Part shown: in pieces, positions 1 to 59,908 of the stretch
Layout of the letters: each line of letters starts with the position of its first letter
Numbering within the stretch: position 1 is the first letter of the stretch
Assembly: GCA_024434165.1 (NCBI GenBank)
Contig: QMIW01000011.1
Span: forward strand, 1-59,908
Direction: 5' to 3'
Length of the DNA stretch: 59,908 bases
Origin: Chloroflexota bacterium
GTDB taxonomy: Bacteria > Chloroflexota > Anaerolineae > Anaerolineales > Villigracilaceae
Program-made: the position numbers and the translations under genes
Notes under the pieces: generated by a model
Seen by the model: only the letters and a program-made list of their open reading frames with translations
What the model was told of the DNA's origin: nothing
Database searches by the model: none

Positions 1-105
1 TGCCCTCTCCCATCGGGAGAGGGGGAAGTCATCCCAGAATATATAACCTTGTTTGGGGTGAGGGAAGCCCCTTGAAACCAAGGCAGCAACTCGGGTTATT
101 TATTT
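1..105. repeat. Dispersed palindromic element, copy 1 (truncated by window edge)
   Basis: This stretch is nearly identical over about 100 bases to 51205-51305. The fuller copy is bounded by CCCTCACCC and GGGTGAGGG, so it can fold on itself, and it contains an inner CCCTCTCC/GGAGAGGG hairpin. This copy lies immediately downstream of the DUF1573 stop codon. It has no coding sense that I can see and looks like a small non-autonomous repeat. Confidence 0.75.
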
Positions 106-109
106 CAAC

Positions 110-574
110 TTACGGTATCCAGTTGGACAATACATTTACAACCAAGTCGGGATTGTTGGGATCATTTGTTTTCAAGTGAACCGCAAAATTGTGCGGACCG
201 TCCATGCCTTCGTGCATCATGAAGACGCTGGACTGGACAATTGTGCTTTCACCGGGTTTGAGTACCATCGAACCGATGGTCAATTGGGGCGGTCAGCACC
301 CCTCGACGACTTCGATGTACGGCTCTTCCTTGAATCGCAGCGTGCCATTGCCCGTGTTGGTCACTTTGATGGCGAAAGTCTTTTCCACATTAAACTTCAC
401 GTCGCCATAGTCAATCAACTGTTGATCCACTGCGATGGATGGCGTGCCGCCGCCATCCCCCTGACGCGCGAACAAGAATACGGCAAGGGCAACGAACACT
501 CCGCCCAGCGCCAGGAAAAGCCAGGGGAAATTTTTCTTTTTCTGCTTTTGATATTTTTTGTCTTTCTTGCTCAT
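110..574 (-). CDS. DUF1573-type membrane-anchored protein, probable selenoprotein with a Cys-Sec motif
   Basis: Translation from ATG 574 (AAGGAGG seven bases upstream) gives a Lys-rich N-terminus, one membrane segment (about residues 16-36) and an Ig-like DUF1573 domain. Codon 94 (295-293) is TGA, directly after Cys93. Downstream the frame continues as PPQLTIGSMVLKPGES and stays open, with family-like sequence, to TAA at 110, for 154 residues in all. From memory, homologues have two adjacent Cys followed by Pro-Pro here, so TGA sits where a redox or metal-binding Cys is expected. A hairpin with a G-starting apical loop lies 18-19 bases after the TGA. It is the last gene of the cupredoxin/cytochrome operon, which suggests a role in thiol chemistry or copper handling outside the membrane (inference). 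The alternative is a nonsense mutation giving a 93-residue truncated protein. Confidence 0.8.
258..295 (-). promoter_or_regulatory. Candidate bacterial SECIS element following the in-frame UGA
   Basis: On the minus strand the TGA at 295-293 is followed after 12 bases by ACCATCG (280-274), loop GTT (273-271) and CGATGGT (270-264). This is a perfect 7-bp stem. Opening the last C-G/G-C pair leaves a loop GGTTC, like the G-rich apical loops of known bSECIS elements. A TTG/CAA pair (283-281 with 260-258) can extend the base of the stem past a small bulge. The distance from UGA to the loop falls within the range reported for bacterial SECIS elements (roughly 16-37 nt). Confidence 0.65.
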
Positions 575-605
575 AGAGCCTCCTTGCGACGTAAGAGAAC
601 GCCGC

Positions 606-1580
606 CTACTCGTATTCAAACTGGAACGAGTAGATGTACGCAATCAAATCCCAGATTTGTTCTTCGGTAAAAATCACGCCCCACATGGGCATGCCGGTTC
701 CCATGCCGCCGCGCAGGATTTTCCCTTGTAACAGTGCGGGGCTTGCGCCCAACATGCGTCTTGGATTGGTAAAGTCAACGGGGGTTTGCATCACCATGTC
801 CATTGCACCATCCATCACCTGCATGGAGGCTTCGCCCGCTTCCGCAAGATCATCGGCAAAGACGCCGTCGCCTGCGCCGGTCTCGCCGTGACATGCCGCG
901 CAATTTTGGGCGTAGAGTTGCCTGCCATTTGCAAGCGATTCGGGAGTAGTGTTGGATTGCCAGAAATAGGCGACGGCATCCCAGCGTTGCGAATCCGTCA
1001 GAGATGTGGCGGATAAATCCGTGAATGCTTGATATGGAGAATGTGAGCGGTAGTAATCCAAGGATTGGAGAAATGGAGAATTGGGGCTTAATTCCTGACC
1101 GCGAATCGCGGAAGGTTTCTGTTCGGGCAGAATGGAGGAATCGTGCGGAGCGTCAAGGTCGAGGTTGAGGGAAACGTAGAGGGGAACAGAAGCAGGCTCG
1201 GATGAGTCTGAGGCGCCGCTGACTTCTATCGTACCGCGCATCCGCCAGTGATTGAGTCCGCACCAGCGCGTGCAGTAGTAGGTATAAACTCCAGGCTTGT
1301 CGAAAGTCAATGTGATGTCGGTGACTTTGCCGGGGAGGACATCCACGCTTTGCATATCCAACTGACCGACTGCGAAACCATGCACGACATCATCGGAAGT
1401 GATCTTGAGATGAAGGGGCTTGCCAACTTCCGCCTGAATAACATCGGGATTCCAGCCGCCAGCCTCTGCCATGCGAGCATGGATCAAGGGCGTGCGCGCC
1501 CAAAAAACCAATGGCGCGACAACAGCAAGCAAGATGCCAGAGATAACCAGGAAACGGGAGATGAGTTCGGAACGTTTCAT
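606..1580 (-). CDS. CuA cupredoxin (COX2-like) fused to cytochrome c
   Basis: This 324-residue protein has an N-terminal membrane anchor (about residues 10-28) and a COX2-like cupredoxin domain with all CuA ligands visible: His67, then Cys103-x3-Cys107-x3-His111-x2-Met114. A class I cytochrome c domain follows, with heme motif CAACH (227-231) and Met-rich segments near the C-terminus that could supply the axial ligand. It resembles subunit II of caa3 oxidases in composition, but only one membrane helix is evident and no subunit I gene is in the window. It is therefore better called an electron carrier or terminal donor of unknown partner. ATG 1580 overlaps the upstream stop as ATGA, indicating translational coupling. 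A longer frame to 1619 exists but lacks support. Confidence 0.85.
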   Translation of the reverse strand: MKRSELISRFLVISGILLAVVAPLVFWARTPLIHARMAEAGGWNPDVIQAEVGKPLHLKITSDDVVHGFAVGQLDMQSVDVLPGKVTDITLTFDKPGVYTYYCTRWCGLNHWRMRGTIEVSGASDSSEPASVPLYVSLNLDLDAPHDSSILPEQKPSAIRGQELSPNSPFLQSLDYYRSHSPYQAFTDLSATSLTDSQRWDAVAYFWQSNTTPESLANGRQLYAQNCAACHGETGAGDGVFADDLAEAGEASMQVMDGAMDMVMQTPVDFTNPRRMLGASPALLQGKILRGGMGTGMPMWGVIFTEEQIWDLIAYIYSFQFEYE

Positions 1581-2917
1581 AACAATAACCAAAGCATGAT
1601 GGATGTGGCGACGAAACAATAAACGATGACAGGGATTGGAGAAGCCCCCGCTTCATTCACCTTTTGGGCTGTTCGCGCCGACCAGACCAATCCTACGACC
1701 AGGGCGAGTGTCTGCGCAGGCGCGAGAATGGATGTAAGCATGGGTTGCCACGCCGCATTTGCCGTGCTAAACAAATTCCAGCCAAGACCCAGCGGATCGG
1801 ATAATGCGGCGAGGATGTAGGAGGCGTTGGTGAGAACGAAGGACAGGCTGAATGCCACCCAGAACATAAGACCAAGAGGAATGAGAGAACTGGAGAATTG
1901 GGCAAATTGTTTTTTGATGGTCTCCCCTCCCCCCGAATTAAGAGAGATGTTGGGAGTGAGGGCAACAGTGAGATAGAAAGTTCCTGGAAGCAGAATAAAA
2001 ATAATCGCAAGGAAGATCACAGCATACGAGATCCACGCCCCTGAACCGACATTGTAGGCTGCATCTTTTATCGCACCCCACGGACCCAGCAGCACGCCCG
2101 CATAGATCATCGCCGAGCCGAGCATGATGAAGGCTTTGAAGGTTTCATCCATGCGGGTGGATGGTTTGGCAAGGTCAGCGGAGAAGGGACGCAGATTAAT
2201 AGCGATGTTGTCATGCGGACAGGTGCGGATACATTCCATGCAAAGCCCACAGAAAGTATTCTTCGTCATGCCGCCGGGGAAGACATCCCACGGACAGCCA
2301 TATCCGTTTGCGGAGCCGTTGTAACAAGGCTTGCCTTCACAAGTTACGCAGATTTGTTTATCTTTGATGCGCAATTCGATGGGAGCCGTTTGGGAATACA
2401 GACCGATAAACCCGCCAACGGGACAGAGATAGCGGCAAAAGGCGCGGCGCTCGAAGACGGCGCTCAGTCCAATGGCGGCGAAGAGCATGGCAGCAAGGAC
2501 GATGCCTGTGACATTCGGAGTAGTGAGCAGAACACTACTGAAGAGAGCAAGAAGAAGAAACGCGATATTTTGCAGCCAGATGTTGCGGAACATCTTTGGC
2601 ACGCGCAGGTTGAGCCACTTTGGTTTTTTCTCCGGCGGACTTAATACTGCGCCGTGCTGTAGCCATTCCCCTGGCAGTGGGATCGGGCAGACCGCGCACC
2701 ATCCGCGCCCGAAGAATGGGACGGCGACAAGAATCAGGATTGCCCACCATGCGATCCACACAAAGACGATACTGAAGTTATGACTCCCAACCGGAGTGCC
2801 GATGAGTCCCGCAAGGATGGCAAAGATGTAACCGACCAGCATCACGATGAAGACTGCCAATTGCGGGTAACGGCTTTTGAGAGCGGATTTGAGGAGGGGG
2901 AGGCGGGTGAGTTCCAT
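1577..2917 (-). CDS. Membrane polyferredoxin, NapH/NosR/CcoG-like 4Fe-4S protein
   Basis: The 446-residue protein has several membrane helices (about 20-42, 48-68, 118-155, then more in the C-terminal half). It has the membrane-edge CxxCP and CxxxCP motifs (Cys73/Cys76-x-Pro78; Cys161/Cys165-Pro166) typical of NapH, NosR and RdxA/CcoG. Two cysteine sets follow at 190-208 and 223-233, the second a classic CxxCxxCxxxCP ferredoxin site. The family moves electrons from the quinone pool to periplasmic copper or molybdenum enzymes, or reduces copper for assembly. Here it is flanked by two CuA proteins. No Shine-Dalgarno is visible: the bases just upstream of the ATG are part of a short repeat, so coupling to the preceding gene may be needed. 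Confidence 0.8.
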   Translation of the reverse strand: MELTRLPLLKSALKSRYPQLAVFIVMLVGYIFAILAGLIGTPVGSHNFSIVFVWIAWWAILILVAVPFFGRGWCAVCPIPLPGEWLQHGAVLSPPEKKPKWLNLRVPKMFRNIWLQNIAFLLLALFSSVLLTTPNVTGIVLAAMLFAAIGLSAVFERRAFCRYLCPVGGFIGLYSQTAPIELRIKDKQICVTCEGKPCYNGSANGYGCPWDVFPGGMTKNTFCGLCMECIRTCPHDNIAINLRPFSADLAKPSTRMDETFKAFIMLGSAMIYAGVLLGPWGAIKDAAYNVGSGAWISYAVIFLAIIFILLPGTFYLTVALTPNISLNSGGGETIKKQFAQFSSSLIPLGLMFWVAFSLSFVLTNASYILAALSDPLGLGWNLFSTANAAWQPMLTSILAPAQTLALVVGLVWSARTAQKVNEAGASPIPVIVYCFVATSIMLWLLL

Positions 2918-2924
2918 TTCAGTA

Positions 2925-2966
2925 ACCAGTGAGCAGTTATCAGTTATCAGTTATCAGTGAGCAGTG
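2925..2966. repeat. Short tandem-like repeat (CAGTTATCAG type)
   Basis: Units close to AGTTATCAG and AGTGAGCAG alternate here and recur at 39450-39490. The element covers the end of the CuA gene and the ribosome-binding region of the polyferredoxin gene. The last residues of the CuA protein (LLTDN) and its stop codon are encoded by it. Confidence 0.7.
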
Positions 2967-3402
2967 GAGAACGTTGGAAGAAGAGCAATCCGAAGATAGC
3001 GAGTATGGAAAAACCAATTGAACGATATAGCCAATCGTTTGTGCCGACCGTCAACTTGCCGATCATGAAAGGATGCATGGCTCCGCAGGTGACGTTGCAT
3101 CGGAAGCGGAAGGAGCCGGGCTTGTCTGCAACGAAGGTCAGGGTGGCGCTTTGTCCGGGGTCGGCTTCGACGGAAATATCGTAACCATCCACATACAGAC
3201 CGTGGACAACGTCGGTGCTGGTGAGATGGATGGTCACCGTGTCGCCGGGGTTGACGTGAAGCTCAGAGGGAGAATAGGCAAATTGTCGCGCGTCCATCTC
3301 AAATGTCCGGTGTTGAGGCGCGGCAGGCTGAACTGGCAGGGGCACGAATGCCACCACCAGTCCAGCCAACACAAGAAGGAGAAGAGAGAAATGCGATTTC
3401 AT
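2947..3402 (-). CDS. CuA-site cupredoxin with N- and C-terminal membrane segments
   Basis: The 151-residue product starts with a hydrophobic signal or anchor (residues 5-22) and has one cupredoxin domain. It has a complete CuA ligand set: His67, Cys102-x3-Cys106-x3-His110-x2-Met113. A second hydrophobic helix (about 123-143) follows, so the domain probably sits outside the membrane between two anchors. CuA centres accept electrons from cytochrome c or quinol-linked carriers in cytochrome oxidases and N2O reductase; this small stand-alone form has no assigned enzyme. ATG 3402 lies four bases after the preceding stop, so coupled translation is likely. The C-terminal tail runs into a repeat element. 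Confidence 0.85.
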   Translation of the reverse strand: MKSHFSLLLLVLAGLVVAFVPLPVQPAAPQHRTFEMDARQFAYSPSELHVNPGDTVTIHLTSTDVVHGLYVDGYDISVEADPGQSATLTFVADKPGSFRFRCNVTCGAMHPFMIGKLTVGTNDWLYRSIGFSILAIFGLLFFQRSPLLTDN

Positions 3403-3406
3403 CAGG

Positions 3407-3853
3407 TTAGGGGATATTGGAAGGTCCGTATTTGGAATATGTTGCGTCAATGTATGCCCTGGCATCTTGCGGACTTTTACCATCTTGCAACATGCGCATC
3501 ACATCTTGAGTAATATCCACGCAGATGGAACAGCCGAGGGCGTGATTATCAAAGGTGATGCTGCCATTCGCATCCACGCCCGAAACGTAGCAATCGTAAT
3601 TGGAGGTGTGACCAACGCTTCCGCAGCCGCAATAGCAGGGAATATCCTGCATGATGTCGGGGTTGGCGGTATTGAATTGGTACGCCTCCTGCACAGCCAC
3701 GGGAGCGGACTGAACATCCATTGGCATTTGATCGAGCGGGGACATGGCAAGATGCACACCATCAGAATTGGATGTGGAGCAGGCAGAAACCGCAGCGGCG
3801 GTCAGCGCCAAAATAACGAGAAGGAAAAGAAACTTTCTGGTCTTTGAAAACAT
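3407..3853 (-). CDS. PCYCGC-motif lipoprotein
   Basis: ATG 3853 follows an AAGGAGG site. The 148-residue product has a lipoprotein signal with lipobox ending in Cys25 and carries the family signature PCYCGCG (72-78). Further cysteines lie at 88, 108 and 111. The signature defines a family of small surface-anchored Cys-rich proteins whose function I do not know; metal binding, probably copper or iron, is a reasonable guess from the cysteines and from the copper-protein neighbours. It precedes the CuA gene in the same transcription direction. The longer frame to 3934 is rejected because the signal peptide and ribosome-binding site fit 3853. Confidence 0.8.
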   Translation of the reverse strand: MFSKTRKFLFLLVILALTAAAVSACSTSNSDGVHLAMSPLDQMPMDVQSAPVAVQEAYQFNTANPDIMQDIPCYCGCGSVGHTSNYDCYVSGVDANGSITFDNHALGCSICVDITQDVMRMLQDGKSPQDARAYIDATYSKYGPSNIP

Positions 3854-3905
3854 ATTGGGTCCTCCTTGTTCGGATGACCCAATGGTAGTCTGACAACTCG
3901 AATGT

Positions 3906-4211
3906 CTACAGCGCAGTACGGCGGATGGGGACATGCGCCAAATGGCTTATGACGAATATCCCCTCCATTTCCTGACTTAATTCTCCCCTATGAGATATTC
4001 CACGTCCTTGTTTTCCTTTTGCGTGATGCTGATTTTCACGCCTGAGCCAGAAGAGAGTCACGGCGGTGGCGGCGCCAGCCATGCCAGCCAGAACCACCAG
4101 GCTGGATGCCGAGCCAAATAACGTCTTCCAAAATACGGCGAACAAGATCACACCGATGACAAACGCCGCGATGCAGGAAAGGTTTGGCATGTGGATTCTT
4201 GGGTGTTTCAT
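3906..4211 (-). CDS. Small two-helix membrane protein of unknown function
   Basis: The 101-residue frame has two hydrophobic segments (about 10-30 and 37-55) and a basic, polar C-terminal tail rich in His, Arg and Lys. I do not recognise a family. It sits between the sensor kinase and the PCYCGC lipoprotein on the same strand, which makes it a likely member of the redox operon. The C-terminal third looks low in conservation and the true end is set only by the stop codon. Confidence 0.55.
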   Translation of the reverse strand: MKHPRIHMPNLSCIAAFVIGVILFAVFWKTLFGSASSLVVLAGMAGAATAVTLFWLRRENQHHAKGKQGRGISHRGELSQEMEGIFVISHLAHVPIRRTAL

Positions 4212-4248
4212 GCTGGCTTCTCCTTAGATTACATTCCGCCTTATCGCT

Positions 4249-5940
4249 TCATAACCGGACCTTGAGCCTGGTCCCCCGCCCCAAAACGGATTCAATCTCC
4301 AGTCTGGCTCCGATCAAGTCCGCGCGTTCGTGAATGCCCAGCAATCCAAAGTGACCATTCGACGCAAACTCTGTCGGACTGGCAGGCGTGATGAATCCGC
4401 CGCCATTATCATTGACTTCCATTTGAACGGCTGCGTCATCAAATATGATCTTCAACTCGGCGCGCTCTGCCCTGGAGTGTTTGACCACATTGTTGAGCGC
4501 TTCCTGCGCAATGCGATAAAGCGACAACTCCACTTCGCGCGAGAGGCGGCGTTCCTGCCCGGTCTTGTTGAAGTCCACGGAAAGTTTGTTGTTCTGGCTG
4601 ATTTCCCGCACCAGCATTTCCAACGCCGTGACCAATCCCAGATCTTCAAGATAAATGGGACGCAATGCCCGCGTCAGGCGGCGTAAATTCTCTATCGTCT
4701 GTTCGGCAAGCGTTTCCAATTCTTTGAGAGACTGCCTGCCGCTCTGCTCTTTGATGGATTTTTGCGCCAACTGCACCCGCTGCTTCAACGCGATTACCGC
4801 TTGAATGGTGTCGTCATGCAACTCGCGCGCGAGGCGGTTGCGCTCTTCTTCCTGGGCAGAGGTGATCGCGCCGATGTAATCGTGCAACCCTTCCTGCGCC
4901 GCCTGCACCTTGCGCGACATCTCGGTCAATTCCATTTGCAGGCGCTGTACTTCGGGAATCCCGCCCACGGATTCTTTGATGGCTTCAAAATCCCCCCATG
5001 CCAACGCCGCGGATTTTGCCTCCAGTTTTTGCAGCGGCTGGACGATCCGCGATGCGACAAACCACAATGCAACCAGCGCGAGGATAAATGCAGGGACGAT
5101 CACCAGCGGCGCCATCTGAGTCAATTGCAAAGACGGACTCGAAACCATCTCCCATTCTTCTTCGGTGATGAGCGCCCAGCCTGTCGGGGGGATCGCACTG
5201 TACGCAACAACATGCTCCACATTATCTTTTTTCAAATAGGTCGTGCCGCTCTCGCCGCGCAAGGCTTCCACTACACCGGGGTGGTCGGGCGGGATGCCTT
5301 CATTTGCAAGCGGACCGCTGGCATATAAAACCCGATTGGAAGAGTCGAGCAGGAAGATGGTGACATGAGCGCTGTCTGGATAGGAACTGGCAAGCGTCTC
5401 ATGCGCGAGAGTCTCTGGCGAGAAGGCTCCAGCAACGATGATGTTTTTGGAGGGAATGGTCTGCGAGACGATGATGAAGTATTGATTTGCGTCCGGGTCA
5501 AGGATGGGAGCGGAGAAAGTTGGTGCGTTTGAGGCTGAGGCGGAGAGAATGTCATTTTGGGCGACCCAGTTCCAAAGTCCGGCATGAGGCGATGTGTTGG
5601 TGAGGAGTTGACCATCCAAACTTAAGTATGCGAGTCCGCCATCGAAATCAATAGCGAGATCATCTGTTGTTTGAATGGAAGTCGTGTCTTCAGCAAGTTC
5701 AGCGAGCGCAGCCAGATTGGAGACGTTGGAAGCGCGGTGATGAAGCTCGGAGGCAAGCGCGGCAGATGCGGCTTGAACGGCGCGTTCATCGCGTTCGCCA
5801 ACGAGGGCGCGCATATCCTGTTGATGAAGCGAAACACTGCCGAACGCAATCAATAACAAAAGTAAGGTCAGCGGAAGAACCGTAATGGCAAGCAGCTGCA
5901 CGGTGAGTCCGCGCAGGAGTGGCGCACGCGGCTTTGTCAT
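4249..5940 (-). CDS. NarX/LiaS-type sensor histidine kinase
   Basis: The 563-residue protein has a first membrane helix (about 12-33), a large extracytoplasmic sensor region up to about 275 and a second helix (about 280-298). A HAMP-like linker and a HisKA_3 dimerisation domain follow, with the phospho-acceptor His in ARELHDDT, then a C-terminal HATPase_c domain (EALNNVVKHS, NDNGGGF, GLLGIHERA). This architecture phosphorylates NarL/LuxR-type regulators. Its ATG overlaps the stop of the response regulator as ATGA, so the two are translated together. The extracellular domain resembles a Cache-like sensor by its pattern only; the signal is unknown. Confidence 0.9.
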   Translation of the reverse strand: MTKPRAPLLRGLTVQLLAITVLPLTLLLLLIAFGSVSLHQQDMRALVGERDERAVQAASAALASELHHRASNVSNLAALAELAEDTTSIQTTDDLAIDFDGGLAYLSLDGQLLTNTSPHAGLWNWVAQNDILSASASNAPTFSAPILDPDANQYFIIVSQTIPSKNIIVAGAFSPETLAHETLASSYPDSAHVTIFLLDSSNRVLYASGPLANEGIPPDHPGVVEALRGESGTTYLKKDNVEHVVAYSAIPPTGWALITEEEWEMVSSPSLQLTQMAPLVIVPAFILALVALWFVASRIVQPLQKLEAKSAALAWGDFEAIKESVGGIPEVQRLQMELTEMSRKVQAAQEGLHDYIGAITSAQEEERNRLARELHDDTIQAVIALKQRVQLAQKSIKEQSGRQSLKELETLAEQTIENLRRLTRALRPIYLEDLGLVTALEMLVREISQNNKLSVDFNKTGQERRLSREVELSLYRIAQEALNNVVKHSRAERAELKIIFDDAAVQMEVNDNGGGFITPASPTEFASNGHFGLLGIHERADLIGARLEIESVLGRGTRLKVRL

Positions 5941-6626
5941 TCCTCGATGATATTGCCTGTAGTCTGAGAAATCAACCCCAGGGAAACCGCACGCATCACG
6001 GCTTCGGTGCGGCTGTTGGCTTGCAGTTTGGCGAAGATATGCGCGAGATGCCCCTGTACCGTGCGGTCACTAATGCTGAGCTGCACGCCGATGGCTTTGT
6101 TGGTGAAACCCTTTGCGGCAAGTCGCAGCACATCCAATTCGCGGTCAGTGAGCGGTTCAACGAGCTTCTTTTCAGTTCCCTTGAAAATGTTCGTCATCAA
6201 TTTGCGCGTGATGGACGGGTCGAGCGCAGACTTGCCTTCATTGACATCGCGCACGGCTTGAATGAGTTCATCGGCTTGCCCCGTTTTGAGCACATATCCA
6301 TTCGCGCCCGCCTGCAAGACCGCCATGACATACGGGTCGTCGTCGTATGCTGTCAGGATCAAAACGCCCACTTCGGGCAAATGGGCGCGCACCCAGCGTG
6401 TCACTTCGATGCCGCTGGCTTTCGGCATTTGGATATCGAGCACGGCGACATCGGGTTTGTGTTTCTGGATGAGGGACTGCGCCTCTTCCCCGTCCCCTGC
6501 CTCGGCGATGACCTCAAGGTCTTTCGCACTCTCAAGCAGCTGCCTCACCCCCGCGCGGACGATGTGATGGTCATCCGCCAGAAGGATTCTGATCTTTTGC
6601 TTTGATTTGCTCGATGACTTTGGCAT
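5937..6626 (-). CDS. NarL/LuxR-family response regulator
   Basis: The 229-residue protein has a receiver domain with the acidic pair (LLADDH), the phosphorylated Asp in VAVLDIQMP and the conserved Thr/Lys switch region. A LuxR-type helix-turn-helix follows near the C-terminus (LTDRELDVLRLAAKG, then TVQGHLAHIFAKL). It is the cognate partner of the overlapping kinase gene. The start at 6626 overlaps the end of the DUF2085 gene by 56 bases; AAGGT upstream is a plausible ribosome-binding site. It probably controls the downstream copper/cytochrome genes. Confidence 0.92.
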   Translation of the reverse strand: MPKSSSKSKQKIRILLADDHHIVRAGVRQLLESAKDLEVIAEAGDGEEAQSLIQKHKPDVAVLDIQMPKASGIEVTRWVRAHLPEVGVLILTAYDDDPYVMAVLQAGANGYVLKTGQADELIQAVRDVNEGKSALDPSITRKLMTNIFKGTEKKLVEPLTDRELDVLRLAAKGFTNKAIGVQLSISDRTVQGHLAHIFAKLQANSRTEAVMRAVSLGLISQTTGNIIEE

Positions 6627-7344
6627 AATTTACCTTGTCATACCGACTAAAGTCGGCGCTACGATTCTGAAAAACATACGGGAAGGCAAGCCAGACGATG
6701 GCAAGACCCGCCAAAAGTCCGGTGATGAAGCGCATGAATGAATTGAACGAGCCAAGCGCGTCACCTGCATAAAATGTCGCGGGGAAAGCGTTGTTCGTCA
6801 ATACAGCCAGCCACGCATTTGTATCACGGAATCCGTTCCCAATGCCAGCCAGATCGCTGACCGCATGTGTGCCGCCATCAAGCACGAGCGGGAGCAGGAG
6901 AAGCGCAAATCCCCACCATGACAATAGCTTGATTCTTCGACGAAAGGGATGCCAGATTATCACAAACAGCCAGATACTTGTATAGAATGAGATCATACGG
7001 TCCGACCACGCCACCTTCCAGCCCATTGTTTCATTGCCAATGAACTGCCGCAGAATCATTGGGTTGGCGGTATTTTGCCAGGCAGATTGAATTTCGCCCA
7101 GCGAGTACATGCTCTTCTCGCCGAAGAAAAAGAAAGACCGCTCTGGGAGTTGGTGGCAAAAGAACGAATAGAAAAAGTAAAGCGCCATGCCTGCGCCCGT
7201 CCATTCCAATTGCATGAAGACAGGCGCGAGGAATGGGGCAAAGACCCACACACCGTAAATGCACAGAAAGACGACGAACCAATGGGCGCTTATCCATTGG
7301 AGGAAATTTTTTCTTTCAGGGGTGTTCGAATGGAGTGTTGACAT
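6571..7344 (-). CDS. DUF2085-type integral membrane protein
   Basis: The 257-residue protein has several hydrophobic helices and the typical DUF2085 stretch FFCHQLPERSFFFFG, with conserved Cys-His followed by Pro-Glu-Arg-Ser. The function of this family is not established. The gene overlaps the response-regulator start by 56 bases and so belongs to the same transcript, which ties it to the redox locus. The C-terminal 35 residues are polar and cytoplasmic by charge. Confidence 0.75.
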   Translation of the reverse strand: MSTLHSNTPERKNFLQWISAHWFVVFLCIYGVWVFAPFLAPVFMQLEWTGAGMALYFFYSFFCHQLPERSFFFFGEKSMYSLGEIQSAWQNTANPMILRQFIGNETMGWKVAWSDRMISFYTSIWLFVIIWHPFRRRIKLLSWWGFALLLLPLVLDGGTHAVSDLAGIGNGFRDTNAWLAVLTNNAFPATFYAGDALGSFNSFMRFITGLLAGLAIVWLAFPYVFQNRSADFSRYDKVNYAKVIEQIKAKDQNPSGG

Positions 7345-7471
7345 TTCATTCCGTCTTTGTATGGTTCGTGAATTATCCCTTGCCGGCTGGAAAGCCGTTG
7401 AAGATAAGGATTTCCATTTGGTCTATCCGGTGTAATTTGACCAGGAATGTATGGGCAGTATTGCCCAAATG

Positions 7472-7831
7472 TCAGACAGATACTGCCGCCTTGATCTTCA
7501 ATGCTTCTTTGATAGCAGCAGCCAGTTGTTTATCCGCCCGTTGGGAGAGGTCATCGGCAATGGAAAAGCGCGTCTGTCCGTCGCTTCCGTGCAGGATCAA
7601 GGCAGCAGGTTCGGCGGTCTCACCATAAACCATCAACACGACCATCTGGCAGTCACAATCCGCTGTGCCATGATTTGGGCAGGAACAATCTGGCTGGGGT
7701 TGTCGCGCCCGCGTAGCGTGCAAATCAAAAGTTTGCAAAGCCCGCAACCCGGCTTGCGATAATTTTTTCTTCGCCGCCTGCAAAGCCGCATCACAGGGCA
7801 GGTCAACTGTCAGGAAGGAAGGTGTGGTCAT
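7472..7831 (-). CDS. Small conserved-looking protein with a Cys cluster, unknown function
   Basis: The 119-residue frame has a Cys-rich centre (CSCPNHGTADCDC) followed by a beta-strand-rich stretch (MVVLMVYG, PAALILHG) and a C-terminal helix. It has no signal peptide. I do not recognise the family. The clustered cysteines and His suggest a bound metal ion, which would fit the neighbouring metalloprotein genes. It is the first gene of the minus-strand run and is 127 bases upstream of DUF2085. Confidence 0.6.
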   Translation of the reverse strand: MTTPSFLTVDLPCDAALQAAKKKLSQAGLRALQTFDLHATRARQPQPDCSCPNHGTADCDCQMVVLMVYGETAEPAALILHGSDGQTRFSIADDLSQRADKQLAAAIKEALKIKAAVSV

Positions 7832-7907
7832 ACTGCGCCTCTATCATTGGATGCTCCCATTGTAGACACATCCCTGAAACGCCTATAGAGCCGCGTGGCG
7901 TATTTCC

Positions 7908-7930
7908 GGGTAGGCGAAATTGCCTATCCC
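7908..7930. promoter_or_regulatory. Near-palindromic operator-like site in the divergent intergenic region
   Basis: GGGTAGGC and GCCTATCCC flank a 6-base spacer between the minus-strand redox run and the Rieske gene. It differs from a perfect palindrome by one inserted base. The position is right for a regulator of both directions, but no regulator is assigned. Confidence 0.3.
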
Positions 7931-8044
7931 ATATTTCAGCCACCTGGCGCAAGACACCTGTCATTGCAAGGGCTATGATGACGCCCAGGAGATTCTTGTT
8001 GAAGCGAATCCTTTGGATGGAAGTTGAAACAGCAGGAGGTAACG

Positions 8045-8542
8045 ATGGCACACAAACCAGACATCAGTCGTCGTGACTTCATCAAATCAGCCGCCGTGTT
8101 CATCGGAACTCTCATCGGCATTGGAATCGGACTTCCCTCTATTTTCTATCTTCTCTCACCATCACTTGAAAAAACCGAGGATGATTCCCTTATTGATCTC
8201 GGTCCCCTGGAAAAATATCCGATTGGCATTCCAACCCGGTTTGAATTTACCCGCACCACGGTCAATGGATGGGAACGGACAGCAACCAATTACGGCTTGT
8301 TCGTTCTGCGTAACAGTGAAAATGAAGTGAGAGTATTTTCCGACATTTGTACCCATCTTGGCTGCCGCGTCACCTGGCATCCTGATCAGGGACATTACAT
8401 CAGTCCCTGCCACGATGGTCATTTTGACATTGTAGGGAATGTGGTTAGCGGTCCACCGCCGCGTCCTTTGGATGAATTTATCTCTGAAATAAAAAACGAC
8501 AATCTAATCGTTTCCCTCCCGCCTATAAAGCGCGCAGGGTAG
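8045..8542 (+). CDS. Tat-exported Rieske [2Fe-2S] protein with an altered second motif
   Basis: The 165-residue product begins ISRRDFIKSA, a twin-arginine signal with a hydrophobic anchor (about 17-37). It has a Rieske fold with the first binding motif CTHLGC (102-107) and the Pro loop GPPPRPLDEF. The second motif reads S120-P-C122-H123-D-G, where bc-type proteins have Cys-Pro-Cys-His: the first Cys, normally a cluster ligand, is Ser. Either this group binds the cluster differently or the centre is impaired. AGGAGG precedes ATG 8045. No cytochrome b gene is adjacent, so its electron partner is unknown; the redox locus is divergent from it. Confidence 0.85.
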   Translation: MAHKPDISRRDFIKSAAVFIGTLIGIGIGLPSIFYLLSPSLEKTEDDSLIDLGPLEKYPIGIPTRFEFTRTTVNGWERTATNYGLFVLRNSENEVRVFSDICTHLGCRVTWHPDQGHYISPCHDGHFDIVGNVVSGPPPRPLDEFISEIKNDNLIVSLPPIKRAG

Positions 8543-8554
8543 ATGAAAGACCAG

Positions 8555-8790
8555 ACGCGCTCACGCCTGCGCGCGCGGCTCCATTTGAGCACGACCGCCG
8601 ACAAAGTGGAATATTTGCCTGCGCGGCGCGTCAATGCCGCGTCGCCTGCGGGGAGGAAGATAAGGTGATCCAGGTTGGCGCAGGAGAGGCGGTACGCTTT
8701 ACCGTCAACGAGCGTGATCCAGGCGTGATGCCCCAGTCCTGCGCCGCACTCGTCGCAGACGGATTCGCGGTGGTGATGAAGACTTTCAAA
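8555..8790 (-). pseudogene. Decayed DUF2293-like fragment
   Basis: The minus-strand frame reads ESVCDECGAGLGHHAWITL, then LSCANLDHLIFLPAGDAAL and LSAVVLKWSRARRR, which matches the N-terminal part of DUF2293 proteins as I remember them. No suitable start codon lies upstream because a stop precedes the frame. The fragment loses the family pattern at its end near the Rieske stop codon. It is a remnant, not a working gene. Confidence 0.55.
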
Positions 8791-8861
8791 TCCATTGGAT
8801 TTCCTACTCGAATATTTTCACTTCGCCCCTTACATTCAGGAAGACGAGCCGCGTCTTTGCT

Positions 8862-9056
8862 TTAACTTGAAGTTGGTCGCGCAGGTCGAGGAGGAGATTG
8901 GTAATTGGGGGATTGGTAATTGGGAGACGAGTTGGATTTTTGAACTCGCGCCGCGATGTTCGTAGGCGCGTCGGCGAGGACGGTGAGGGGGAATTCGAGC
9001 CCTTTGGCTTTGTGGACGGTCATGAGTTGGACGGCACCTGCACTGGACGCATCGGC
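8862..9056 (-). pseudogene. Remnant of a UvrD/AddA-type helicase gene
   Basis: One minus-strand frame contains VQLMTVHKAKGLEFPLTVLA, the motif V region of UvrD/RecB-family helicases (MTVHKAKGLEFP). After about 40 residues it runs into a repeated PNYQS stretch encoded by an ATTGGTAATTGGG duplication and stops. No other helicase motif is present nearby, so only a scrap of the gene is left. Together with the DUF2293 fragment this explains the gene-poor stretch 8543-9180. Confidence 0.6.
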
Positions 9057-9180
9057 TGGGGTTTCCCCGCATAGAGCGCGCGGGACGCGGGGGGATTAAA
9101 ACCCCCAAATTCTTAACACCCCGCCCGGCTATTTGTCTGCTAAAATGTTCAATGACAAAAAACGGTCATGCGAGATGGTT

Positions 9181-9600
9181 ATGAGATCCTACCGCAAAGA
9201 ACTCTGGTTCAACATCCCATCGCGGCGGGGGTTTGTGAACATCACCCGCCAGGTGGAGGAAGCCCTGCATGAAAGCGGAATCAGGGAGGGCTTGATTCTG
9301 GTCAACGCCATGCACATCACCGCCTCCGTTTTCATCAACGACGATGAAAGCGGCTTGCACCACGATTACGACAAATGGCTGGAAAAACTCGCCCCGCACG
9401 AGCCGGTCAACGGGTACCGCCATAACGACACCGGCGAAGACAACGCCGACGCGCACATGAAGCGCCAGATCATGGGACGCGAAGTGGTCGTGGCGGTGAC
9501 GAATGGTCAGCTCGATTTTGGGACGTGGGAACAGATCTTCTACGGCGAATTCGACGGACGCAGGCGAAAGCGCGTTTTGATCAAGATCATCGGAGAATGA
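9181..9600 (+). CDS. yjbQ: YjbQ/UPF0047 family protein
   Basis: The 139-residue protein matches the UPF0047 family over its full length: [12 protein letters not shown], then the conserved [19 protein letters not shown] and [13 protein letters not shown], ending with a strand pattern rich in Lys and Arg. Members have been linked to a thiamine-phosphate-synthase-like activity in vitro, but the physiological role is uncertain. ATG 9181 fits the family length; ATG 9175 is possible. The stop codon overlaps the next start (ATGA), so it is co-translated with the acyltransferase. Confidence 0.85.
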
Positions 9601-10496
9601 ACCCCGGCGTCAAAACGAAAAACCGCATCCTGCGGCAGGTATACAATGCCCTGCTGGTCGAGATCGCGCAGGCGATGGCTCTGCCGCGCAGCCAGCTCAC
9701 GGATGGATTCATCCGCCTTTTATTCGGAACGGCGGCGCTCCGGTTTTCCAAACTTGCGGTCGAGCTGGACCGCCGCATACAGCGGCAGGGGATCATGGCG
9801 GGCGCGCGCTGGCTGTTGGAGCGGTTCGTAACCGGGTTCGAAGCGAGCGGCACGGAGTTGATTCCGGCGCAAGGACCGTTGATCATCGCCTCGAATCACC
9901 CCGCCTCCTACGACGGGCTGGTGATCTCCGCCTGTGTTCCGCGCGCCGATTACAAGGTCATCATCGGGGATATTCCATTCTTTCGACACCTGCCGCACGT
10001 CAGCGGCTGCGCCATCTTCTCCCCCGCCCCCAGGGATGTCTTTGGGCGGATGCAAACCGTGCGTCACGCCATTCGGCACCTGAAAAGCGGCGGCGCGCTG
10101 TTGATCTTCCCGCGCGGCGGCATCGAACCGGAACCAGCCTTCATGCCCAAACCGGACGCCGAATTTCATAAATGGTCGCGCAGTCTTGAAGTTTTTATGA
10201 AAAACGTCCCTGAAACGCAGGTGCTTGTCACCGCGGTAAGCAATGTGATTTCAAAAAAAGTGTTCCATCATCCCATTACCTGGCTTCGCAAAGCCCGCCC
10301 CGACAGACAGCGCCTGGCGTTCATCTATCAATTCGTCCGGCAAACGTTGAGCGGAAAAGAGTTGTTTGGCTTGCGCCCCCGTGTTACATTCGGGGAACTG
10401 CTCGGAGGCGAAAACCACAAAACCGTCCTCGCGGAAATCGAGCAGTCCGCAAGGAGGACGCTGGCAAGACATTTATCGGTCGTTCGATCCACCTGA
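9597..10496 (+). CDS. PlsC-like 1-acyl-glycerol-phosphate acyltransferase family protein
   Basis: The 299-residue protein has the acyltransferase block I as NHPASYDG (classical NHxSxxD is shifted, with Asp retained) and block III as [12 protein letters not shown]. These are typical of phospholipid acyltransferases that use acyl-ACP, acyl-phosphate or acyl-CoA. It lacks long membrane helices and is probably membrane-associated through amphipathic stretches. It overlaps the YjbQ stop by four bases. Substrate specificity cannot be read from the sequence. Confidence 0.75.
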
Positions 10497-10510
10497 CAAA
10501 AGGAGAGAGC

Positions 10511-11035
10511 ATGCGTTTACAAAACAAAATCATCGTCACCCTCATCGCCGAAGGTGTGGAAGATCTGGAATATTACGTCCCGCTCATGCGCTTGCAGGAG
10601 GAAGGCGCAAAGGTGTTGAGCGCCGCCCTCGACCTCAAACCTGTGCGCGGAAAGAACGGGCTGGTCATCACACCCGACACAAAAATCGAAGATTTGAAAT
10701 CAAGCGATCTCTTCGCCGTGATTCTGCCCGGCGGCTGGGCGCCCGATAAACTTCGCCGCTACGATGCGGTGAAAAAACTCGTCAGAGAAATGAACGACGC
10801 CCAAAAAATCATCGGCATCATCTGTCATGGCGGCTCGATCGCAATTTCCGCGGGCATTATCAAAAAAGGTCAGCGCGCCACCGGCTCGACCGGCATCAAA
10901 GACGACCTCGTCAACGCGGGCGCGGTCTGGGCGGACGAACCCGCTTTCCGCGAGGGCAACCAGGTTTGGGGGCGGGTGGTGGCGGATATTCCCGACTTCA
11001 ACCGCGAGCTTGTGAAAGCCTTAGTCGAGGGATAA
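10511..11035 (+). CDS. DJ-1/PfpI family protein
   Basis: The 174-residue protein has the PfpI/DJ-1 fold signature: Glu near the N-terminus (AEGVEDLEY), LPGGWAPDKLR, and the nucleophilic elbow IIGIICHGGS with the reactive Cys followed by His. Family members act as deglycases, chaperones or intracellular peptidases; assignment among these is not possible here. AAAGGAGAGAGC precedes the ATG. Its 3' end overlaps the convergent phosphatase gene by 15 bases. Confidence 0.85.
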   Translation: MRLQNKIIVTLIAEGVEDLEYYVPLMRLQEEGAKVLSAALDLKPVRGKNGLVITPDTKIEDLKSSDLFAVILPGGWAPDKLRRYDAVKKLVREMNDAQKIIGIICHGGSIAISAGIIKKGQRATGSTGIKDDLVNAGAVWADEPAFREGNQVWGRVVADIPDFNRELVKALVEG

Positions 11036-11836
11036 AGGCTCGCGCTTCATCGTCGCAGGAATCGGAACATCCAGCAGATGAAGAACGGTGGGAGCGATCT
11101 GCAAGTGTGAGATGACCTCACCCGTCTCGCCTCTTCCCGGACGTGCGGGCTGGATCGCATAAAAAGGCACTTCCCTCTGCTCCGGCGTGGTCCCGCCATG
11201 ATTTCCATCGGCGTTGATGCCATGGTCGCCGGTGACGAAAATGATGTAGCCGCGCTCGCGCCACTCCATGATGAGCGGCGCGAGTTTCATATCCTGGTAA
11301 ACGGCTTGATTACGATACGCCTTCGAATCGGAGCCAAAGGTCTCGCCGAAATAATCCATGCCCATCGGGTGCAGCAAAAGATAATCGGGTGAAAACCTGC
11401 GGACGAGATGCGCCGCGCTGTTGAACAGCTCGAGGTCTGGATACGCATCCTCCGTGTAAAAACGCCCGTGCTGGATGGCGAGGCTTTCATCGTCCACTTC
11501 CCTGTCGTCAATGGGATCGAAGGGCGCGCGGTTGTATAACTCGGAATACCAAAAATACGCCGCCGCGGCAGTGACCCTGCCCGCATCCCTCGCAGACTGG
11601 AAGATGTTCGGCTTTTTTGAGAGTCGTACCACAGAGTTGGCGACAATGCCGTGCTCGCTCACGGGCAAGCCGGTGTGGATGGTCTCGTACATCGGGCGGG
11701 ACATGCTTGGCAGTTCTCCCACAATTTTGTAAAGGCTCGCCTGCTTTGTCTCCACCAAATGACCGAGAAAACCCATATTGGCTTTGGCAACGTCGTATCG
11801 CAGCGCGTCGGAAAGAATCAGGATGACTTTGTTCAT
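11021..11836 (-). CDS. Alkaline-phosphatase-superfamily phosphodiesterase/phosphatase
   Basis: The 271-residue protein has the metal-binding pattern of the nucleotide pyrophosphatase/phosphoglycerate-mutase type: LILSDALRYDV at the start, a Ser/Thr-rich nucleophile region SMSRPMYETIHTGL, HPMGMDYFGETFG, then VTGDHGINADGNHGGTTPE supplying the Asp-His and His ligands. It would hydrolyse phosphate esters or phosphonates in the cytoplasm, since no signal is seen. It follows the ABC transporter ATPase on the same strand, separated by a hairpin. A role in processing the imported substrate is inferred. Confidence 0.8.
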   Translation of the reverse strand: MNKVILILSDALRYDVAKANMGFLGHLVETKQASLYKIVGELPSMSRPMYETIHTGLPVSEHGIVANSVVRLSKKPNIFQSARDAGRVTAAAAYFWYSELYNRAPFDPIDDREVDDESLAIQHGRFYTEDAYPDLELFNSAAHLVRRFSPDYLLLHPMGMDYFGETFGSDSKAYRNQAVYQDMKLAPLIMEWRERGYIIFVTGDHGINADGNHGGTTPEQREVPFYAIQPARPGRGETGEVISHLQIAPTVLHLLDVPIPATMKREPLSLD

Positions 11837-11849
11837 GGTTTTATCCGAT

Positions 11850-11890
11850 GAAAAACGGTTCGGGATGACCTGCCCACCGCCGAACCGTTC
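11850..11890 (-). terminator. Rho-independent-type terminator after the ABC ATPase gene
   Basis: On the minus strand AACGGTTCGG and CCGAACCGTT form a 10-bp stem with a 16-base loop, followed by TTTC. It sits 14 bases before the phosphatase start codon, so it could act as an attenuator for that gene. Confidence 0.6.
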
Positions 11891-11937
11891 TACCGTCCAA
11901 TATCAGCAAAAGACATATATTGGGTTTTGGGAATTTG

Positions 11938-11956
11938 GCGGGTTTTCAACCCGCCC
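11938..11956. repeat. Short perfect hairpin (GGCGGGTT/AACCCGCC)
   Basis: An 8-bp stem with a 3-base loop lies between the ABC ATPase stop and the terminator. There is no T-run, so it is probably a repeat or an RNA 3'-end stabiliser. Confidence 0.4.
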
Positions 11957-11989
11957 GACAAATGCTGATGCAAGAGGCATAATATACAA

Positions 11990-13051
11990 TCAATCTTCCA
12001 GGACCAACACCGCTTCCTTCGAGCAGGTCACCTGGTCCCGGCTGCCGATTTTTGGCAGTTCGAGGAAAGGGTTGTTGAAGGTATCCATGTTGAACTTGGT
12101 GTTGCCGACCTTCACCTGAATCCGCACCACTGCCCCCAGGAAGGTGATGTTCTCGATGGAACAATCCAGCACGTTGTCCTTCCGCTGTTCGGAAGCGAAA
12201 CTGAAGCGTTCCGGGCGGATGGATACCCTGACTGCATCGCCCTTCCTCTTGGATTTGATTTCGGAAGCCGTCACCAGCTGAACGCCGTCCAGGTTGAGAA
12301 TACCCCTGGAGGCGTCAACCACCTCCGCATTGGCGGTGTTGAGCGAACCCACAAAGTTCGCAACAAATTGGGTTTGAGGGAAATTGTAGACTTCGAACGG
12401 CGTCCCCACCTGTTCGATCAGTCCCGCGTTCATGACCACGACGCGGTCGGAGATGGAGAGCGCCTCCTCCTGGTCGTGCGTGACGAAAATGGCGGTGATG
12501 CCCATCTTCTTCTGAATGGCGCGGATCTCCGCGCGCAGGGAAACGCGGATCTTGGCATCCAGGGCAGATAGCGGCTCATCCAGCAGCAATACCTGCGGAT
12601 GGATGGCAAGCGCGCGCGCAAGGGAAACACGCTGCTGCTGCCCGCCCGAAAGCTGATAGGGAAACTTTTTTGCATGGGCTTCCAGGTTGATCAGGCTGAG
12701 CATCTCATCCACGCGCTGGTTGATCACGCTTGCGGGTTCCTTGCGAACGTGCAGCCCAAAACCGATGTTTTGAGCGACCGTCATATTCGGGAACAGGGCG
12801 TAGGATTGAAAGATCATGCCTACATTGCGCTTGTTGGGCGCCGCATTTGTAATATCCGCTCCGTCGAGCAGGATTCGACCGGAGGTCGGCGTTTCGAATC
12901 CAGCCACCATGCGCAGCGTGGTGGTCTTTCCGCAGCCGGAGGGTCCGAGGAACGAGACGAATTCGCCTTTTTCAATGTCGAGATTGAAATCATCCACCAC
13001 TACGGTATCGCCAAACTTTTTTGTTACATGCGAAATGGATAAGTAGGTCAT
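11990..13051 (-). CDS. ABC transporter ATPase, PotA/FbpC/CysA type
   Basis: The 353-residue protein has Walker A (FLGPSGCGKTTTLRMVAGFE), the Q-loop, signature LSGGQQQRVSLARALA, Walker B (VLLLDEPLSALD) and switch His (VTHDQEEAL). A C-terminal TOBE-like regulatory domain follows from about residue 240. This group energises importers of iron, spermidine/putrescine, thiamine, sulfate or phosphonates. ATG 13051 with GGTGGAG upstream is preferred to the GTG at 13060. It is the last gene of an operon with the binding protein and two permeases. Confidence 0.92.
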   Translation of the reverse strand: MTYLSISHVTKKFGDTVVVDDFNLDIEKGEFVSFLGPSGCGKTTTLRMVAGFETPTSGRILLDGADITNAAPNKRNVGMIFQSYALFPNMTVAQNIGFGLHVRKEPASVINQRVDEMLSLINLEAHAKKFPYQLSGGQQQRVSLARALAIHPQVLLLDEPLSALDAKIRVSLRAEIRAIQKKMGITAIFVTHDQEEALSISDRVVVMNAGLIEQVGTPFEVYNFPQTQFVANFVGSLNTANAEVVDASRGILNLDGVQLVTASEIKSKRKGDAVRVSIRPERFSFASEQRKDNVLDCSIENITFLGAVVRIQVKVGNTKFNMDTFNNPFLELPKIGSRDQVTCSKEAVLVLED

Positions 13052-13072
13052 CGAAGGCACTCCACCGAAGCT

Positions 13073-13915
13073 TTATTCCGTGTCGTTCTCTTGTGTGCGC
13101 CCGGAAGCGCCGCGACCCAAAAAGTCAATCACTCCCATCGCCGCCCAGGTGATCGCAAAGGAAACGATCGCCATGGCAGAAGGTTCGTAAACCTTGCTGC
13201 GGGTCAGGTCCGCCATGTACGGACCCAGGGTATCCTGAGCCATATAAAGCGCAATGGTCAGTTCGCCAATGACAATGGCAAAGGTCAGCAATGCGCCGGA
13301 TAACAAAGCGACCCGCAGGTTTGGGAAGATCACCCTGAAGATAATGGTGCCCCAGTTGGCGCCCAGGCTTTGAGCCGCTTCGGTCAGTGTGCGGACGTCA
13401 ATCGCCCTCAAGCCGTTATCCACCGAACGGAACATATATGGGAAGGACAAAGCCACATACATGCAAATCAGAAGGACCCGGGAACTGTCATAGGTGGCGG
13501 TCAGCAGCAGCGGCGGACGGCTGTAGAGGCGGATGACGCCAAACACCAGGACGATGGCGGGAATCACGAACGGCAATAATGTGATGAATTCGACGAGGGG
13601 GCGCGCCCTGGGCAGCCGCAATGTCACCCAGTAGGCTGTGGGGACAATAATGAGCAGGCTGAGGACGATGGTGGCAACGGCATTTACAATCGCTTCGCTG
13701 AAGGCTGGCAGAAAGTTTGCGTCGGCAAACAATCTGCGATACGCCTCGAATCCAAGCGTGCCCTTTTCCGCCCGCAATGACCAGTAGAAGGTGGCGCCGA
13801 GCGGCACCAGAAAATAAAGAGCCGCCGCCGTAAAGATCAACCAGGACCAAAACCGGTTTTTCACGGCAGAGGGTCCGGCTGCCGCAGTGGAGGTCGGGAG
13901 CTGGGAAATGGTCAT
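13073..13915 (-). CDS. ABC transporter permease (second permease subunit)
   Basis: The 280-residue protein has six predicted helices and the EAA loop (TLTEAAQSLGANWGTIIFRVIFPNL) that contacts the ATPase. It belongs to the PotC/FbpB-like MetI family. Its ATG overlaps the stop of the first permease (ATGA), so the longer upstream frame to 14233 is not used. The C-terminus ends in a short charged tail. Confidence 0.88.
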   Translation of the reverse strand: MTISQLPTSTAAAGPSAVKNRFWSWLIFTAAALYFLVPLGATFYWSLRAEKGTLGFEAYRRLFADANFLPAFSEAIVNAVATIVLSLLIIVPTAYWVTLRLPRARPLVEFITLLPFVIPAIVLVFGVIRLYSRPPLLLTATYDSSRVLLICMYVALSFPYMFRSVDNGLRAIDVRTLTEAAQSLGANWGTIIFRVIFPNLRVALLSGALLTFAIVIGELTIALYMAQDTLGPYMADLTRSKVYEPSAMAIVSFAITWAAMGVIDFLGRGASGRTQENDTE

Positions 13916-14820
13916 CGAAGCCACCTTTCCGAACGGCGCTGGAGGATGGAGTAAAAGGAAATGGACACTGCCATAATGAACACCATTCCCATCGCCACCG
14001 CGTAACCCAGCCCGGGGTTGTGCAGCACATCGCCCGAAATCTGCTGGCCGATCAGAAGCGTTGCCAGGGTAAACAATCCTCCCGTCAGGGCGTAGGCGGT
14101 CGCATGGGCTCCAAATGCGTTGCCAAAGAGCAATATCATGGTGCCCAAAATCGAGGGGGTCAATATTGGAAGCGCGACATGACGCCAGTATTGAGCCCGG
14201 GTTGCTCCGAGATTTTCCGCCGCCTCGCGCCATTCGCGCTTGAGTCCGTCGAGCGCGGGGAGAATCGTAAGCACCATCAAGGGAATCTGGAAGTAAAGAT
14301 ACACCAGTGTCAATCCCAGGAAGGAATAGAGACTGAAGCCGGATTTATAGAGGTCAACGCCGAACAGCTCGAACAGCGCCGTAACCAATCCGACACGACC
14401 CAGGGTAAAGACATAAGCCGATGCGAGCGGAACGCCGGCAAAATTCGAGGCAACCCCGGAAAACGTGGTGGTGATCATTCGAAACCGGGGGGGAAGTCCA
14501 CCCATCGAAATCACCCATGCTACGAGAAACCCGATCAACCCGCCAAGGATGGCGGTCGTGAGGCTGATTCGAATGGACATCGCGTAGGCGTTGATGACGG
14601 TATCGCTTGTCAGTTGGCGATAGTTATCGAGCGTCAACCCTCCCCCCGAACTTTCCAGGCTGCGGTACCCCAAAATCAGCGTTGGACCGATCAGGAACAG
14701 GCTGGAGAATATAAGGAAAGGAAGCAAGCCAAGCCAGTTCCCGAACTGGGTGCGTGGGGGGCGCTGAGCGCCCCCCACGGTTGAATTCCTTGATTGAGAA
14801 TTTGCAGCAGCGGGCTTCAT
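13912..14820 (-). CDS. ABC transporter permease (first permease subunit)
   Basis: The 302-residue protein has an N-terminal polar stretch (1-27), six membrane helices and an EAA loop (REAAENLGATRAQYWRHVALP). It is of the PotB/FbpB type and pairs with the next gene to form a heterodimeric channel. It lies seven bases after the binding-protein gene. Part of the N-terminal extension (GGAQRPPRT) is encoded by a GGGGGGCGCTGAGCGCCCCCC palindrome, a probable late insertion. Confidence 0.88.
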   Translation of the reverse strand: MKPAAANSQSRNSTVGGAQRPPRTQFGNWLGLLPFLIFSSLFLIGPTLILGYRSLESSGGGLTLDNYRQLTSDTVINAYAMSIRISLTTAILGGLIGFLVAWVISMGGLPPRFRMITTTFSGVASNFAGVPLASAYVFTLGRVGLVTALFELFGVDLYKSGFSLYSFLGLTLVYLYFQIPLMVLTILPALDGLKREWREAAENLGATRAQYWRHVALPILTPSILGTMILLFGNAFGAHATAYALTGGLFTLATLLIGQQISGDVLHNPGLGYAVAMGMVFIMAVSISFYSILQRRSERWLR

Positions 14821-14826
14821 CGAAGA

Positions 14827-15972
14827 TTAGGGCGAAGGTTTGACTTCGACACCGACCACTGTGGGCCAACCTTCGGTGATGATCGCCTTGGCGGCGTTGA
14901 TCTCTTCAATGGTCGGGAAGTAAGCGCCTTCTGTGCTGGGAAGCTGCTCGGCTACTTCCGCGGGGAGAGTGCCAGCCTTCGACATCGCCTCGAAGCGGAT
15001 CGGGTGGCAGAAGCCCTTGGCGTAACCGATCTGTCCTTCGTCGGAATACAGGTACTCCATCCACAGCTTGGCAGCGTTGGGATGAGGTGCGTAGGCGCTG
15101 ATCGCCTGAACGTAGACGCCTGCAAGGCGGCCTGCGCTCGGTACAATGGTCTCCAGGTCGGGGTTGCCGGCAAGGTTCACATCGTTGGCAATCGAGTTAT
15201 ACGACCAGTCAATCAGGATCGGGGTTTCGCCGATGCCGACCGTGCGCGAGTCGCCGTCAATCGGAACGAAGTTGCCAGCCTCGTTGAGCTGTTTGAAGAA
15301 CTCGAGCCCAGCCTGGGCAGCCTCTTCCCCGGTGGCGCCCGTGGCAAGACCCGCAGCCCAAACCGACAGAATGGCTGCGTTCGAAGTCAAAGGATCGCCG
15401 GAAAGGGCAATTTGTCCGTTGTACTCAGGCTTGAGCAGGTCGGCGTACTCGGCAGGCGGAGTCGCCACTTCGCTGGTGTTGATCGAGAACGAAAGCACTC
15501 CATAGTAGTCGCCGTACCAGTAACCGTCGGGGTCCTTGGCGCCGTCGGGGATGTCGTTCCAGGTCGCCACTTTGTAGGGCTGGATCAGTCCTTCTTCTTT
15601 GGCGGTGGGTCCGAATGCCAGACCCACATCAATCACATCGGGAGCCTGCGGACCCGGGTTATCCTTGTTGGCTCGAATCGCCTCGAGTTCCTCACCCGAA
15701 CCGGCGCCGGGGTCAAGTTCATTAACTTCGATGCCGGGATACTTGGCTTTGAAACCTTCGATGATGCCGCCGTAGTTGCACCAGTCGTGCGGAAGCGCAA
15801 TCGTGGTGAGCATGCCTTCCGCCTTGGCGGCTTCGTACAAAGCAGCCATCGGGTCATCCGAGGGAACTTCACCGGAGGGGGCCTCCGTGGCGCCGCCGCC
15901 GCAGGCAGACAGCAAGGTTGCGGCAATGATGAACAGAGCAAGCAATTGATAGGCAAAGTTTTTCGTACGCAT
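14827..15972 (-). CDS. ABC transporter substrate-binding lipoprotein, family 1 (Fe/polyamine/phosphonate-like)
   Basis: The 381-residue protein starts at ATG 15972 with AAGGAG upstream and has a lipoprotein signal ending LLSAC. The mature protein resembles the FbpA/PotD/PhnS cluster: an early substrate-site segment (TTIALPHDWCNYGGIIEGFK), a central NTSEVATPPAEYADLL hinge region, and late helices with AAKLWMEYLYSDEGQ. The ligand cannot be identified. The nearby alkaline-phosphatase-superfamily enzyme and the PiT transporter make a phosphorus-containing ligand such as 2-aminoethylphosphonate plausible, but this is inference. Confidence 0.88.
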   Translation of the reverse strand: MRTKNFAYQLLALFIIAATLLSACGGGATEAPSGEVPSDDPMAALYEAAKAEGMLTTIALPHDWCNYGGIIEGFKAKYPGIEVNELDPGAGSGEELEAIRANKDNPGPQAPDVIDVGLAFGPTAKEEGLIQPYKVATWNDIPDGAKDPDGYWYGDYYGVLSFSINTSEVATPPAEYADLLKPEYNGQIALSGDPLTSNAAILSVWAAGLATGATGEEAAQAGLEFFKQLNEAGNFVPIDGDSRTVGIGETPILIDWSYNSIANDVNLAGNPDLETIVPSAGRLAGVYVQAISAYAPHPNAAKLWMEYLYSDEGQIGYAKGFCHPIRFEAMSKAGTLPAEVAEQLPSTEGAYFPTIEEINAAKAIITEGWPTVVGVEVKPSP

Positions 15973-16058
15973 CTCTTTCTCCTTTATGGTTTGGATGGAT
16001 CTAACGAACGAATTGACCTGCATTTGTTCTGTTCTTTGTTCCCTGCACCTCCGATCTG

Positions 16059-16083
16059 TTAACAAACCTTTAACATTTTAACA
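16059..16083. promoter_or_regulatory. TTAACA repeats at the ABC operon promoter
   Basis: TTAACA occurs at 16059-16064, 16070-16075 and 16078-16083. The first two are spaced 11 bases start to start, as in PhoP boxes of Firmicutes. The repeats cover the -10 region and the likely transcription start of the binding-protein gene, so a bound protein would more probably repress than activate. Confidence 0.4.
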
Positions 16084-16103
16084 TTATCAATATTCAAAGT
16101 CAA
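16075..16103 (-). promoter_or_regulatory. Sigma70-type promoter for the ABC importer operon
   Basis: On the minus strand -35 TTGACT (16103-16098) and -10 TAAAAT (16080-16075) are separated by exactly 17 bases. The start would fall near 16068, leaving a leader of about 95 bases before ATG 15972. Confidence 0.6.
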
Positions 16104-16139
16104 ACCAGCGGTTTTTCTTTGAACGAATGACCGAATCGC

Positions 16140-17138
16140 TCAAATACGGATGTTGAAAAACAACAACATGGCATAAATAACGGCGGAAAACAACGCGCTG
16201 ATGGGAATGGTAATCACCCACGCCGTCAGGATGTCGCCCGCCACGCTCCAGCGCACCTTGCCAAACCGCTCCGAAGCGCCCACGCCGATGATGGCGGAAC
16301 TGACCACCTGCGTGGTGCTGACCGGCAAGCCGCTCAGCGTGGCACTCAGAATGACCAGACCAGATGTCAGCTGCGTGGCGAACCCATGCACCGGGCGAAT
16401 CTTGTAAAACTTGCCGCCCAGCGTGCGGATCAACCGCCAGCCGCCCAACGCGGTCCCCGCCGCCATCGTCCCGGCGCTGACCAGCATCACCCAAAAAGGC
16501 ACGGAAAAATCCGCCAGTACGCCGCTTGTGATCAGGCTCAAAGTGATGATGCCGATCGTTTTTTGGGCATCGTTGGTGCCATGGCTGAACGCCAGTGCAA
16601 TCGCGGTGACGATCTGGCTCCGTTTGAAGAAGTTGTTAATGTGCGGGGTCGCGTGGAGCGAGAGCAGGTAAATCACCCTCAGGATGACGAAGCCCGCCGC
16701 AAACCCGACCAGCGGAGAGATGAACAGCGCAAGCAGTACCCTGACCAAGCCGGAGAATTGGATCGCCTCCCAGCCGGAGGAAATCAGCGCGGCGCCGATC
16801 AGACCGCCGATCAGGGCGTGGGATGAACTGCTGGGAATTCCAAAGAACCAGGTGATCAAATTCCACAGAATGGCTCCCAGCAAGCCGACCATCAACGCCT
16901 GGAGGGAGATCGTATGCGGCGCGACAATATCGCCCCCGACGGTCCTGGCGACCGTCACCCCAAAGAGAAAGGGACCGAAAAACTCGGCGGCGGCGGTGAC
17001 CATCAATGCCGTGCGCGCGTGGAAAGCGCGCGACGAGATCATCGTTGCCACAATGTTGCTCGAATCCCTCATGCCGTTGATGAACTCGAATGCCAGCGCA
17101 AGGATGATAACAAACACAAGCGAAGCGGATGTTAACAT
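16140..17138 (-). CDS. PiT-family inorganic phosphate transporter
   Basis: The 332-residue protein has about ten helices and the duplicated PiT signatures: the N-terminal one as EFINGMRDSSNIVATMI (usually FHDTANSIAT) and the second as SHGTNDAQKTIGII. These carry sodium- or proton-coupled phosphate uptake at low affinity. It follows the DUF47 gene by four bases, a standard pair in which DUF47 modulates the transporter. The first signature departs from the canonical His-Asp pair, having Met-Arg-Asp, so coupling may differ. Confidence 0.88.
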   Translation of the reverse strand: MLTSASLVFVIILALAFEFINGMRDSSNIVATMISSRAFHARTALMVTAAAEFFGPFLFGVTVARTVGGDIVAPHTISLQALMVGLLGAILWNLITWFFGIPSSSSHALIGGLIGAALISSGWEAIQFSGLVRVLLALFISPLVGFAAGFVILRVIYLLSLHATPHINNFFKRSQIVTAIALAFSHGTNDAQKTIGIITLSLITSGVLADFSVPFWVMLVSAGTMAAGTALGGWRLIRTLGGKFYKIRPVHGFATQLTSGLVILSATLSGLPVSTTQVVSSAIIGVGASERFGKVRWSVAGDILTAWVITIPISALFSAVIYAMLLFFNIRI

Positions 17139-17142
17139 CGGG

Positions 17143-17763
17143 TTATGTTTTCTTTACGACAATATCCGCAATGATGTTCGCGGCTTCGTCGCCGCGGTCC
17201 GCCGCATTGGAAAGGTGGCGGTACACCTCACGCATCTTGAGCATTTCGACCACATGATGAACGTCCTCGGGCCCGCTGAACAGGTCGGCGATGGCTTCGC
17301 GGTAAACCGCCTCCACGCGGTTCTCGAGCGCCTTCGCGCGCTGGGCATGGTCAATGGCGACGTTCGGATTCTTCGGAAGGCGCTGAACCCCGTGCCAGAT
17401 CTCATACGCCGCATCCTTCAACAATGAGGCGATTCTCTGCATGTACGGCGTGGACTGTACCTTCAGAATCTCCATTTCCATTACGGTGGTATCGGCGTAA
17501 TCTACCACATCGTCAATCGAACGGGAGAGCGCAAAGATATCCTCGCGGTCGAACGGCGTGACAAAGGTGCGGTTCAACTCGTCAATCAGAATGCGGCGGA
17601 CTTCATCCGCCTCCTTCTCCTTCATGGACAATTGCTCCGCGATCTCCGAGTCCCGCGTCTCCAGGTATTTGACGAGCAGGCGCAGCCCTTCAAAGGCAAG
17701 CGCCGCCTGCTCCTCGATCAGTTTTTGGAATTTATCTTCCTTGCGTTTGAAAATACGAAACAT
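17143..17763 (-). CDS. DUF47/PhoU-like regulator of PiT transporter
   Basis: The 206-residue, all-helical protein shows the DUF47 pattern (EKEADEVRRILIDELNRTFVTPFDREDIFALSRSIDDVVDY in pieces: FVTPFDREDI and SIDDVVDY). Such proteins act with PiT transporters in phosphate uptake control and bind metal clusters through acidic residues. GGAAAGTGAG precedes ATG 17763. It begins 18 bases after the MttB-like gene, so the phosphate pair may be read from the same transcript as the methylamine genes. Confidence 0.9.
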   Translation of the reverse strand: MFRIFKRKEDKFQKLIEEQAALAFEGLRLLVKYLETRDSEIAEQLSMKEKEADEVRRILIDELNRTFVTPFDREDIFALSRSIDDVVDYADTTVMEMEILKVQSTPYMQRIASLLKDAAYEIWHGVQRLPKNPNVAIDHAQRAKALENRVEAVYREAIADLFSGPEDVHHVVEMLKMREVYRHLSNAADRGDEAANIIADIVVKKT

Positions 17764-17781
17764 AAACTCACTTTCCTATGT

Positions 17782-19218
17782 TCAGGGAATTGGCTCCAGC
17801 ACGCCCGGCACCATGCCGGGAAACGCCGCGCGAAGTTTCTCATCCAGTTCCGCCGAAATCAAGGGCGCGGTGTTGACCGCCATGATCTCCCTCACACGCT
17901 TCATGGCGCGGGTGTGAATATCCGTCGAGCCTTTCTTTTCCCAAATGGTGCGCGCGTCGCGGTCGGCGATCTTCGTCATCACCGCTTCGGTCTTCATGCG
18001 GCTGATGGTGTGTTTTGCCGTGATGAACGAGCCGCCCGGACCGATTTCCTTGACGAGATTGACAGCCAGGTCGTCATCGCTGAACGAAACGCCGCGTTTG
18101 AGGCGCTTCATCATCAACGCCATTTCATCGTCAATCACGGCTTTGGCAAAGTCGAAGGTCTTGAGCGCATCAATCAAGCCGCCGATGTTGAACATATCCA
18201 TGCCTGCCAGCAGACCCGCGATGCCGGACATGCCCGTTTCATATCCCGACTGTGCATCGTTCAATTTGGAATTCGTCAAGCCAATGTAACCGCCGCACGG
18301 CACGTTGTAAAACCGAGCCAGCTGCGCGAACGCCATGTGCAGCATGCCGCATTCAATCGCGCCCGATGTGTACGCGCCTGAGCGCATGTCCGCCACCGTG
18401 CCAAGCGTGGCGTAAATCGTTGGCGTGCCTTCGCGGGTCATCTGCATCAGCATCAGCGCGGATAAAAATTCCGCGTTGCCCTGCGCCAGCGTCCCCGCCA
18501 TGGACATGGGCGAGGTCAAGCCCGCGTTCGGCACGATGGTCGGATACACGGGCAAACCTTCCTTCGCAAAGAACATCACGTTCTCGGTCGAAAGATGGTC
18601 CATTGTCAGCGGCGAAACAACCGGGCAATAGTGATGCGTCAAAAACGGATGCGCCTTGTACGCCTCCTCCCCGCCCGCCACCAGGTACGCCAGTTTCATG
18701 ATGCTGAGCGTATCCTTCATGTTGGTGGTGGTAACGCGGATCGGTTTCAGACAATACTTGATGGAGGGATACAGCCGCGAGAGGGTGAACTGGTCCGCGG
18801 GTGCGTCGTCTGCCAGCGTGGAAATGGAGAAGATATCGTAACCCGGCAATTCGTTGATGAGATGCGCGATCTGCGCGATGTCCCGCGACTCGGCGCGTCT
18901 TTCCTGACCTGTAACCGGGTCAATGATATCCGGGGCTGAACTTGCCGTGACGATGACCGGGCTATCCTGGGGAATCGTCTTATCAAACTTCGGGTCGCGC
19001 GCGTGGAAGGTGAACGACGAAGGCGCCATTTTCCGGTATTTCTCCACCACCGCGCGGGGGAATTTGACCCGCTCCCCCTCCACGATACAGCCGTGGTGTT
19101 GGAACAACTCGCGCGCAGGTTCGAAGCGGACTTTCAATCCGACTTCTTCCAAAATTTCCAGCGACGCTTCGTGAATCTTTTCAACCTGTTCCTGTGTAAG
19201 CAGTTCGGCAAATGTCAT
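17782..19218 (-). CDS. MttB-family corrinoid methyltransferase, non-pyrrolysine type
   Basis: The 478-residue protein matches trimethylamine methyltransferase MttB along its length, including the barrel segments LPVYPTIVPNAGLTSPMSMA and CGGYIGLTNSKLNDAQSGYE. The frame has no internal TAG, so it belongs to the large pyrrolysine-free group. That group includes enzymes for glycine betaine, proline betaine and carnitine, which transfer a methyl group from quaternary amines to a corrinoid protein. No corrinoid protein gene is present in the window. It follows the PfkB-like gene by 19 bases and the FAD/GcvT gene upstream of that, which links it to N-methyl compound breakdown. Confidence 0.85.
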   Translation of the reverse strand: MTFAELLTQEQVEKIHEASLEILEEVGLKVRFEPARELFQHHGCIVEGERVKFPRAVVEKYRKMAPSSFTFHARDPKFDKTIPQDSPVIVTASSAPDIIDPVTGQERRAESRDIAQIAHLINELPGYDIFSISTLADDAPADQFTLSRLYPSIKYCLKPIRVTTTNMKDTLSIMKLAYLVAGGEEAYKAHPFLTHHYCPVVSPLTMDHLSTENVMFFAKEGLPVYPTIVPNAGLTSPMSMAGTLAQGNAEFLSALMLMQMTREGTPTIYATLGTVADMRSGAYTSGAIECGMLHMAFAQLARFYNVPCGGYIGLTNSKLNDAQSGYETGMSGIAGLLAGMDMFNIGGLIDALKTFDFAKAVIDDEMALMMKRLKRGVSFSDDDLAVNLVKEIGPGGSFITAKHTISRMKTEAVMTKIADRDARTIWEKKGSTDIHTRAMKRVREIMAVNTAPLISAELDEKLRAAFPGMVPGVLEPIP

Positions 19219-19237
19219 GGCATATCCTTCCGATAAG

Positions 19238-20335
19238 TTATTCGACCAGCGATTTCTTCACTTTTCTATGATGAATGACTTTCTTTTTGGGCAGAACCTT
19301 CTCGACCAGTTTCTGCCCGCTTTTGACCAGGGGATTGTTCACGATGGGACTGTTCTGCGGCAAAGTCAACAACCTGCGAATTGTGTGGAACCGGTCGCCG
19401 CGATACACCATGCGCTCGATTCGCACGGTGCGCGCCAGCCCCAGGATTTCCGGCACGGGGAACATGCGCAGCCCCGAACGGGTCACCTTGAGCGACGCCG
19501 CCGCAATCGCAAAACGGACGGTTTCCTCCAGCCCCCAATGATGGAGATACCCGTAGATAAAACCGGATGAAAACGTCGCACCCGCGCCGGAGGCATCCAC
19601 CGCCTTGACCCGGGGCGCATACGCGCGGATGATCTCGTCGCCCTGCACCACCATGCACCCCTGACTCGCCATGGTGATGATCGCGGTCTGAATGCCAGCC
19701 TTGATCAGTTTGCGCGCTGTTCCAAGCATTGCCTGCTTTTTACCGATCTGCGCCGCATCCGTCACCGCCTGGCAGATGGTGACCATGCCTGCGTATTTTT
19801 TCAGCAAATCGGGATGCGTGTGTCCGTGCTCGAAATTGAGAAAGACCGGCACGTTATGCTTCTTCGCCTCCTGCATGGCGCGGACGATATGATCGCCGTC
19901 ATACCAATCCACATACAGGAGTTTGGCTTTTCTAATCAGGGAGAGATCCGCCGTATCCAGCGTGCCGAGGATTTCCTTCGACCTCTGCCAGAAATACGTG
20001 CGCGCGCCCTTTTTATCAGAGACATTGACTTCAAGCGGCGTCTTGTACTGGTCTGTAAAGCGCACCTTTCCTTGCACGCCGAATTCCTTCAATCGTTCCG
20101 CGACGAACCTGCCCAGCAGGTCGTTCCCCACTGCTGTGCCGATCATCCCCGAAGGCACGCCCCACTGGCTGAGGTTGCAGGCAATGATCGCCGCATCGTC
20201 GTACACATATTCGCTCACTTCGTGGACGATGGCGCCGGTGTTGTGCTTCGGGAGTCTATCCAGCGCCATGATGTAAACGGGGGTCAACATGCCAAAACCG
20301 ACGTAGGCAGGAGGGATGGTTTTACTTTTGGGCAT
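19238..20335 (-). CDS. PfkB-family kinase-like protein lacking the catalytic Asp
   Basis: The 365-residue protein has the ribokinase/PfkB fold, with the C-terminal signature reading VDASGAGATFSSGF. The Asp that follows GAG in active kinases and acts as the catalytic base is Ala253. The anion-hole Gly-Ala-Gly is kept. Other family features are visible, such as GMIGTAVGNDLLGRF near residue 63-78 and an ATP-site segment AIAAASLKVTRSG. It may be inactive, regulatory or use another base. It lies between the FAD/GcvT gene and the MttB gene in one operon. A 90-residue C-terminal extension with many Lys and Arg is unusual. Confidence 0.8.
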   Translation of the reverse strand: MPKSKTIPPAYVGFGMLTPVYIMALDRLPKHNTGAIVHEVSEYVYDDAAIIACNLSQWGVPSGMIGTAVGNDLLGRFVAERLKEFGVQGKVRFTDQYKTPLEVNVSDKKGARTYFWQRSKEILGTLDTADLSLIRKAKLLYVDWYDGDHIVRAMQEAKKHNVPVFLNFEHGHTHPDLLKKYAGMVTICQAVTDAAQIGKKQAMLGTARKLIKAGIQTAIITMASQGCMVVQGDEIIRAYAPRVKAVDASGAGATFSSGFIYGYLHHWGLEETVRFAIAAASLKVTRSGLRMFPVPEILGLARTVRIERMVYRGDRFHTIRRLLTLPQNSPIVNNPLVKSGQKLVEKVLPKKKVIHHRKVKKSLVE

Positions 20336-20340
20336 AAAGC

Positions 20341-20458
20341 ATCAAGCACAAAGGACACGAAGTACACAAAGGCTTGCCCTGAGAGATACTCGAATGGGAA
20401 TACCTTTTGTTAAATGCGCCTCCTTCGTGACCTTTGTGCCCTTCGTGTTTAATAAGCA
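20341..20458. repeat. Inverted repeat of the CACAAAGGACACGAAG family, copy 1
   Basis: The left arm (CACAAAGGACACGAAGTAC) and right arm (GACCTTTGTGCCCTTCGTGT) are imperfect reverse complements around a 60-base centre. Related copies lie at 36655-36727 and 58099-58185. It fills the gap between the FAD/GcvT and PfkB genes. Confidence 0.75.
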
Positions 20459-20461
20459 TTT

Positions 20462-22891
20462 TCACGCTCGCAACTTCTCGCCCTTCGGGTCATACAACAC
20501 GGACGCGGTCACTTCTGCTTCGCGCCGACCTTCGATCAACTCAACCATGAAGCGGCTGCCCTTCTTCGCCAATTCAACCGGCAGATAGGCGTAAAAGATG
20601 TTTTTCTTCACTGTAAAGCCATACCCGCCGCTACGGACGCGGGTCAGCACCTTGCCTTCGTGATAGACCGCTTCGCCGCCGTAGATTTGGACGAACTCAT
20701 CGGCGTCGGTCAAGACCAGCGTGCAGAGTTTGCGCTTGATTCCATCCGCTTTTTGCTTCACCAGCGCCTCGCGCCCGATGAAATCGCCTTTATCGAGATC
20801 AACGCAAAAACCAAGCCCCGCCTCGTAGGGAGTTTCCATCGGCGTAATATCCGCCGTGAAATATTTAAAGCCCTTCTCCAGCCGCAGCGGATCCAACACC
20901 TTATACCCGCCGAGTTCCATGCCAAACTCTTTGCCCGCTTCGACGAGCAGATCCCACACCATCGCCGCATGGCGGTTCGGGATGTAAAGTTCCCAGCCCA
21001 ACTCGCCCGCGTAACTGACGCGCTGAGCCAGCGCCCGCGCGCCGTTGATGTGAATCGGCTTCGTCATCAAGTATGGATGAGCCTCATTGGAAACGTCGTC
21101 ACTCGTCGCTTTTCGCAACACGTCACGCGCCTTCGGTCCCCACAAGGCAAGACAGGCATACTCTTCGGTAATATCGCGGATGGACACTTCGCCATCCTTC
21201 TCGTCCACGTGCATCAGGAGGCGGGCATGGTCGTTGGCGATGAAGCCCGAACCCGTGATGACCCAGAAATACTCCTCGCCCAACCGTGTAACCGTCAAAT
21301 CCGACTCGATCCCGCCGCGCGTGTTGAGAAACTGAGTATACGCTGCGCTGCCAATGGGCTTGTCAATATTGCTGGAGGTCAGTCTCTGCAATAATGGCAA
21401 TGCGCCTTTGCCCTTCACTTCGATCTTTCCAAACGAAGTCAGATCATACAAACAAACCCGCTCGCGGGTGGCGATGTGTTCCTGCCGCAGCCGTTCGAAG
21501 AACGGCGGCTTCGCCCAGCCCCATTGACGCTGGTCCTCGCCCATGCGGCGCGAAGGCTTGCCGGGGTCGAAGTAATTGACGCGCTCCCAGCCGAACTTCT
21601 CGCCGAAGACCGCGCCATTTTCCAGCAAACGATAATGCACAGGGCTGACCCGATGCGGGCGCGCCCGCTCATGCTCGTCGTGCGGGAAGCGCAGGCGGTA
21701 ATAATATTTCACACTCTCGCACGTGCGCTCCGCCGCGTACACAAAATCGGAATAATAATTTCCAAAGCGCGTGGCGCGGTAGCCGTATACATCCACCGGC
21801 GCTTCGCCTTCGATGATCCACTCCGCCAGCAGTTTGCCCATGCCGCCTGCGCCGCCGTAGCCGTTCAATGACATGCCCGCCAGCATCCAGAAGCCGCGCA
21901 CACCGGGCATCGGTCCCAACAACGGCTGGCAGTCCGGCGTGTATGCGCCGGGATGACAAACCAGCGTGATGATGCCCGCCTGGTCCAAAAACGGCAGTCT
22001 TCGTATCGCGCCTTCGAGCAGCATCTCAAACTGTTCGAAGTTACCGGGCAAACTCCTGCCGCCATGCTCCCACGGCACGCCGTCAATCCAGCGCGCGATG
22101 GGGTTCGGCTCGTAACCGCCGATCACCAAGCCGCCCTGCTCCTGCCGCATATAAACAAGGTTATCAGGATCGCGCAGGCACGGCGTATTCGGATCGAATT
22201 CATGCCCCGGCACCGCGCGCAAAGCGATGTGTTGATGATCAACCGGCGTGGTGGGGATATGGATGCCCGCCATAGCGGCGATTCTGGGAGCCCACAATCC
22301 CGCCGCGTTGATGATGATCTCGCATCGAATCTCGCCCCGGTCTGTTACCACCGCCCGAACCTCTCCCTTCGGTGAGAGTTTGATCCCGGTCACGCGCGTG
22401 TTGGTATAAACCTCCACACCCAATTGTTTGGCGAAATTCGCCATCGAAGTGGTGGTGATGTACGGGTCGAGCTGCCCGTCGCGCGGAAGGTAAATGCCGC
22501 CGTACAAATTCTCTTTGGAAATTTGCGGCATGACCTTCAACGCCTCTTCCGGCGAAATGACCTCACACTCCAAGCCCAATGCTTTCGCCCGGCTGACACT
22601 GCGCTCCAACTCCTTGAGTTGTTCCTTGCTCGACGCCACCCGCAAACTGCCGACGTGATTGAACAATCCCAACTCGCTGTACAACTCCACGCTGTACATG
22701 CGGAATTTGAGCATCGCCTGCGACGTGGCAAATTGAGTCACCAGCCCCGCCGCATGGGACGATTCGCCGCTGGCGATCTCGCCCTTTTCAAGAATCACCA
22801 CATCCTTCCGCCCATATTTCGCCAAATGATACGCAACCTGCGCGCCGTAAATCCCGCCGCCGATGACGACAATTTCTGCCTGAGTTTTCAT
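20462..22891 (-). CDS. FAD-dependent demethylating dehydrogenase fused to GcvT (dimethylglycine/sarcosine dehydrogenase type), minus arm
   Basis: The 809-residue protein begins with an FAD Rossmann motif (VVIGGGIYGAQVAYHLAK), followed by SSHAAGLV. His46 there matches the His that holds FAD covalently in dimethylglycine dehydrogenase. The first half is a DAO-type oxidase; from about residue 430 a GcvT-like folate-binding domain follows, ending with the GcvT C-terminal barrel. Enzymes of this build oxidise N-methyl groups and pass the carbon to tetrahydrofolate. It is a paralogue of 29683-32115 on the other arm. It is neighboured by a choline-kinase-like gene and the MttB homologue, so a methylated amine substrate is likely. 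Confidence 0.88.
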   Translation of the reverse strand: MKTQAEIVVIGGGIYGAQVAYHLAKYGRKDVVILEKGEIASGESSHAAGLVTQFATSQAMLKFRMYSVELYSELGLFNHVGSLRVASSKEQLKELERSVSRAKALGLECEVISPEEALKVMPQISKENLYGGIYLPRDGQLDPYITTTSMANFAKQLGVEVYTNTRVTGIKLSPKGEVRAVVTDRGEIRCEIIINAAGLWAPRIAAMAGIHIPTTPVDHQHIALRAVPGHEFDPNTPCLRDPDNLVYMRQEQGGLVIGGYEPNPIARWIDGVPWEHGGRSLPGNFEQFEMLLEGAIRRLPFLDQAGIITLVCHPGAYTPDCQPLLGPMPGVRGFWMLAGMSLNGYGGAGGMGKLLAEWIIEGEAPVDVYGYRATRFGNYYSDFVYAAERTCESVKYYYRLRFPHDEHERARPHRVSPVHYRLLENGAVFGEKFGWERVNYFDPGKPSRRMGEDQRQWGWAKPPFFERLRQEHIATRERVCLYDLTSFGKIEVKGKGALPLLQRLTSSNIDKPIGSAAYTQFLNTRGGIESDLTVTRLGEEYFWVITGSGFIANDHARLLMHVDEKDGEVSIRDITEEYACLALWGPKARDVLRKATSDDVSNEAHPYLMTKPIHINGARALAQRVSYAGELGWELYIPNRHAAMVWDLLVEAGKEFGMELGGYKVLDPLRLEKGFKYFTADITPMETPYEAGLGFCVDLDKGDFIGREALVKQKADGIKRKLCTLVLTDADEFVQIYGGEAVYHEGKVLTRVRSGGYGFTVKKNIFYAYLPVELAKKGSRFMVELIEGRREAEVTASVLYDPKGEKLRA

Positions 22892-22916
22892 TCAATTCAC
22901 CTATTTTGTACTTTGA

Positions 22917-23045
22917 TGGTCGAGTAGTGGCGCCGAGCCTCAAACGGCAAGTGCGCCACGTATCGAGACCACCCACTCATGAATTGCTTTCACACAATCG
23001 GTGGTCTCGATATGCCACTCGAAAACCACTCGCGATACTCAACCA
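22917..23045. repeat. Inverted repeat of the GGTCGAGTAG/TATCGAGACC family
   Basis: The stretch contains GGTCGAGTAG, TATCGAGACCACC and their complements GGTGGTCTCGATA and ATACTCAACC, giving nested palindromes. A shortened relative is embedded in the coding sequence at 42577-42618. It separates the kinase and FAD/GcvT genes. Confidence 0.7.
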
Positions 23046-23050
23046 CCGAT

Positions 23051-23950
23051 TTATTTTTTAACATCCACCAACCACCCCTCGAACTCGCTCGAATCCATCT
23101 TCTCCACCGCCCTGCCCCAGCGTTCGATTGCCCAGCCCCAGAAGTCGAAATCAATCGTGGAGATCTTCGCCTGGATCGCAGCCCACAAGCCCCAGCCTAC
23201 GTCGGACATGATCATGTTCAATTTCATGCGCGCGATCAGGGAAGGAGTCGCTTCGCCGAAATAGGCAGCGCACACTTCCGCGATTTGAGAATCGAAGAAT
23301 TGCATTTCCTGGCAGGTATTTCCCAACTCGAAGGTCGGGTCGTTGTTGCCGCTGTATTCGTAATCAATCAACCATAATTGCCTGCCGTCGTCAATGTAAT
23401 TTTCAGCCAGCAGGTCGTTATTGCAAGGAACGGTCGGCAGCGGCTTGGCGCTCATCGCCTGCTCGATGCGTCGGACCGTCTCCATGCGTTCGTTGTACCC
23501 GTCGGGGATTTTGATCTCGCGTTCACGGCACAGGCTGAGATAATACTCCGTGAGGCGGAACATGTTGAAGTCAAGCAGGAAGCGCGGGCCGGCATGAAGT
23601 TTTTTGATCGCCTGCGCCATGCGTGCCGGCATCCCCGGCTCGTTCAAGGATTCCTTCGACATGGTCTTGCCGTTGATGAACTCCAAAACCATCGCGTCGA
23701 ATTCCGGGACGTGATACATCACCCTCGGCGCAACGCCCGCTTCGCTGGCGGCTTTGGTGTTGTGATATTCGTTTTTGCGGTCAATCGCCAGCAGTTCCGT
23801 GCTTTCACCCGGCACGCGGATGAAGAACGGAGTCCCATCCACCTCCACCTTGTAATTGGTGTTGGTCAACCCGCCCGAAAGCGGCTGGATGGAAATATTT
23901 TTTCCTTTCCAATCTTCGATCTTTGCGACGACTTCTTCGATTATTGTCAT
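23051..23950 (-). CDS. Choline/ethanolamine kinase-like phosphotransferase with Asn in place of catalytic-loop His
   Basis: The 299-residue protein belongs to the choline kinase/APH fold: a glycine-rich loop (SGGLTNTNYKVEV), a Brenner motif reading CNNDLLAEN (176-184) and the metal motif LIDYEYSG (194-201). The usual His-Asn-Asp of the catalytic loop is Asn177-Asn178-Asp179; the catalytic Asp is kept, so activity is probably retained. GGAGT precedes ATG 23950. It lies between an APC permease and the FAD/GcvT gene, suggesting that the imported amine alcohol is phosphorylated. Confidence 0.82.
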   Translation of the reverse strand: MTIIEEVVAKIEDWKGKNISIQPLSGGLTNTNYKVEVDGTPFFIRVPGESTELLAIDRKNEYHNTKAASEAGVAPRVMYHVPEFDAMVLEFINGKTMSKESLNEPGMPARMAQAIKKLHAGPRFLLDFNMFRLTEYYLSLCREREIKIPDGYNERMETVRRIEQAMSAKPLPTVPCNNDLLAENYIDDGRQLWLIDYEYSGNNDPTFELGNTCQEMQFFDSQIAEVCAAYFGEATPSLIARMKLNMIMSDVGWGLWAAIQAKISTIDFDFWGWAIERWGRAVEKMDSSEFEGWLVDVKK

Positions 23951-23964
23951 ACATACTCCAGAGT

Positions 23965-24005
23965 GTAGAACAAGTCTATAGACTTGTTCTACAGACTTGT
24001 TCTAC
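23965..24005. repeat. Perfect 12-bp inverted repeat plus a third arm
   Basis: GTAGAACAAGTC, TATA, GACTTGTTCTAC form a perfect stem-loop, and AGACTTGTTCTAC is repeated once more directly after it. It lies between the permease stop and the kinase start. Without a T-run it is more likely a repeat than a terminator. Confidence 0.65.
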
Positions 24006-24021
24006 GCTGGAAATGAAAGAT

Positions 24022-25650
24022 TTATTCGGGCGGGATTTCCTTGAAGGCGTAATCCACGTTGATGCCCTTGGACTTCTGCGCGTTCTTGGCAAGGAAATAC
24101 CAAACCGCCGAAACCAGCAGCACACCGAACACCACCGTGTACGCCAGCGTGCTGGTGAGACCCAGCCGCGCATCGAACATGAACATCAACAGCATGACCG
24201 TGCCGAAGATGAAGCCGATCACGCCGAGGATGGTCACGAGCGGAACGCCGCCGAGTTTATACGCCGCGCCGGGCGATGATTCGTAAACATCCTTTGCGCG
24301 GTAGGGCAGCAGCGCGCCCGCTAGGCAGGTGATGACGAAGACGTAACCGCAGGCAAACGTCACGCCGAGGGTTAAACCCACCCAGCCGGGATGCAGGTTG
24401 TAGAGGAAGATGACCGGGATGCTGGCGATGAAATACGCCCAGTGCGCGTTGGCAGGGGTGTGACGCTTCTCATCCACTTTGCTGACCCATTCGGGAAGCA
24501 GGCGGTCGAGCGACATGGCGACCATCACGCGCGTCATGCCGATGTAGCAGTTGTGGACGATCTGGTGCGAGTTGAGGATGTAGCCCAAGCCAATGATGAT
24601 GACCACCAGCGGGCTGGCAGTGAGCGCGACCGCGATGATGTTGGGCCACAGCCAGAAGCCTGCAATTTTCGCTTCTGCCACGCCCGCCCAATAGCCCGCG
24701 CCCGCGACGTACAGAAATTCCGTGCCGACGGCTTTCTCCAGCGCGGCGGCAAGGAGTGCAAGCAGGATGCCCGTGAAGATCAGCGAGCCGACGATGATGA
24801 ACATCTGGTCTTTAAAGGAACGCGCGTTTTTGATCTCGCCGTTCTGCTGGGCGGAGTAGGTCGCCCATTGCAGCGAGGTCCACGCGATGGGCGCCACCAA
24901 CAGGGTGGCAATCATGCTGAAGGGCGGGTTTAAGTCCACGCCCGCGGCGACGGAAGCATCCTTCGCCGTCTGCACGAAGTTATCCACACCGGCAATCGCT
25001 CTGGCAAACGCATCCAACTGTGCGGCGGAGGAGGCGGGGTTGCCCATGAACAGCACCACCAGCATGGTAATGAAGGCAAGAATGGTGCCGACAATCATCA
25101 CGTTCTGGAAGCGCACGTAATTCTTGAAGCCGCTGATGAGGATGAGCGCGGAGACGAACGCATTCAGGATGCTGGTAATAATGATGCCGGTGGAGCCGGT
25201 GAACCAGATGCCCAGGTTCGAGAGCGCCGCGCTGCCCATCGTTGCACCCAAGCCGAGGAACAGCGGTGCAAACCCAAGATACGAGAGCAGCCAGCCGGAA
25301 AGCGCCACCCATTGCAAAATCCAGATCACATAGCCAGACATCACAACCGTGAACGCCACGCCGCCGCCGAACACGCGGCTTTGGAACACATAGTCGCCGC
25401 CGGAACGCGGAAGCGCCGTGGAGAGCCACACATACACCAGCGCAATGGGGATTTCCAGCGCCATCGCGAGCAGGATTCCCCAAACGAGTTTGCCGCCCGG
25501 CAGCGCGCCCGGCGCCCACAAATACGTCCAGGGGAAGATCAAGCCCATCGTCAAAATGTTATAGACGAAGGCGGAAAACGGAGACATCACGCGCACGAGC
25601 CCGGAGGCTTTGCGGGTGAAGACTTCAGGTTTTGCTGTTGCTGTAGCCAT
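24022..25650 (-). CDS. APC-superfamily amino acid/amine permease, minus arm
   Basis: The 542-residue protein has about twelve helices and an APC N-terminus (RKASGLVRVMSPFSAFVYN, helix 1 with small residues). A large loop between helices holds a polar segment near residues 215-240. The family carries amino acids, polyamines or choline in symport or exchange. AAAGGAGAATGT precedes the ATG. Its position just upstream of the choline-kinase-like gene indicates that it imports the compound used by this arm. Confidence 0.88.
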   Translation of the reverse strand: MATATAKPEVFTRKASGLVRVMSPFSAFVYNILTMGLIFPWTYLWAPGALPGGKLVWGILLAMALEIPIALVYVWLSTALPRSGGDYVFQSRVFGGGVAFTVVMSGYVIWILQWVALSGWLLSYLGFAPLFLGLGATMGSAALSNLGIWFTGSTGIIITSILNAFVSALILISGFKNYVRFQNVMIVGTILAFITMLVVLFMGNPASSAAQLDAFARAIAGVDNFVQTAKDASVAAGVDLNPPFSMIATLLVAPIAWTSLQWATYSAQQNGEIKNARSFKDQMFIIVGSLIFTGILLALLAAALEKAVGTEFLYVAGAGYWAGVAEAKIAGFWLWPNIIAVALTASPLVVIIIGLGYILNSHQIVHNCYIGMTRVMVAMSLDRLLPEWVSKVDEKRHTPANAHWAYFIASIPVIFLYNLHPGWVGLTLGVTFACGYVFVITCLAGALLPYRAKDVYESSPGAAYKLGGVPLVTILGVIGFIFGTVMLLMFMFDARLGLTSTLAYTVVFGVLLVSAVWYFLAKNAQKSKGINVDYAFKEIPPE

Positions 25651-25783
25651 ACATTCTCCTTTGGTACGAAAGACTCAAACGCTTCTTTCAACGCCAGGAC
25701 GGGCGAATGCCCGCCCCCCTTATCGAACAGCAGGGAACGATGTACTCCTTCGAATAGGACACCTCCTTTGGCGAACGCATCCT

Positions 25784-26779
25784 TTATCCACTCGTCATTT
25801 GATAGCCTTGCACTTCTCCATCCGCAAACGTCACAAGGCAGCCCCGCAAAACGCCCTCGGCATATTCGCTGCCGGGGTTGATGCAGGTGGTGCGCCCGAT
25901 CTTTGCCACGGATTGCGACTCGTGGATGTGACCATGCAGACCGAGCATGGGCTTGTATTTTTCAATCGCCTCGCGCACGGACCTGGAGCCTGCTCCGTGC
26001 AAAACGACCTGACCTCCCACGATGATTTGTTCCGGCGGATCCTTCGACCAGTCCAGTTGGGGGCAGGTATCGAGGGTGGAATCCTTGGGCGGGTCGTGGA
26101 AGTTGAAAATGGCTTTGTTCATATCCGGCACGAGCGCCGCCATCTTTTCGATCATTGCGCCCAGCTCCTCCTCGGTCGTTTCGCGCGGGGTCTTCCAGGG
26201 TGTGGGCGTGCTGATGCCGATGGAGATCATGGTATGGTCGTCGTCCACATGCACCATTTCGTTCTCGCAGGCAAAGAAGGATCGGGTATCTTCGCGCTTC
26301 ATCACGCTTAGCACCTCCCACTCGTCGTCGTTGCCGCCGGTGACAAAGCACTTGATGCCCGTGCCGTTCAAACGCTCCTCAGCGAGATTGACCCAGTTGA
26401 TGAGTTTCTGCCTGGCAAGTTCGTTGAACAATGCGTTCACGGCTTTCGGGTCGGCTTGCAGGCTTTTGAATTCGTCCTCTTCCATCACTTTGTAGTAAAA
26501 GCCGAGGATGTCCAGTTTCCCTGTCAATGCCTTTAACTCTTCTTCCGTCGAAAGATGCTCCACCCGTCCCTGCACGGTGGCGCGGTAGTGACCGTTCGGT
26601 TCCTTGATGATGGGAATCATCAACTTGCCCTGAATATCCCCGCCCATCACAATCACGTTCACGTCGTAGAACTTGCCCGCGTTGATGAACTTGCGGAAGG
26701 TGCGTTCCGAGCCGTGCAGGTCGGTGGCAAAGAACAAGCGGGTGGGATTCTTGCTGGGCTTGCGGGAGAATAATTTCAT
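25784..26779 (-). CDS. Calcineurin-like metallophosphoesterase
   Basis: The 331-residue protein has the metallophosphoesterase ligands in order: FATDLHGSE (Asp-x-His), VMGGDIQGK (Gly-Asp), FVTGGNDDEWE (Gly-Asn-Asp) and LGLHGHIHES (Gly-His-x-His). It would use two metal ions to hydrolyse phosphate mono- or diesters in the cytoplasm. AGGAG precedes ATG 26779. The gene is between the regulator and the permease of the minus arm, so it may remove phosphate from a pathway intermediate. Confidence 0.85.
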   Translation of the reverse strand: MKLFSRKPSKNPTRLFFATDLHGSERTFRKFINAGKFYDVNVIVMGGDIQGKLMIPIIKEPNGHYRATVQGRVEHLSTEEELKALTGKLDILGFYYKVMEEDEFKSLQADPKAVNALFNELARQKLINWVNLAEERLNGTGIKCFVTGGNDDEWEVLSVMKREDTRSFFACENEMVHVDDDHTMISIGISTPTPWKTPRETTEEELGAMIEKMAALVPDMNKAIFNFHDPPKDSTLDTCPQLDWSKDPPEQIIVGGQVVLHGAGSRSVREAIEKYKPMLGLHGHIHESQSVAKIGRTTCINPGSEYAEGVLRGCLVTFADGEVQGYQMTSG

Positions 26780-26796
26780 CGGGTTCTCCTAGGAAC

Positions 26797-26873
26797 GGGT
26801 ACACAGGTATACAAAGTAAACAGGTAAACAATGCCTGACCAACATGTGTACTTGTCTACGTGTCTACGTTGCT
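26797..26873. repeat. Inverted repeat of GTACACAGGTATACAAAG/GTACTTGTCTACGTG type
   Basis: The left side repeats short units such as TACACAGGTA and AAACAGGTAAAC, and the right side has their complements TGTGTACTTGTCTACG. It sits between the regulator and metallophosphoesterase genes and has no coding content. Confidence 0.6.
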
Positions 26874-26885
26874 GCCCGCACACCG

Positions 26886-27680
26886 TCAGGCAGGGAGCGG
26901 CTGGGGTTCAGCAAGCAGGCACGAGATGGAGTGCGAGGCGAGGTCGTCCAGCGCGGAACGGTCGAAGCGGCTGTCGGTCACCAACGTGTCAATTTCGTCA
27001 ATGGCCGCGATCTGGAAATTCGAGACGACGCCCCACTTGCTGTGATCCGCCGCGATGATGATGGAACCTTTCGTCCGCTCGATCATCCGCCGCACAACCT
27101 CTGCCTCGGCATTGGACGGCACGGTGCAGCCGTGCTTGATGGAGATTCCGTCCACGCCGAGGATCGTTTTATTTGCGTAGACCAAGCCCAAATTGTCCAG
27201 CGCGAAGCGCCCCGCCAGAGAGTTGGAGCGCGCCTGGAACTCGCCCCCGGTCAGGAAGTAGTGAAATCCCGGCTCGCCGAGTTCCATCACCGCGCTGACG
27301 TTGTTCGTAAAGACGGTGATATTCGAATTTTTGCGGATGTGAAGCAGGACCTGCGTGGCAGTGGTGCCGCTGTTGATAAAGACAATATCGCCCTCTTCGA
27401 TCAGCGAGGCGGCAAGTTCGCCGATGGCGCGTTTTTCTTCGGGATGGTGCTGTGCTCTCTGTTGATATTCCTGTTCGAGAATCATGCGCTGGCTGAGGAT
27501 GGCGCCCCCGTGCGTGCGCTCCAAAAACCCCTTTTGCTCCAGCCATTCGAGGTCGCGGCGGACGGTGGCTTCGGAGGCGTCCAGCAGTTCACATAAATCC
27601 GCGGTACGCGCGATCTGGTAAACGGACAGGTATTCCTGAATCTTCTCTCGCCGCTGAGCTGGAATGAGAGGTTTGCTCAT
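26886..27680 (-). CDS. DeoR/GlpR-family transcriptional repressor
   Basis: The 264-residue protein has an N-terminal DeoR helix-turn-helix (RREKIQEYL, then ASEATVRRDLEWLEQKG and THGGAIL) and a C-terminal DeoRC sensor domain with VFINSGTTATQVL and FTNNVSAV. DeoRC domains bind phosphorylated sugars or polyols as inducers. ATG 27680 is used; the TTG three bases upstream is the alternative. It is transcribed from the divergent promoter that also serves the plus arm. It is therefore the natural regulator of both arms, which suggests that a sugar-phosphate-like intermediate is the signal. Confidence 0.9.
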   Translation of the reverse strand: MSKPLIPAQRREKIQEYLSVYQIARTADLCELLDASEATVRRDLEWLEQKGFLERTHGGAILSQRMILEQEYQQRAQHHPEEKRAIGELAASLIEEGDIVFINSGTTATQVLLHIRKNSNITVFTNNVSAVMELGEPGFHYFLTGGEFQARSNSLAGRFALDNLGLVYANKTILGVDGISIKHGCTVPSNAEAEVVRRMIERTKGSIIIAADHSKWGVVSNFQIAAIDEIDTLVTDSRFDRSALDDLASHSISCLLAEPQPLPA

Positions 27681-27729
27681 CAAATAGTCTCAATTGGAGG
27701 GTGAAGGAAATTGCTCATTTTGATGTTGC

Positions 27730-27758
27730 ATTATATAAGAATCTGATGAAATTTGCAA
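27730..27758 (-). promoter_or_regulatory. Promoter for the DeoR gene (minus strand)
   Basis: On the minus strand -35 TTGCAA (27758-27753) and -10 TATAAT (27735-27730) have a 17-base spacer. The leader before ATG 27680 would be about 43 bases. Confidence 0.7.
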
Positions 27759-27802
27759 GTTTTTGATTTTTTCATTATAATAGCGGACAATTCCTTGCAA
27801 AT
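27751..27802. promoter_or_regulatory. Candidate operator pair ATTTGCAAG / CTTGCAAAT
   Basis: ATTTGCAAG (27751-27759) and its exact reverse complement CTTGCAAAT (27794-27802) lie 43 bases apart, centre to centre, about four helical turns. The first overlaps the shared -35 hexamer; the second lies just after the plus-strand start. Such spacing suits a tetrameric DeoR-type repressor. Confidence 0.45.
27753..27781 (+). promoter_or_regulatory. Promoter for the plus arm, sharing its -35 hexamer with the DeoR promoter
   Basis: TTGCAA (27753-27758) is its own reverse complement and stands 17 bases before TATAAT (27776-27781) on the plus strand and 17 bases before TATAAT on the minus strand. Transcription would start near 27788. 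Confidence 0.7.
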
Positions 27803-27834
27803 AAGTCAACTCTCTTACGCGATTTCGTCGCAGA

Positions 27835-27884
27835 GGCGACCCGCTTGGGCAAATCAGGCAGCCAATCTGCAAGAAAGGGTCGCC
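27835..27884 (+). other. Structured leader segment in the plus-arm 5' UTR
   Basis: GGCGACCC (27835-27842) pairs perfectly with GGGTCGCC (27877-27884), enclosing 34 bases that can form an inner stem. It lies in a leader of about 170 bases before the first gene. I do not recognise it as a known riboswitch class. Confidence 0.35.
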
Positions 27885-27960
27885 CTGTGCCAGGTATTTG
27901 GCAAAAACATGGATGGGCGTCCCTGCCGCGTAACATCAGTCAGTCAACTCGGAGAATTGT

Positions 27961-28749
27961 ATGGCAAACAGTTCCATTGGGATGGGCGAGCAAGACAGCG
28001 CCGAACGCGAAAAGTTCGAGAACGAGTTGAAGGCGATTCTGCAAGCCAGCGAGCGCGATGGCATCCTGATGAGGGTGATCGGCTCGCTGGCTTTTCAAAT
28101 GCACTGCCCGCAATATGGATACCTGCAAGCCGCCCTGGGACGCGCCTACACCGACATTGATTTCGCCGCGTACAAAAGGCAGAACAAGCAAATCTCCGAG
28201 TTGATGACGAAGATGGGATATGTGGAAAACCGCGAGGTGTTCATCGCCACCGAAGGCGACCGCGCGATCTTTGACAAGCCGGGGACGGGTCTGCATGTGG
28301 ACATCTTCTATGAAAAACTGGATTTCTGTCATACGATCTTTTGGAAAGACCGCCTCGAAGTGGACTCGCCGACCATCCCGCTGATGGAGTTGCTGCTGGA
28401 GAAAATGCAGATCGTCCAGATCAACGAAAAGGATATCATTGACACCATCATGCTGCTGCTCGAACACCCGCTCGGCGATACGGACAGGGAGACCATCAAC
28501 ATCCAACTCGCCGCGCAATTGTGCGCAAACGATTGGGGCTTGTGGCGCACCGCCACCATGAATCTCGATAAAGTGAAACAACTTGCCCAACATTATGAAC
28601 AACTCACGCCGGAACAAAAATCGAAAGTTTCATCGCAGGTGGATGGAATCCTTGCACGGCTGAACAGCGAACCCAAGCCGCTGGCATGGAAAATCCGCGA
28701 CCGCGTGGGCGACCGCGTCAAATGGTACAAGGACGTGGACGAGGTGTAA
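27961..28749 (+). CDS. Nucleotidyltransferase-fold protein, unknown substrate
   Basis: The 262-residue protein has an N-terminal NTase-like pattern: RVIGSLAFQMHC followed by RAYTDIDFAAY, resembling the Gly-Ser and Asp-x-Asp of the nucleotidyltransferase fold, then GLHVDIFYEKLDFCH with a further Asp. The second half is helical and ends with a charged segment. It resembles stand-alone NTase-like proteins related to AbiEii in fold. It is the first gene of the plus arm, with GGAGAATTGT before the ATG. Its role in the pathway is unclear. Confidence 0.6.
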   Translation: MANSSIGMGEQDSAEREKFENELKAILQASERDGILMRVIGSLAFQMHCPQYGYLQAALGRAYTDIDFAAYKRQNKQISELMTKMGYVENREVFIATEGDRAIFDKPGTGLHVDIFYEKLDFCHTIFWKDRLEVDSPTIPLMELLLEKMQIVQINEKDIIDTIMLLLEHPLGDTDRETINIQLAAQLCANDWGLWRTATMNLDKVKQLAQHYEQLTPEQKSKVSSQVDGILARLNSEPKPLAWKIRDRVGDRVKWYKDVDEV

Positions 28750-28787
28750 CCTGCCCGGGGCGGCAGGAGCAAATGTAAGGAGTTAAC

Positions 28788-29597
28788 ATGGCAAAATTCG
28801 TCAAAGACTTAATGCACACAAACCTGATCACATGCAGGCGCGACGCCACGCTCGGGCAGGTTGCCGTCCTGCTTCACAACAACCACGTCCATGCGCTGGT
28901 GGTCACCGACCGTGACGGGCGCGCAGCTGGCATCATCTCCGATTTCGATTTGCTTGCAGGCGAATGGCTTTCCTCGGACCCGGAAAGCCTCAACACCATG
29001 CGCAGGCTGACCGCCGCCGACCTGATGTCCCAGCCGGTTGATTCGGTCGAGGCGAACACTCTGCTCTCCGAGGCGGTGCAGAGGTTGATCGAAAAGGAGA
29101 TCAGCCGCCTGCTCGTCACGGAAAACGGGAAACCTGTGGGCATTATTTCGCTTTCCGATTTCGTTGCAGGCATCGCGGAGATGGAGCAAATCAAACGCGA
29201 TACGGTGGGCGATGTGATGTCGGATGCAATTCTCGTGTGCCGCGGCAAAACCCCCGTAACCTCCGCCGCGCGCGCCATGACTTCCGCCGGGTGGCGCTCG
29301 GTGTTGGTGGTGGACGCGAAGGGCAAAGTGCTCGGCGTGGTCAGCGGCAGGGATTTGCTCCCCTACATCCAGAGCGGGGATGTGCACGGCAAGATCGTTC
29401 GGGATGTGATGCACCCCGCGCTCACCATTGACATCCATGCCAGCCTGCGCGAAGCGGCGGACAAGATGATTCAACACCACTATCACCGGCTGGTCGTCAT
29501 TGACAACGAAGACCCGGATGCCTTTCCGCTGGGGGTCATTTCCTCGTTCGATATTGTGGCGGAAATGGCGCGGCCCGATTCGGTGTGGCAGAAGTAG
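28788..29597 (+). CDS. Protein of four CBS domains
   Basis: The 269-residue protein consists of four CBS repeats, each beginning with a V-x-D-L/V-M type segment (FVKDLMHTNLI, AADLMSQPVDSV, VGDVMSDAILV, IVRDVMHPALTI) and ending with G-I/V-I/V-S-x-x-D-L/F. CBS pairs (Bateman modules) bind adenosine nucleotides and report energy state. No enzymatic domain is attached, so it probably controls a partner in trans, perhaps the neighbouring permeases or dehydrogenases. GTAAGGAGTTAAC precedes the ATG. Confidence 0.9.
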   Translation: MAKFVKDLMHTNLITCRRDATLGQVAVLLHNNHVHALVVTDRDGRAAGIISDFDLLAGEWLSSDPESLNTMRRLTAADLMSQPVDSVEANTLLSEAVQRLIEKEISRLLVTENGKPVGIISLSDFVAGIAEMEQIKRDTVGDVMSDAILVCRGKTPVTSAARAMTSAGWRSVLVVDAKGKVLGVVSGRDLLPYIQSGDVHGKIVRDVMHPALTIDIHASLREAADKMIQHHYHRLVVIDNEDPDAFPLGVISSFDIVAEMARPDSVWQK

Positions 29598-29602
29598 ATC
29601 AG

Positions 29603-29665
29603 ACGACAGACCACGGACGATGGACGGTGGAAGTTTTCATCGTCCATCGTCAATTGTCCATCGTC
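29603..29665. repeat. Inverted repeat of the GACGATGGAC family, copy 1
   Basis: GACCACGGACGATGGACGG and CATCGTCCATCGTC form an imperfect palindrome between the CBS and FAD/GcvT genes. A related copy is embedded in the GlpA-like gene at 41664-41748. Confidence 0.75.
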
Positions 29666-29682
29666 GTTATTAGGAGACTTTC

Positions 29683-32115
29683 ATGGCTGGATTTCCAACG
29701 CAGGCGCAGGTTGTCATCATCGGCGGGGGCGTGGGCGGATGCAGCATTGCCTATCACTTGACGAAAATGGGGTGGAAGGATGTGGTCGTTCTCGAAAAGC
29801 ACGAATTGACCGCCGGTTCCACCTGGCACTCGGCGGGCTTGGTCGGGCAGATGCGCTCGGACGCGAACCTGACGCGCATGATGCACTACAGCACGGACTT
29901 GTACCGCAGCCTCAAAGCCGAAACGGGTCAGGATACCTCCTGGCGTGAAGTGGGCGGAATCCGCCTTGCTTCGTCGGCGGAGAGAATGGAGGAAACCAAA
30001 CGCCTTGTGGGGATGGCGCGTTCGTTCGGCGTGCCGATGGAGTTGATCACGCCCAAAGAAGCGCAGAAGATGTTCCCGCTGATGGACATCAAGGGCGTGG
30101 TCGGCGCGGCGTACACGCCCAACGACGGCAGCATTGACCCGACGGGACTCACCAACGCCCTCGCCATCGGCGCGAAAAATCGCGGGGCGCAGATTCTGAC
30201 CGGGACCACGGTAACAGGCATCACCGTCAAGAACGGACGCGTGCGCGAAGTCGTCACCGACAAGGGCGCGATCAAAACCGAAATTGTGGTCAACGCTTCG
30301 GGCATGTGGGGGCGCGAGATCGGAAAAATGGTCGGGCTGAGTCTGCCTGTTGTGCCGATGGCGCATCTGTACATCATGACCAAACCCATCGAAGGCGTGA
30401 CGAGCAAATTTCCCAACCTGCGCGATCCTGACCTGCTGGTCTACTGGCGCGAGGAAGTGGGCGGATTGATCACGGGCGGTTACGAACGCCAGCCCGCCAC
30501 GTTTGGGTTGAACGGCATTCCGAAGGATTTCAAATATCAACTGCTGCCGCCGGATTGGGAACGCTTCACGCCGCTGATGGAAAATTCGATCCGCCGCGTG
30601 CCTGCCATCGAAGGCGCGGAGGTAGTGAAATTGCTGAACGGTCCCGAAGGCTTTACGCCCGACGGCGAGTTTTTGCTGGGTCCCACGTCGGTCAAAGGCT
30701 TTTGGGTGGCGTGCGCGTTCTGCGCGCACGGTCTGGCAGGCGCGGGCGGCATCGGCAAGGTGATGGCGGAGTGGATCATTGACGGCAACCCCGAATGGGA
30801 TATGTGGCGGCTGGATGTGCGGCGCTTCGGTCCCAATTACAACAGCCTTGATTACACCGTGGTGCGCACGTTTGAAACCTACACCCAATATTACGACATC
30901 CACTTCCCCGGTGAAGAGCGCATGTCGAAACGCAATGTGCGCGTCTCCCCCACCTACTTCCGCCTGCGGGATTTGGGCTGTCACTTCGGCGAGAAGATGG
31001 GTTGGGAACGTCCGAACTGGTTCCGAAAATACGAAGAACTTGCCACGCACGGACACGAACCGAAAGGCTGGGCGCGTCACAACTGGTCGCGCGCCATCGG
31101 GTATGAGCATTTGATGACGCGCGAACACGCGGGGCTTTTCGACGAAACCTCGTTCAACAAATTCGAAGTGCGCGGACCGGGCGCGTTGAAATTCCTCAAC
31201 ATGGTCTGCGCGAATCAAATTGATGTGCCGATCGGCAGTCTCGTTTACACCCAATGCCTAAACAAACGCGGCGGCATCGAATGTGATTTCACGGTCACGC
31301 GCCTCGCCGAAGACCGCTTCTTCATCGTCACCGGCACGGCGTTCGGTCAGCACGACATGTCGTGGCTGTCGCTGCAAATGCCCGACGACGGCAGCGTCAC
31401 GATGGAAGATGTCGGCTCGAATTACGCCTGTATCGGCATGTGGGGACCGAAGGCGCGCAGGATTTTGGAAAAAGTGACCAGCGACGATGTTTCGAATGCG
31501 GGCTTTCCTTACATGACCTCGAAACAGATCACGGTGGGAGATGTGCCGGTACGCGCCTCTCGCGTGACTTACGTTGGCGAGCTCGGCTGGGAGTTTTACT
31601 GCCCCATGGAATATGGTCTGCGGCTCTGGGACACGCTGTGGGAAGCGGGCGAACCTGAGGGCATGGTTGCAGGCGGTTACAAAGCCATTGACACGTTACG
31701 CCTCGAAAAGGGTTATCGCTATTGGAGCGGCGAGATTTCGCCCGATTACACCCCGTATGAGGCGGGTCTCGGCTTTGCGGTAAAACTGGATAAAGGCGAT
31801 TTCATCGGAAAGGAAGCGCTGGTCAAACAAAAAGCGGAGGGCATCCAGCAGAAACTTTGCACCATCACCCTGGACGACGACCGCACGATCGTGTTGGGCA
31901 AAGAGCCGATCCGTGCGGACGGCAGGACGGTCGGCTGGGTGGCTTCGGGCGGGTTTGGCTACTCGGTGATGAAGTCCATTGCGTATGCGTATCTCCCGAT
32001 GGAATTTGCAAAAGCCGGCACGAAATTGGAAATCGAATGCTTCGGCGAGCAGGTCGGCGCGGAGGTCGCGCCGTCGGTGCTGTGGGACCCGAAGGGCGAG
32101 AGAATCAAAGCATAG
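29683..32115 (+). CDS. FAD-dependent demethylating dehydrogenase fused to GcvT, plus arm
   Basis: The 810-residue protein has FAD motif IIGGGVGGCSIAYHL and GSTWHSAGLVGQ, with His49 at the position of the covalent FAD His of dimethylglycine dehydrogenase. A DAO-type oxidase domain is followed from about residue 430 by GcvT domains (MTREHAGLFDETSFNKFEV, then VGELGWEFYCP and GYRYWSGEISPDYTPYEAGL). It should oxidise an N-methylated amine and deliver the one-carbon unit to tetrahydrofolate. It shares its whole build with 20462-22891 but is clearly diverged, indicating an old duplication. AGGAG precedes the ATG. Confidence 0.9.
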   Translation: MAGFPTQAQVVIIGGGVGGCSIAYHLTKMGWKDVVVLEKHELTAGSTWHSAGLVGQMRSDANLTRMMHYSTDLYRSLKAETGQDTSWREVGGIRLASSAERMEETKRLVGMARSFGVPMELITPKEAQKMFPLMDIKGVVGAAYTPNDGSIDPTGLTNALAIGAKNRGAQILTGTTVTGITVKNGRVREVVTDKGAIKTEIVVNASGMWGREIGKMVGLSLPVVPMAHLYIMTKPIEGVTSKFPNLRDPDLLVYWREEVGGLITGGYERQPATFGLNGIPKDFKYQLLPPDWERFTPLMENSIRRVPAIEGAEVVKLLNGPEGFTPDGEFLLGPTSVKGFWVACAFCAHGLAGAGGIGKVMAEWIIDGNPEWDMWRLDVRRFGPNYNSLDYTVVRTFETYTQYYDIHFPGEERMSKRNVRVSPTYFRLRDLGCHFGEKMGWERPNWFRKYEELATHGHEPKGWARHNWSRAIGYEHLMTREHAGLFDETSFNKFEVRGPGALKFLNMVCANQIDVPIGSLVYTQCLNKRGGIECDFTVTRLAEDRFFIVTGTAFGQHDMSWLSLQMPDDGSVTMEDVGSNYACIGMWGPKARRILEKVTSDDVSNAGFPYMTSKQITVGDVPVRASRVTYVGELGWEFYCPMEYGLRLWDTLWEAGEPEGMVAGGYKAIDTLRLEKGYRYWSGEISPDYTPYEAGLGFAVKLDKGDFIGKEALVKQKAEGIQQKLCTITLDDDRTIVLGKEPIRADGRTVGWVASGGFGYSVMKSIAYAYLPMEFAKAGTKLEIECFGEQVGAEVAPSVLWDPKGERIKA

Positions 32116-32120
32116 CAAAG

Positions 32121-32146
32121 GTAGAGCGGGATAATTCCCGCTCTAC
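32121..32146. repeat. Perfect 11-bp hairpin (GTAGAGCGGGA/TCCCGCTCTAC)
   Basis: The palindrome follows the FAD/GcvT stop by five bases. There is no T-run, so it may stabilise the mRNA end or be another small repeat. Confidence 0.5.
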
Positions 32147-32248
32147 GAGAGTGAAAAGGCTCGAGAAAACAGAAGCCGGTTTCAGTCAGGATAGATGCGG
32201 TTCTTCATCCGCAATAAATTCTTTCACCAAAGGAAGGAACATAGTCCA

Positions 32249-33184
32249 ATGAATACGCTTGCCATTGATAAAGCCATCGCCAAGGTGCCGTTCCTGGCGG
32301 AATCGAAGAACGTCAAAAAGATTCCGCTCAGCGGCGGCATCACCAACCTGAACTTCAAGATCGAAGCGGACGGCAGGGCATACGTCATCCGTCTGGCTGG
32401 CGAAGGCACCGACCAGTTGGGCATCAAACGCGATGTGGAGCACGCCGCAAACAAGGCGGCGGGGCTGTTGGGCATCGCGCCGGAGGTGATGTATTTCATC
32501 GAGCCGGAAGGGTACATCGTCACCCGTTTCATCAATGGCAAGCGCATCATGCCCGAAGAGATCGTCAAGCCGGATTATCTGGCGCGCGTGGCGCAAAAAC
32601 TGAGGTTGTTTCACCGTAACGCGCCCAAACTCAAGGGCGATTTCAACGTCTTCCGGCGCGTGGAAATGCTGACGAAGACATCGAAAAGCAAGGGTGCAAA
32701 TTTTCCACACGACTGGGACTTCATCATGAAGAAAATGCGGGAAGCGGAAAACGCGCTGCGCAAAGACCCATACGTTCCGACTCCCTGCCACAACGACCTG
32801 CTCAACCTGAACTGGCTGGACGAAGAAGTGGCGGGCGACATCGGCGAACTGCGCCTGCTGGATTGGGAATATGCGGGCATGGGCGATATCTTCTTCGATC
32901 TGGGAAATTTCTCGCACCATCACCGTTTGAACGAAGAACAGATTCGCATCTTCCTGACCTCGTACTTTGGCGAAATGACCCCGAAGCATTATGCCCGCCT
33001 GAGAATCATGTGGGCGATGTCGGAACTGCACGAAGCCATGTGGGGCACCACCCAGACGGTCATTTCGAAATTGGAGGAGGATTTCCAGGGGTACGCCAAC
33101 CTGTGGTTTGGGCGTTACCGTATGCACGTCACCGACTTCCGCTGGGAAAAGTGGTTGAAGGATGCGGGCAGGAAGGGGAAATAG
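32249..33184 (+). CDS. Choline/ethanolamine kinase-like phosphotransferase, plus arm
   Basis: The 311-residue protein has the choline-kinase fold with an intact catalytic loop PCHNDLLNLN (179-188) and metal motif LLDWEYAGMGDIFFDLGNF. A nucleotide loop SGGITNLNFKI lies near residue 28. It is the paralogue of 23051-23950, which has Asn in place of the loop His. It should phosphorylate the hydroxyl of an amino alcohol or related small molecule. ATG 32249 gives the family length; the longer frame adds only repeat-like residues. Confidence 0.88.
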   Translation: MNTLAIDKAIAKVPFLAESKNVKKIPLSGGITNLNFKIEADGRAYVIRLAGEGTDQLGIKRDVEHAANKAAGLLGIAPEVMYFIEPEGYIVTRFINGKRIMPEEIVKPDYLARVAQKLRLFHRNAPKLKGDFNVFRRVEMLTKTSKSKGANFPHDWDFIMKKMREAENALRKDPYVPTPCHNDLLNLNWLDEEVAGDIGELRLLDWEYAGMGDIFFDLGNFSHHHRLNEEQIRIFLTSYFGEMTPKHYARLRIMWAMSELHEAMWGTTQTVISKLEEDFQGYANLWFGRYRMHVTDFRWEKWLKDAGRKGK

Positions 33185-33215
33185 TGTAGTTGGAAATTGG
33201 CAGTTGGTGAAAGAC

Positions 33216-33263
33216 GAAAGAGGAAAGAACAGTCATCCATCCTTTATCTTTCTTTCCTCTTTC
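33216..33263. repeat. Inverted repeat GAAAGAGGAAAGA/TCTTTCCTCTTTC
   Basis: A perfect 13-bp stem with a 22-base loop lies between the kinase and transaldolase genes. It could act as an internal processing or termination site but has no T-run. Confidence 0.6.
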
Positions 33264-33358
33264 ATGGAAAGTTTTGTAAGTGGAAGTTGAACGTTCTTTG
33301 CCGTTTCATCCAGCCCAACGTAGACTTTCATGAGCGCGATGAGAAAGGAGTGTGCGCC

Positions 33359-34591
33359 ATGATCGAAAGTCCTGTTGAACGGCTTGCAAGGACGCATCCC
33401 GACCTTGAAGTGTGGTGGGATTCGTCGCCGCTGGTGTACGACCAGTGGGTCCGCAAGATGCTCAATGAGGCTCCGCCCGCTCGAAGACCGGACCTGGAGG
33501 AGCAGTTCGCAAGGCTGTACAACGTTCAAAACCCTGCCGCAAGCGTCTTTCGGGGCTGCACCACCAACCCGCCCCTGTCGTGGCAGGCTGTCCAAAGCGA
33601 CCCCGCATTTTGGGGCGAGTGGGTGGACGACCTGATCCAGTCAAACCCGGGTCTCGGCTTGAATGAGATCGTCTGGCTGACCTACAAGGAAGTTGTAAAA
33701 CGCGGCGCAGAGATGTACCTGCCCATCTTCGAAGCCTCCAACGGGCGGTTCGGCTGGATTTCGGGACAGTTGGACCCGCGCCTCTTCACCGAGACCGGGC
33801 GCATGGTCCGCGATGCGGAGGAGTTGAGCGCCCTCAGCCCGAATGTGATGGTCAAGGTCCCTGCGAGCATGCAGGGCATCGAGGTCGTCAAGATCCTGAC
33901 CTCGAAAGGCATCAGCACCAACACGACGGTTTGCTTCACCCTGCCGCAGATCATGGCGTCTGCCGATGCCGCGATGGATGGTCTGAAAATCGCCGGGAAG
34001 AACGGTGTGACTATGAAACGGTGGCGCGCGGTCATCACCATGATGATCGGACGGCTCACCGAACATGAAGCGCTGGACGTCCAGGCGAAGCGGAAGAACA
34101 TCGAACTTTCCTGGCAGGATAAACACTGGTTCGGCATTGCAGTCTTCCGTCGAGCCTACCGCATCCTGACCGACGGAGGCTGCGCCAGCAAAATGCTCGC
34201 CTGCTCGATGCGCCCCGGTCCGCTGGCAGCGGGAAAGATGCAGTTTTGGGACGTCCAAAAACTTGCCGGAGGCGGCATCGTCTACACCTGCCCGCCTTAT
34301 GTGCTGGAACCGCTCTTCGAGCTCGGCGACGACCTGGAGTTCGAGCCCGAAATCGGCAAGGACGTGCCGCAGGATGTGTTGGATAAGATGATGCGGATTC
34401 CCTTCTGCATCCAGGCGTATGACCCAAACGGACTGGCATTGGAGCAGTTCAACAGCCATCCATCCACCATCAGCACCATCGAAGCCTTCTCGAAAGGGTT
34501 TGCCGGGCTGGAAGGCTTTATCGCAGAACGGATGAATATCCGTCACCGAAAACCATTGTCGAACCAGGCTCAACCCGCAAGCGAGCCTTGA
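33359..34591 (+). CDS. Transaldolase-family protein
   Basis: The 410-residue protein has transaldolase motifs: GCTTNPPLSW near the start (TNPxL), VMVKVPASMQGIEVV with the likely Schiff-base Lys, and STNTTVCFTLPQIMA. It is longer than small transaldolases (about 215) and classical TalB (about 316), with an N-terminal region rich in Trp and Arg and a C-terminal extension. The family moves three-carbon units between sugar phosphates or cleaves related aldols. AAAGGAG precedes ATG 33359; the frame to 33197 begins in a repeat. Its neighbour is an aldolase, so a carbon-carbon cleavage step is probable. Confidence 0.85.
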   Translation: MIESPVERLARTHPDLEVWWDSSPLVYDQWVRKMLNEAPPARRPDLEEQFARLYNVQNPAASVFRGCTTNPPLSWQAVQSDPAFWGEWVDDLIQSNPGLGLNEIVWLTYKEVVKRGAEMYLPIFEASNGRFGWISGQLDPRLFTETGRMVRDAEELSALSPNVMVKVPASMQGIEVVKILTSKGISTNTTVCFTLPQIMASADAAMDGLKIAGKNGVTMKRWRAVITMMIGRLTEHEALDVQAKRKNIELSWQDKHWFGIAVFRRAYRILTDGGCASKMLACSMRPGPLAAGKMQFWDVQKLAGGGIVYTCPPYVLEPLFELGDDLEFEPEIGKDVPQDVLDKMMRIPFCIQAYDPNGLALEQFNSHPSTISTIEAFSKGFAGLEGFIAERMNIRHRKPLSNQAQPASEP

Positions 34592-34627
34592 AAGAAACCA
34601 GAATCAAAACAACAACAGGAGATTACT

Positions 34628-35503
34628 ATGTCCATCGTAAATGCAAAAGAAATCATGGTGGAGGCGGCGAAGAACAAATACGCCATCGGCGCGTTCAACA
34701 TCACCGACCTGCTCCAGTTCGAGGCGGTGATTGACGCCGCCGTCGAAACCAAATCGCCCGTGATCGTGCAGACTTCGGTCAAGCCGTCCAAGTTCCTCGG
34801 CACGAACATGATGGTGGCGATCTATCGCACGCTGGCAGAATCCGCGCCGGTGCCGGTCTGCCTGCACCTCGATCACTGCACCGAAATTGACTATTGCAAG
34901 AAATGCGCCGATGCCGGTTACACGAACATCATGATTGACGCCTCCAAACATCCCTTCGAGGAGAACATCCGCCAGACGAAGGAAGTGGCGGATTACTGCC
35001 ACAGCGTCGGCAACATCTCGGTCGAGGGAGAGTTGGGAACGGTCGGCGGGGTCGAGGACCAGGTCAAGGTCGCGGAGGACGAGGCGCAGTTGGCGAATCC
35101 CAAACAATCGGTGGAGTTTGTCGAGCGCACCGGCGTGGACATCTTCGCCCCCGCCATCGGCACGGCGCATGGCGTGTACAAGACCAAGAATCCGAAAGTG
35201 GACTTCGAACGCATGGCGACCATCAACAAGATGCTGAACGGCAGCGGCGTGAAAACCCCGCTCGTCGTCCACGGCGGGACGGGTCTGCCCGACGACTACA
35301 TCGTCAAACTGCTGGAGGCGGGCGGCGCGAAGTTCAACGTTTCGACCGAGTTGAAGCACACACTGATTGACGCCAAATGGGAATACATCAACGCCCACCG
35401 CGACGAGTACGATCCCGGCAAACTGGATGCCTTTGTCCGCGATGCGACGCGCAAGGCGGTCATCGGCTGGATGCAGAAATTGGGTTCGGTTGGAAAGGCA
35501 TAA
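34628..35503 (+). CDS. Class II ketose-bisphosphate aldolase family protein
   Basis: The 291-residue protein matches class II aldolases (FbaA/GatY/KbaY): IGAFNITDLLQFEAV, the zinc ligands in CLHLDHCTE, NIMIDASKHPFEENI, VEGELGTVGG and the phosphate loop VVHGGTGLPDD. It cleaves a phosphorylated ketose or similar substrate into a triose phosphate and an aldehyde. Together with transaldolase and the PfkB/FGGY-type genes it suggests that the compound has a polyol or sugar part. GGAG lies nine bases upstream of the ATG. Confidence 0.9.
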   Translation: MSIVNAKEIMVEAAKNKYAIGAFNITDLLQFEAVIDAAVETKSPVIVQTSVKPSKFLGTNMMVAIYRTLAESAPVPVCLHLDHCTEIDYCKKCADAGYTNIMIDASKHPFEENIRQTKEVADYCHSVGNISVEGELGTVGGVEDQVKVAEDEAQLANPKQSVEFVERTGVDIFAPAIGTAHGVYKTKNPKVDFERMATINKMLNGSGVKTPLVVHGGTGLPDDYIVKLLEAGGAKFNVSTELKHTLIDAKWEYINAHRDEYDPGKLDAFVRDATRKAVIGWMQKLGSVGKA

Positions 35504-35537
35504 AAAAACAGAGAATTAGAGATTGGAGAATTGGAAA

Positions 35538-36647
35538 ATGAAAAATATCGAAGAATACTACGCCCCCTGGGTCAAGGGGATTCCGATGTACATCTCGGAG
35601 CATATCGAAAAGGCATGGAGAGATCCAAAATTGCACCGCATGATGTCGAACGAGAATCCCCTGCCCCCTTCCGACAAGGTGCTGGACGCGATGTTCAAGT
35701 ACTCGAAGATGGCAAACCGCTATCCCGACCAGGGTTTGGTGGTGCGGAGCAAGATCGCCGAACTCAACAATGTGGACGGTCCCGAAAACGTGATGATCGG
35801 CAACGGCTCCAGCGAGGTGTACGACAACATCTTCCGCATGTTCATCATCCCCCAGCAGGATGAGATCATCCAGCACACGCCGTGCTTCGGCATTTATCAA
35901 CTGCGCGGGACGCTGCTCGGCGCAAAGATGGTCAATGTGCCGATGATCTACAAGGACAACTACCTGCACTACGATCCTGACGGCATCCTGAACGCCATCA
36001 CCGACAAGACCAAGATCATCGTGGTCGCCAACCCGAACAACCCGACGGGCAACTTCATGGACGCGCAGCATTTTGTCCGTATCGCCGAGACCGGCATTCC
36101 CTTCGTCATTGACGAGGCATACGTGGAATATGCGGGCTTGGGCATGTCGCAGGTGCAGTTGACCAAAAAATACAAGAACGTGCTCATCACCCGCACACTC
36201 TCGAAGGCATACGGTCTGGCAGGGATGCGCTTCGGTTACGCCATCGGCGCGAAGGAAGTCATCGCGCAGATCTCGGGCTCGCTTCTGCCCTGGAACGTGG
36301 GGACGATCCCCATGTGGGCGGCGCTCGCCGCATTCGAGGACCAGGAGGGGCTGGCGGAGCGCGTCAAGTTCAACAACGATGCGGTGGATTACATCACCGA
36401 GTCGCTGAGCGTCATCCCCGGTTTTGTCATCTTCCCCTCCAAGGCGAACTACATCCTGTTCGATTGCGGCGCGACCGGTAAGACCGGCAAGGAAGTGCTC
36501 GCTTACGCCGAGACCAAGGGCATCATCCTGCGCGGCGAGAGCAAGAAATACGGCTCCGACGGCTGGTTCCGCGTGACCATCGGCACGAAGGAAGAGAACG
36601 AGTTGTTCGTGAATACGATTCTGGAATTCTTCGGAGTGAAGAAGTAA
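35538..36647 (+). CDS. Class I/II aminotransferase, histidinol-phosphate aminotransferase-like
   Basis: The 369-residue protein is a fold-type I PLP enzyme with MIGNGSSEVYDNI, VANPNNPTGN, FVIDEAYVEY and the PLP Lys in TRTLSKAYGLAGMRFGYAIG. It is close to HisC in pattern, but there are no other histidine genes here. In this context an aminotransferase, or phosphonate/amino-alcohol phosphate lyase-like activity, on a phosphorylated amine is more likely. ATG 35538 is preferred to the TTG 15 bases upstream. Confidence 0.85.
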   Translation: MKNIEEYYAPWVKGIPMYISEHIEKAWRDPKLHRMMSNENPLPPSDKVLDAMFKYSKMANRYPDQGLVVRSKIAELNNVDGPENVMIGNGSSEVYDNIFRMFIIPQQDEIIQHTPCFGIYQLRGTLLGAKMVNVPMIYKDNYLHYDPDGILNAITDKTKIIVVANPNNPTGNFMDAQHFVRIAETGIPFVIDEAYVEYAGLGMSQVQLTKKYKNVLITRTLSKAYGLAGMRFGYAIGAKEVIAQISGSLLPWNVGTIPMWAALAAFEDQEGLAERVKFNNDAVDYITESLSVIPGFVIFPSKANYILFDCGATGKTGKEVLAYAETKGIILRGESKKYGSDGWFRVTIGTKEENELFVNTILEFFGVKK

Positions 36648-36654
36648 ACTTATT

Positions 36655-36727
36655 AACCACAAAGGACACAAAGGGCACGAAGATTAAAGGCTTTTCCCTT
36701 TGTGGACTTGGTGTCCTTCGTGTTTGA
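36655..36727. repeat. Inverted repeat of the CACAAAGGACACGAAG family, copy 2
   Basis: AACCACAAAGGACACAAAGG and its complement GGTGTCCTTCGTGTTTG surround a short core. It occupies nearly the whole gap between the aminotransferase and HAD genes. Confidence 0.8.
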
Positions 36728-36738
36728 ATGGAGTTGAC

Positions 36739-37497
36739 ATGTCCAAGATAAAAGCGGTGTTTTTCGACCAGGACGGCGTGATCATTGATACCGAGCGCGA
36801 CGGACATCGCGTTTCGTTCAACATGACCTTCAAGGAATTCGGCTTCACCGACGAATGGGATGTGGAGTATTACCACGAACTGCTCCAGATCGCGGGCGGC
36901 AAGGAACGCATGAAGCATCACTGGAAAACGAAGGGGTTTTCCAAGCCAATGAGCGAAGAAGAAATTGACAACCTCGTCAAGGAGATGCACAAGCGCAAGA
37001 CCGCGCTGTTCGTGGAGCTGATCGAAACAGGAAAACTTCCCCTACGGCCGGGCATCCACAGGTTCATGAAAGAGGCGATGGAGGCGGGCTTGAAGATTGC
37101 AGTCTGCACCACTTCCAACGAACAGGCGGCGAAAGCCATCACCGAGAAAATCCTGTCGGATATCAAGTTCGATGCGGTGCTGGCGGGCGACGTGGTCAAG
37201 AACAAGAAGCCCGATCCAGAAATCTATAACCTCGCCCTCTCCAAACTCGGATTGAGCCCCGAAGAGGTCTTCGTCGTCGAAGATTCCAAGAACGGCGTGA
37301 AAGCCGCGAAAGCCGCCGGGATGAAGACCATCGTCACCACGAATCATTACACGGAAAAAGAGGACGTGAGCGCAGGCGATGTGATCGTCACCTGTCTCGG
37401 CGATCCCGACGGTGAAAAAGCCGAACTGCGCAAAGGCAGCATCAAGGACTTCGACGGGGTTGTGCGCGTCCGACAACTACTCGAACTGTTTGGATAA
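36739..37497 (+). CDS. HAD-superfamily phosphatase, CbbY/beta-phosphoglucomutase-like
   Basis: The 252-residue protein has all HAD motifs: AVFFDQDGVIIDTE (nucleophile Asp and acid Asp), AVCTTSNE (motif II Thr/Ser), Lys in VVKNKKPDPEIY and VFVVEDSKNG (motif IV). The cap is the helical C1 type. It should dephosphorylate a small phosphorylated metabolite or isomerise a sugar phosphate. ATG 36739 follows the repeat without a strong ribosome-binding site. It is the last gene before the terminator. Confidence 0.88.
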   Translation: MSKIKAVFFDQDGVIIDTERDGHRVSFNMTFKEFGFTDEWDVEYYHELLQIAGGKERMKHHWKTKGFSKPMSEEEIDNLVKEMHKRKTALFVELIETGKLPLRPGIHRFMKEAMEAGLKIAVCTTSNEQAAKAITEKILSDIKFDAVLAGDVVKNKKPDPEIYNLALSKLGLSPEEVFVVEDSKNGVKAAKAAGMKTIVTTNHYTEKEDVSAGDVIVTCLGDPDGEKAELRKGSIKDFDGVVRVRQLLELFG

Positions 37498-37503
37498 TTC
37501 GAC

Positions 37504-37540
37504 ATGGGTGCATGAGGAAATTCATGCACCCATCTTGTTT
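37504..37540 (+). terminator. Rho-independent terminator after the HAD gene
   Basis: ATGGGTGCATGA and TCATGCACCCAT form a perfect 12-bp stem with a 6-base loop, followed by CTTGTTT. It splits the plus arm into two transcription units. Confidence 0.8.
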
Positions 37541-37648
37541 CAAGGCAAATTCCGGCTGTTTTGTTGCGTTTTTCACGCTTTGCCGATGTCGTACCCTTTT
37601 CAACCAGCCGGTGTTTTCAGTTTATGCCACTCAAAAGGAGAGCCTCGT

Positions 37649-37675
37649 ATGAGAAGAGGAGGAGGTGCGATATAA
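37649..37675 (+). other. Candidate leader peptide (8 residues) upstream of the permease
   Basis: AAAGGAG lies nine bases before an ATG that opens a frame of eight codons, MRRGGGAI, with stop TAA. It is 74 bases before the permease start and inside a leader of about 200 bases. Two Arg and three Gly in eight codons could serve in attenuation, but chance is possible. Confidence 0.3.
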
Positions 37676-37749
37676 CCGATAAATCCTGTGCCTTTCGTAA
37701 GTTCGATTTCTTGATCTAAACCATTTCAAAATCAAGGAGAATTACGAAT

Positions 37750-39447
37750 ATGACCAAAAGTCAAGCGCACGACAAGCAGGTCCTGCATAAGTTGGGATAC
37801 GCCCAGGAACTTGCCCGCCGCATGAGCGGTTTCTCGAACTTCGCAATTTCATTCTCGATCATCTGCATCCTGGCGGGCGGAATCTCCGCCTTTCCCGCCG
37901 CCTTCAACTCGCTTGGATCGGGCGGCGCATTCATGATCTGGCTGGTGGGCGGCGCGCTCGCCATGACCGTCGCCTGGGGCATGGGACAGATCGCCTCTTC
38001 CTTCCCCACAGCCGGCGGACTCTACCATTGGAGCAGTCACCTCGGCGGGAAAGCCTGGGGCTGGGCGACCGCCTGGTTCAACCTCATCGGTTTGATCTGT
38101 GTGGTCTCATCCGTGGACGTGCTGCTGTATTCGGTCTTCTTCAAAGACCTGCTGCTCGGCACCGTCCTGGGCGTGGATGTCTCCGGCTTCGGCTACTGGC
38201 ATCAGTTCTTCTTCATGGTGTTCGTGTTGACAACCCAGGCGCTGTTAAATCACTACGGCATTGACATCACGACCAAAGTCACAGATTTGAGCGGCTACCT
38301 GATCTTTGCGCTCACCATCATTCTCATCATCGCCCTGTTTGTTTTCACACCTGTCGCCATTGACCTCTCCCGCCTGTGGACCTTCACGAATTTCACCGGC
38401 GATTCCGGCGGCGCGGTGGTACCCTTCCGTACGGAAAGCATCGCCTTCGCCTTCCTGCTCGGTCTTTCGTATGTGTGCTACACCCTGACCGGCTACGACG
38501 CCTCCGCGCACACCTCCGAAGAGACCAAGGATGCCCAGGTGAATGTTCCGAAGGGCATGTGGCAGGCAGTGTTCTGGTCGTGGGTCTTCGGTCTGGTTGC
38601 CGTCGCAGCATACGTGCTGACCATGCCAAGCATCGAAGAAGCGGGAGCCGCAGGCTGGGGCTCGTTCTTCTACATGTGGGGCGCATCCCGAATGCCGCAA
38701 TGGTTGAGCGTCTTCCTGGCAGTAGGCTTGGTGGTGGTCAACTACATCTGCGCCCTTGCCGGTCTCACCTCCACCTCGCGCATGATGTACGCCTTCGCTC
38801 GTGATGGCGGTCTGCCCGCTTCCAAGACCCTCTCCCACGTCAGCACCCAATACCGCACCCCCACCTACGCCATCTGGACTTCCGCCGCGCTGGCGCTGCT
38901 CAGCACGGTGTACGCGCCATACTATCTTGTGCTGGCTGTGGCGTGCGCCGTGTTCCTATACTTGTCCATGGCAATGCCCATCGCCGCAGGCTTCTTAGCG
39001 GAAGGCGGACCAAAATGGACCGAAAAAGGACCTTTCAACCTGGGCGGCTTCTCGAAGATCAACGCGGTGGTCGCCGTGCTGGCAGGCGTGACCCTTGCCA
39101 TCACCGGCTTCTTCCCACCCAATGAAAAGGTCTTCTACTTCACAATCTTCTTCGTCGTGGCGCTGCTCGGATTCTGGTCGAAGAAAAGCGCCATCGCGGG
39201 CATCGTCGTTGCCGTGGCTGGTTTGCTTCTGAGCTTCGTGCCTGTCCCTGAAGAGAACGTCCTGCACTTCCTCATTCCTGATCGCACTACGGCATTCATC
39301 GCCATTGGTGTCGGCGTCGTCGCTGCGGTGATCACGTATGTCACCGGCGGTGAAGACAGCCGCTTCGAAGGCGTGCCCGAAGGCGATAAGATCAAGGAAC
39401 GCCAGAAGATGATCGCCGAGATCGAAAAGAAATACGGCGAGGCGTAA
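37750..39447 (+). CDS. APC permease of the amino acid/choline transporter type, plus arm
   Basis: The 565-residue protein has about twelve helices and the sequence ELARRMSGFSNFAISFSIIC at its start, a hallmark of the ACT branch (GABA, choline, polyamine permeases). Substrate-site helices 3 and 6 carry SSFPTAGGLYHW and TGYDASAHTSEETKDA. It probably takes up a quaternary amine or amino acid. It follows its own leader region and AAGGAG, so it can be expressed apart from the enzymes upstream. The C-terminal tail is charged and cytoplasmic. Confidence 0.9.
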   Translation: MTKSQAHDKQVLHKLGYAQELARRMSGFSNFAISFSIICILAGGISAFPAAFNSLGSGGAFMIWLVGGALAMTVAWGMGQIASSFPTAGGLYHWSSHLGGKAWGWATAWFNLIGLICVVSSVDVLLYSVFFKDLLLGTVLGVDVSGFGYWHQFFFMVFVLTTQALLNHYGIDITTKVTDLSGYLIFALTIILIIALFVFTPVAIDLSRLWTFTNFTGDSGGAVVPFRTESIAFAFLLGLSYVCYTLTGYDASAHTSEETKDAQVNVPKGMWQAVFWSWVFGLVAVAAYVLTMPSIEEAGAAGWGSFFYMWGASRMPQWLSVFLAVGLVVVNYICALAGLTSTSRMMYAFARDGGLPASKTLSHVSTQYRTPTYAIWTSAALALLSTVYAPYYLVLAVACAVFLYLSMAMPIAAGFLAEGGPKWTEKGPFNLGGFSKINAVVAVLAGVTLAITGFFPPNEKVFYFTIFFVVALLGFWSKKSAIAGIVVAVAGLLLSFVPVPEENVLHFLIPDRTTAFIAIGVGVVAAVITYVTGGEDSRFEGVPEGDKIKERQKMIAEIEKKYGEA

Positions 39448-39449
39448 AT

Positions 39450-39546
39450 CTAGTGATCAGTGACCAGTGACCAGTAATCAGTGATCAGTAATTAGAGATT
39501 GGAGACTCAGCAGGTTGGCGCAAACCAATCTCTAGTCTCCAATCTC
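39450..39546. repeat. Composite repeat: AGTGATCAGTGACCAGT units and a GAGATTGGAGAC palindrome
   Basis: The first 40 bases repeat AGTGATCAG/AGTGACCAG/AGTAATCAG, the same family as 2925-2966. The rest is an inverted repeat, TTAGAGATTGGAGACT and TAGTCTCCAATCTCT, related to pieces at 35513 and 58246. Confidence 0.75.
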
Positions 39547-39568
39547 TTTCTTTCGAGTGGAGAGCTCT

Positions 39569-41035
39569 ATGAAGTACCTCCTCGGCATTGACCAGGGCAC
39601 CACGCAAACCACCGCCGTCATTGTGGATGAACGCGGCGAGATGCTCGAAAAGAATTCTTCGCAACTGCCTGCGCGTTTTCCACAGGCGGGCTGGGTGGAG
39701 CAGGAACCGGAGGACATCGTCCGCACGGTGAGAGAGGCGTGCGCTCCCCTGCTCGAAAAATACGACATCACCGCTGTTGGCTTCGATAACCAGGGCGAGA
39801 CCTTCGTCGTCTGGGATGCGGAAACGGGCGAAGCCGTGACTCCCGCCATCGTCTGGCAGGATACGCGCGGGCAGGCGATTTGTGACACGCTCGCCTCTTC
39901 CCTCGATTTGAGTTGGCTGCGCCAAACGACCGGGTTGCTGCTGGACAGTTATTTCTCCGCCCCCAAACTCAAGTGGGTGTTCGAAAATCATCCTGAAATC
40001 CGCAAAAAGGCGCACGAAGGCAAACTGAAATTCGGCACCACCGAAACCTGGGTGATCTGGAAATTGAGCGGCGGCAGGCTGCACGTCACCGATCCTTCCA
40101 CGGCTTCGCGCACGCTGCTGTTCGACATGAACAAATTCGAGTGGGATGAAAAATTACTGCAATTATTTGACGTGCCCAAAAGCATGCTGCCAGAAGTGAA
40201 ACCATCGGCAGGTTATATTGGCAATGTAGATTTCGCGGGGACGGGCAAGCCGCTCTCCCTACATGCGTTGTTGGTTGACCAACAAGCCGCATTATTCGGT
40301 CAAGCCTGTTTTAAAGCGGGGGAAATGAAATGCTCGTTCGGCACAGGCAGTTTCCTTTTGATGAACATTGGCGACAAGCCCAAACTCTCGCACAACGGAC
40401 TGCTCACCACCGTCGGCTGGCATTTCAACGGTCACACCGCCTACGCCCTCGACGGCGGAATCTTCGTCACGGGTGCGGCAGTGCAATGGCTGCGCGACAA
40501 CCTGAAATTCATCCCTGATTCTGCTTCCAGCCATGATGCCGCCCAAAGGTCAAAGGATTTGGGCGTGGTGGTCGTGCCTGCCCTGCAGGGACTCGCCGCC
40601 CCGCACTGGCGCACCGACGTGCAAGGCGCGATGTTTGGCTTGAACCGCAGCACGACATCTGATGACATCGTCCGCGCCACGCTGGATGGAATCGCCTGCC
40701 GCGTCTACGAAGTGGTCACCGCTATGACGCAGGATGCAGGCACGCCTCCCCCCCACCTCAAAGTGGACGGCGGACCTGCGGGCAATGCCTACCTGATGCA
40801 AATGATCGCGGATCTGCTCGACCTCGAAGTGCGCGTCTCCGCTTCGGTGGAGGCAACCGCCATCGGCATTGCCAACCTCGCGGGCGTCTCGGCGCTGGGA
40901 ACGAGTTTCGATGCGCTGGCGGAGAATTGGAAGGCGGAGAAAGTTTACATTCCCAATATGAAGAAGGAAGAAAGAGAAAAGATTTTGGAGAGGTGGAAGA
41001 AGGCGGTGGAGGCGGTGAAGAAATTTCATGAATAA
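39569..41035 (+). CDS. FGGY-family kinase, glycerol-kinase-like
   Basis: The 488-residue protein resembles GlpK throughout: LLGIDQGTTQTTAVI, FDNQGETFVVWD, IVWQDTRG, DSYFSAPKLKWVFE, then DQQAALFGQACFKAGE and FGTGSFLLMN, which hold the ATP and catalytic residues. In true glycerol kinase the substrate loop reads NQRETTVVWD; here Arg is replaced by Gly, so the polyol may not be glycerol. GGAG precedes ATG 39569. Its stop overlaps the start of the GlpA-like gene, supporting joint action on a polyol phosphate. Confidence 0.85.
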   Translation: MKYLLGIDQGTTQTTAVIVDERGEMLEKNSSQLPARFPQAGWVEQEPEDIVRTVREACAPLLEKYDITAVGFDNQGETFVVWDAETGEAVTPAIVWQDTRGQAICDTLASSLDLSWLRQTTGLLLDSYFSAPKLKWVFENHPEIRKKAHEGKLKFGTTETWVIWKLSGGRLHVTDPSTASRTLLFDMNKFEWDEKLLQLFDVPKSMLPEVKPSAGYIGNVDFAGTGKPLSLHALLVDQQAALFGQACFKAGEMKCSFGTGSFLLMNIGDKPKLSHNGLLTTVGWHFNGHTAYALDGGIFVTGAAVQWLRDNLKFIPDSASSHDAAQRSKDLGVVVVPALQGLAAPHWRTDVQGAMFGLNRSTTSDDIVRATLDGIACRVYEVVTAMTQDAGTPPPHLKVDGGPAGNAYLMQMIADLLDLEVRVSASVEATAIGIANLAGVSALGTSFDALAENWKAEKVYIPNMKKEEREKILERWKKAVEAVKKFHE

Positions 41036-43649
41036 TCTGTCATTGCGAGGAGCGAACGAAGTGAGCGACGAAGCAATCTCCTCGCAAGCCCAAAGATTGC
41101 TTCGTCGGGAAGATCGCCCTCCTCACAATGACACTGGCGACTACGACATCGCCATCATCGGCGCGGGGGCGGTGGGATGCGCCATCGCAAGGGAATTGTC
41201 GCAATACGATCTGAAGATCGCATTACTCGAAGCGAATCCCGATGTGGGCATGGGCACGTCCAAAGCCAGCACGGCGATCTGGCACACGGGCTTCGACGCC
41301 AAGCCTGGCTCGCTCGAAGCGAAGTTGATGCGCCGCAGTTACGCGCTCATGGACAAATACCTCGTCGAAGCCAACATCGCCCACGAACGCCTCGGCGCGA
41401 TTCTGATCGCGTGGAACCAGGACCAGTTGGACGCGCTGCCTGAATTGTTGAAAAAAGCGCACGCAAACGGCGTGACCGATGTGGAGACGATCTCCGCCGA
41501 AGAAATTTACAAGCGCGAACCGCACATCCAGAAAGGCGCGTTGGGCGGGTTATTTGTGCCAGGCGAGGGGATTCTCTGCACGTTCTCCGTTCCGCTGGCG
41601 ATGGCATACCAGGCGGTGGAAAACGGGGTGGAGTTGTTTTTGAATTTTCAGGTGAAGGAGATCAGACCACAGGCAACGGACGATGGACGATGGACGATGG
41701 TCAATCCCACAGGGACGCTTCGCAGTGGTCCATCGTCCATCGTCCATGCGCGCTACGTCGTCAACGCGGCGGGATTGTTTTCGGACGAGATTCATGCCCT
41801 TTTTGGAAAGACCAGTTTCAAGGTCAGACCGAGGCGCGGGCAGTTGATCGTCTTCGACAAGATGGCGCGGAGTCTGGTCAATCACGTGCTGCTGCCCGTG
41901 CCGACATCCACCACAAAAGGCGTGCTGGTCAGCCCGACCGTGTACGGAAACATTTTGCTCGGACCGACGGCGGAGGATTTGGACGATAAATCCGCAACCG
42001 AGACAACGGCAGACGGTTTGAATTTTTTGCTCGAAAAAGGCAAACAGATTTTGCCGCAGCTGCTGGACGAAGAAGTGACCGCGACCTATTCGGGGCTGCG
42101 CGCGGCGACGGAACACAGCGATTATCAAATCGAGATGGATGCGGCGCTTCGTTACTTGTGTTTGGGCGGAATCCGCTCGACGGGCATTTCCGCGGCGATG
42201 GGCATTGCCGAATACGGCGTGGAGTTGCTGCGCGAGGCAGGGCTGGAATTGAAATTGAAGTCCGAATTCAAAACCGTGAAAATGCCGACGATTGGACAGG
42301 CTGCGCTTCGCCCGCACCAAAACGCGGAGATGATCGCAGGGAATCCTTTGTACGCCGAAATGGTTTGTCACTGTGAGCGGGTCTCGCGCGGCGAGTTGCT
42401 GGATGCGCTGAACGCTCCCATCCCCGCCGCGGCGCTGGACGGTTTGCGACGAAGAACGCGCGCCTCGCAGGGAAGATGCCAGGGATTCAATTGTCATGCG
42501 GCGTTGGTTTCGTCATTGCGAGGGCGGAGTTTTCCCGCCCGAAGCAATCCCATTGTAAGCAGAGAGGCTGCTTCGCTTGGTCTCGATACAGGCGGGGCAG
42601 CCACCCGCCCTACTCGACCTGCGCTCGCAACGACATATAAAGTTCTGATCATCGGCGCGGGACCGGCGGGGCTTTCGGCGGCAATCGAATTGAAGAAGCA
42701 GGGGATCAGGGACATCCTCGTCGTTGACCGTGAACCCGAGGCAGGCGGAATGCCGAGGTTTTGCCATCATACAGGCTTTGGGCGCGAGGACTTGTGGCGC
42801 ATGTGGTCGGGACCGAAATACGCGAAGCATTACCGCGACCTGGCAGAGAAGATGGATGTGGAAGTGCGGACATCCACAACGGTGTTGGGGTGGGAAGATT
42901 CCCTCACCCCTGCCCTCTCCCAAAGGGAGAAGGGGCATACGTTGGAGTTTACTTCTCCGAGCGGATTGGGTGTGGTGAATGCGCAGGCGGTGCTGCTGGC
43001 AACGGGCGTGCGGGAGCGCCCCAGGTCGGCGCGGTTGATTCCGGGCAAACGCCCGCAGGGGATTTACACGACGGGCTCGCTGCAGCGGTTCATTTATCAG
43101 GAACACCTGCCAGTGGGCAAACGCGCGGTCATCGTCGGTGCGGAGCTGGTAAGCCTGTCAGCGTTGATGACACTGATGGGCGCAAAAGTCGAGTGCGCCA
43201 TGATGATCACAGAAGAGGCGAGACATCAAATCGAGTTCCCGTACGTGGCAATGAAATGGATTCTGGCGGACATTCTCTCGCGCACGCCCATCGTGACGAA
43301 TGCACGGGTGACGAACATCTTCGGGCAAAAACAAGTGGAAGGAATTGAAATCACCCGCAAGGACGGCACAAAACAACTCGTGGAATGCGACTCGGTCATT
43401 TTCACGGGCAACTGGATCCCCGAACACGAACTGGCGCGGATGGGCGGTCTGCAAATTCACCCCGTCACCAAAGGACCGGTGATTGACAGGAATTTCCATT
43501 CCACGGTCAAGGGGGTGTTCGTGGCGGGCAACCTCCTGCGCGGCGTGGAGACGGCGGATCGCTGCGCGCTGGAGGGCAAATGGGCGGCGCGGGGAATGGC
43601 GAAATATTTGGAGATTGTTTCGACGGGAAAATCACCCGTCTCGCAATGA
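41028..43649 (+). CDS. GlpA-like flavoprotein fused to [2Fe-2S] domain and NAD(P)/FAD oxidoreductase, interrupted by in-frame repeats
   Basis: The 873-residue frame has a GlpA-like glycerol-3-phosphate dehydrogenase domain (FAD motif IAIIGAGAVGCAIAREL near 43). A BFD-like [2Fe-2S] domain follows (MVCHCERVSRGELL, then GRCQGFNC), then a second flavoprotein domain (VLIIGAGPAGLSAAIELK near 538, LATGVRERPRSARLIPG). The two halves are separate genes in many relatives, as far as I recall. Residues about 4-35, 213-240, 495-536 and 625-637 are encoded by dispersed repeats, and the last ten residues too. The frame stays open throughout. It starts inside the kinase stop (ATGAATAA). It should oxidise a polyol phosphate and pass electrons onward; whether the protein is active is uncertain. 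Confidence 0.8.
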   Translation: MNNLSLRGANEVSDEAISSQAQRLLRREDRPPHNDTGDYDIAIIGAGAVGCAIARELSQYDLKIALLEANPDVGMGTSKASTAIWHTGFDAKPGSLEAKLMRRSYALMDKYLVEANIAHERLGAILIAWNQDQLDALPELLKKAHANGVTDVETISAEEIYKREPHIQKGALGGLFVPGEGILCTFSVPLAMAYQAVENGVELFLNFQVKEIRPQATDDGRWTMVNPTGTLRSGPSSIVHARYVVNAAGLFSDEIHALFGKTSFKVRPRRGQLIVFDKMARSLVNHVLLPVPTSTTKGVLVSPTVYGNILLGPTAEDLDDKSATETTADGLNFLLEKGKQILPQLLDEEVTATYSGLRAATEHSDYQIEMDAALRYLCLGGIRSTGISAAMGIAEYGVELLREAGLELKLKSEFKTVKMPTIGQAALRPHQNAEMIAGNPLYAEMVCHCERVSRGELLDALNAPIPAAALDGLRRRTRASQGRCQGFNCHAALVSSLRGRSFPARSNPIVSREAASLGLDTGGAATRPTRPALATTYKVLIIGAGPAGLSAAIELKKQGIRDILVVDREPEAGGMPRFCHHTGFGREDLWRMWSGPKYAKHYRDLAEKMDVEVRTSTTVLGWEDSLTPALSQREKGHTLEFTSPSGLGVVNAQAVLLATGVRERPRSARLIPGKRPQGIYTTGSLQRFIYQEHLPVGKRAVIVGAELVSLSALMTLMGAKVECAMMITEEARHQIEFPYVAMKWILADILSRTPIVTNARVTNIFGQKQVEGIEITRKDGTKQLVECDSVIFTGNWIPEHELARMGGLQIHPVTKGPVIDRNFHSTVKGVFVAGNLLRGVETADRCALEGKWAARGMAKYLEIVSTGKSPVSQ
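41039..41132. repeat. In-frame repeat 1 in the GlpA-like gene (GTCATTGCGAGG family)
   Basis: GTCATTGCGAGGAGCGAACG opens and CTCACAATGAC closes an inverted repeat with a GAAGCAATCTC/GATTGCTTCG core. It encodes residues about 4-35, ahead of the FAD motif. Confidence 0.8.
41664..41748. repeat. In-frame repeat 2 in the GlpA-like gene (GACGATGGAC family)
   Basis: CGATGGACGATGGACGATGG (41681-41700) and CATCGTCCATCGTCCATG (41731-41748) are complementary arms. They encode DDGRWTM and SSIVHA inside the first flavin domain. Confidence 0.8.
42511..42635. repeat. In-frame composite repeat 3 forming the interdomain linker
   Basis: CGTCATTGCGAGGGCGG and GCTCGCAACGACA are the ends of a GTCATTGCGAGG-type element. 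A TGGTCTCGATA...TACTCGACC element is nested inside it. It encodes residues about 495-536, exactly between the [2Fe-2S] domain and the second flavin domain. Confidence 0.8.
42901..42936. repeat. In-frame repeat 4 in the GlpA-like gene (CCCTCACCCCTGCCCTCTCC family)
   Basis: The short palindrome encodes SLTPALSQREKG, a peptide that appears in many unrelated bacterial proteins through this kind of insertion. It is related to the elements at 1-105 and 51195-51305. Confidence 0.85.
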
Positions 43650-43661
43650 CATAGGATTCAC

Positions 43662-44192
43662 ATGGCAGACGAACTACTGGATATTGTCAACGATCAGGAT
43701 GAAGTCATCGGACGGGAAATGCGTTCGGTCATCCATGAGCGGGGATTACAGCACCGCGGCGTGCACGTCTTTTTGTTCGATGCGGACGGCAGGATGCTCA
43801 TCCAAAAACGGAGTGCAGACCGCGCCTCTTCCCCATCCCTGCTGGATTGCTCCGTCTCGGAGCATGTCAAGGCTGGAGAGGGGTATCTCGAAGCGGCGTT
43901 CCGAGGCATGAAGGAGGAACTGGGCGTGGAAGGAATTGACCTCCAGCCGCTGGGAAAGATCAAAATGGAATACGGTCCCAACGATTTTGAGATCAGCCGG
44001 ATCTACGAAGGCCGGGTCAAGCCGGAGCAGGTCCGGTTCGACCCGGCGGAGATTTCCGAGATTCGTTTCATGAGCCTGCATGAAATTCGGGCGGGAATCG
44101 AAAATCAGAAGCGGATGTATTGCGGCTGGTTTGTCGAAATTATGAATTGGCATTTCAGCCAGCCGGCGCGTTTGACGGTATTGGACGAATAG
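43662..44192 (+). CDS. NUDIX hydrolase, isopentenyl-diphosphate isomerase-like
   Basis: The 176-residue protein resembles the YfcD/Idi-like NUDIX group: DIVNDQDEVIGREMRS at the start, HRGVHVFLFDADGRMLIQKRS, then the Nudix box in degenerate form (EHVKAGEGYLEAAFRGMKEELG), in which the REx2EE core reads GMKEELG. Substrate unknown; diphosphates linked to nucleosides or prenyl groups are typical. It follows the GlpA-like gene by twelve bases on the same strand. Confidence 0.85.
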   Translation: MADELLDIVNDQDEVIGREMRSVIHERGLQHRGVHVFLFDADGRMLIQKRSADRASSPSLLDCSVSEHVKAGEGYLEAAFRGMKEELGVEGIDLQPLGKIKMEYGPNDFEISRIYEGRVKPEQVRFDPAEISEIRFMSLHEIRAGIENQKRMYCGWFVEIMNWHFSQPARLTVLDE

Positions 44193-44328
44193 CCGCAGAA
44201 AAGCACGGGGAGATTCCGCCTCATGGACGGAAACAGATACCATGCCGGGCATGAAGCGGTGAACTCACATGCAACATTCCCTTGCGGAAAGCGTATACTG
44301 TTCTTGGACGATTTTCCAAGGAGAATGT

Positions 44329-45645
44329 ATGAGAACAATCCGTAAGTATCTTGCTGTTTTTTCCATCTTCGCCCTGCTCGCGCTGACGATTGCCACTCCC
44401 GCACTGGCGTTCGAAGGGCGCGAAGGCGATGTTGTCGTTATTGAAGCCGATGAAGTGATTGACGACGACCTGTATGTCAGCGCAAATGAGTTCACGCTGG
44501 AAGGGACGGTCAAAGGCGATCTGTTTGTGGCTGGCAATGTGATCACCATCAACGGCACGGTGGAGGGCGACCTGTTTGCGGGCGGGAACAGCGTCATCAT
44601 CAACGGGACGGTGATGGATGATGTGCGCATCGGCGGCGCGGCATTGAAGCTGGGCGATGAAGCCAGCATCGGCGGCGACCTGCTTGCGGGCGGCGCCAGC
44701 CTCGAAGCGGAATCGGGAAGCGTTGTGGAAGGTGAACTGCTGTACGGCGGCGCGCAAATTCTGTTTGCTGGGAATGTGGCTGAGGACGTGATGATCGGCA
44801 CAAGTGCGGCAGACCTGCGCGGCGAATTCGGCGGGGATGTGCTCGTGGAAATCGGCGATGTGGACGAAGCCGGTCCTCCGCCGTCCACGTACATCAACAA
44901 CACCGAAATTTCCATCCCCAGCGTCAACCCCGGCTTGAAGATTGATGAAGACGCAAAGATCGAAGGGAACCTGATATACACGCTGTCCAAAGAGGCGAAC
45001 ATTCCCAGCGGCGCGGTCGGCGGCGAAGTGACCCGCAAAGAACCGACGATAGATGCCGGTTATGTGCCGCCGGAACGGACGGCAGCCCAAAAAGCCGTTT
45101 CCTGGACGCTGGAACTCCTGCGCTCCATCGTGACCTTGATCCTGTTCGGTCTGCTCCTGGGCTGGCTTGCGCCTCTCTTCATAAAGACCCTGACGAACAA
45201 ACTGCAGGCGCAGCCTGTGGCAAGCCTCGGCTGGGGCGTGGTGGCGTATGCCGCGTTCTTCTTCACCCTGCTGGTGATTCTGGTTGTGATGATCCTGGGC
45301 GCTGTGATCTTCGGTTGGATCACCCTCGGCGGCATCAGCGGGACCATCGTGTGGGTCGGCATTTTCCTGCTTTTCGCCGCGATTCTGGGCTTCGTGCTCG
45401 TGACCCTCTTCCTGACCAAGATCATCGTTGCATGGCAGGGCGGCAAATGGCTGATTGGACGCTTCAACCCATCGCTGGCGGAGCACAAGGTCTGGCCCCT
45501 GGTATTGGGCGCGGTCATTCTCGCCCTGCTGGTGGAACTGCCATGGGTGGGATGGCTGATCGGTCTGGTCGTGATGTTTCTCGGTCTTGGCGCGTTGTGG
45601 CTGTGGGGACGCGAACGCTGGCAGATGCGCAGAACGGCGGCTTGA
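44329..45645 (+). CDS. Exported bactofilin-like polymer-forming protein with C-terminal membrane domain
   Basis: The 438-residue protein has a signal peptide (to about residue 26, ending PALA). A right-handed beta-solenoid follows, with repeats such as GTVKGDLFVAGNVITINGTV and GTVEGDLFAGGNSVIINGTV, like bactofilin/polymer-forming domains. After residue 250 come four or so hydrophobic helices. The solenoid would lie outside the membrane. AAGGAG stands before ATG 44329; an ATG further upstream at 44269 is not supported. Function is unknown; cell-envelope scaffold is a guess. Confidence 0.8.
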   Translation: MRTIRKYLAVFSIFALLALTIATPALAFEGREGDVVVIEADEVIDDDLYVSANEFTLEGTVKGDLFVAGNVITINGTVEGDLFAGGNSVIINGTVMDDVRIGGAALKLGDEASIGGDLLAGGASLEAESGSVVEGELLYGGAQILFAGNVAEDVMIGTSAADLRGEFGGDVLVEIGDVDEAGPPPSTYINNTEISIPSVNPGLKIDEDAKIEGNLIYTLSKEANIPSGAVGGEVTRKEPTIDAGYVPPERTAAQKAVSWTLELLRSIVTLILFGLLLGWLAPLFIKTLTNKLQAQPVASLGWGVVAYAAFFFTLLVILVVMILGAVIFGWITLGGISGTIVWVGIFLLFAAILGFVLVTLFLTKIIVAWQGGKWLIGRFNPSLAEHKVWPLVLGAVILALLVELPWVGWLIGLVVMFLGLGALWLWGRERWQMRRTAA

Positions 45646-45650
45646 TAAAA

Positions 45651-45684
45651 AAAGAGGACAGGCGGTGAACCTGTCCTCTTTTTG
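45651..45684. terminator. Bidirectional terminator between convergent genes
   Basis: AAAGAGGACAGG and CCTGTCCTCTTT form a perfect 12-bp stem with a 7-base loop and A/T runs on both sides. It ends the bactofilin-like gene and the convergent lipoprotein gene. Confidence 0.9.
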
Positions 45685-45695
45685 ATTCCATTTCC

Positions 45696-46379
45696 CTACG
45701 GGCATTCCTTGGAATATTCCACCAGGCGTTCGATCTTTTCGGTGCGTCCCACCACGCCGCCGCCCTTGTTGATGCCGATAAATTGGAAGTCAATCCAGGC
45801 TTTTTCCAGACCGCGGAAGTTGGGGTTGATATCCTCGCCGGAGAAGGTAATGAAGAAATTACCCTTCCCATCCGTGCCGAGGTTGCCCACCAGCTGCCAC
45901 TCGGAGGGATACAACGCGCTGGGCTGGTCCACGATGCGGTAGTACATTTCAGCCCTCGTGATTTCGGGCAGGTTGGCTGTCATCGTAAACTCGATCTCGC
46001 GCGGGAAACAACGCAGGGTGAGCAGTTCGTTCGAGATGACAATGTTGGTAAACACACCTTTGCCGAGGACGTTATCCACATTCACAGGTTTCAGCCCGCT
46101 ATCCGAGCCGGACGAACCCGTACCGGAGGTATCCCCGGTCGTTGCCGTCGGTTGAGGCGTGGCGGTTGGTTCAAGGGTGGCAGTAGGAGCGAGAGTGGGG
46201 ACATCCGTTGGCGCCTGGGTGGGAAGCGAAATCGAAGTGGGCGGAACGGCTTCGGTGGGCGGGATGACCGTCACCACCACAGTTTGGATTACCGGCGTGG
46301 GTTGTACCTGTTGCGCGGGTTGCACAACACCGCATCCCGCCAGCAGGAGGGCAAGTGTCAGCAGTAATACCTTTTTCAT
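45696..46379 (-). CDS. Lipoprotein with Thr/Pro-rich linker, unknown function
   Basis: The 227-residue protein has a lipoprotein signal with lipobox LLAGC, then about 70 residues of low-complexity Pro-Thr repeats (PTATLEPTATPQPTATT), a spacer typical of Chloroflexota surface proteins. A C-terminal domain of about 120 residues of beta-rich sequence follows (RCFPREIEFTMTANLPE). No known domain is recognised. ATG 46379 is chosen because GGAG lies seven bases ahead; the ATG two codons earlier is possible. Confidence 0.8.
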   Translation of the reverse strand: MKKVLLLTLALLLAGCGVVQPAQQVQPTPVIQTVVVTVIPPTEAVPPTSISLPTQAPTDVPTLAPTATLEPTATPQPTATTGDTSGTGSSGSDSGLKPVNVDNVLGKGVFTNIVISNELLTLRCFPREIEFTMTANLPEITRAEMYYRIVDQPSALYPSEWQLVGNLGTDGKGNFFITFSGEDINPNFRGLEKAWIDFQFIGINKGGGVVGRTEKIERLVEYSKECP

Positions 46380-46548
46380 TTTCATACTCCAGTTTTTTAT
46401 TAGATTTTAAGGCAGACCCGTCCCTCCCCTGTTGACCCCTTTGGGCTATTTATCTGCATTTCCCTTTTCATTTCTGCAAAGAAACCGCGCTTTTATCTGT
46501 TTTCGCTCTCCGCGCAGACTCGAATGGATTGCGATATTTCTTATCAGG

Positions 46549-46562
46549 TATAATGTGCGGCA
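46549..46562 (+). promoter_or_regulatory. -10 box immediately before the radical SAM start codon
   Basis: TATAAT at 46549-46554 is followed after seven bases by the ATG at 46562, so transcription would begin at or next to the start codon. No ribosome-binding site is present. The -35 is weak. Confidence 0.45.
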
Positions 46563-48517
46563 TGTTGAACCCTGAACAAATCGAAAGCAAACTCGACCGT
46601 ATCCTTTTAAAGGTACAAAAACCCGGTCGGTACGTGGGCGGCGAACTGAACTCCGTGCGCAAGGATTGGGATCAGGCGCAAACGCGCGTCGCCCTGGTGT
46701 TCCCCGATATTTACGATATCGGCGTGTCCAACGTCGGCTTGAAGATTCTTTACGACCAGATCAACCAACGGGAGGATGCGCTGGCGGAACGCGCCTACGC
46801 GCCCTGGCTGGACATGGAAGCCTTGATGCGCGAACACGGGATTCCGCTCTACGCGCTCGAATCAAAACGACCCCTGGCCTGCTTCGACATAATCGGCTTT
46901 TCCCTCCCCTACGAGACGCTCTACACCAACGCCCTCAACGTCCTTGACCTGGCGGGCATTCCCGTGCGCTCCGAGGAACGGGACGACAGCCATCCGCTCA
47001 TCATCGCCGGCGGACACTCGACCAACAACCCCGAACCCATGCACGCCTTCATGGATGCGTTCGTGATCGGCGAAGGCGAGGAGGTCATTCACGAAATCAT
47101 TGACGCGGTTCAGAGAGTCAAAAGCCGAAAATCCAATATAGACGGCGACCCGCGGCATTCGACTTCCGACCGTGAAGAAATTCTGCGTGAATTCCTGAAG
47201 ATTCCCGGCGTGTACGTGCCGCGTTTTTATCACACCGCCTACCTGGAGGATGGAACCGTCGCCGCCATCGAGCCGGTCATTCCCGAAGCGCCAAGAGTCA
47301 TCAACAAGCGCATTGTAGCAAAACTGCCCCCGCCGCCGACAAAATTCCTCGTGCCGAACATTGACATCGTCCACAATCGCGTTTCGGTCGAGATCATGCG
47401 CGGATGCACCCGCGGCTGCCGCTTCTGCCAGGCGGGGATGATCACCCGCCCGGTCCGCGAACGAAGCGTGGATGAGATCGTTGCGGCGGCAGAGGAGGCG
47501 GTCCGTGCGACGGGCTTCGAGGAACTGGCGCTGCTGTCGCTTTCCTCCTCCGATTACACCCACATCCAGGAGCTGGTGGATGCCATCAGCAAACGCTTCG
47601 AGGGCCGCAAACTGACCGTTTCGCTCCCCTCCCTGCGCATCGAGTCGGTTTCGATTGACCTGATGGAGAAACTCAAACAGCGCCGCTCCGGCGGGTTTAC
47701 GCTCGCGCCCGAAGCCGCCAGCGAACGGATGCGCCGCATCATCAACAAGTTCATCCCCGATGAAGACATCATCAACACCACGCGCGAGATCTACCGCCGC
47801 GGCTGGACGACCATCAAACTGTACTTCATGATCGGTCATCCCAGCGAGACACTCGAAGACGTGCAGGCGATTGCCGACCTGTGCAAGCGCGTCATCGCCG
47901 AAGGGCGCAAAGTGGCGGGCTGGAAGGTGAAGTTGAACGCAGGCGTGAGCACCTTCGTGCCCAAGCCGCAGACTCCCTTCCAATGGGTTTCGAGCGATAC
48001 GCGCGAAAGCATCCTTGAAAAGCAGGCTCTACTGAAGCGCGAATTGTTCAAGGACAAGGGTATCAAACTCAGTTGGACCAATCCCGACGATTCGCTCGTG
48101 GAGTCGTGGCTTTCGCGCGGCGACCGCCGCCTGGCGGAGGTCATTTACACGGCATGGAAGAACGGCGCGCGTTTCGACGCCTGGGAGGAGGGGCGCAAGT
48201 TCGATACGTGGATGGCGGCTTTCGCCGAGCACGGGCTCGACCATTCCTTCTACACGCACCGCCAGCGCCGCACCGATGAGGTCTTCCCGTGGGAGCACAT
48301 CACCGCCGCCGTGCGCAAGAACTTCCTCTTCCAGGATTTCCGCATGTCGCTGGAGGGACAGATCCGTGTGGACTGCCGTCTCAACTGCTTCGCCTGCGGC
48401 ATCCTGCCGACTTTTGCCAACCTGCGCCGCGAACATCCCGGCGAAGGCTGGAAGTGCCCCGAAGTCAAAACCCCCGCCCGTAAGATGGAAATGGAACTGC
48501 CGCTGGCGGGCGGTTGA
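46562..48517 (+). CDS. TIGR03960-type radical SAM protein with B12-binding-like N-terminus
   Basis: The 651-residue protein has a cobalamin-domain-like N-terminal half (VALVFPDIYDIGVSNVGLKI, IIAGGHSTNNPEPM) and a radical SAM core with MRGCTRGCRFCQAG (CxxxCxxC), SLSSSDYTHIQEL and SLPSLRIES. The C-terminus has a conserved Cys pair (RLNCFACG). It is the large partner of the TIGR03936 protein, with which it is often fused or adjacent. The reaction is unknown; tRNA or small-molecule modification has been proposed for the wider group. The start follows a TATAAT box directly. Confidence 0.9.
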   Translation: MLNPEQIESKLDRILLKVQKPGRYVGGELNSVRKDWDQAQTRVALVFPDIYDIGVSNVGLKILYDQINQREDALAERAYAPWLDMEALMREHGIPLYALESKRPLACFDIIGFSLPYETLYTNALNVLDLAGIPVRSEERDDSHPLIIAGGHSTNNPEPMHAFMDAFVIGEGEEVIHEIIDAVQRVKSRKSNIDGDPRHSTSDREEILREFLKIPGVYVPRFYHTAYLEDGTVAAIEPVIPEAPRVINKRIVAKLPPPPTKFLVPNIDIVHNRVSVEIMRGCTRGCRFCQAGMITRPVRERSVDEIVAAAEEAVRATGFEELALLSLSSSDYTHIQELVDAISKRFEGRKLTVSLPSLRIESVSIDLMEKLKQRRSGGFTLAPEAASERMRRIINKFIPDEDIINTTREIYRRGWTTIKLYFMIGHPSETLEDVQAIADLCKRVIAEGRKVAGWKVKLNAGVSTFVPKPQTPFQWVSSDTRESILEKQALLKRELFKDKGIKLSWTNPDDSLVESWLSRGDRRLAEVIYTAWKNGARFDAWEEGRKFDTWMAAFAEHGLDHSFYTHRQRRTDEVFPWEHITAAVRKNFLFQDFRMSLEGQIRVDCRLNCFACGILPTFANLRREHPGEGWKCPEVKTPARKMEMELPLAGG

Positions 48518-48525
48518 AAAAGTTT

Positions 48526-48573
48526 GTACCGCGAGATTCATCCCGCGTATTTGCGGCATGAATGTCGCGGTAC
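48526..48573. repeat. Imperfect palindrome GTACCGCGAGATTCAT / ATGAATGTCGCGGTAC
   Basis: A long stem with two mismatches lies between the radical SAM stop and the DinB-like start. It resembles the other small palindromes of the window and could modulate read-through to the downstream genes. Confidence 0.6.
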
Positions 48574-48583
48574 TTCTTCATTT

Positions 48584-49108
48584 ATGAACAAACCCCTTCT
48601 CCTCGAACGCCTGCACCGCGAACGCGACCAGTTTGAGCAATTGCTGAACCGCGTCGGTTTTACCCGCCGGTTGACCATGAAAGGCGTATTCGGCCGCTTG
48701 TCGGTCAAAGATCTGCTGGCAGACGTTCTCTCGCACGAACAGTTCATCGCAGACCGCCTGAGCGAGATTTTGGAGGGCGAGCGGTATGCCCCCTCCGTCT
48801 CTTTCACGGCGCTGGAAAACTTCCAGAACCATTACGGCTGCCCGGATTTCGAATCGCCGCTGTGCGAAAAGGACGCGCCCAACCAGGCGGTGATGGACCA
48901 ATACAAAAACATCGCCTTCGACGAGATCGTGGCGCAGGAACTGGCGGTGTATTCCAACATCCTCGAAGCGTTCGACCAATTGACCCATCACCAATGCCTC
49001 GACCACGACCTCTTCCATCGAATCGCGGAACACACCTACCGCCCGTACCGCCGGGCGGGCGCGGCGATCCACCGCTGGTTGAAAAAAATCAACCCCGAAC
49101 CCAAATAA
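48584..49108 (+). CDS. DinB-like four-helix protein
   Basis: The 174-residue protein is all helical with a pattern of the DinB/YfiT type: an N-terminal helix starting LLERLHRERDQFEQLL, a first His in LADVLSHEQFIADRL, and a C-terminal His pair in DHDLFHRIAEHTYRPY. Such proteins bind a metal with three His and act in thiol transfer or remain unassigned. It stands between the two halves of the radical SAM system, only two bases before TIGR03936, so it may be functionally linked. Confidence 0.7.
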   Translation: MNKPLLLERLHRERDQFEQLLNRVGFTRRLTMKGVFGRLSVKDLLADVLSHEQFIADRLSEILEGERYAPSVSFTALENFQNHYGCPDFESPLCEKDAPNQAVMDQYKNIAFDEIVAQELAVYSNILEAFDQLTHHQCLDHDLFHRIAEHTYRPYRRAGAAIHRWLKKINPEPK

Positions 49109-49109
49109 C

Positions 49110-49745
49110 ATGCGCGTGAGAATCACATTCACAAAACAAGGCGCATTGAGATTTATCGGTCATCTCGATTTGCACCGCTTATGGGAGCGCGCCATGCGCC
49201 GCGCCGATCTGCCCATCGCCTATTCGCAGGGATTCCACCCCCAGCCAAAGATCAGCCTCGCCGCCGCCCTGCCGCTGGGCTTCTCCTCGCGCGGCGAAGT
49301 GCTGGACGTGCGCCTGAACGAGGAACTATCCATCGAGGATATTTCCGCGCGCCTGCAGGAAGCCCTTCCGCCCGACGTCAAAATTGTGGATGTGCGCGCC
49401 GTGGACGAGCGCGCCCCCGCCTTGCAGACCCGGGTGCTTTCGGCGGCGTATAATGTCCATTTGACGGAACCGGTTGACGGGTCCGAATTGACGCGCAGGG
49501 TCGAGGCGTTGATGAATTCCGAGAGTCTCATCCGCGAACGACGGGACAAATCCTACGATCTGCGTCCGTTGATCGAAATGATCAGCGTCGTCACCGAAGC
49601 GGATGGAAAGGTCTGGCTCAAGATGACGCTCGCCGCGCGCGAAGGCGCAACGGGACGCCCGGAGGAGGTGTTATCGGCTCTGGGAATCGAACCCGATACC
49701 GCCCGCGTGGAACGGACGCGCCTGATTTTTCAGGATAACGCCTGA
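49110..49745 (+). CDS. TIGR03936/DUF2344 radical-SAM-linked protein
   Basis: The 211-residue protein has the DUF2344 pattern: MRVRITFTKQGALRFIGHLD, LHRLWERAMRRADLPIAYSQG and FHPQPKISLAAALPLGF. This domain accompanies TIGR03960 radical SAM proteins, either fused or as a separate gene. It is likely to bring the substrate, perhaps an RNA, to the radical SAM enzyme. Here the two genes are split by a DinB-like gene. Confidence 0.9.
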   Translation: MRVRITFTKQGALRFIGHLDLHRLWERAMRRADLPIAYSQGFHPQPKISLAAALPLGFSSRGEVLDVRLNEELSIEDISARLQEALPPDVKIVDVRAVDERAPALQTRVLSAAYNVHLTEPVDGSELTRRVEALMNSESLIRERRDKSYDLRPLIEMISVVTEADGKVWLKMTLAAREGATGRPEEVLSALGIEPDTARVERTRLIFQDNA

Positions 49746-49925
49746 ACGTTTTTCGCTCCCACCTTTATCCCATATCCATTTTCGGGTTTGCCGGTAGAAT
49801 ACCCCGTCGCATTGTAGGCAGCCGGCTGAAATAGATTTCATAAAAATACGCTCCTGGCGGCTTGAGCAGAAATTTGTTTTCTAATACGACCGGCTGATTA
49901 TTTTCAATTCCACTGGAGGAATATC

Positions 49926-50909
49926 ATGGCACTTTTGGTTGCGCTTCCGCTCGCGTTCATCCCTGCATTTTTCTTTTCCTGGTTCATCTACTGGCTGGAC
50001 CGTTACGAAAAGGAACCGCGCTGGCTCCTGCTGCTTACGTTCTTCTGGGGCGGGTTTATCGCCATCATCGGCGCGCTCATTGTGAGCATCCTCTTTGAAG
50101 TGGGCTTTTACGCCATCCTTCAGGATGAAATGCTGGTGAGCATCGCGGGCGGCTCCTTCACCGCCCCGGTCGTGGAGGAATTCTGGAAAGGGCTCGCCAT
50201 CCTGATCGTGTTCTTCCTGTTCCGCAAGGAGTTCGACTCGGTGCTCGACGGCATCATCTACGGCGGCATCGCCGGGCTGGGCTTCGCCGCCACCGAGAAC
50301 GTGCTGTACTTCATGGGTCAGTATGCCGAGGGCGGCTGGGCGGGTATGTTCACCAACTTCGCCCTGCGTGTGGGCGTCTTTGCATGGGGGCATCCCTTCT
50401 ACACCGCGTTCATCGGCATCGGCTTTGCCGTGGCGCGCATGAACCGCAGCGCGCTGGTCAAGATCGCCGCACCCATCGTGGGCTATTTCCTCGCCGTCCT
50501 GGCGCACACCTTTCACAACACCTCGCTTCTTTTTGTCCAGGGGTTGGGCAGCCTGGCGCTGATCGTCCTGCTGGAGTGGGCTGGCTGGTTGATCTTCTTC
50601 GGCTTCATCATCTGGATGATCCGCCACGAGCAGGGTCTGTTGAAGAAACACCTGCGCGAAGAGGTGGCAAACGGTTTGATCACCGAAGCCCAGTTCAAAA
50701 CGGCGGTTTCGTTCTTCCAGTTCGGAGCGCGCATGGCGGCGTTGAGCGGAGGCGTTTACAAAGCCACCGCCGATTTCTACCAATATTTGGGCGAACTCGC
50801 GCACAAAAAGGAACAGTTGTCGAAGTTCGGCGACGAGCGCGGGAATGCTGCCATCATCCAAAAACTGCGCGGGAATATCGCGGCGCTGGCTCCGCAGGCG
50901 AAGGGATAG
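49926..50909 (+). CDS. PrsW-family intramembrane metalloprotease
   Basis: The 327-residue protein has several helices with the family motifs: WLDRYEKEPRW near the N-terminus, Glu-Glu in VVEEFWKGLAI, GFAATENVLYF, WGHPFYTAFIG and AHTFHNTSL, giving the Glu and His residues of a CPBP/PrsW site. Relatives cleave membrane anti-sigma factors. The C-terminal 90 residues are a soluble helical tail with many Lys and Glu. GGAGGAATATC precedes the ATG. No anti-sigma gene is adjacent. Confidence 0.85.
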   Translation: MALLVALPLAFIPAFFFSWFIYWLDRYEKEPRWLLLLTFFWGGFIAIIGALIVSILFEVGFYAILQDEMLVSIAGGSFTAPVVEEFWKGLAILIVFFLFRKEFDSVLDGIIYGGIAGLGFAATENVLYFMGQYAEGGWAGMFTNFALRVGVFAWGHPFYTAFIGIGFAVARMNRSALVKIAAPIVGYFLAVLAHTFHNTSLLFVQGLGSLALIVLLEWAGWLIFFGFIIWMIRHEQGLLKKHLREEVANGLITEAQFKTAVSFFQFGARMAALSGGVYKATADFYQYLGELAHKKEQLSKFGDERGNAAIIQKLRGNIAALAPQAKG

Positions 50910-50937
50910 GACGAAGACCCGCATCTGTTCGGACCTC

Positions 50938-50967
50938 AAGGCTGGCGGCTCGTGCCCCAGCCTTTTT
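50938..50967 (+). terminator. Rho-independent terminator after the PrsW gene
   Basis: AAGGCTGG and CCAGCCTT form the stem with an 11-base loop, followed by TTTC. It separates PrsW from the tRNA gene. Confidence 0.75.
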
Positions 50968-50996
50968 CTACGCCTATGGTAAAATTTGGCACGTTC

Positions 50997-51068
50997 GCCC
51001 CCGTAGCTCAGTGGACAGAGCGTCGGCCTCCGGAGCCGAAGAGCGCAGTTCGAGTCTGCGCGGGGGTG
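50997..51068 (+). tRNA. tRNA-Arg, anticodon CCG
   Basis: The acceptor stem pairs GCCCCCG with CGGGGGT. The anticodon loop is CTCCGGA, giving anticodon CCG for Arg codon CGG. The T arm is CGCAG-TTCGAGT-CTGCG and the D arm is present. The 3' CCA is not encoded. A likely -10 box (GGTAAAAT) lies about 14 bases upstream. Confidence 0.95.
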
Positions 51069-51072
51069 CCTG

Positions 51073-51098
51073 AAATCCGCCAAAAACGGCGGATTTTT
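51073..51098 (+). terminator. Terminator after tRNA-Arg
   Basis: AAATCCGCC and GGCGGATTT form a 9-bp stem with loop AAAAAC and a T-run, starting five bases after the tRNA. Confidence 0.85.
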
Positions 51099-51194
51099 AC
51101 TTGCTCATCTTACGCGATTTCGCCCCCGCCGCGCAACATGAATTACTTACTCATGTTGCCACCTTCCAATAGATTTTCTAGGTTCCCCGCCAAA

Positions 51195-51305
51195 GCCCTC
51201 ACCCTGCCCTCTCCCATCGGAGAGGGGGAAGTCACCCCAGAAGATATAACCTTGTTTGGGGTGAGGGAAGCCTCTTGAAACCAAGGCAGCAACTTGGGTT
51301 ACTTA
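51195..51305. repeat. Dispersed palindromic element, copy 2
   Basis: CCCTCACCCTGCCCTCTCCC at the left and GGGGTGAGGGAAGCC at the right form an inverted repeat of about 70 bases, with a 35-base tail shared with copy 1 at the window start. It is non-coding. The inner hairpin CCCTCTCC/GGAGAGGG is also shared with the in-gene insertion at 42901. Confidence 0.8.
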
Positions 51306-51488
51306 CTCGTGTTACGCACGTCCTGAAGGTTTATTCTGTGAGAATGCCGCCACGGCGGCGCCTTCGGGATTTGTATCGCGGAATACAATAGTTCTTAAAT
51401 CCTCCCATCTGTTTAGACAGACTCAACCAGCGCCCTGATTCCATGACCGTTACCCTTTTGTCGCATTTCGGACGACTAAAATATTGGA
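51306..51488. other. Non-coding stretch before the SH3b gene
   Basis: No gene or clear RNA is seen. It contains the small palindrome GCCGCCACGGCGGC near 51350 and ends with a TACAAT box at 51489-51494, seven bases before the GTG start of the next gene. Confidence 0.4.
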
Positions 51489-51500
51489 TACAATAAACCC

Positions 51501-52613
51501 GTGCCGCGTTACAAACTTATCGTCTATGCGTTTGCCGTGCTGGTCTGTTCTGGCTGCGGCGTGAAGGTCGTCACCGAAGAAGCGCCCATCGTGCTGCCGG
51601 AGTTCATCACTGCCACACTCCCGCCCACAACAGGTCCGCTGCCTGCGTTCACTTCGCCGCCGCCCACGCCTGCCGCCACCCTGCCGCCCGTCGAGGGGAC
51701 GACGAATACGCAGGTCAACGTCCGCGCGGAGACGAACACCGCCAGCGAAAGTTACGGCGTGATTCCCCCGTTTACGAAAGTCCAAATTACGGGCAGGGAA
51801 TCCACCGGCACGTGGTATCAAATCCTCCATGCGGATTCGCCCACCGGCACAGGCTGGGTGCGGGCGGAGTACATCCAGGCGGGGGCTGAGGCGGAAATTC
51901 AAGCCCGGGAACTGGAAACAGGTTTCGGGTCCGGTGTGGATGCGCTCGTCGTCAGCGGCATCCATGTGCGCAGCGGTCCAGGCACGGATTACAAGTCGCT
52001 CGGCGTTTTGATTCCAAAAGATGTGGTGCTGGCAATTGGAAGAGATGCCAGCGGCGCGTGGGCGCAGATCCGTTTTTCGAAGTCGCCCAATGGGACGGGC
52101 TGGGCGGCGGTGGAGTTTTTGCAGGTGGAGAATCTCGAATCCCTGCCGGTGGTTGGCGAAACCGCCGAAGCCGCCGAAGCGACACCGGCGGTCATTGAAT
52201 CGGTCGAGGCGCTCCCAACCGCCCTGCCAGACGGCGACTCTGCCGATGCGCCGTTCGCGCAGGGAGACCTGTCGCCGGCGGGCGCGCGCGCCTTGCAGGT
52301 TCAGGGAGAGGTCTCTGCGCCGGAAGGCGACGCGGAAGACTGGGTTTCGTTTTCTTCTTCGGTCCCCGGCATTGCAATCGAATTGTCCTGCAAAGCCGGC
52401 GCCCTGTTAGTAGAATTGCGGCAGGCAGGCGGCGTTGTGGAATCGTTTGTCCTCCCATGTGGGAGCGGACGCGTGCTGAAGGTTCAGGCAAACGAGGTTC
52501 ACATACTGAGATTGACCACTGCAACCGCGGATGAGCCGCAATTCATAACTTATCAATTGAAAATCGAAGCCATGCCATATCGCCCTGTTGGAAGTAGAGA
52601 ATGGAGATTTTAG
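51501..52613 (+). CDS. Exported SH3b-domain lipoprotein
   Basis: The 370-residue product starts with GTG and a short signal ending VCSGC. A Thr/Pro-rich spacer leads to two bacterial SH3 domains (NVRAETNTASESYGVI at about 74-120 and HVRSGPGTDYKSLGVL at about 155-210). A C-terminal beta-rich domain follows with PEGDAEDWVSF, like pre-peptidase C-terminal domains. SH3b domains bind peptidoglycan or peptides. The start codon lies at the expected transcription start, and no ribosome-binding site is visible. It heads an operon with a FecR protein and a cyclase. Confidence 0.82.
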   Translation: MPRYKLIVYAFAVLVCSGCGVKVVTEEAPIVLPEFITATLPPTTGPLPAFTSPPPTPAATLPPVEGTTNTQVNVRAETNTASESYGVIPPFTKVQITGRESTGTWYQILHADSPTGTGWVRAEYIQAGAEAEIQARELETGFGSGVDALVVSGIHVRSGPGTDYKSLGVLIPKDVVLAIGRDASGAWAQIRFSKSPNGTGWAAVEFLQVENLESLPVVGETAEAAEATPAVIESVEALPTALPDGDSADAPFAQGDLSPAGARALQVQGEVSAPEGDAEDWVSFSSSVPGIAIELSCKAGALLVELRQAGGVVESFVLPCGSGRVLKVQANEVHILRLTTATADEPQFITYQLKIEAMPYRPVGSREWRF

Positions 52614-52614
52614 G

Positions 52615-53802
52615 ATGAAAAGTAAAACCGCGTTTTTATTCCTGTTCCTGATAATTACGTTGGCGGCGGCAAGTTGTCAGTCGAATGAAACGCCGTCGCC
52701 GCTTTCCGCTTCGCTCAGCGAACTTTCCGGCAAGGTGGATTTGAAGCAGGCGGGTGCGGAGAATTTCGTCCCTGCCAGCGAGGATTCCAGGCTGGAGGTA
52801 AACGGACAGGTCCAAACCGGGGATGACGGGCGTGTCCGGCTCGATCTTTCATCGGGGACGATCATTCGAGTGGCGCCCTCCTCCCTGTTTACCCTGCTCG
52901 CCAACGAAGAAGTGGAAGGCGGACTTGCCACCAAAATCAAATTGGAACTCGGCAAGTTGTTCGTCATCCTCAGCGGCGGCAGCGCGGATGTGGAGACGCC
53001 CTCCGGCGTGGCTTCGGTGCGCGGTTCGTACATGAAGGTGGAAGTTGACCCGGAGACGATGGATATTTACATCACCTGCCTCGAAGGGACCTGCACAGCC
53101 AGCAACCCGGCGGGCACGGTCGAGTTTACGAACGGGCAGAAGGTCATTCTCTTCCACCGCGATCCCGAAACCGGCAACTGGACTGCGCCCACAGTCGAAC
53201 CCATGACGCCCGAGGAGTTCCAGGAATGGCTGGATAACAACCCCGAAGCGAAGGAGTTATTCGAGCAGGCGATGGCAACCATCACCGCACTCGCCCAGCC
53301 GACGGATACGCCGATTCCCACCGCCACAACCACTGCCACGACCCGGGCTTCAGACCCATCCGCCGCAGGAGGCGGAGCCTGCTTCAGCATCATCCAGCCT
53401 CAATCGGGGGAGAGCCTGCCGAAACAGGGCAGGGTGACGTTTGAGTGGGAGGAACAACCCGGCGCGGAGTTGTACATGATGACGTTCATTGACCCGAACG
53501 GCAACCGCGCCACCATCGAGACCACCGGGACCAGCGCCGAAAAATACATCGAAATCCTGCCGGCTGGAGGGCAGTACAGTTGGTTCGTCACCGCTTACGG
53601 CGCGGACGGACGCGAAATCTGTTCGACCACGCCGATAACATTTACCAAGCCGCAGGGCGACCCCACGCCCAAACCGACGAAAGAGCCCGACCCGGATTAC
53701 CAGCCGCCGGAACCCACGCCGGAACCGACCGAGGAGCCCGCCTGCAATCCCTGCGACGAGGCATCGAGTTGTTACGATCCCATGTTGTGCGAACCCGGAT
53801 AA
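52615..53802 (+). CDS. FecR-domain lipoprotein with Pro-rich, Cys-rich tail
   Basis: The 395-residue product has a lipoprotein signal ending AAASC, then a FecR domain (SGKVDLKQAGAENFVPA, LEVNGQVQTGDDGRVRLDLS, TPSGVASVRGSYMKV). An Ile/Val-rich domain resembling a fibronectin-like unit follows at about 260-350, and the tail is PEPTPEPTEEPACNPC with six Cys. FecR-domain proteins sense or hold signals at the cell surface. It begins one base after the SH3b stop, with GGAG nearby, so it is co-translated. Confidence 0.85.
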   Translation: MKSKTAFLFLFLIITLAAASCQSNETPSPLSASLSELSGKVDLKQAGAENFVPASEDSRLEVNGQVQTGDDGRVRLDLSSGTIIRVAPSSLFTLLANEEVEGGLATKIKLELGKLFVILSGGSADVETPSGVASVRGSYMKVEVDPETMDIYITCLEGTCTASNPAGTVEFTNGQKVILFHRDPETGNWTAPTVEPMTPEEFQEWLDNNPEAKELFEQAMATITALAQPTDTPIPTATTTATTRASDPSAAGGGACFSIIQPQSGESLPKQGRVTFEWEEQPGAELYMMTFIDPNGNRATIETTGTSAEKYIEILPAGGQYSWFVTAYGADGREICSTTPITFTKPQGDPTPKPTKEPDPDYQPPEPTPEPTEEPACNPCDEASSCYDPMLCEPG

Positions 53803-53824
53803 TCACGGAGAATTAAACCTTCCA

Positions 53825-55705
53825 ATGGGCAAAAAAACGATAAGCCTCCGCGCAACCCTGCTGCTGGGAACAGCCGTCATTCTGCTTCTCATCCAAATTG
53901 CCGGGTTCTTTCCCGAAATCACCACGCCGCTCGAAAGCCTGGAATACTCCCTGCGCGACCTGTTCATGCGCCTGCGCGGACCGGAAACACCCTCCGACGA
54001 CATCGTGATTGTGGCGATTGACGATTTCTCCTTCAATTGGACGGGATACCAGTGGCCCTGGCCCCGTTCGTATTTTGCGGAGATCGTGGAACAAATCAAC
54101 GCGGGCGGCGGGAAGGTCGTGGGCGTGGATATCATCCTCTCGGAGCCGGATGAAGCGCCGGAAAACGACCAGCGGTTTGCCGATGCGCTCAGCCGGGTCC
54201 CCGCCTCGGCGACGGTCGTTCAGATCGTGCGCCAAAGCGGGCAGGGCTTCGAAACCGAATCGCTCGTCCAGCCGCTGACGCCCTACCGCGAAGCGCTGGA
54301 CGGCGCAGGCATCACCTCCTTCATCCGCGACGAGGATGCAATTGTGCGCGGCGTGGTCGCCTTCGATTTCTACCAGAGCGGGCGCTACTTCAACTGGGCA
54401 TTCGAAATTGCGCGGCTGTATTTGAACGTCGAACCGCCCAACTTCGAGGCGGGTTCGGGTCTGCGATTCAATGGTCAAAGCGTGCCGTTGAATGGGAGCA
54501 TCATGCTGGTCAATTTCGCCGGTCCCGCCAAAACCTATCCCACCTATTCGGCGTCCGATGTGCATGACGGGATCACGCTCGAGCAGGACCCGGATGCCTT
54601 TCGCGGCAAGATCGTTTTGATCGGCGCCACCACCCTTACATTGCAGGATATTTACCCGACGCCTTTCTCCGCCGCCGTCCCGACCCCCGGTGTGGAGATC
54701 GTTGCCAACGCGGTGGATACCATCATCAACGGGAAGTACATCACCCTCTCGCCGGGATGGCTTGCGCTTCTTATCACGCTGACGGCTGGTCTTGCCGCCC
54801 ATTTCATTTCCCTCCCGAAGAGACCCACCCTCACGCTGACCCTGTTGACACTCGGCATGACAGGCTGGCTGCTGGCGGCGCTGCTGGTCTTCATCAGTCA
54901 GAGATACGTCCTGCCGGTGGCTGCGCCGGAAATCATGCTTTTTCTGGGGGTCGTCCTGCCGACGCTCGAGCAAGCCGTTTCGCAGGAACGCGAGAAACGC
55001 CGCCTGCGCAATCTGTTCAGCCGCTTCATCTCGCCGGAGATGGTGGACCAGATGATCGCCACGCAGGATTTGAACTCGCTGAACAAACGCTCGAACATCA
55101 GCATCCTGTTTTCAGACATCCGCGGGTTCACCACGCTTTCCGAGAAACTCGCGCCGGAGGATGTGGTGGCATTGCTCAACCCGTATCTCGAAGCCATGTC
55201 GCGGGTCATCTACAAGCACGGCGGCACGGTGGATAAATACGAAGGCGACGCCATCATCGCCTTTTTTGGCGAACCGGTGCATTACGAAGACCATGCCGTG
55301 CGCGCCCTCCGCGCCGCGATGGATATGCGAAAAGCGCTGGCGGAACTCAAGGCAGCCTGGGCAAGGGAGGGACGTCCCAGCCAGATCGAGATGGGCGTGG
55401 GCATCAATTCGGGCGAGGTGTTTGTGGGTTTGCTCGGCTCGGAACAGCGCATCAACTACACGGTCATCGGCGATAATGCCAACCTCGCCTCCCGCCTGCA
55501 AGACCTGACCAAAACCTACGCCTGGCCCGTGCTCGTCAGCGAGAGCACGTACCAGCAGATCAAGGATGAATTCGACGTCGAATTTGCCGATGCGGTGACC
55601 GTCAAGGGCAAGACTCAGCCGGTCAACGTGTACAAGGTCATCGGGCGGAAAGGTGCGCCGGAATCCGAGAGGCTGCAATCGTGGCAAAAGGAAACCACTC
55701 GGTGA
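53825..55705 (+). CDS. CHASE2-domain class III adenylate/guanylate cyclase
   Basis: The 626-residue protein has an N-terminal helix, an extracellular CHASE2 domain (DIVIVAIDDFSFNWTGYQWPWP, then VVGVDIILSEPDE) and three helices (about 305-395). A class III cyclase domain follows with both metal Asp (FSDIRGFTTLSE and YEGDAIIAFFG), the adenine-selecting Lys in VDKYEGD, and NYTVIGDNANLASRL. It should make cAMP in the cytoplasm in response to a signal read outside. It is the last gene of the SH3b-FecR-cyclase operon, which suggests that the two surface proteins supply its signal. Confidence 0.93.
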   Translation: MGKKTISLRATLLLGTAVILLLIQIAGFFPEITTPLESLEYSLRDLFMRLRGPETPSDDIVIVAIDDFSFNWTGYQWPWPRSYFAEIVEQINAGGGKVVGVDIILSEPDEAPENDQRFADALSRVPASATVVQIVRQSGQGFETESLVQPLTPYREALDGAGITSFIRDEDAIVRGVVAFDFYQSGRYFNWAFEIARLYLNVEPPNFEAGSGLRFNGQSVPLNGSIMLVNFAGPAKTYPTYSASDVHDGITLEQDPDAFRGKIVLIGATTLTLQDIYPTPFSAAVPTPGVEIVANAVDTIINGKYITLSPGWLALLITLTAGLAAHFISLPKRPTLTLTLLTLGMTGWLLAALLVFISQRYVLPVAAPEIMLFLGVVLPTLEQAVSQEREKRRLRNLFSRFISPEMVDQMIATQDLNSLNKRSNISILFSDIRGFTTLSEKLAPEDVVALLNPYLEAMSRVIYKHGGTVDKYEGDAIIAFFGEPVHYEDHAVRALRAAMDMRKALAELKAAWAREGRPSQIEMGVGINSGEVFVGLLGSEQRINYTVIGDNANLASRLQDLTKTYAWPVLVSESTYQQIKDEFDVEFADAVTVKGKTQPVNVYKVIGRKGAPESERLQSWQKETTR

Positions 55706-55825
55706 GCCGCCGGGAGCGCCGGGAAAGGTTGAACTGGGAAAAACCTCCGGAGGCAGGACCAGCCCAGGGTCCCGAATGTTGCGGGGTTTTCGTCCAAAAA
55801 CGCGGATTTTTCGTTTGTGAAGCAC

Positions 55826-55864
55826 TTGTACCGAATTGTACAAAATCCAGTTTTTTGGTATAGT
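55826..55864 (+). promoter_or_regulatory. Rex promoter with overlapping operator
   Basis: TTGTAC (55826-55831), six bases, and GTACAA (55838-55843) form a palindrome like the Rex box TTGTGA-N6-TCACAA. A -35 TTGTAC (55836-55841) inside it is 17 bases from -10 TATAGT (55859-55864). Rex binding would block its own promoter. Confidence 0.6.
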
Positions 55865-55894
55865 TACACAATACTACAAAAGGCGAGGGCACCG

Positions 55895-56512
55895 ATGAAC
55901 GCAAAAAAGATCCCCGATATCATTGTTGGGCGTTTGCCCGTCTATTTGAGAGCGCTTCAGCGCATGGCAGACATGGGATTAAAGACGACCTCTTCGCAGG
56001 AATTGGGCGAGCATGTCGGCATCTCTGCGGCGCAGATTCGCAAGGATATTTCGCAGTTCGGCGAGTTTGGCAAACAGGGAACGGGCTATTCCATCGAGTT
56101 CCTGCTCGATAAACTGCGTGAAATTTTAAAGGTGGACCGCATTTGGGACGTGGTGGTGGTCGGCGCCGGAGACGTGGGTCACGCGCTCGCCAATTACCAG
56201 GGCTTCCAGGACCGCGGCTTTCGGGTGGCTGCCATTTTCGACAACGACAAGGCGAAGGTCGGCCAGAAGATCGGAAAGTTCGTGGTGGAAGACACCGAGA
56301 CCATGGTGGAAAAAATCAAATCGGCGGGAATCAAGATTGCGATGATCACCGTGCCCGCCTCCGCCGCACAGGAAGTGGCGGATAAGTTGGTTCAAGCGGG
56401 CGTGCGCGCCATCCTCAACTACGCGCCCATCAGCCTGAACGTGCCAAATAATGTCCGGGTGCAGTACATTGACCCATCCACGCATTTGCAGAGGATGACG
56501 TTTTATTTGTAG
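55895..56512 (+). CDS. rex: Redox-sensing transcriptional repressor Rex
   Basis: The 205-residue protein has the Rex winged helix (IPDIIVGRLPVYLRALQRM, SSQELGEHVGISAAQIRKD, FGEFGKQGTGY) and a Rossmann domain with VVVGAGDVGHAL, which binds NADH and NAD+. The C-terminal helix swaps between subunits. Rex represses fermentative and respiratory genes when NADH is low. ATG 55895 gives the usual length; the frame to 55817 is rejected because the promoter lies there. A palindrome upstream indicates autoregulation. Confidence 0.95.
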   Translation: MNAKKIPDIIVGRLPVYLRALQRMADMGLKTTSSQELGEHVGISAAQIRKDISQFGEFGKQGTGYSIEFLLDKLREILKVDRIWDVVVVGAGDVGHALANYQGFQDRGFRVAAIFDNDKAKVGQKIGKFVVEDTETMVEKIKSAGIKIAMITVPASAAQEVADKLVQAGVRAILNYAPISLNVPNNVRVQYIDPSTHLQRMTFYL

Positions 56513-56554
56513 GGATGATTTCAACCCCTTGGGCACTCGATTTTCGTGAATCAA

Positions 56555-56580
56555 AACGGTCACGCCATGGCGTGACCGTT
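56555..56580. terminator. Perfect 26-base palindrome between convergent rex and the MreB-like gene
   Basis: AACGGTCACGCCATGGCGTG ACCGTT is fully self-complementary. CGCTTTT follows on the plus side and TTTTGATT on the minus side, so it can terminate in both directions. Confidence 0.8.
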
Positions 56581-56585
56581 CGCTT

Positions 56586-57587
56586 TTACACTTGCGGTAA
56601 ATTCCTTCGTATCACGTTCAGCATGCCGAAGGCTTTGGTCGCGCCCTGCACCACACAGGTGAGCGGGTTATCCACGAGGTAGGCGGGAATGCCGAGCGAC
56701 TTGGTGAGCAGTTTGTCAATGCCGCGCAGGAGCGCGCCGCCGCCGCAGAGCGCCACACCGCGGTCAATGATATCCGAGACCAGCTCGGGCGGAGTCTTCT
56801 CCAGCACTTTGCGTCCCGTTTCGACGATTTGCTTGAGCGGTTCCTGCAAGGCTTCCACGATCTCGCCCGTGGTCAGCGTGACCGGGCGCGGCAAGCCGGT
56901 GACCTGGTCCTGTCCCTGCACTTCCATGCTGTTTTCGATGTCCTGCGGCACCGCTGCGCCGATGCGGACCTTCAACTGTTCCGCCGTCTGCTGACCGATG
57001 ACGACGCCGTATTTGCGGCGCACATAATTGACGATGGCTTCGTCCAGGTCCATGCCGCCTGCGCGCAGGGTGTCTGCGGCGACGATGCCGTACATCGCCA
57101 TGACGGCGGCTTCGGTGCATCCGCCGCCGAGGCAGATGATCATGTTACCGGAAGGGGAATTGATGGGCAGGTCAATGCCGATGGCGGCTGCCAGCGGCTG
57201 CTGGATGAGATACGCCTCGCGGCTGCCCGCCTCCATCACCGCTTCGTAGACGGCGCGGCGCTCCACGCTGGTCACGCCATACGGGACGGTGATCATCACG
57301 CGCGGGCGGAAGATGCGCATCGAGCCGCTGACGCGCTGCAAAAGATAGGCGAGGAGGGTTTCGGTAATCTCATAATCGGCAATCACCCCGTTGCGAAGCG
57401 GGCGCGCCACTTCGATGCTTTCGGGGACTTTGCCGTACATGTCGCGCGCTTCCAAACCGGCGGCGACCATCTTCTGGTCTTCGACCTCGATGGCGACGAT
57501 CGTCGGCTCCTCCAGCAGAACCTGAGCGGTATCCGCGAGGCGCGTGAACATGGTTCCCAGGTCTACGCCCAGGTCTTTTGCAAACAT
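56586..57587 (-). CDS. MreB-like actin-family protein with altered nucleotide-binding motifs
   Basis: The 333-residue protein aligns with MreB over its length, including the segment DEAIVNYVRRKYGVVIG and the late nucleotide motif ALCGGGALLRGID. Two nucleotide loops differ: phosphate-1 reads GVDLGTMFTRL (usually DLGTANT) and phosphate-2 reads IICLGGGCTEAAV, with Cys152 in place of the conserved Asp and Cys157 in place of Thr. ATP hydrolysis may be altered. It is read with the ATP synthase genes, 15 bases after atpC, which is not the usual mreBCD context; no mreC or mreD follows. A GTG nine bases upstream is an alternative start. Confidence 0.8.
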   Translation of the reverse strand: MFAKDLGVDLGTMFTRLADTAQVLLEEPTIVAIEVEDQKMVAAGLEARDMYGKVPESIEVARPLRNGVIADYEITETLLAYLLQRVSGSMRIFRPRVMITVPYGVTSVERRAVYEAVMEAGSREAYLIQQPLAAAIGIDLPINSPSGNMIICLGGGCTEAAVMAMYGIVAADTLRAGGMDLDEAIVNYVRRKYGVVIGQQTAEQLKVRIGAAVPQDIENSMEVQGQDQVTGLPRPVTLTTGEIVEALQEPLKQIVETGRKVLEKTPPELVSDIIDRGVALCGGGALLRGIDKLLTKSLGIPAYLVDNPLTCVVQGATKAFGMLNVIRRNLPQV

Positions 57588-57602
57588 GGATAACACGTCG
57601 GT

Positions 57603-58043
57603 CTAGTTCTCCGAGGCGGGAATGCGCGCGCCGCCTTTGCGATAGCGGCGGACCGCGTCCAAACGCAGGTTGGATCTGCGGAGGGCGGCTTCCATGGCAA
57701 GGTAGGCGTCGGTATCGGCGGGAACGCCTTTCGCCAGGAGTTCTTCGGCGCGCCTGCGGGCGGCTTCGGCGCGGGTTTCGTCAATTTCCTCCACGTTTTC
57801 GGCGGCGTCCGCCAAAACAGTGACAATGTCCGGTTGGACTTCCGCAATGCCGCCAGCCACGGTAAAGATTTCCTCTTTTCCGCTCCTGCGAATTTTGATG
57901 ACGCCGTATTTGAGCGTGGTCAATACCGGCGCGTGTTTGGGCAGGATGCCCATCTCGCCCGCCGAACCGGGAAGCACGACAATATCCACATCGCCGGTGA
58001 ACACCGTGCGGTCTTGCGATACGATTTCACAACGGATGGTCAT
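57603..58043 (-). CDS. atpC: F1Fo ATP synthase epsilon subunit
   Basis: The 146-residue protein has the epsilon beta-sandwich (IRCEIVSQDRTVFTGDVDIVVLPGSAGEMGILPKHAP in pieces: VVLPGSAGEMGIL and HAPVLTTLKYGV) and a C-terminal helical hairpin with many Ala, Arg and Glu. It couples the central stalk to the catalytic head and inhibits ATP hydrolysis. AAAGG stands before the ATG. It is separated from atpD by 246 bases of repeats, an unusual gap for this operon. Confidence 0.95.
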   Translation of the reverse strand: MTIRCEIVSQDRTVFTGDVDIVVLPGSAGEMGILPKHAPVLTTLKYGVIKIRRSGKEEIFTVAGGIAEVQPDIVTVLADAAENVEEIDETRAEAARRRAEELLAKGVPADTDAYLAMEAALRRSNLRLDAVRRYRKGGARIPASEN

Positions 58044-58049
58044 AGAAAA

Positions 58050-58278
58050 AACCTTTGGAGATTAGTGGCTCTCCCGTAATTAACGGGAAAGAGCCTAAAC
58101 ACTAAGGGCGCCAAGTACACAAAGGAGGGAAAAGGTGTCACAGGTAAAGGCGTTTTTCCTTCGTGCTCTTCGTGTCCTAAGCCCTCAGCATGAGGGTCGT
58201 GGTGAAAATGGTTCTCCCGTTAAAAACGGTAGAACCAGATTAGTAAATTGGAGATTGGGGTCAGCCAATCTCCAATCC
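58050..58278. repeat. Cluster of inverted repeats between atpD and atpC
   Basis: The stretch holds GGCTCTCCCGTAATTAACGG with its complement AAAGAGCC, a CACAAAGG/CTTCGTGTCC-family element (58099-58185), GGTTCTCCCGTT/AACGGTAGAACC, and TTGGAGATTGGGG/CCAATCTCCAA. All can form stem-loops. No gene is visible. It interrupts an otherwise compact operon. Confidence 0.75.
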
Positions 58279-58289
58279 CTAATTATCAT

Positions 58290-59702
<1,413 letters not shown>

Positions 59703-59908
59703 TTATTTCGCGGCGAGCGCTTCCGCGCCGCCGACAATATCCAAAATATCGTTGGTGATCGTCTGTTGACGAACCTTGTTGTAAACCAGCTGCAGCGCGC
59801 CGACGAGTTCCTTCGCGTTGTCGGTGGCATTGCGCATGGCGATCATGCGGGCGGCGTGTTCGCTCGCCTGTGATTCGAGAATCGCCTGATAGACCTGCAA
59901 TGCGGTAA
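59703..59908 (-). CDS. atpG: F1Fo ATP synthase gamma subunit, C-terminal part
   Basis: The frame runs off the window end and gives about 68 C-terminal residues, with [20 protein letters not shown], the family's most conserved block, then a helix ending [18 protein letters not shown]. The start is outside the window. Gamma forms the rotating shaft in the catalytic head. It is read into atpD. Confidence 0.97.

Follow-up and report, generated by a model that had tools for sequence, protein, structure and literature searches.

A DUF1573-related protein of Anaerolineae with a very probable vicinal cysteine-selenocysteine pair, often encoded beside CuA genes

The closest described relative of the protein reported here is itself a selenoprotein. 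The original prediction for this locus knew of no selenocysteine (Sec) form of its family, and on this point it needs correcting: two reviews (PMC9312934, PMC13188914) list a DUF1573 domain-containing selenoprotein with motif UGC, in which Sec occupies another column. The table in PMC13188914 (2026), for which a total of 119 families or subfamilies is given, includes no DUF1573 form with a Cys-Sec pair, and the text of that review treats different Sec positions or motifs as separate subfamilies. DUF1573 was not met in the accessible part of PMC8318568. The open-licence PMC literature yielded no paper on a G-C-U-P DUF1573 form, and nothing useful on selenoproteins of Anaerolineae or Chloroflexi, on copper together with DUF1573, or on CuA together with selenoproteins. 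By our own equation, the reviewed UGC form is probably the NCBIfam family NF041425, OS_HP2 family (seleno)protein.

As described in these reviews, the UGC form shares with the present protein an Ig-type family and a Sec residue adjoining Gly-Cys, but the Sec column differs, the motif being U-G-C there and G-C-U-P here. With an ordinary CGC DUF1573 protein aligned as a stand-in for the UGC form, the residue beneath the Sec column was Thr and not the first Cys, and only the second Cys was common to both. C-G-C is the usual motif of ordinary DUF1573 members. The present protein lacks the C-G-C found in such members (L158, L128) and has x-G-C-U/C-P instead.

The window, by which we mean the whole stretch of DNA analysed, is contig C53 (59,908 bases), one of the 173 contigs that make up a draft genome of 4.4 Mb. 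The gene and its elements are as follows:

110..574, minus strand: coding sequence of the very probable selenoprotein, 154 residues counting Sec94 (ATG 574-572, TAA 112-110)
579..585, minus strand: ribosome-binding site AAGGAGG, read directly from the sequence
467..529, minus strand: codons 16-36, the one hydrophobic helix at the N-terminus, preceded by a Lys-rich start (predicted helix 16-36 and hydrophobic sequence)
293..298, minus strand: codons 93-94, the vicinal Cys-Sec pair in G-C-U-P-P (TGC 298-296, UGA 295-293)
264..280, minus strand: bSECIS-type hairpin (5' arm 280-274, loop 273-271, 3' arm 270-264)
191..217, minus strand: codons 120-128, M-H-E-G-M-D-G-P-H, a conserved Met/His segment (M120, M124, G126 and H128 invariant in alignment A4)

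Reading the sequence reproduced every coordinate first proposed for this gene: the ATG at 574 with AAGGAGG ahead of it, and a frame from 574 to 110 that is open save for the TGA at 295-293, directly after Cys93, and continues for 60 more residues up to TAA. Under translation table 11 the frame stops at the TGA (ORF 293..643).

The codon is retained across the genus and the class. Within the genus, 25/57 genomes had a match, and exactly one in-frame TGA was present in 33/35 match rows, the remaining two rows being short fragments that start no earlier than the UGA column. A profile built from 18 genus sequences (A1) and used to search genomes of the class found matches in 71/396 genomes and 51/222 genera. 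From 112 distinct segments, dropping the motif-less matches L111, L118, L158, L159 and the second L095 and merging duplicate DNA left 106 distinct segments around the column, source copy included; 100 of these have TGA, 4 TGC and 2 TGT, with Gly-Cys before and Pro after. Outside the 106 stand G019:C80, G016:C40, a partial copy and a fragment in G042, a fragment in G047, G274:C19 and a fragment at G208:C229. Two further Cys copies, L111 and L118, both in G273, were found after this count. Cys occupies the column in 8/8 non-TGA copies having the motif, and in the copies examined the column is thus either Cys or TGA, in keeping with what had been suggested for homologues. Protein identity to the window protein falls as low as 32% in the wider set; the UGA codon has therefore outlived most of the sequence.

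Selection on the protein continues beyond the codon, a further expectation of the original prediction that was borne out. Median dN/dS was 0.066 before the Cys-Sec pair and 0.046 after the hairpin (528 pairs from 33 host-family sequences). The next in-frame stop in the 100 Sec-form genes was TAA in 56, TAG in 22 and TGA in 22, so UGA is still a stop codon in these organisms. Sequencing error was rejected as an explanation, the identical TGA being present in many assemblies; among them is L220, from a record titled as the complete genome of Leptolinea sp. HRD-7 and not marked as a metagenome-assembled genome (MAG).

Several genomes hold more than one copy. G182 (L088) and G298 (L135) each carry both a Sec and a Cys copy, adjacent to one another in G182. 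The single-contig genome G042 has an intact gene and a second, broken one (G042:C1 near 4,125,080-4,125,534). In G005, two copies with the same gene order (L047 and L048; G005:C1 near 2.57 and 3.41 Mb) lie ~837 kb apart, and other doubled matches lie ~843 kb apart, reflecting a large duplication or an assembly artefact.

The 7-bp hairpin that had been predicted 12 bases past the TGA was confirmed at 280-264. It reads ACCATCG-GTT-CGATGGT, and its loop, GTT (273-271), lies 19 bases after the TGA. Bacterial SECIS elements are hairpins just 3' of the UGA with a small loop that has G in its first two bases and lies ~16-37 nt away, and the position and loop found here agree with this rule. The loop starts 18-19 nt after the UGA in 98/100 TGA forms, and 3 nt later in L139 and L151.

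Base pairing was assessed in alignment A2, which holds 72 of the 100 TGA forms, all distinct (7 of the 33 from the host family and 65 others). Six pairs (columns 16-21 with 27-32) were formed in 99.5% of 432 cells, with two-sided changes at three of them (G-C to A-U, U-A to C-G and G-C to A-U). Against shuffles, a control that ignores relatedness, there were 53 two-sided cells versus 14.7 and a covariation score of 0.397 versus 0.215, each matched by 0/500 shuffles; two of the five shuffle measures were non-discriminating (pairs with two-sided change, 3 versus 3.0; further pair types, 7 versus 7.0), both being matched by 492/500. Sliding the partner by 1-3 columns, a control that does take account of relatedness but favours a structure derived from the same sequences, left only 6 to 70% paired. 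The control that we trust most, though small with its six Cys forms, is the comparison in fixed register, where each of the six pairs holds in 94-98 of 98 TGA forms (L139 and L151, with one extra codon ahead of the hairpin, being omitted) and in 0-4 of 6 Cys forms. The innermost seventh pair holds in just 68/98 TGA forms, and we therefore take the common core to be six pairs. The register was fixed because a free search for the longest stem proved a poor test, since a number of TGA forms gave alternative 8-bp pairings, and Cys forms gave 6-bp stems at other places. Folding energies overlap (TGA forms mean -13.0, sd 3.8; Cys forms -4.7 to -17.8).

Nucleotide conservation agrees with the pairing. 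Among the 65 TGA forms from outside the host family, the loop reads R-G-U-N-N, with G in 65/65 and U in 64/65, and five codon third positions within the hairpin are identical in 64-65/65, the flanking ones being mixed. In the 33 host-family sequences, mean pS is 0.285 in the 11 hairpin codons versus 0.644 before and 0.660 after, so that synonymous sites are frozen in the hairpin. Because the stem spans codons, pairing constrains the protein sequence: T-I-G-S-M-V is encoded with one stem and V-V-G-S-T-T with the other, and the Cys forms differ at these residues. As judged from these comparisons, the hairpin is an RNA element. An Rfam scan of the region gave three matches, all far below their gathering scores, and no T run follows the hairpin.

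The source genome carries all four of the Sec genes that the original prediction proposed looking for. These are selA (544 bits), selB (C98, 327.6 bits, above cut-off), the tRNA-Sec gene selC (C49, 67 bits, anticodon TCA) and selD (C50, 367.7 bits), which has one in-frame TGA of its own. An FdhA-like match in the same genome, below cut-off, likewise contains one TGA. Outside the genus, selA was above cut-off in 54/65 genomes having a match. With G116 set aside, its sole match being an ordinary DUF1573 protein, selA passed in 51/59 Sec-form genomes versus 2/5 Cys-only genomes (one-sided Fisher test ~0.03); among the latter it is present in G297 and G303 and absent from G273, G339 and G376, the last a single-contig genome. 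No selA match was found in the Sec-form genomes G181, G222, G236 and G352, and fragments or weak paralogues only in G102, G379, G386 and G402. Most of these eight are fragmented drafts, which may be the cause.

Within the genus, tRNA-Sec was above cut-off in 47/57 genomes and 22/25 gene carriers (not in G007, G050 and G055), and selB in 54/57 and 24/25. These counts use the cut-off alone; matches by E-value occurred in all 57 genus genomes and in all 14 control genomes, so bare E-value matches mean little. With 32/57 genomes having no match to the gene, its presence within the genus does not track that of the machinery.

Taken together, the comparison strongly supports the selenoprotein with a Cys-Sec pair that had been proposed (100/106 TGA, a covarying hairpin, Sec genes). 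Because the UGA is kept, a conserved hairpin follows 12 bases on and all four Sec genes are in the genome, we regard it as almost certain from sequence that UGA 295-293 is read as Sec and that the gene encodes a selenoprotein.

The distribution of the gene was also followed at the DNA level, independently of protein similarity, by scanning genome contigs with the pattern GGNTGYTGACC-N10-RYCRTCRGTNNGRYGRY. There were at least 116 matches, and 110 of the 116 listed encode the selenoprotein in frame, judged by profile. The record titles among the matches listed are mostly Anaerolineae, Anaerolineales or Chloroflexi, followed by Methylomirabilota/NC10, Rokubacteria and unnamed bacteria, with one each of Acidimicrobiia, Gemmatimonadetes, Pseudomonadota and Clostridiales; these taxa are only those named in the titles, most of the records are MAGs, and binning errors may account for some of them. 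The other 6/116 matches are one Pseudomonas sequence, present in several strains (L210, L215, L218, L240, L247, L273), that does not encode the selenoprotein. Viral contigs scanned with the same pattern gave 0 matches.

The proposed assignment to DUF1573 stood for the relatives and less well for the window protein. Among relatives, 49/50 match DUF1573 at E <= 0.01 (L099 with 43.3 bits); the window protein itself scores 17.7 bits against the Pfam model (PF07610), under the cut-off of 26.1, and its link to the family is one that these sequence matches draw through the relatives. Against NF041425, 45/50 relatives match at E <= 0.01, L099 scores 32.8 bits (cut-off 100), and the window protein has no match at E <= 1. 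An AlphaFold2 model (75 sequences including the window protein, Sec written as Cys; mean pLDDT 92.6) has helices at 3-14 and 16-36, then an all-beta domain. Foldseek and VIA-align group it with Ig domains of the ASH/HYDIN/MSP/PapD-like kind, the best structural match being 2qsv (Z 13.2, rmsd 2.1, 103 aligned, 20% identity), an uncharacterised Porphyromonas gingivalis protein with an Ig-like fold, for which the record title states no function. The protein is accordingly predicted to be a membrane-anchored Ig domain of the ASH/DUF1573 type. Helix 16-36 is likely the membrane anchor, which would place the domain outside the cytoplasm. A common fold says nothing about function.

Conserved residues point to a possible site. 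In A4 (75 rows; L197 and L276, among 76 non-redundant named sequences, were left out), the invariant residues are G57, N73, G75, G92, C93, Sec94, P95, M120, M124, G126 and H128, with H121 frequent yet not invariant; the G, C, C(U) and P of the Cys-Sec motif are invariant both there and in A3 (50 rows). We propose that a metal or redox site has the Met/His segment 120-128 as its second half.

Four operon partners precede the gene on its own strand:

606..1619, minus strand: CuA-type COX2 domain joined to cytochrome c, with a provisional start codon (PF00116 43 bits, PF00034 53.6 bits)
1577..2917, minus strand: membrane protein carrying Fer4_5, weakly matching NapH/NosR (PF12801 37.4 bits; TIGR02163 35.3 bits, below cut-off)
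2947..3483, minus strand: second CuA-like cupredoxin (PF13473 40.6 bits, PF00116 34.1 bits)
3407..3934, minus strand: PCYCGC/CYCXC lipoprotein (PF13798 102.9 bits; NF041379 65.2 bits, cut-off 90)

The operon order is thus CYCXC, CuA cupredoxin, NapH/NosR-like, CuA-cytochrome c and, last, the selenoprotein gene, upstream of which the CuA-cytochrome c gene ends by 31 bases. Ahead of the operon are a sensor kinase and a response regulator, judged by eye. The two CuA-type proteins and the NapH/NosR-like protein (606-3483, minus strand) make up an electron-transfer set, and no partner enzyme is apparent in the window. The CYCXC family (OS_HP4, PF13798/NF041379, motif UxxC) shares the operon and is not homologous to the selenoprotein. 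The copy at 3407-3934 has Cys (HALGCSICVDI) where some relatives have TGA and is likely a Cys form. Elsewhere, an in-frame TGA is found at HAxxU-x-x-C in 4/98 distinct CYCXC copies (L123, L108, L107, L211), which gives some loci a second likely selenoprotein gene.

This arrangement recurs. Of 207 loci examined, 201 have the gene, the same contigs being partly counted twice; a CuA-cytochrome c gene occurs in 90 of the 201, on the same strand in 90/90, upstream in 73 and downstream in 17, at a median gap of 86 bases. Other partners are CYCXC (84 loci), NapH-like (65), CuA cupredoxin (61) and CopA-type ATPase (24), and HMA, multicopper oxidase, FTR1, ArsR and redoxin genes are recurrent neighbours. 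Merging repeats of the same DNA reduced the 201 loci to 160 distinct copies, often on short stretches; CuA-cytochrome c adjoins 70 of these, NapH-like 56, CuA cupredoxin 52 and CYCXC 78. In all, 102/160 copies have one or more of the four partners beside them, and none of the four is in the stretch around 58/160, some of these stretches being cut by contig ends.

SelB binds the hairpin of a bSECIS and delivers Sec-tRNA to the UGA; here this would yield a protein of 154 residues in which Cys93 and Sec94 form a vicinal pair. The N-terminal helix would anchor the protein in the membrane with the Ig domain outside. In the predicted model, the Cys-Sec loop and the one that bears M120, M124, H128 and, as a rule, H121 would lie at the same pole of the seven-strand Ig fold, given the strand order, in which Sec falls between 86-91 and 98-100 and the Met/His residues between 110-115 and 126-136. 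The two loops together could form a soft-metal (Cu(I)) site, a selenenyl-sulfide redox site or both, with which the protein would load copper into the CuA centres of the operon's electron-transfer chain, or keep them reduced. Because the gene so often shares an operon with two CuA genes, a NapH-like gene and a CYCXC lipoprotein gene, we propose copper loading of CuA centres, or the upkeep of their thiols, as the most likely job, with a little under an even chance of being right.

Other accounts of the protein have to be weighed against this one. It may be an envelope thiol/selenol oxidoreductase or peroxide reductase that works without metal, with neighbouring redox proteins supplying a cycle in which Cys93-Sec94 forms a selenenyl sulfide. 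The vicinal G-C-U pair would suit such chemistry, CcdA-like (by eye) and TlpA/redoxin-like genes are found near some copies (9/201 loci each), and PMC13188914 holds that most uncharacterised Sec proteins probably have redox functions. However, a metal-free enzyme leaves the invariant Met and His residues unexplained, as it does the association with genes for CuA proteins, CopA-type ATPase, HMA and multicopper oxidase. We therefore consider this account possible, though on balance doubtful; gene context leans to copper.

That the protein is no assembly factor but belongs to the CuA-cytochrome c complex as a partner, structural or electron-carrying, is suggested by 69/201 loci in which the CuA-cytochrome c gene lies upstream in the same orientation and ends less than 200 bases away. 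With no electron-transfer cofactor motif visible, and with copies such as L224 and L168 around which none of these genes is seen, we consider this unlikely.

Two further readings dispense with Sec. It is very improbable that the UGA is a real stop, as the table 11 ORF (293..643) would have it, with a 93-residue fragment as product and the hairpin a terminator or remnant, and we reject this on account of the dN/dS of 0.046 after the hairpin, the covarying stem that is absent from Cys forms, and the lack of a T run. Genome-wide reading of UGA as another residue, for example Trp, would also leave the frame open, but is rejected as next to impossible when 22/100 of the same genes terminate with TGA, the non-TGA motif copies have Cys in 8/8 cases and a tRNA-Sec with a TCA anticodon is present.

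In summary, the copper reading has the CuA operon and the Met/His residues on its side. In its fullest form, which we put forward tentatively and hold to be on balance not probable, the subfamily, which is widespread in Anaerolineae and, going by record titles, also occurs in some other phyla, would be a Sec-dependent assembly factor for copper sites, acting in CuA maturation. Such a factor would combine Cys-Sec and Met/His ligands on an ASH-type Ig domain, would serve an undescribed envelope electron-transfer chain, and would have a SECIS hairpin that dictates part of the protein's own sequence (T-I-G-S-M-V or V-V-G-S-T-T).

The locus also has wider uses. Translation with table 11 cuts these genes at the UGA, and a conserved, probably envelope-bound protein from a large group of environmental bacteria is thus easily missed by annotation. 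Sec forms that keep the hairpin and Cys forms that lack it amount to a natural experiment for Sec decoding, in a set where RNA pairing also constrains the protein. One CuA operon now links two orphan families of which Sec forms are known (the DUF1573 type and CYCXC), and this makes a function testable.

Mammalian thioredoxin reductase ends in Gly-Cys-Sec-Gly and so also has a vicinal Cys-Sec pair after Gly; the pair is alike, whereas fold and position are unrelated. Among periplasmic copper chaperones, PCuAC has a PCuAC domain and Sco a thioredoxin fold. Neither a PCuAC nor a Sco domain is among the Pfam matches listed for the protein, and no copper chaperone is among the structural matches listed, from which no exclusion follows. 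In Table 1 of PMC13188914, motif CU is given for form 2 of the 2Fe-2S 'copper chaperone CopZ family', SaoC, MbdU and KCU-star, and the SO_0444 Cu/Zn efflux transporter is a case of Sec in a metal-handling protein; the domain identifiers listed there set these Cys-Sec and copper selenoproteins apart from the present one. Since Cys-Sec and copper-chaperone selenoproteins are already in that list, both ideas have precedent. A DUF1573 selenoprotein as such was known; what is new here is the Sec column, the lineage and the operon.
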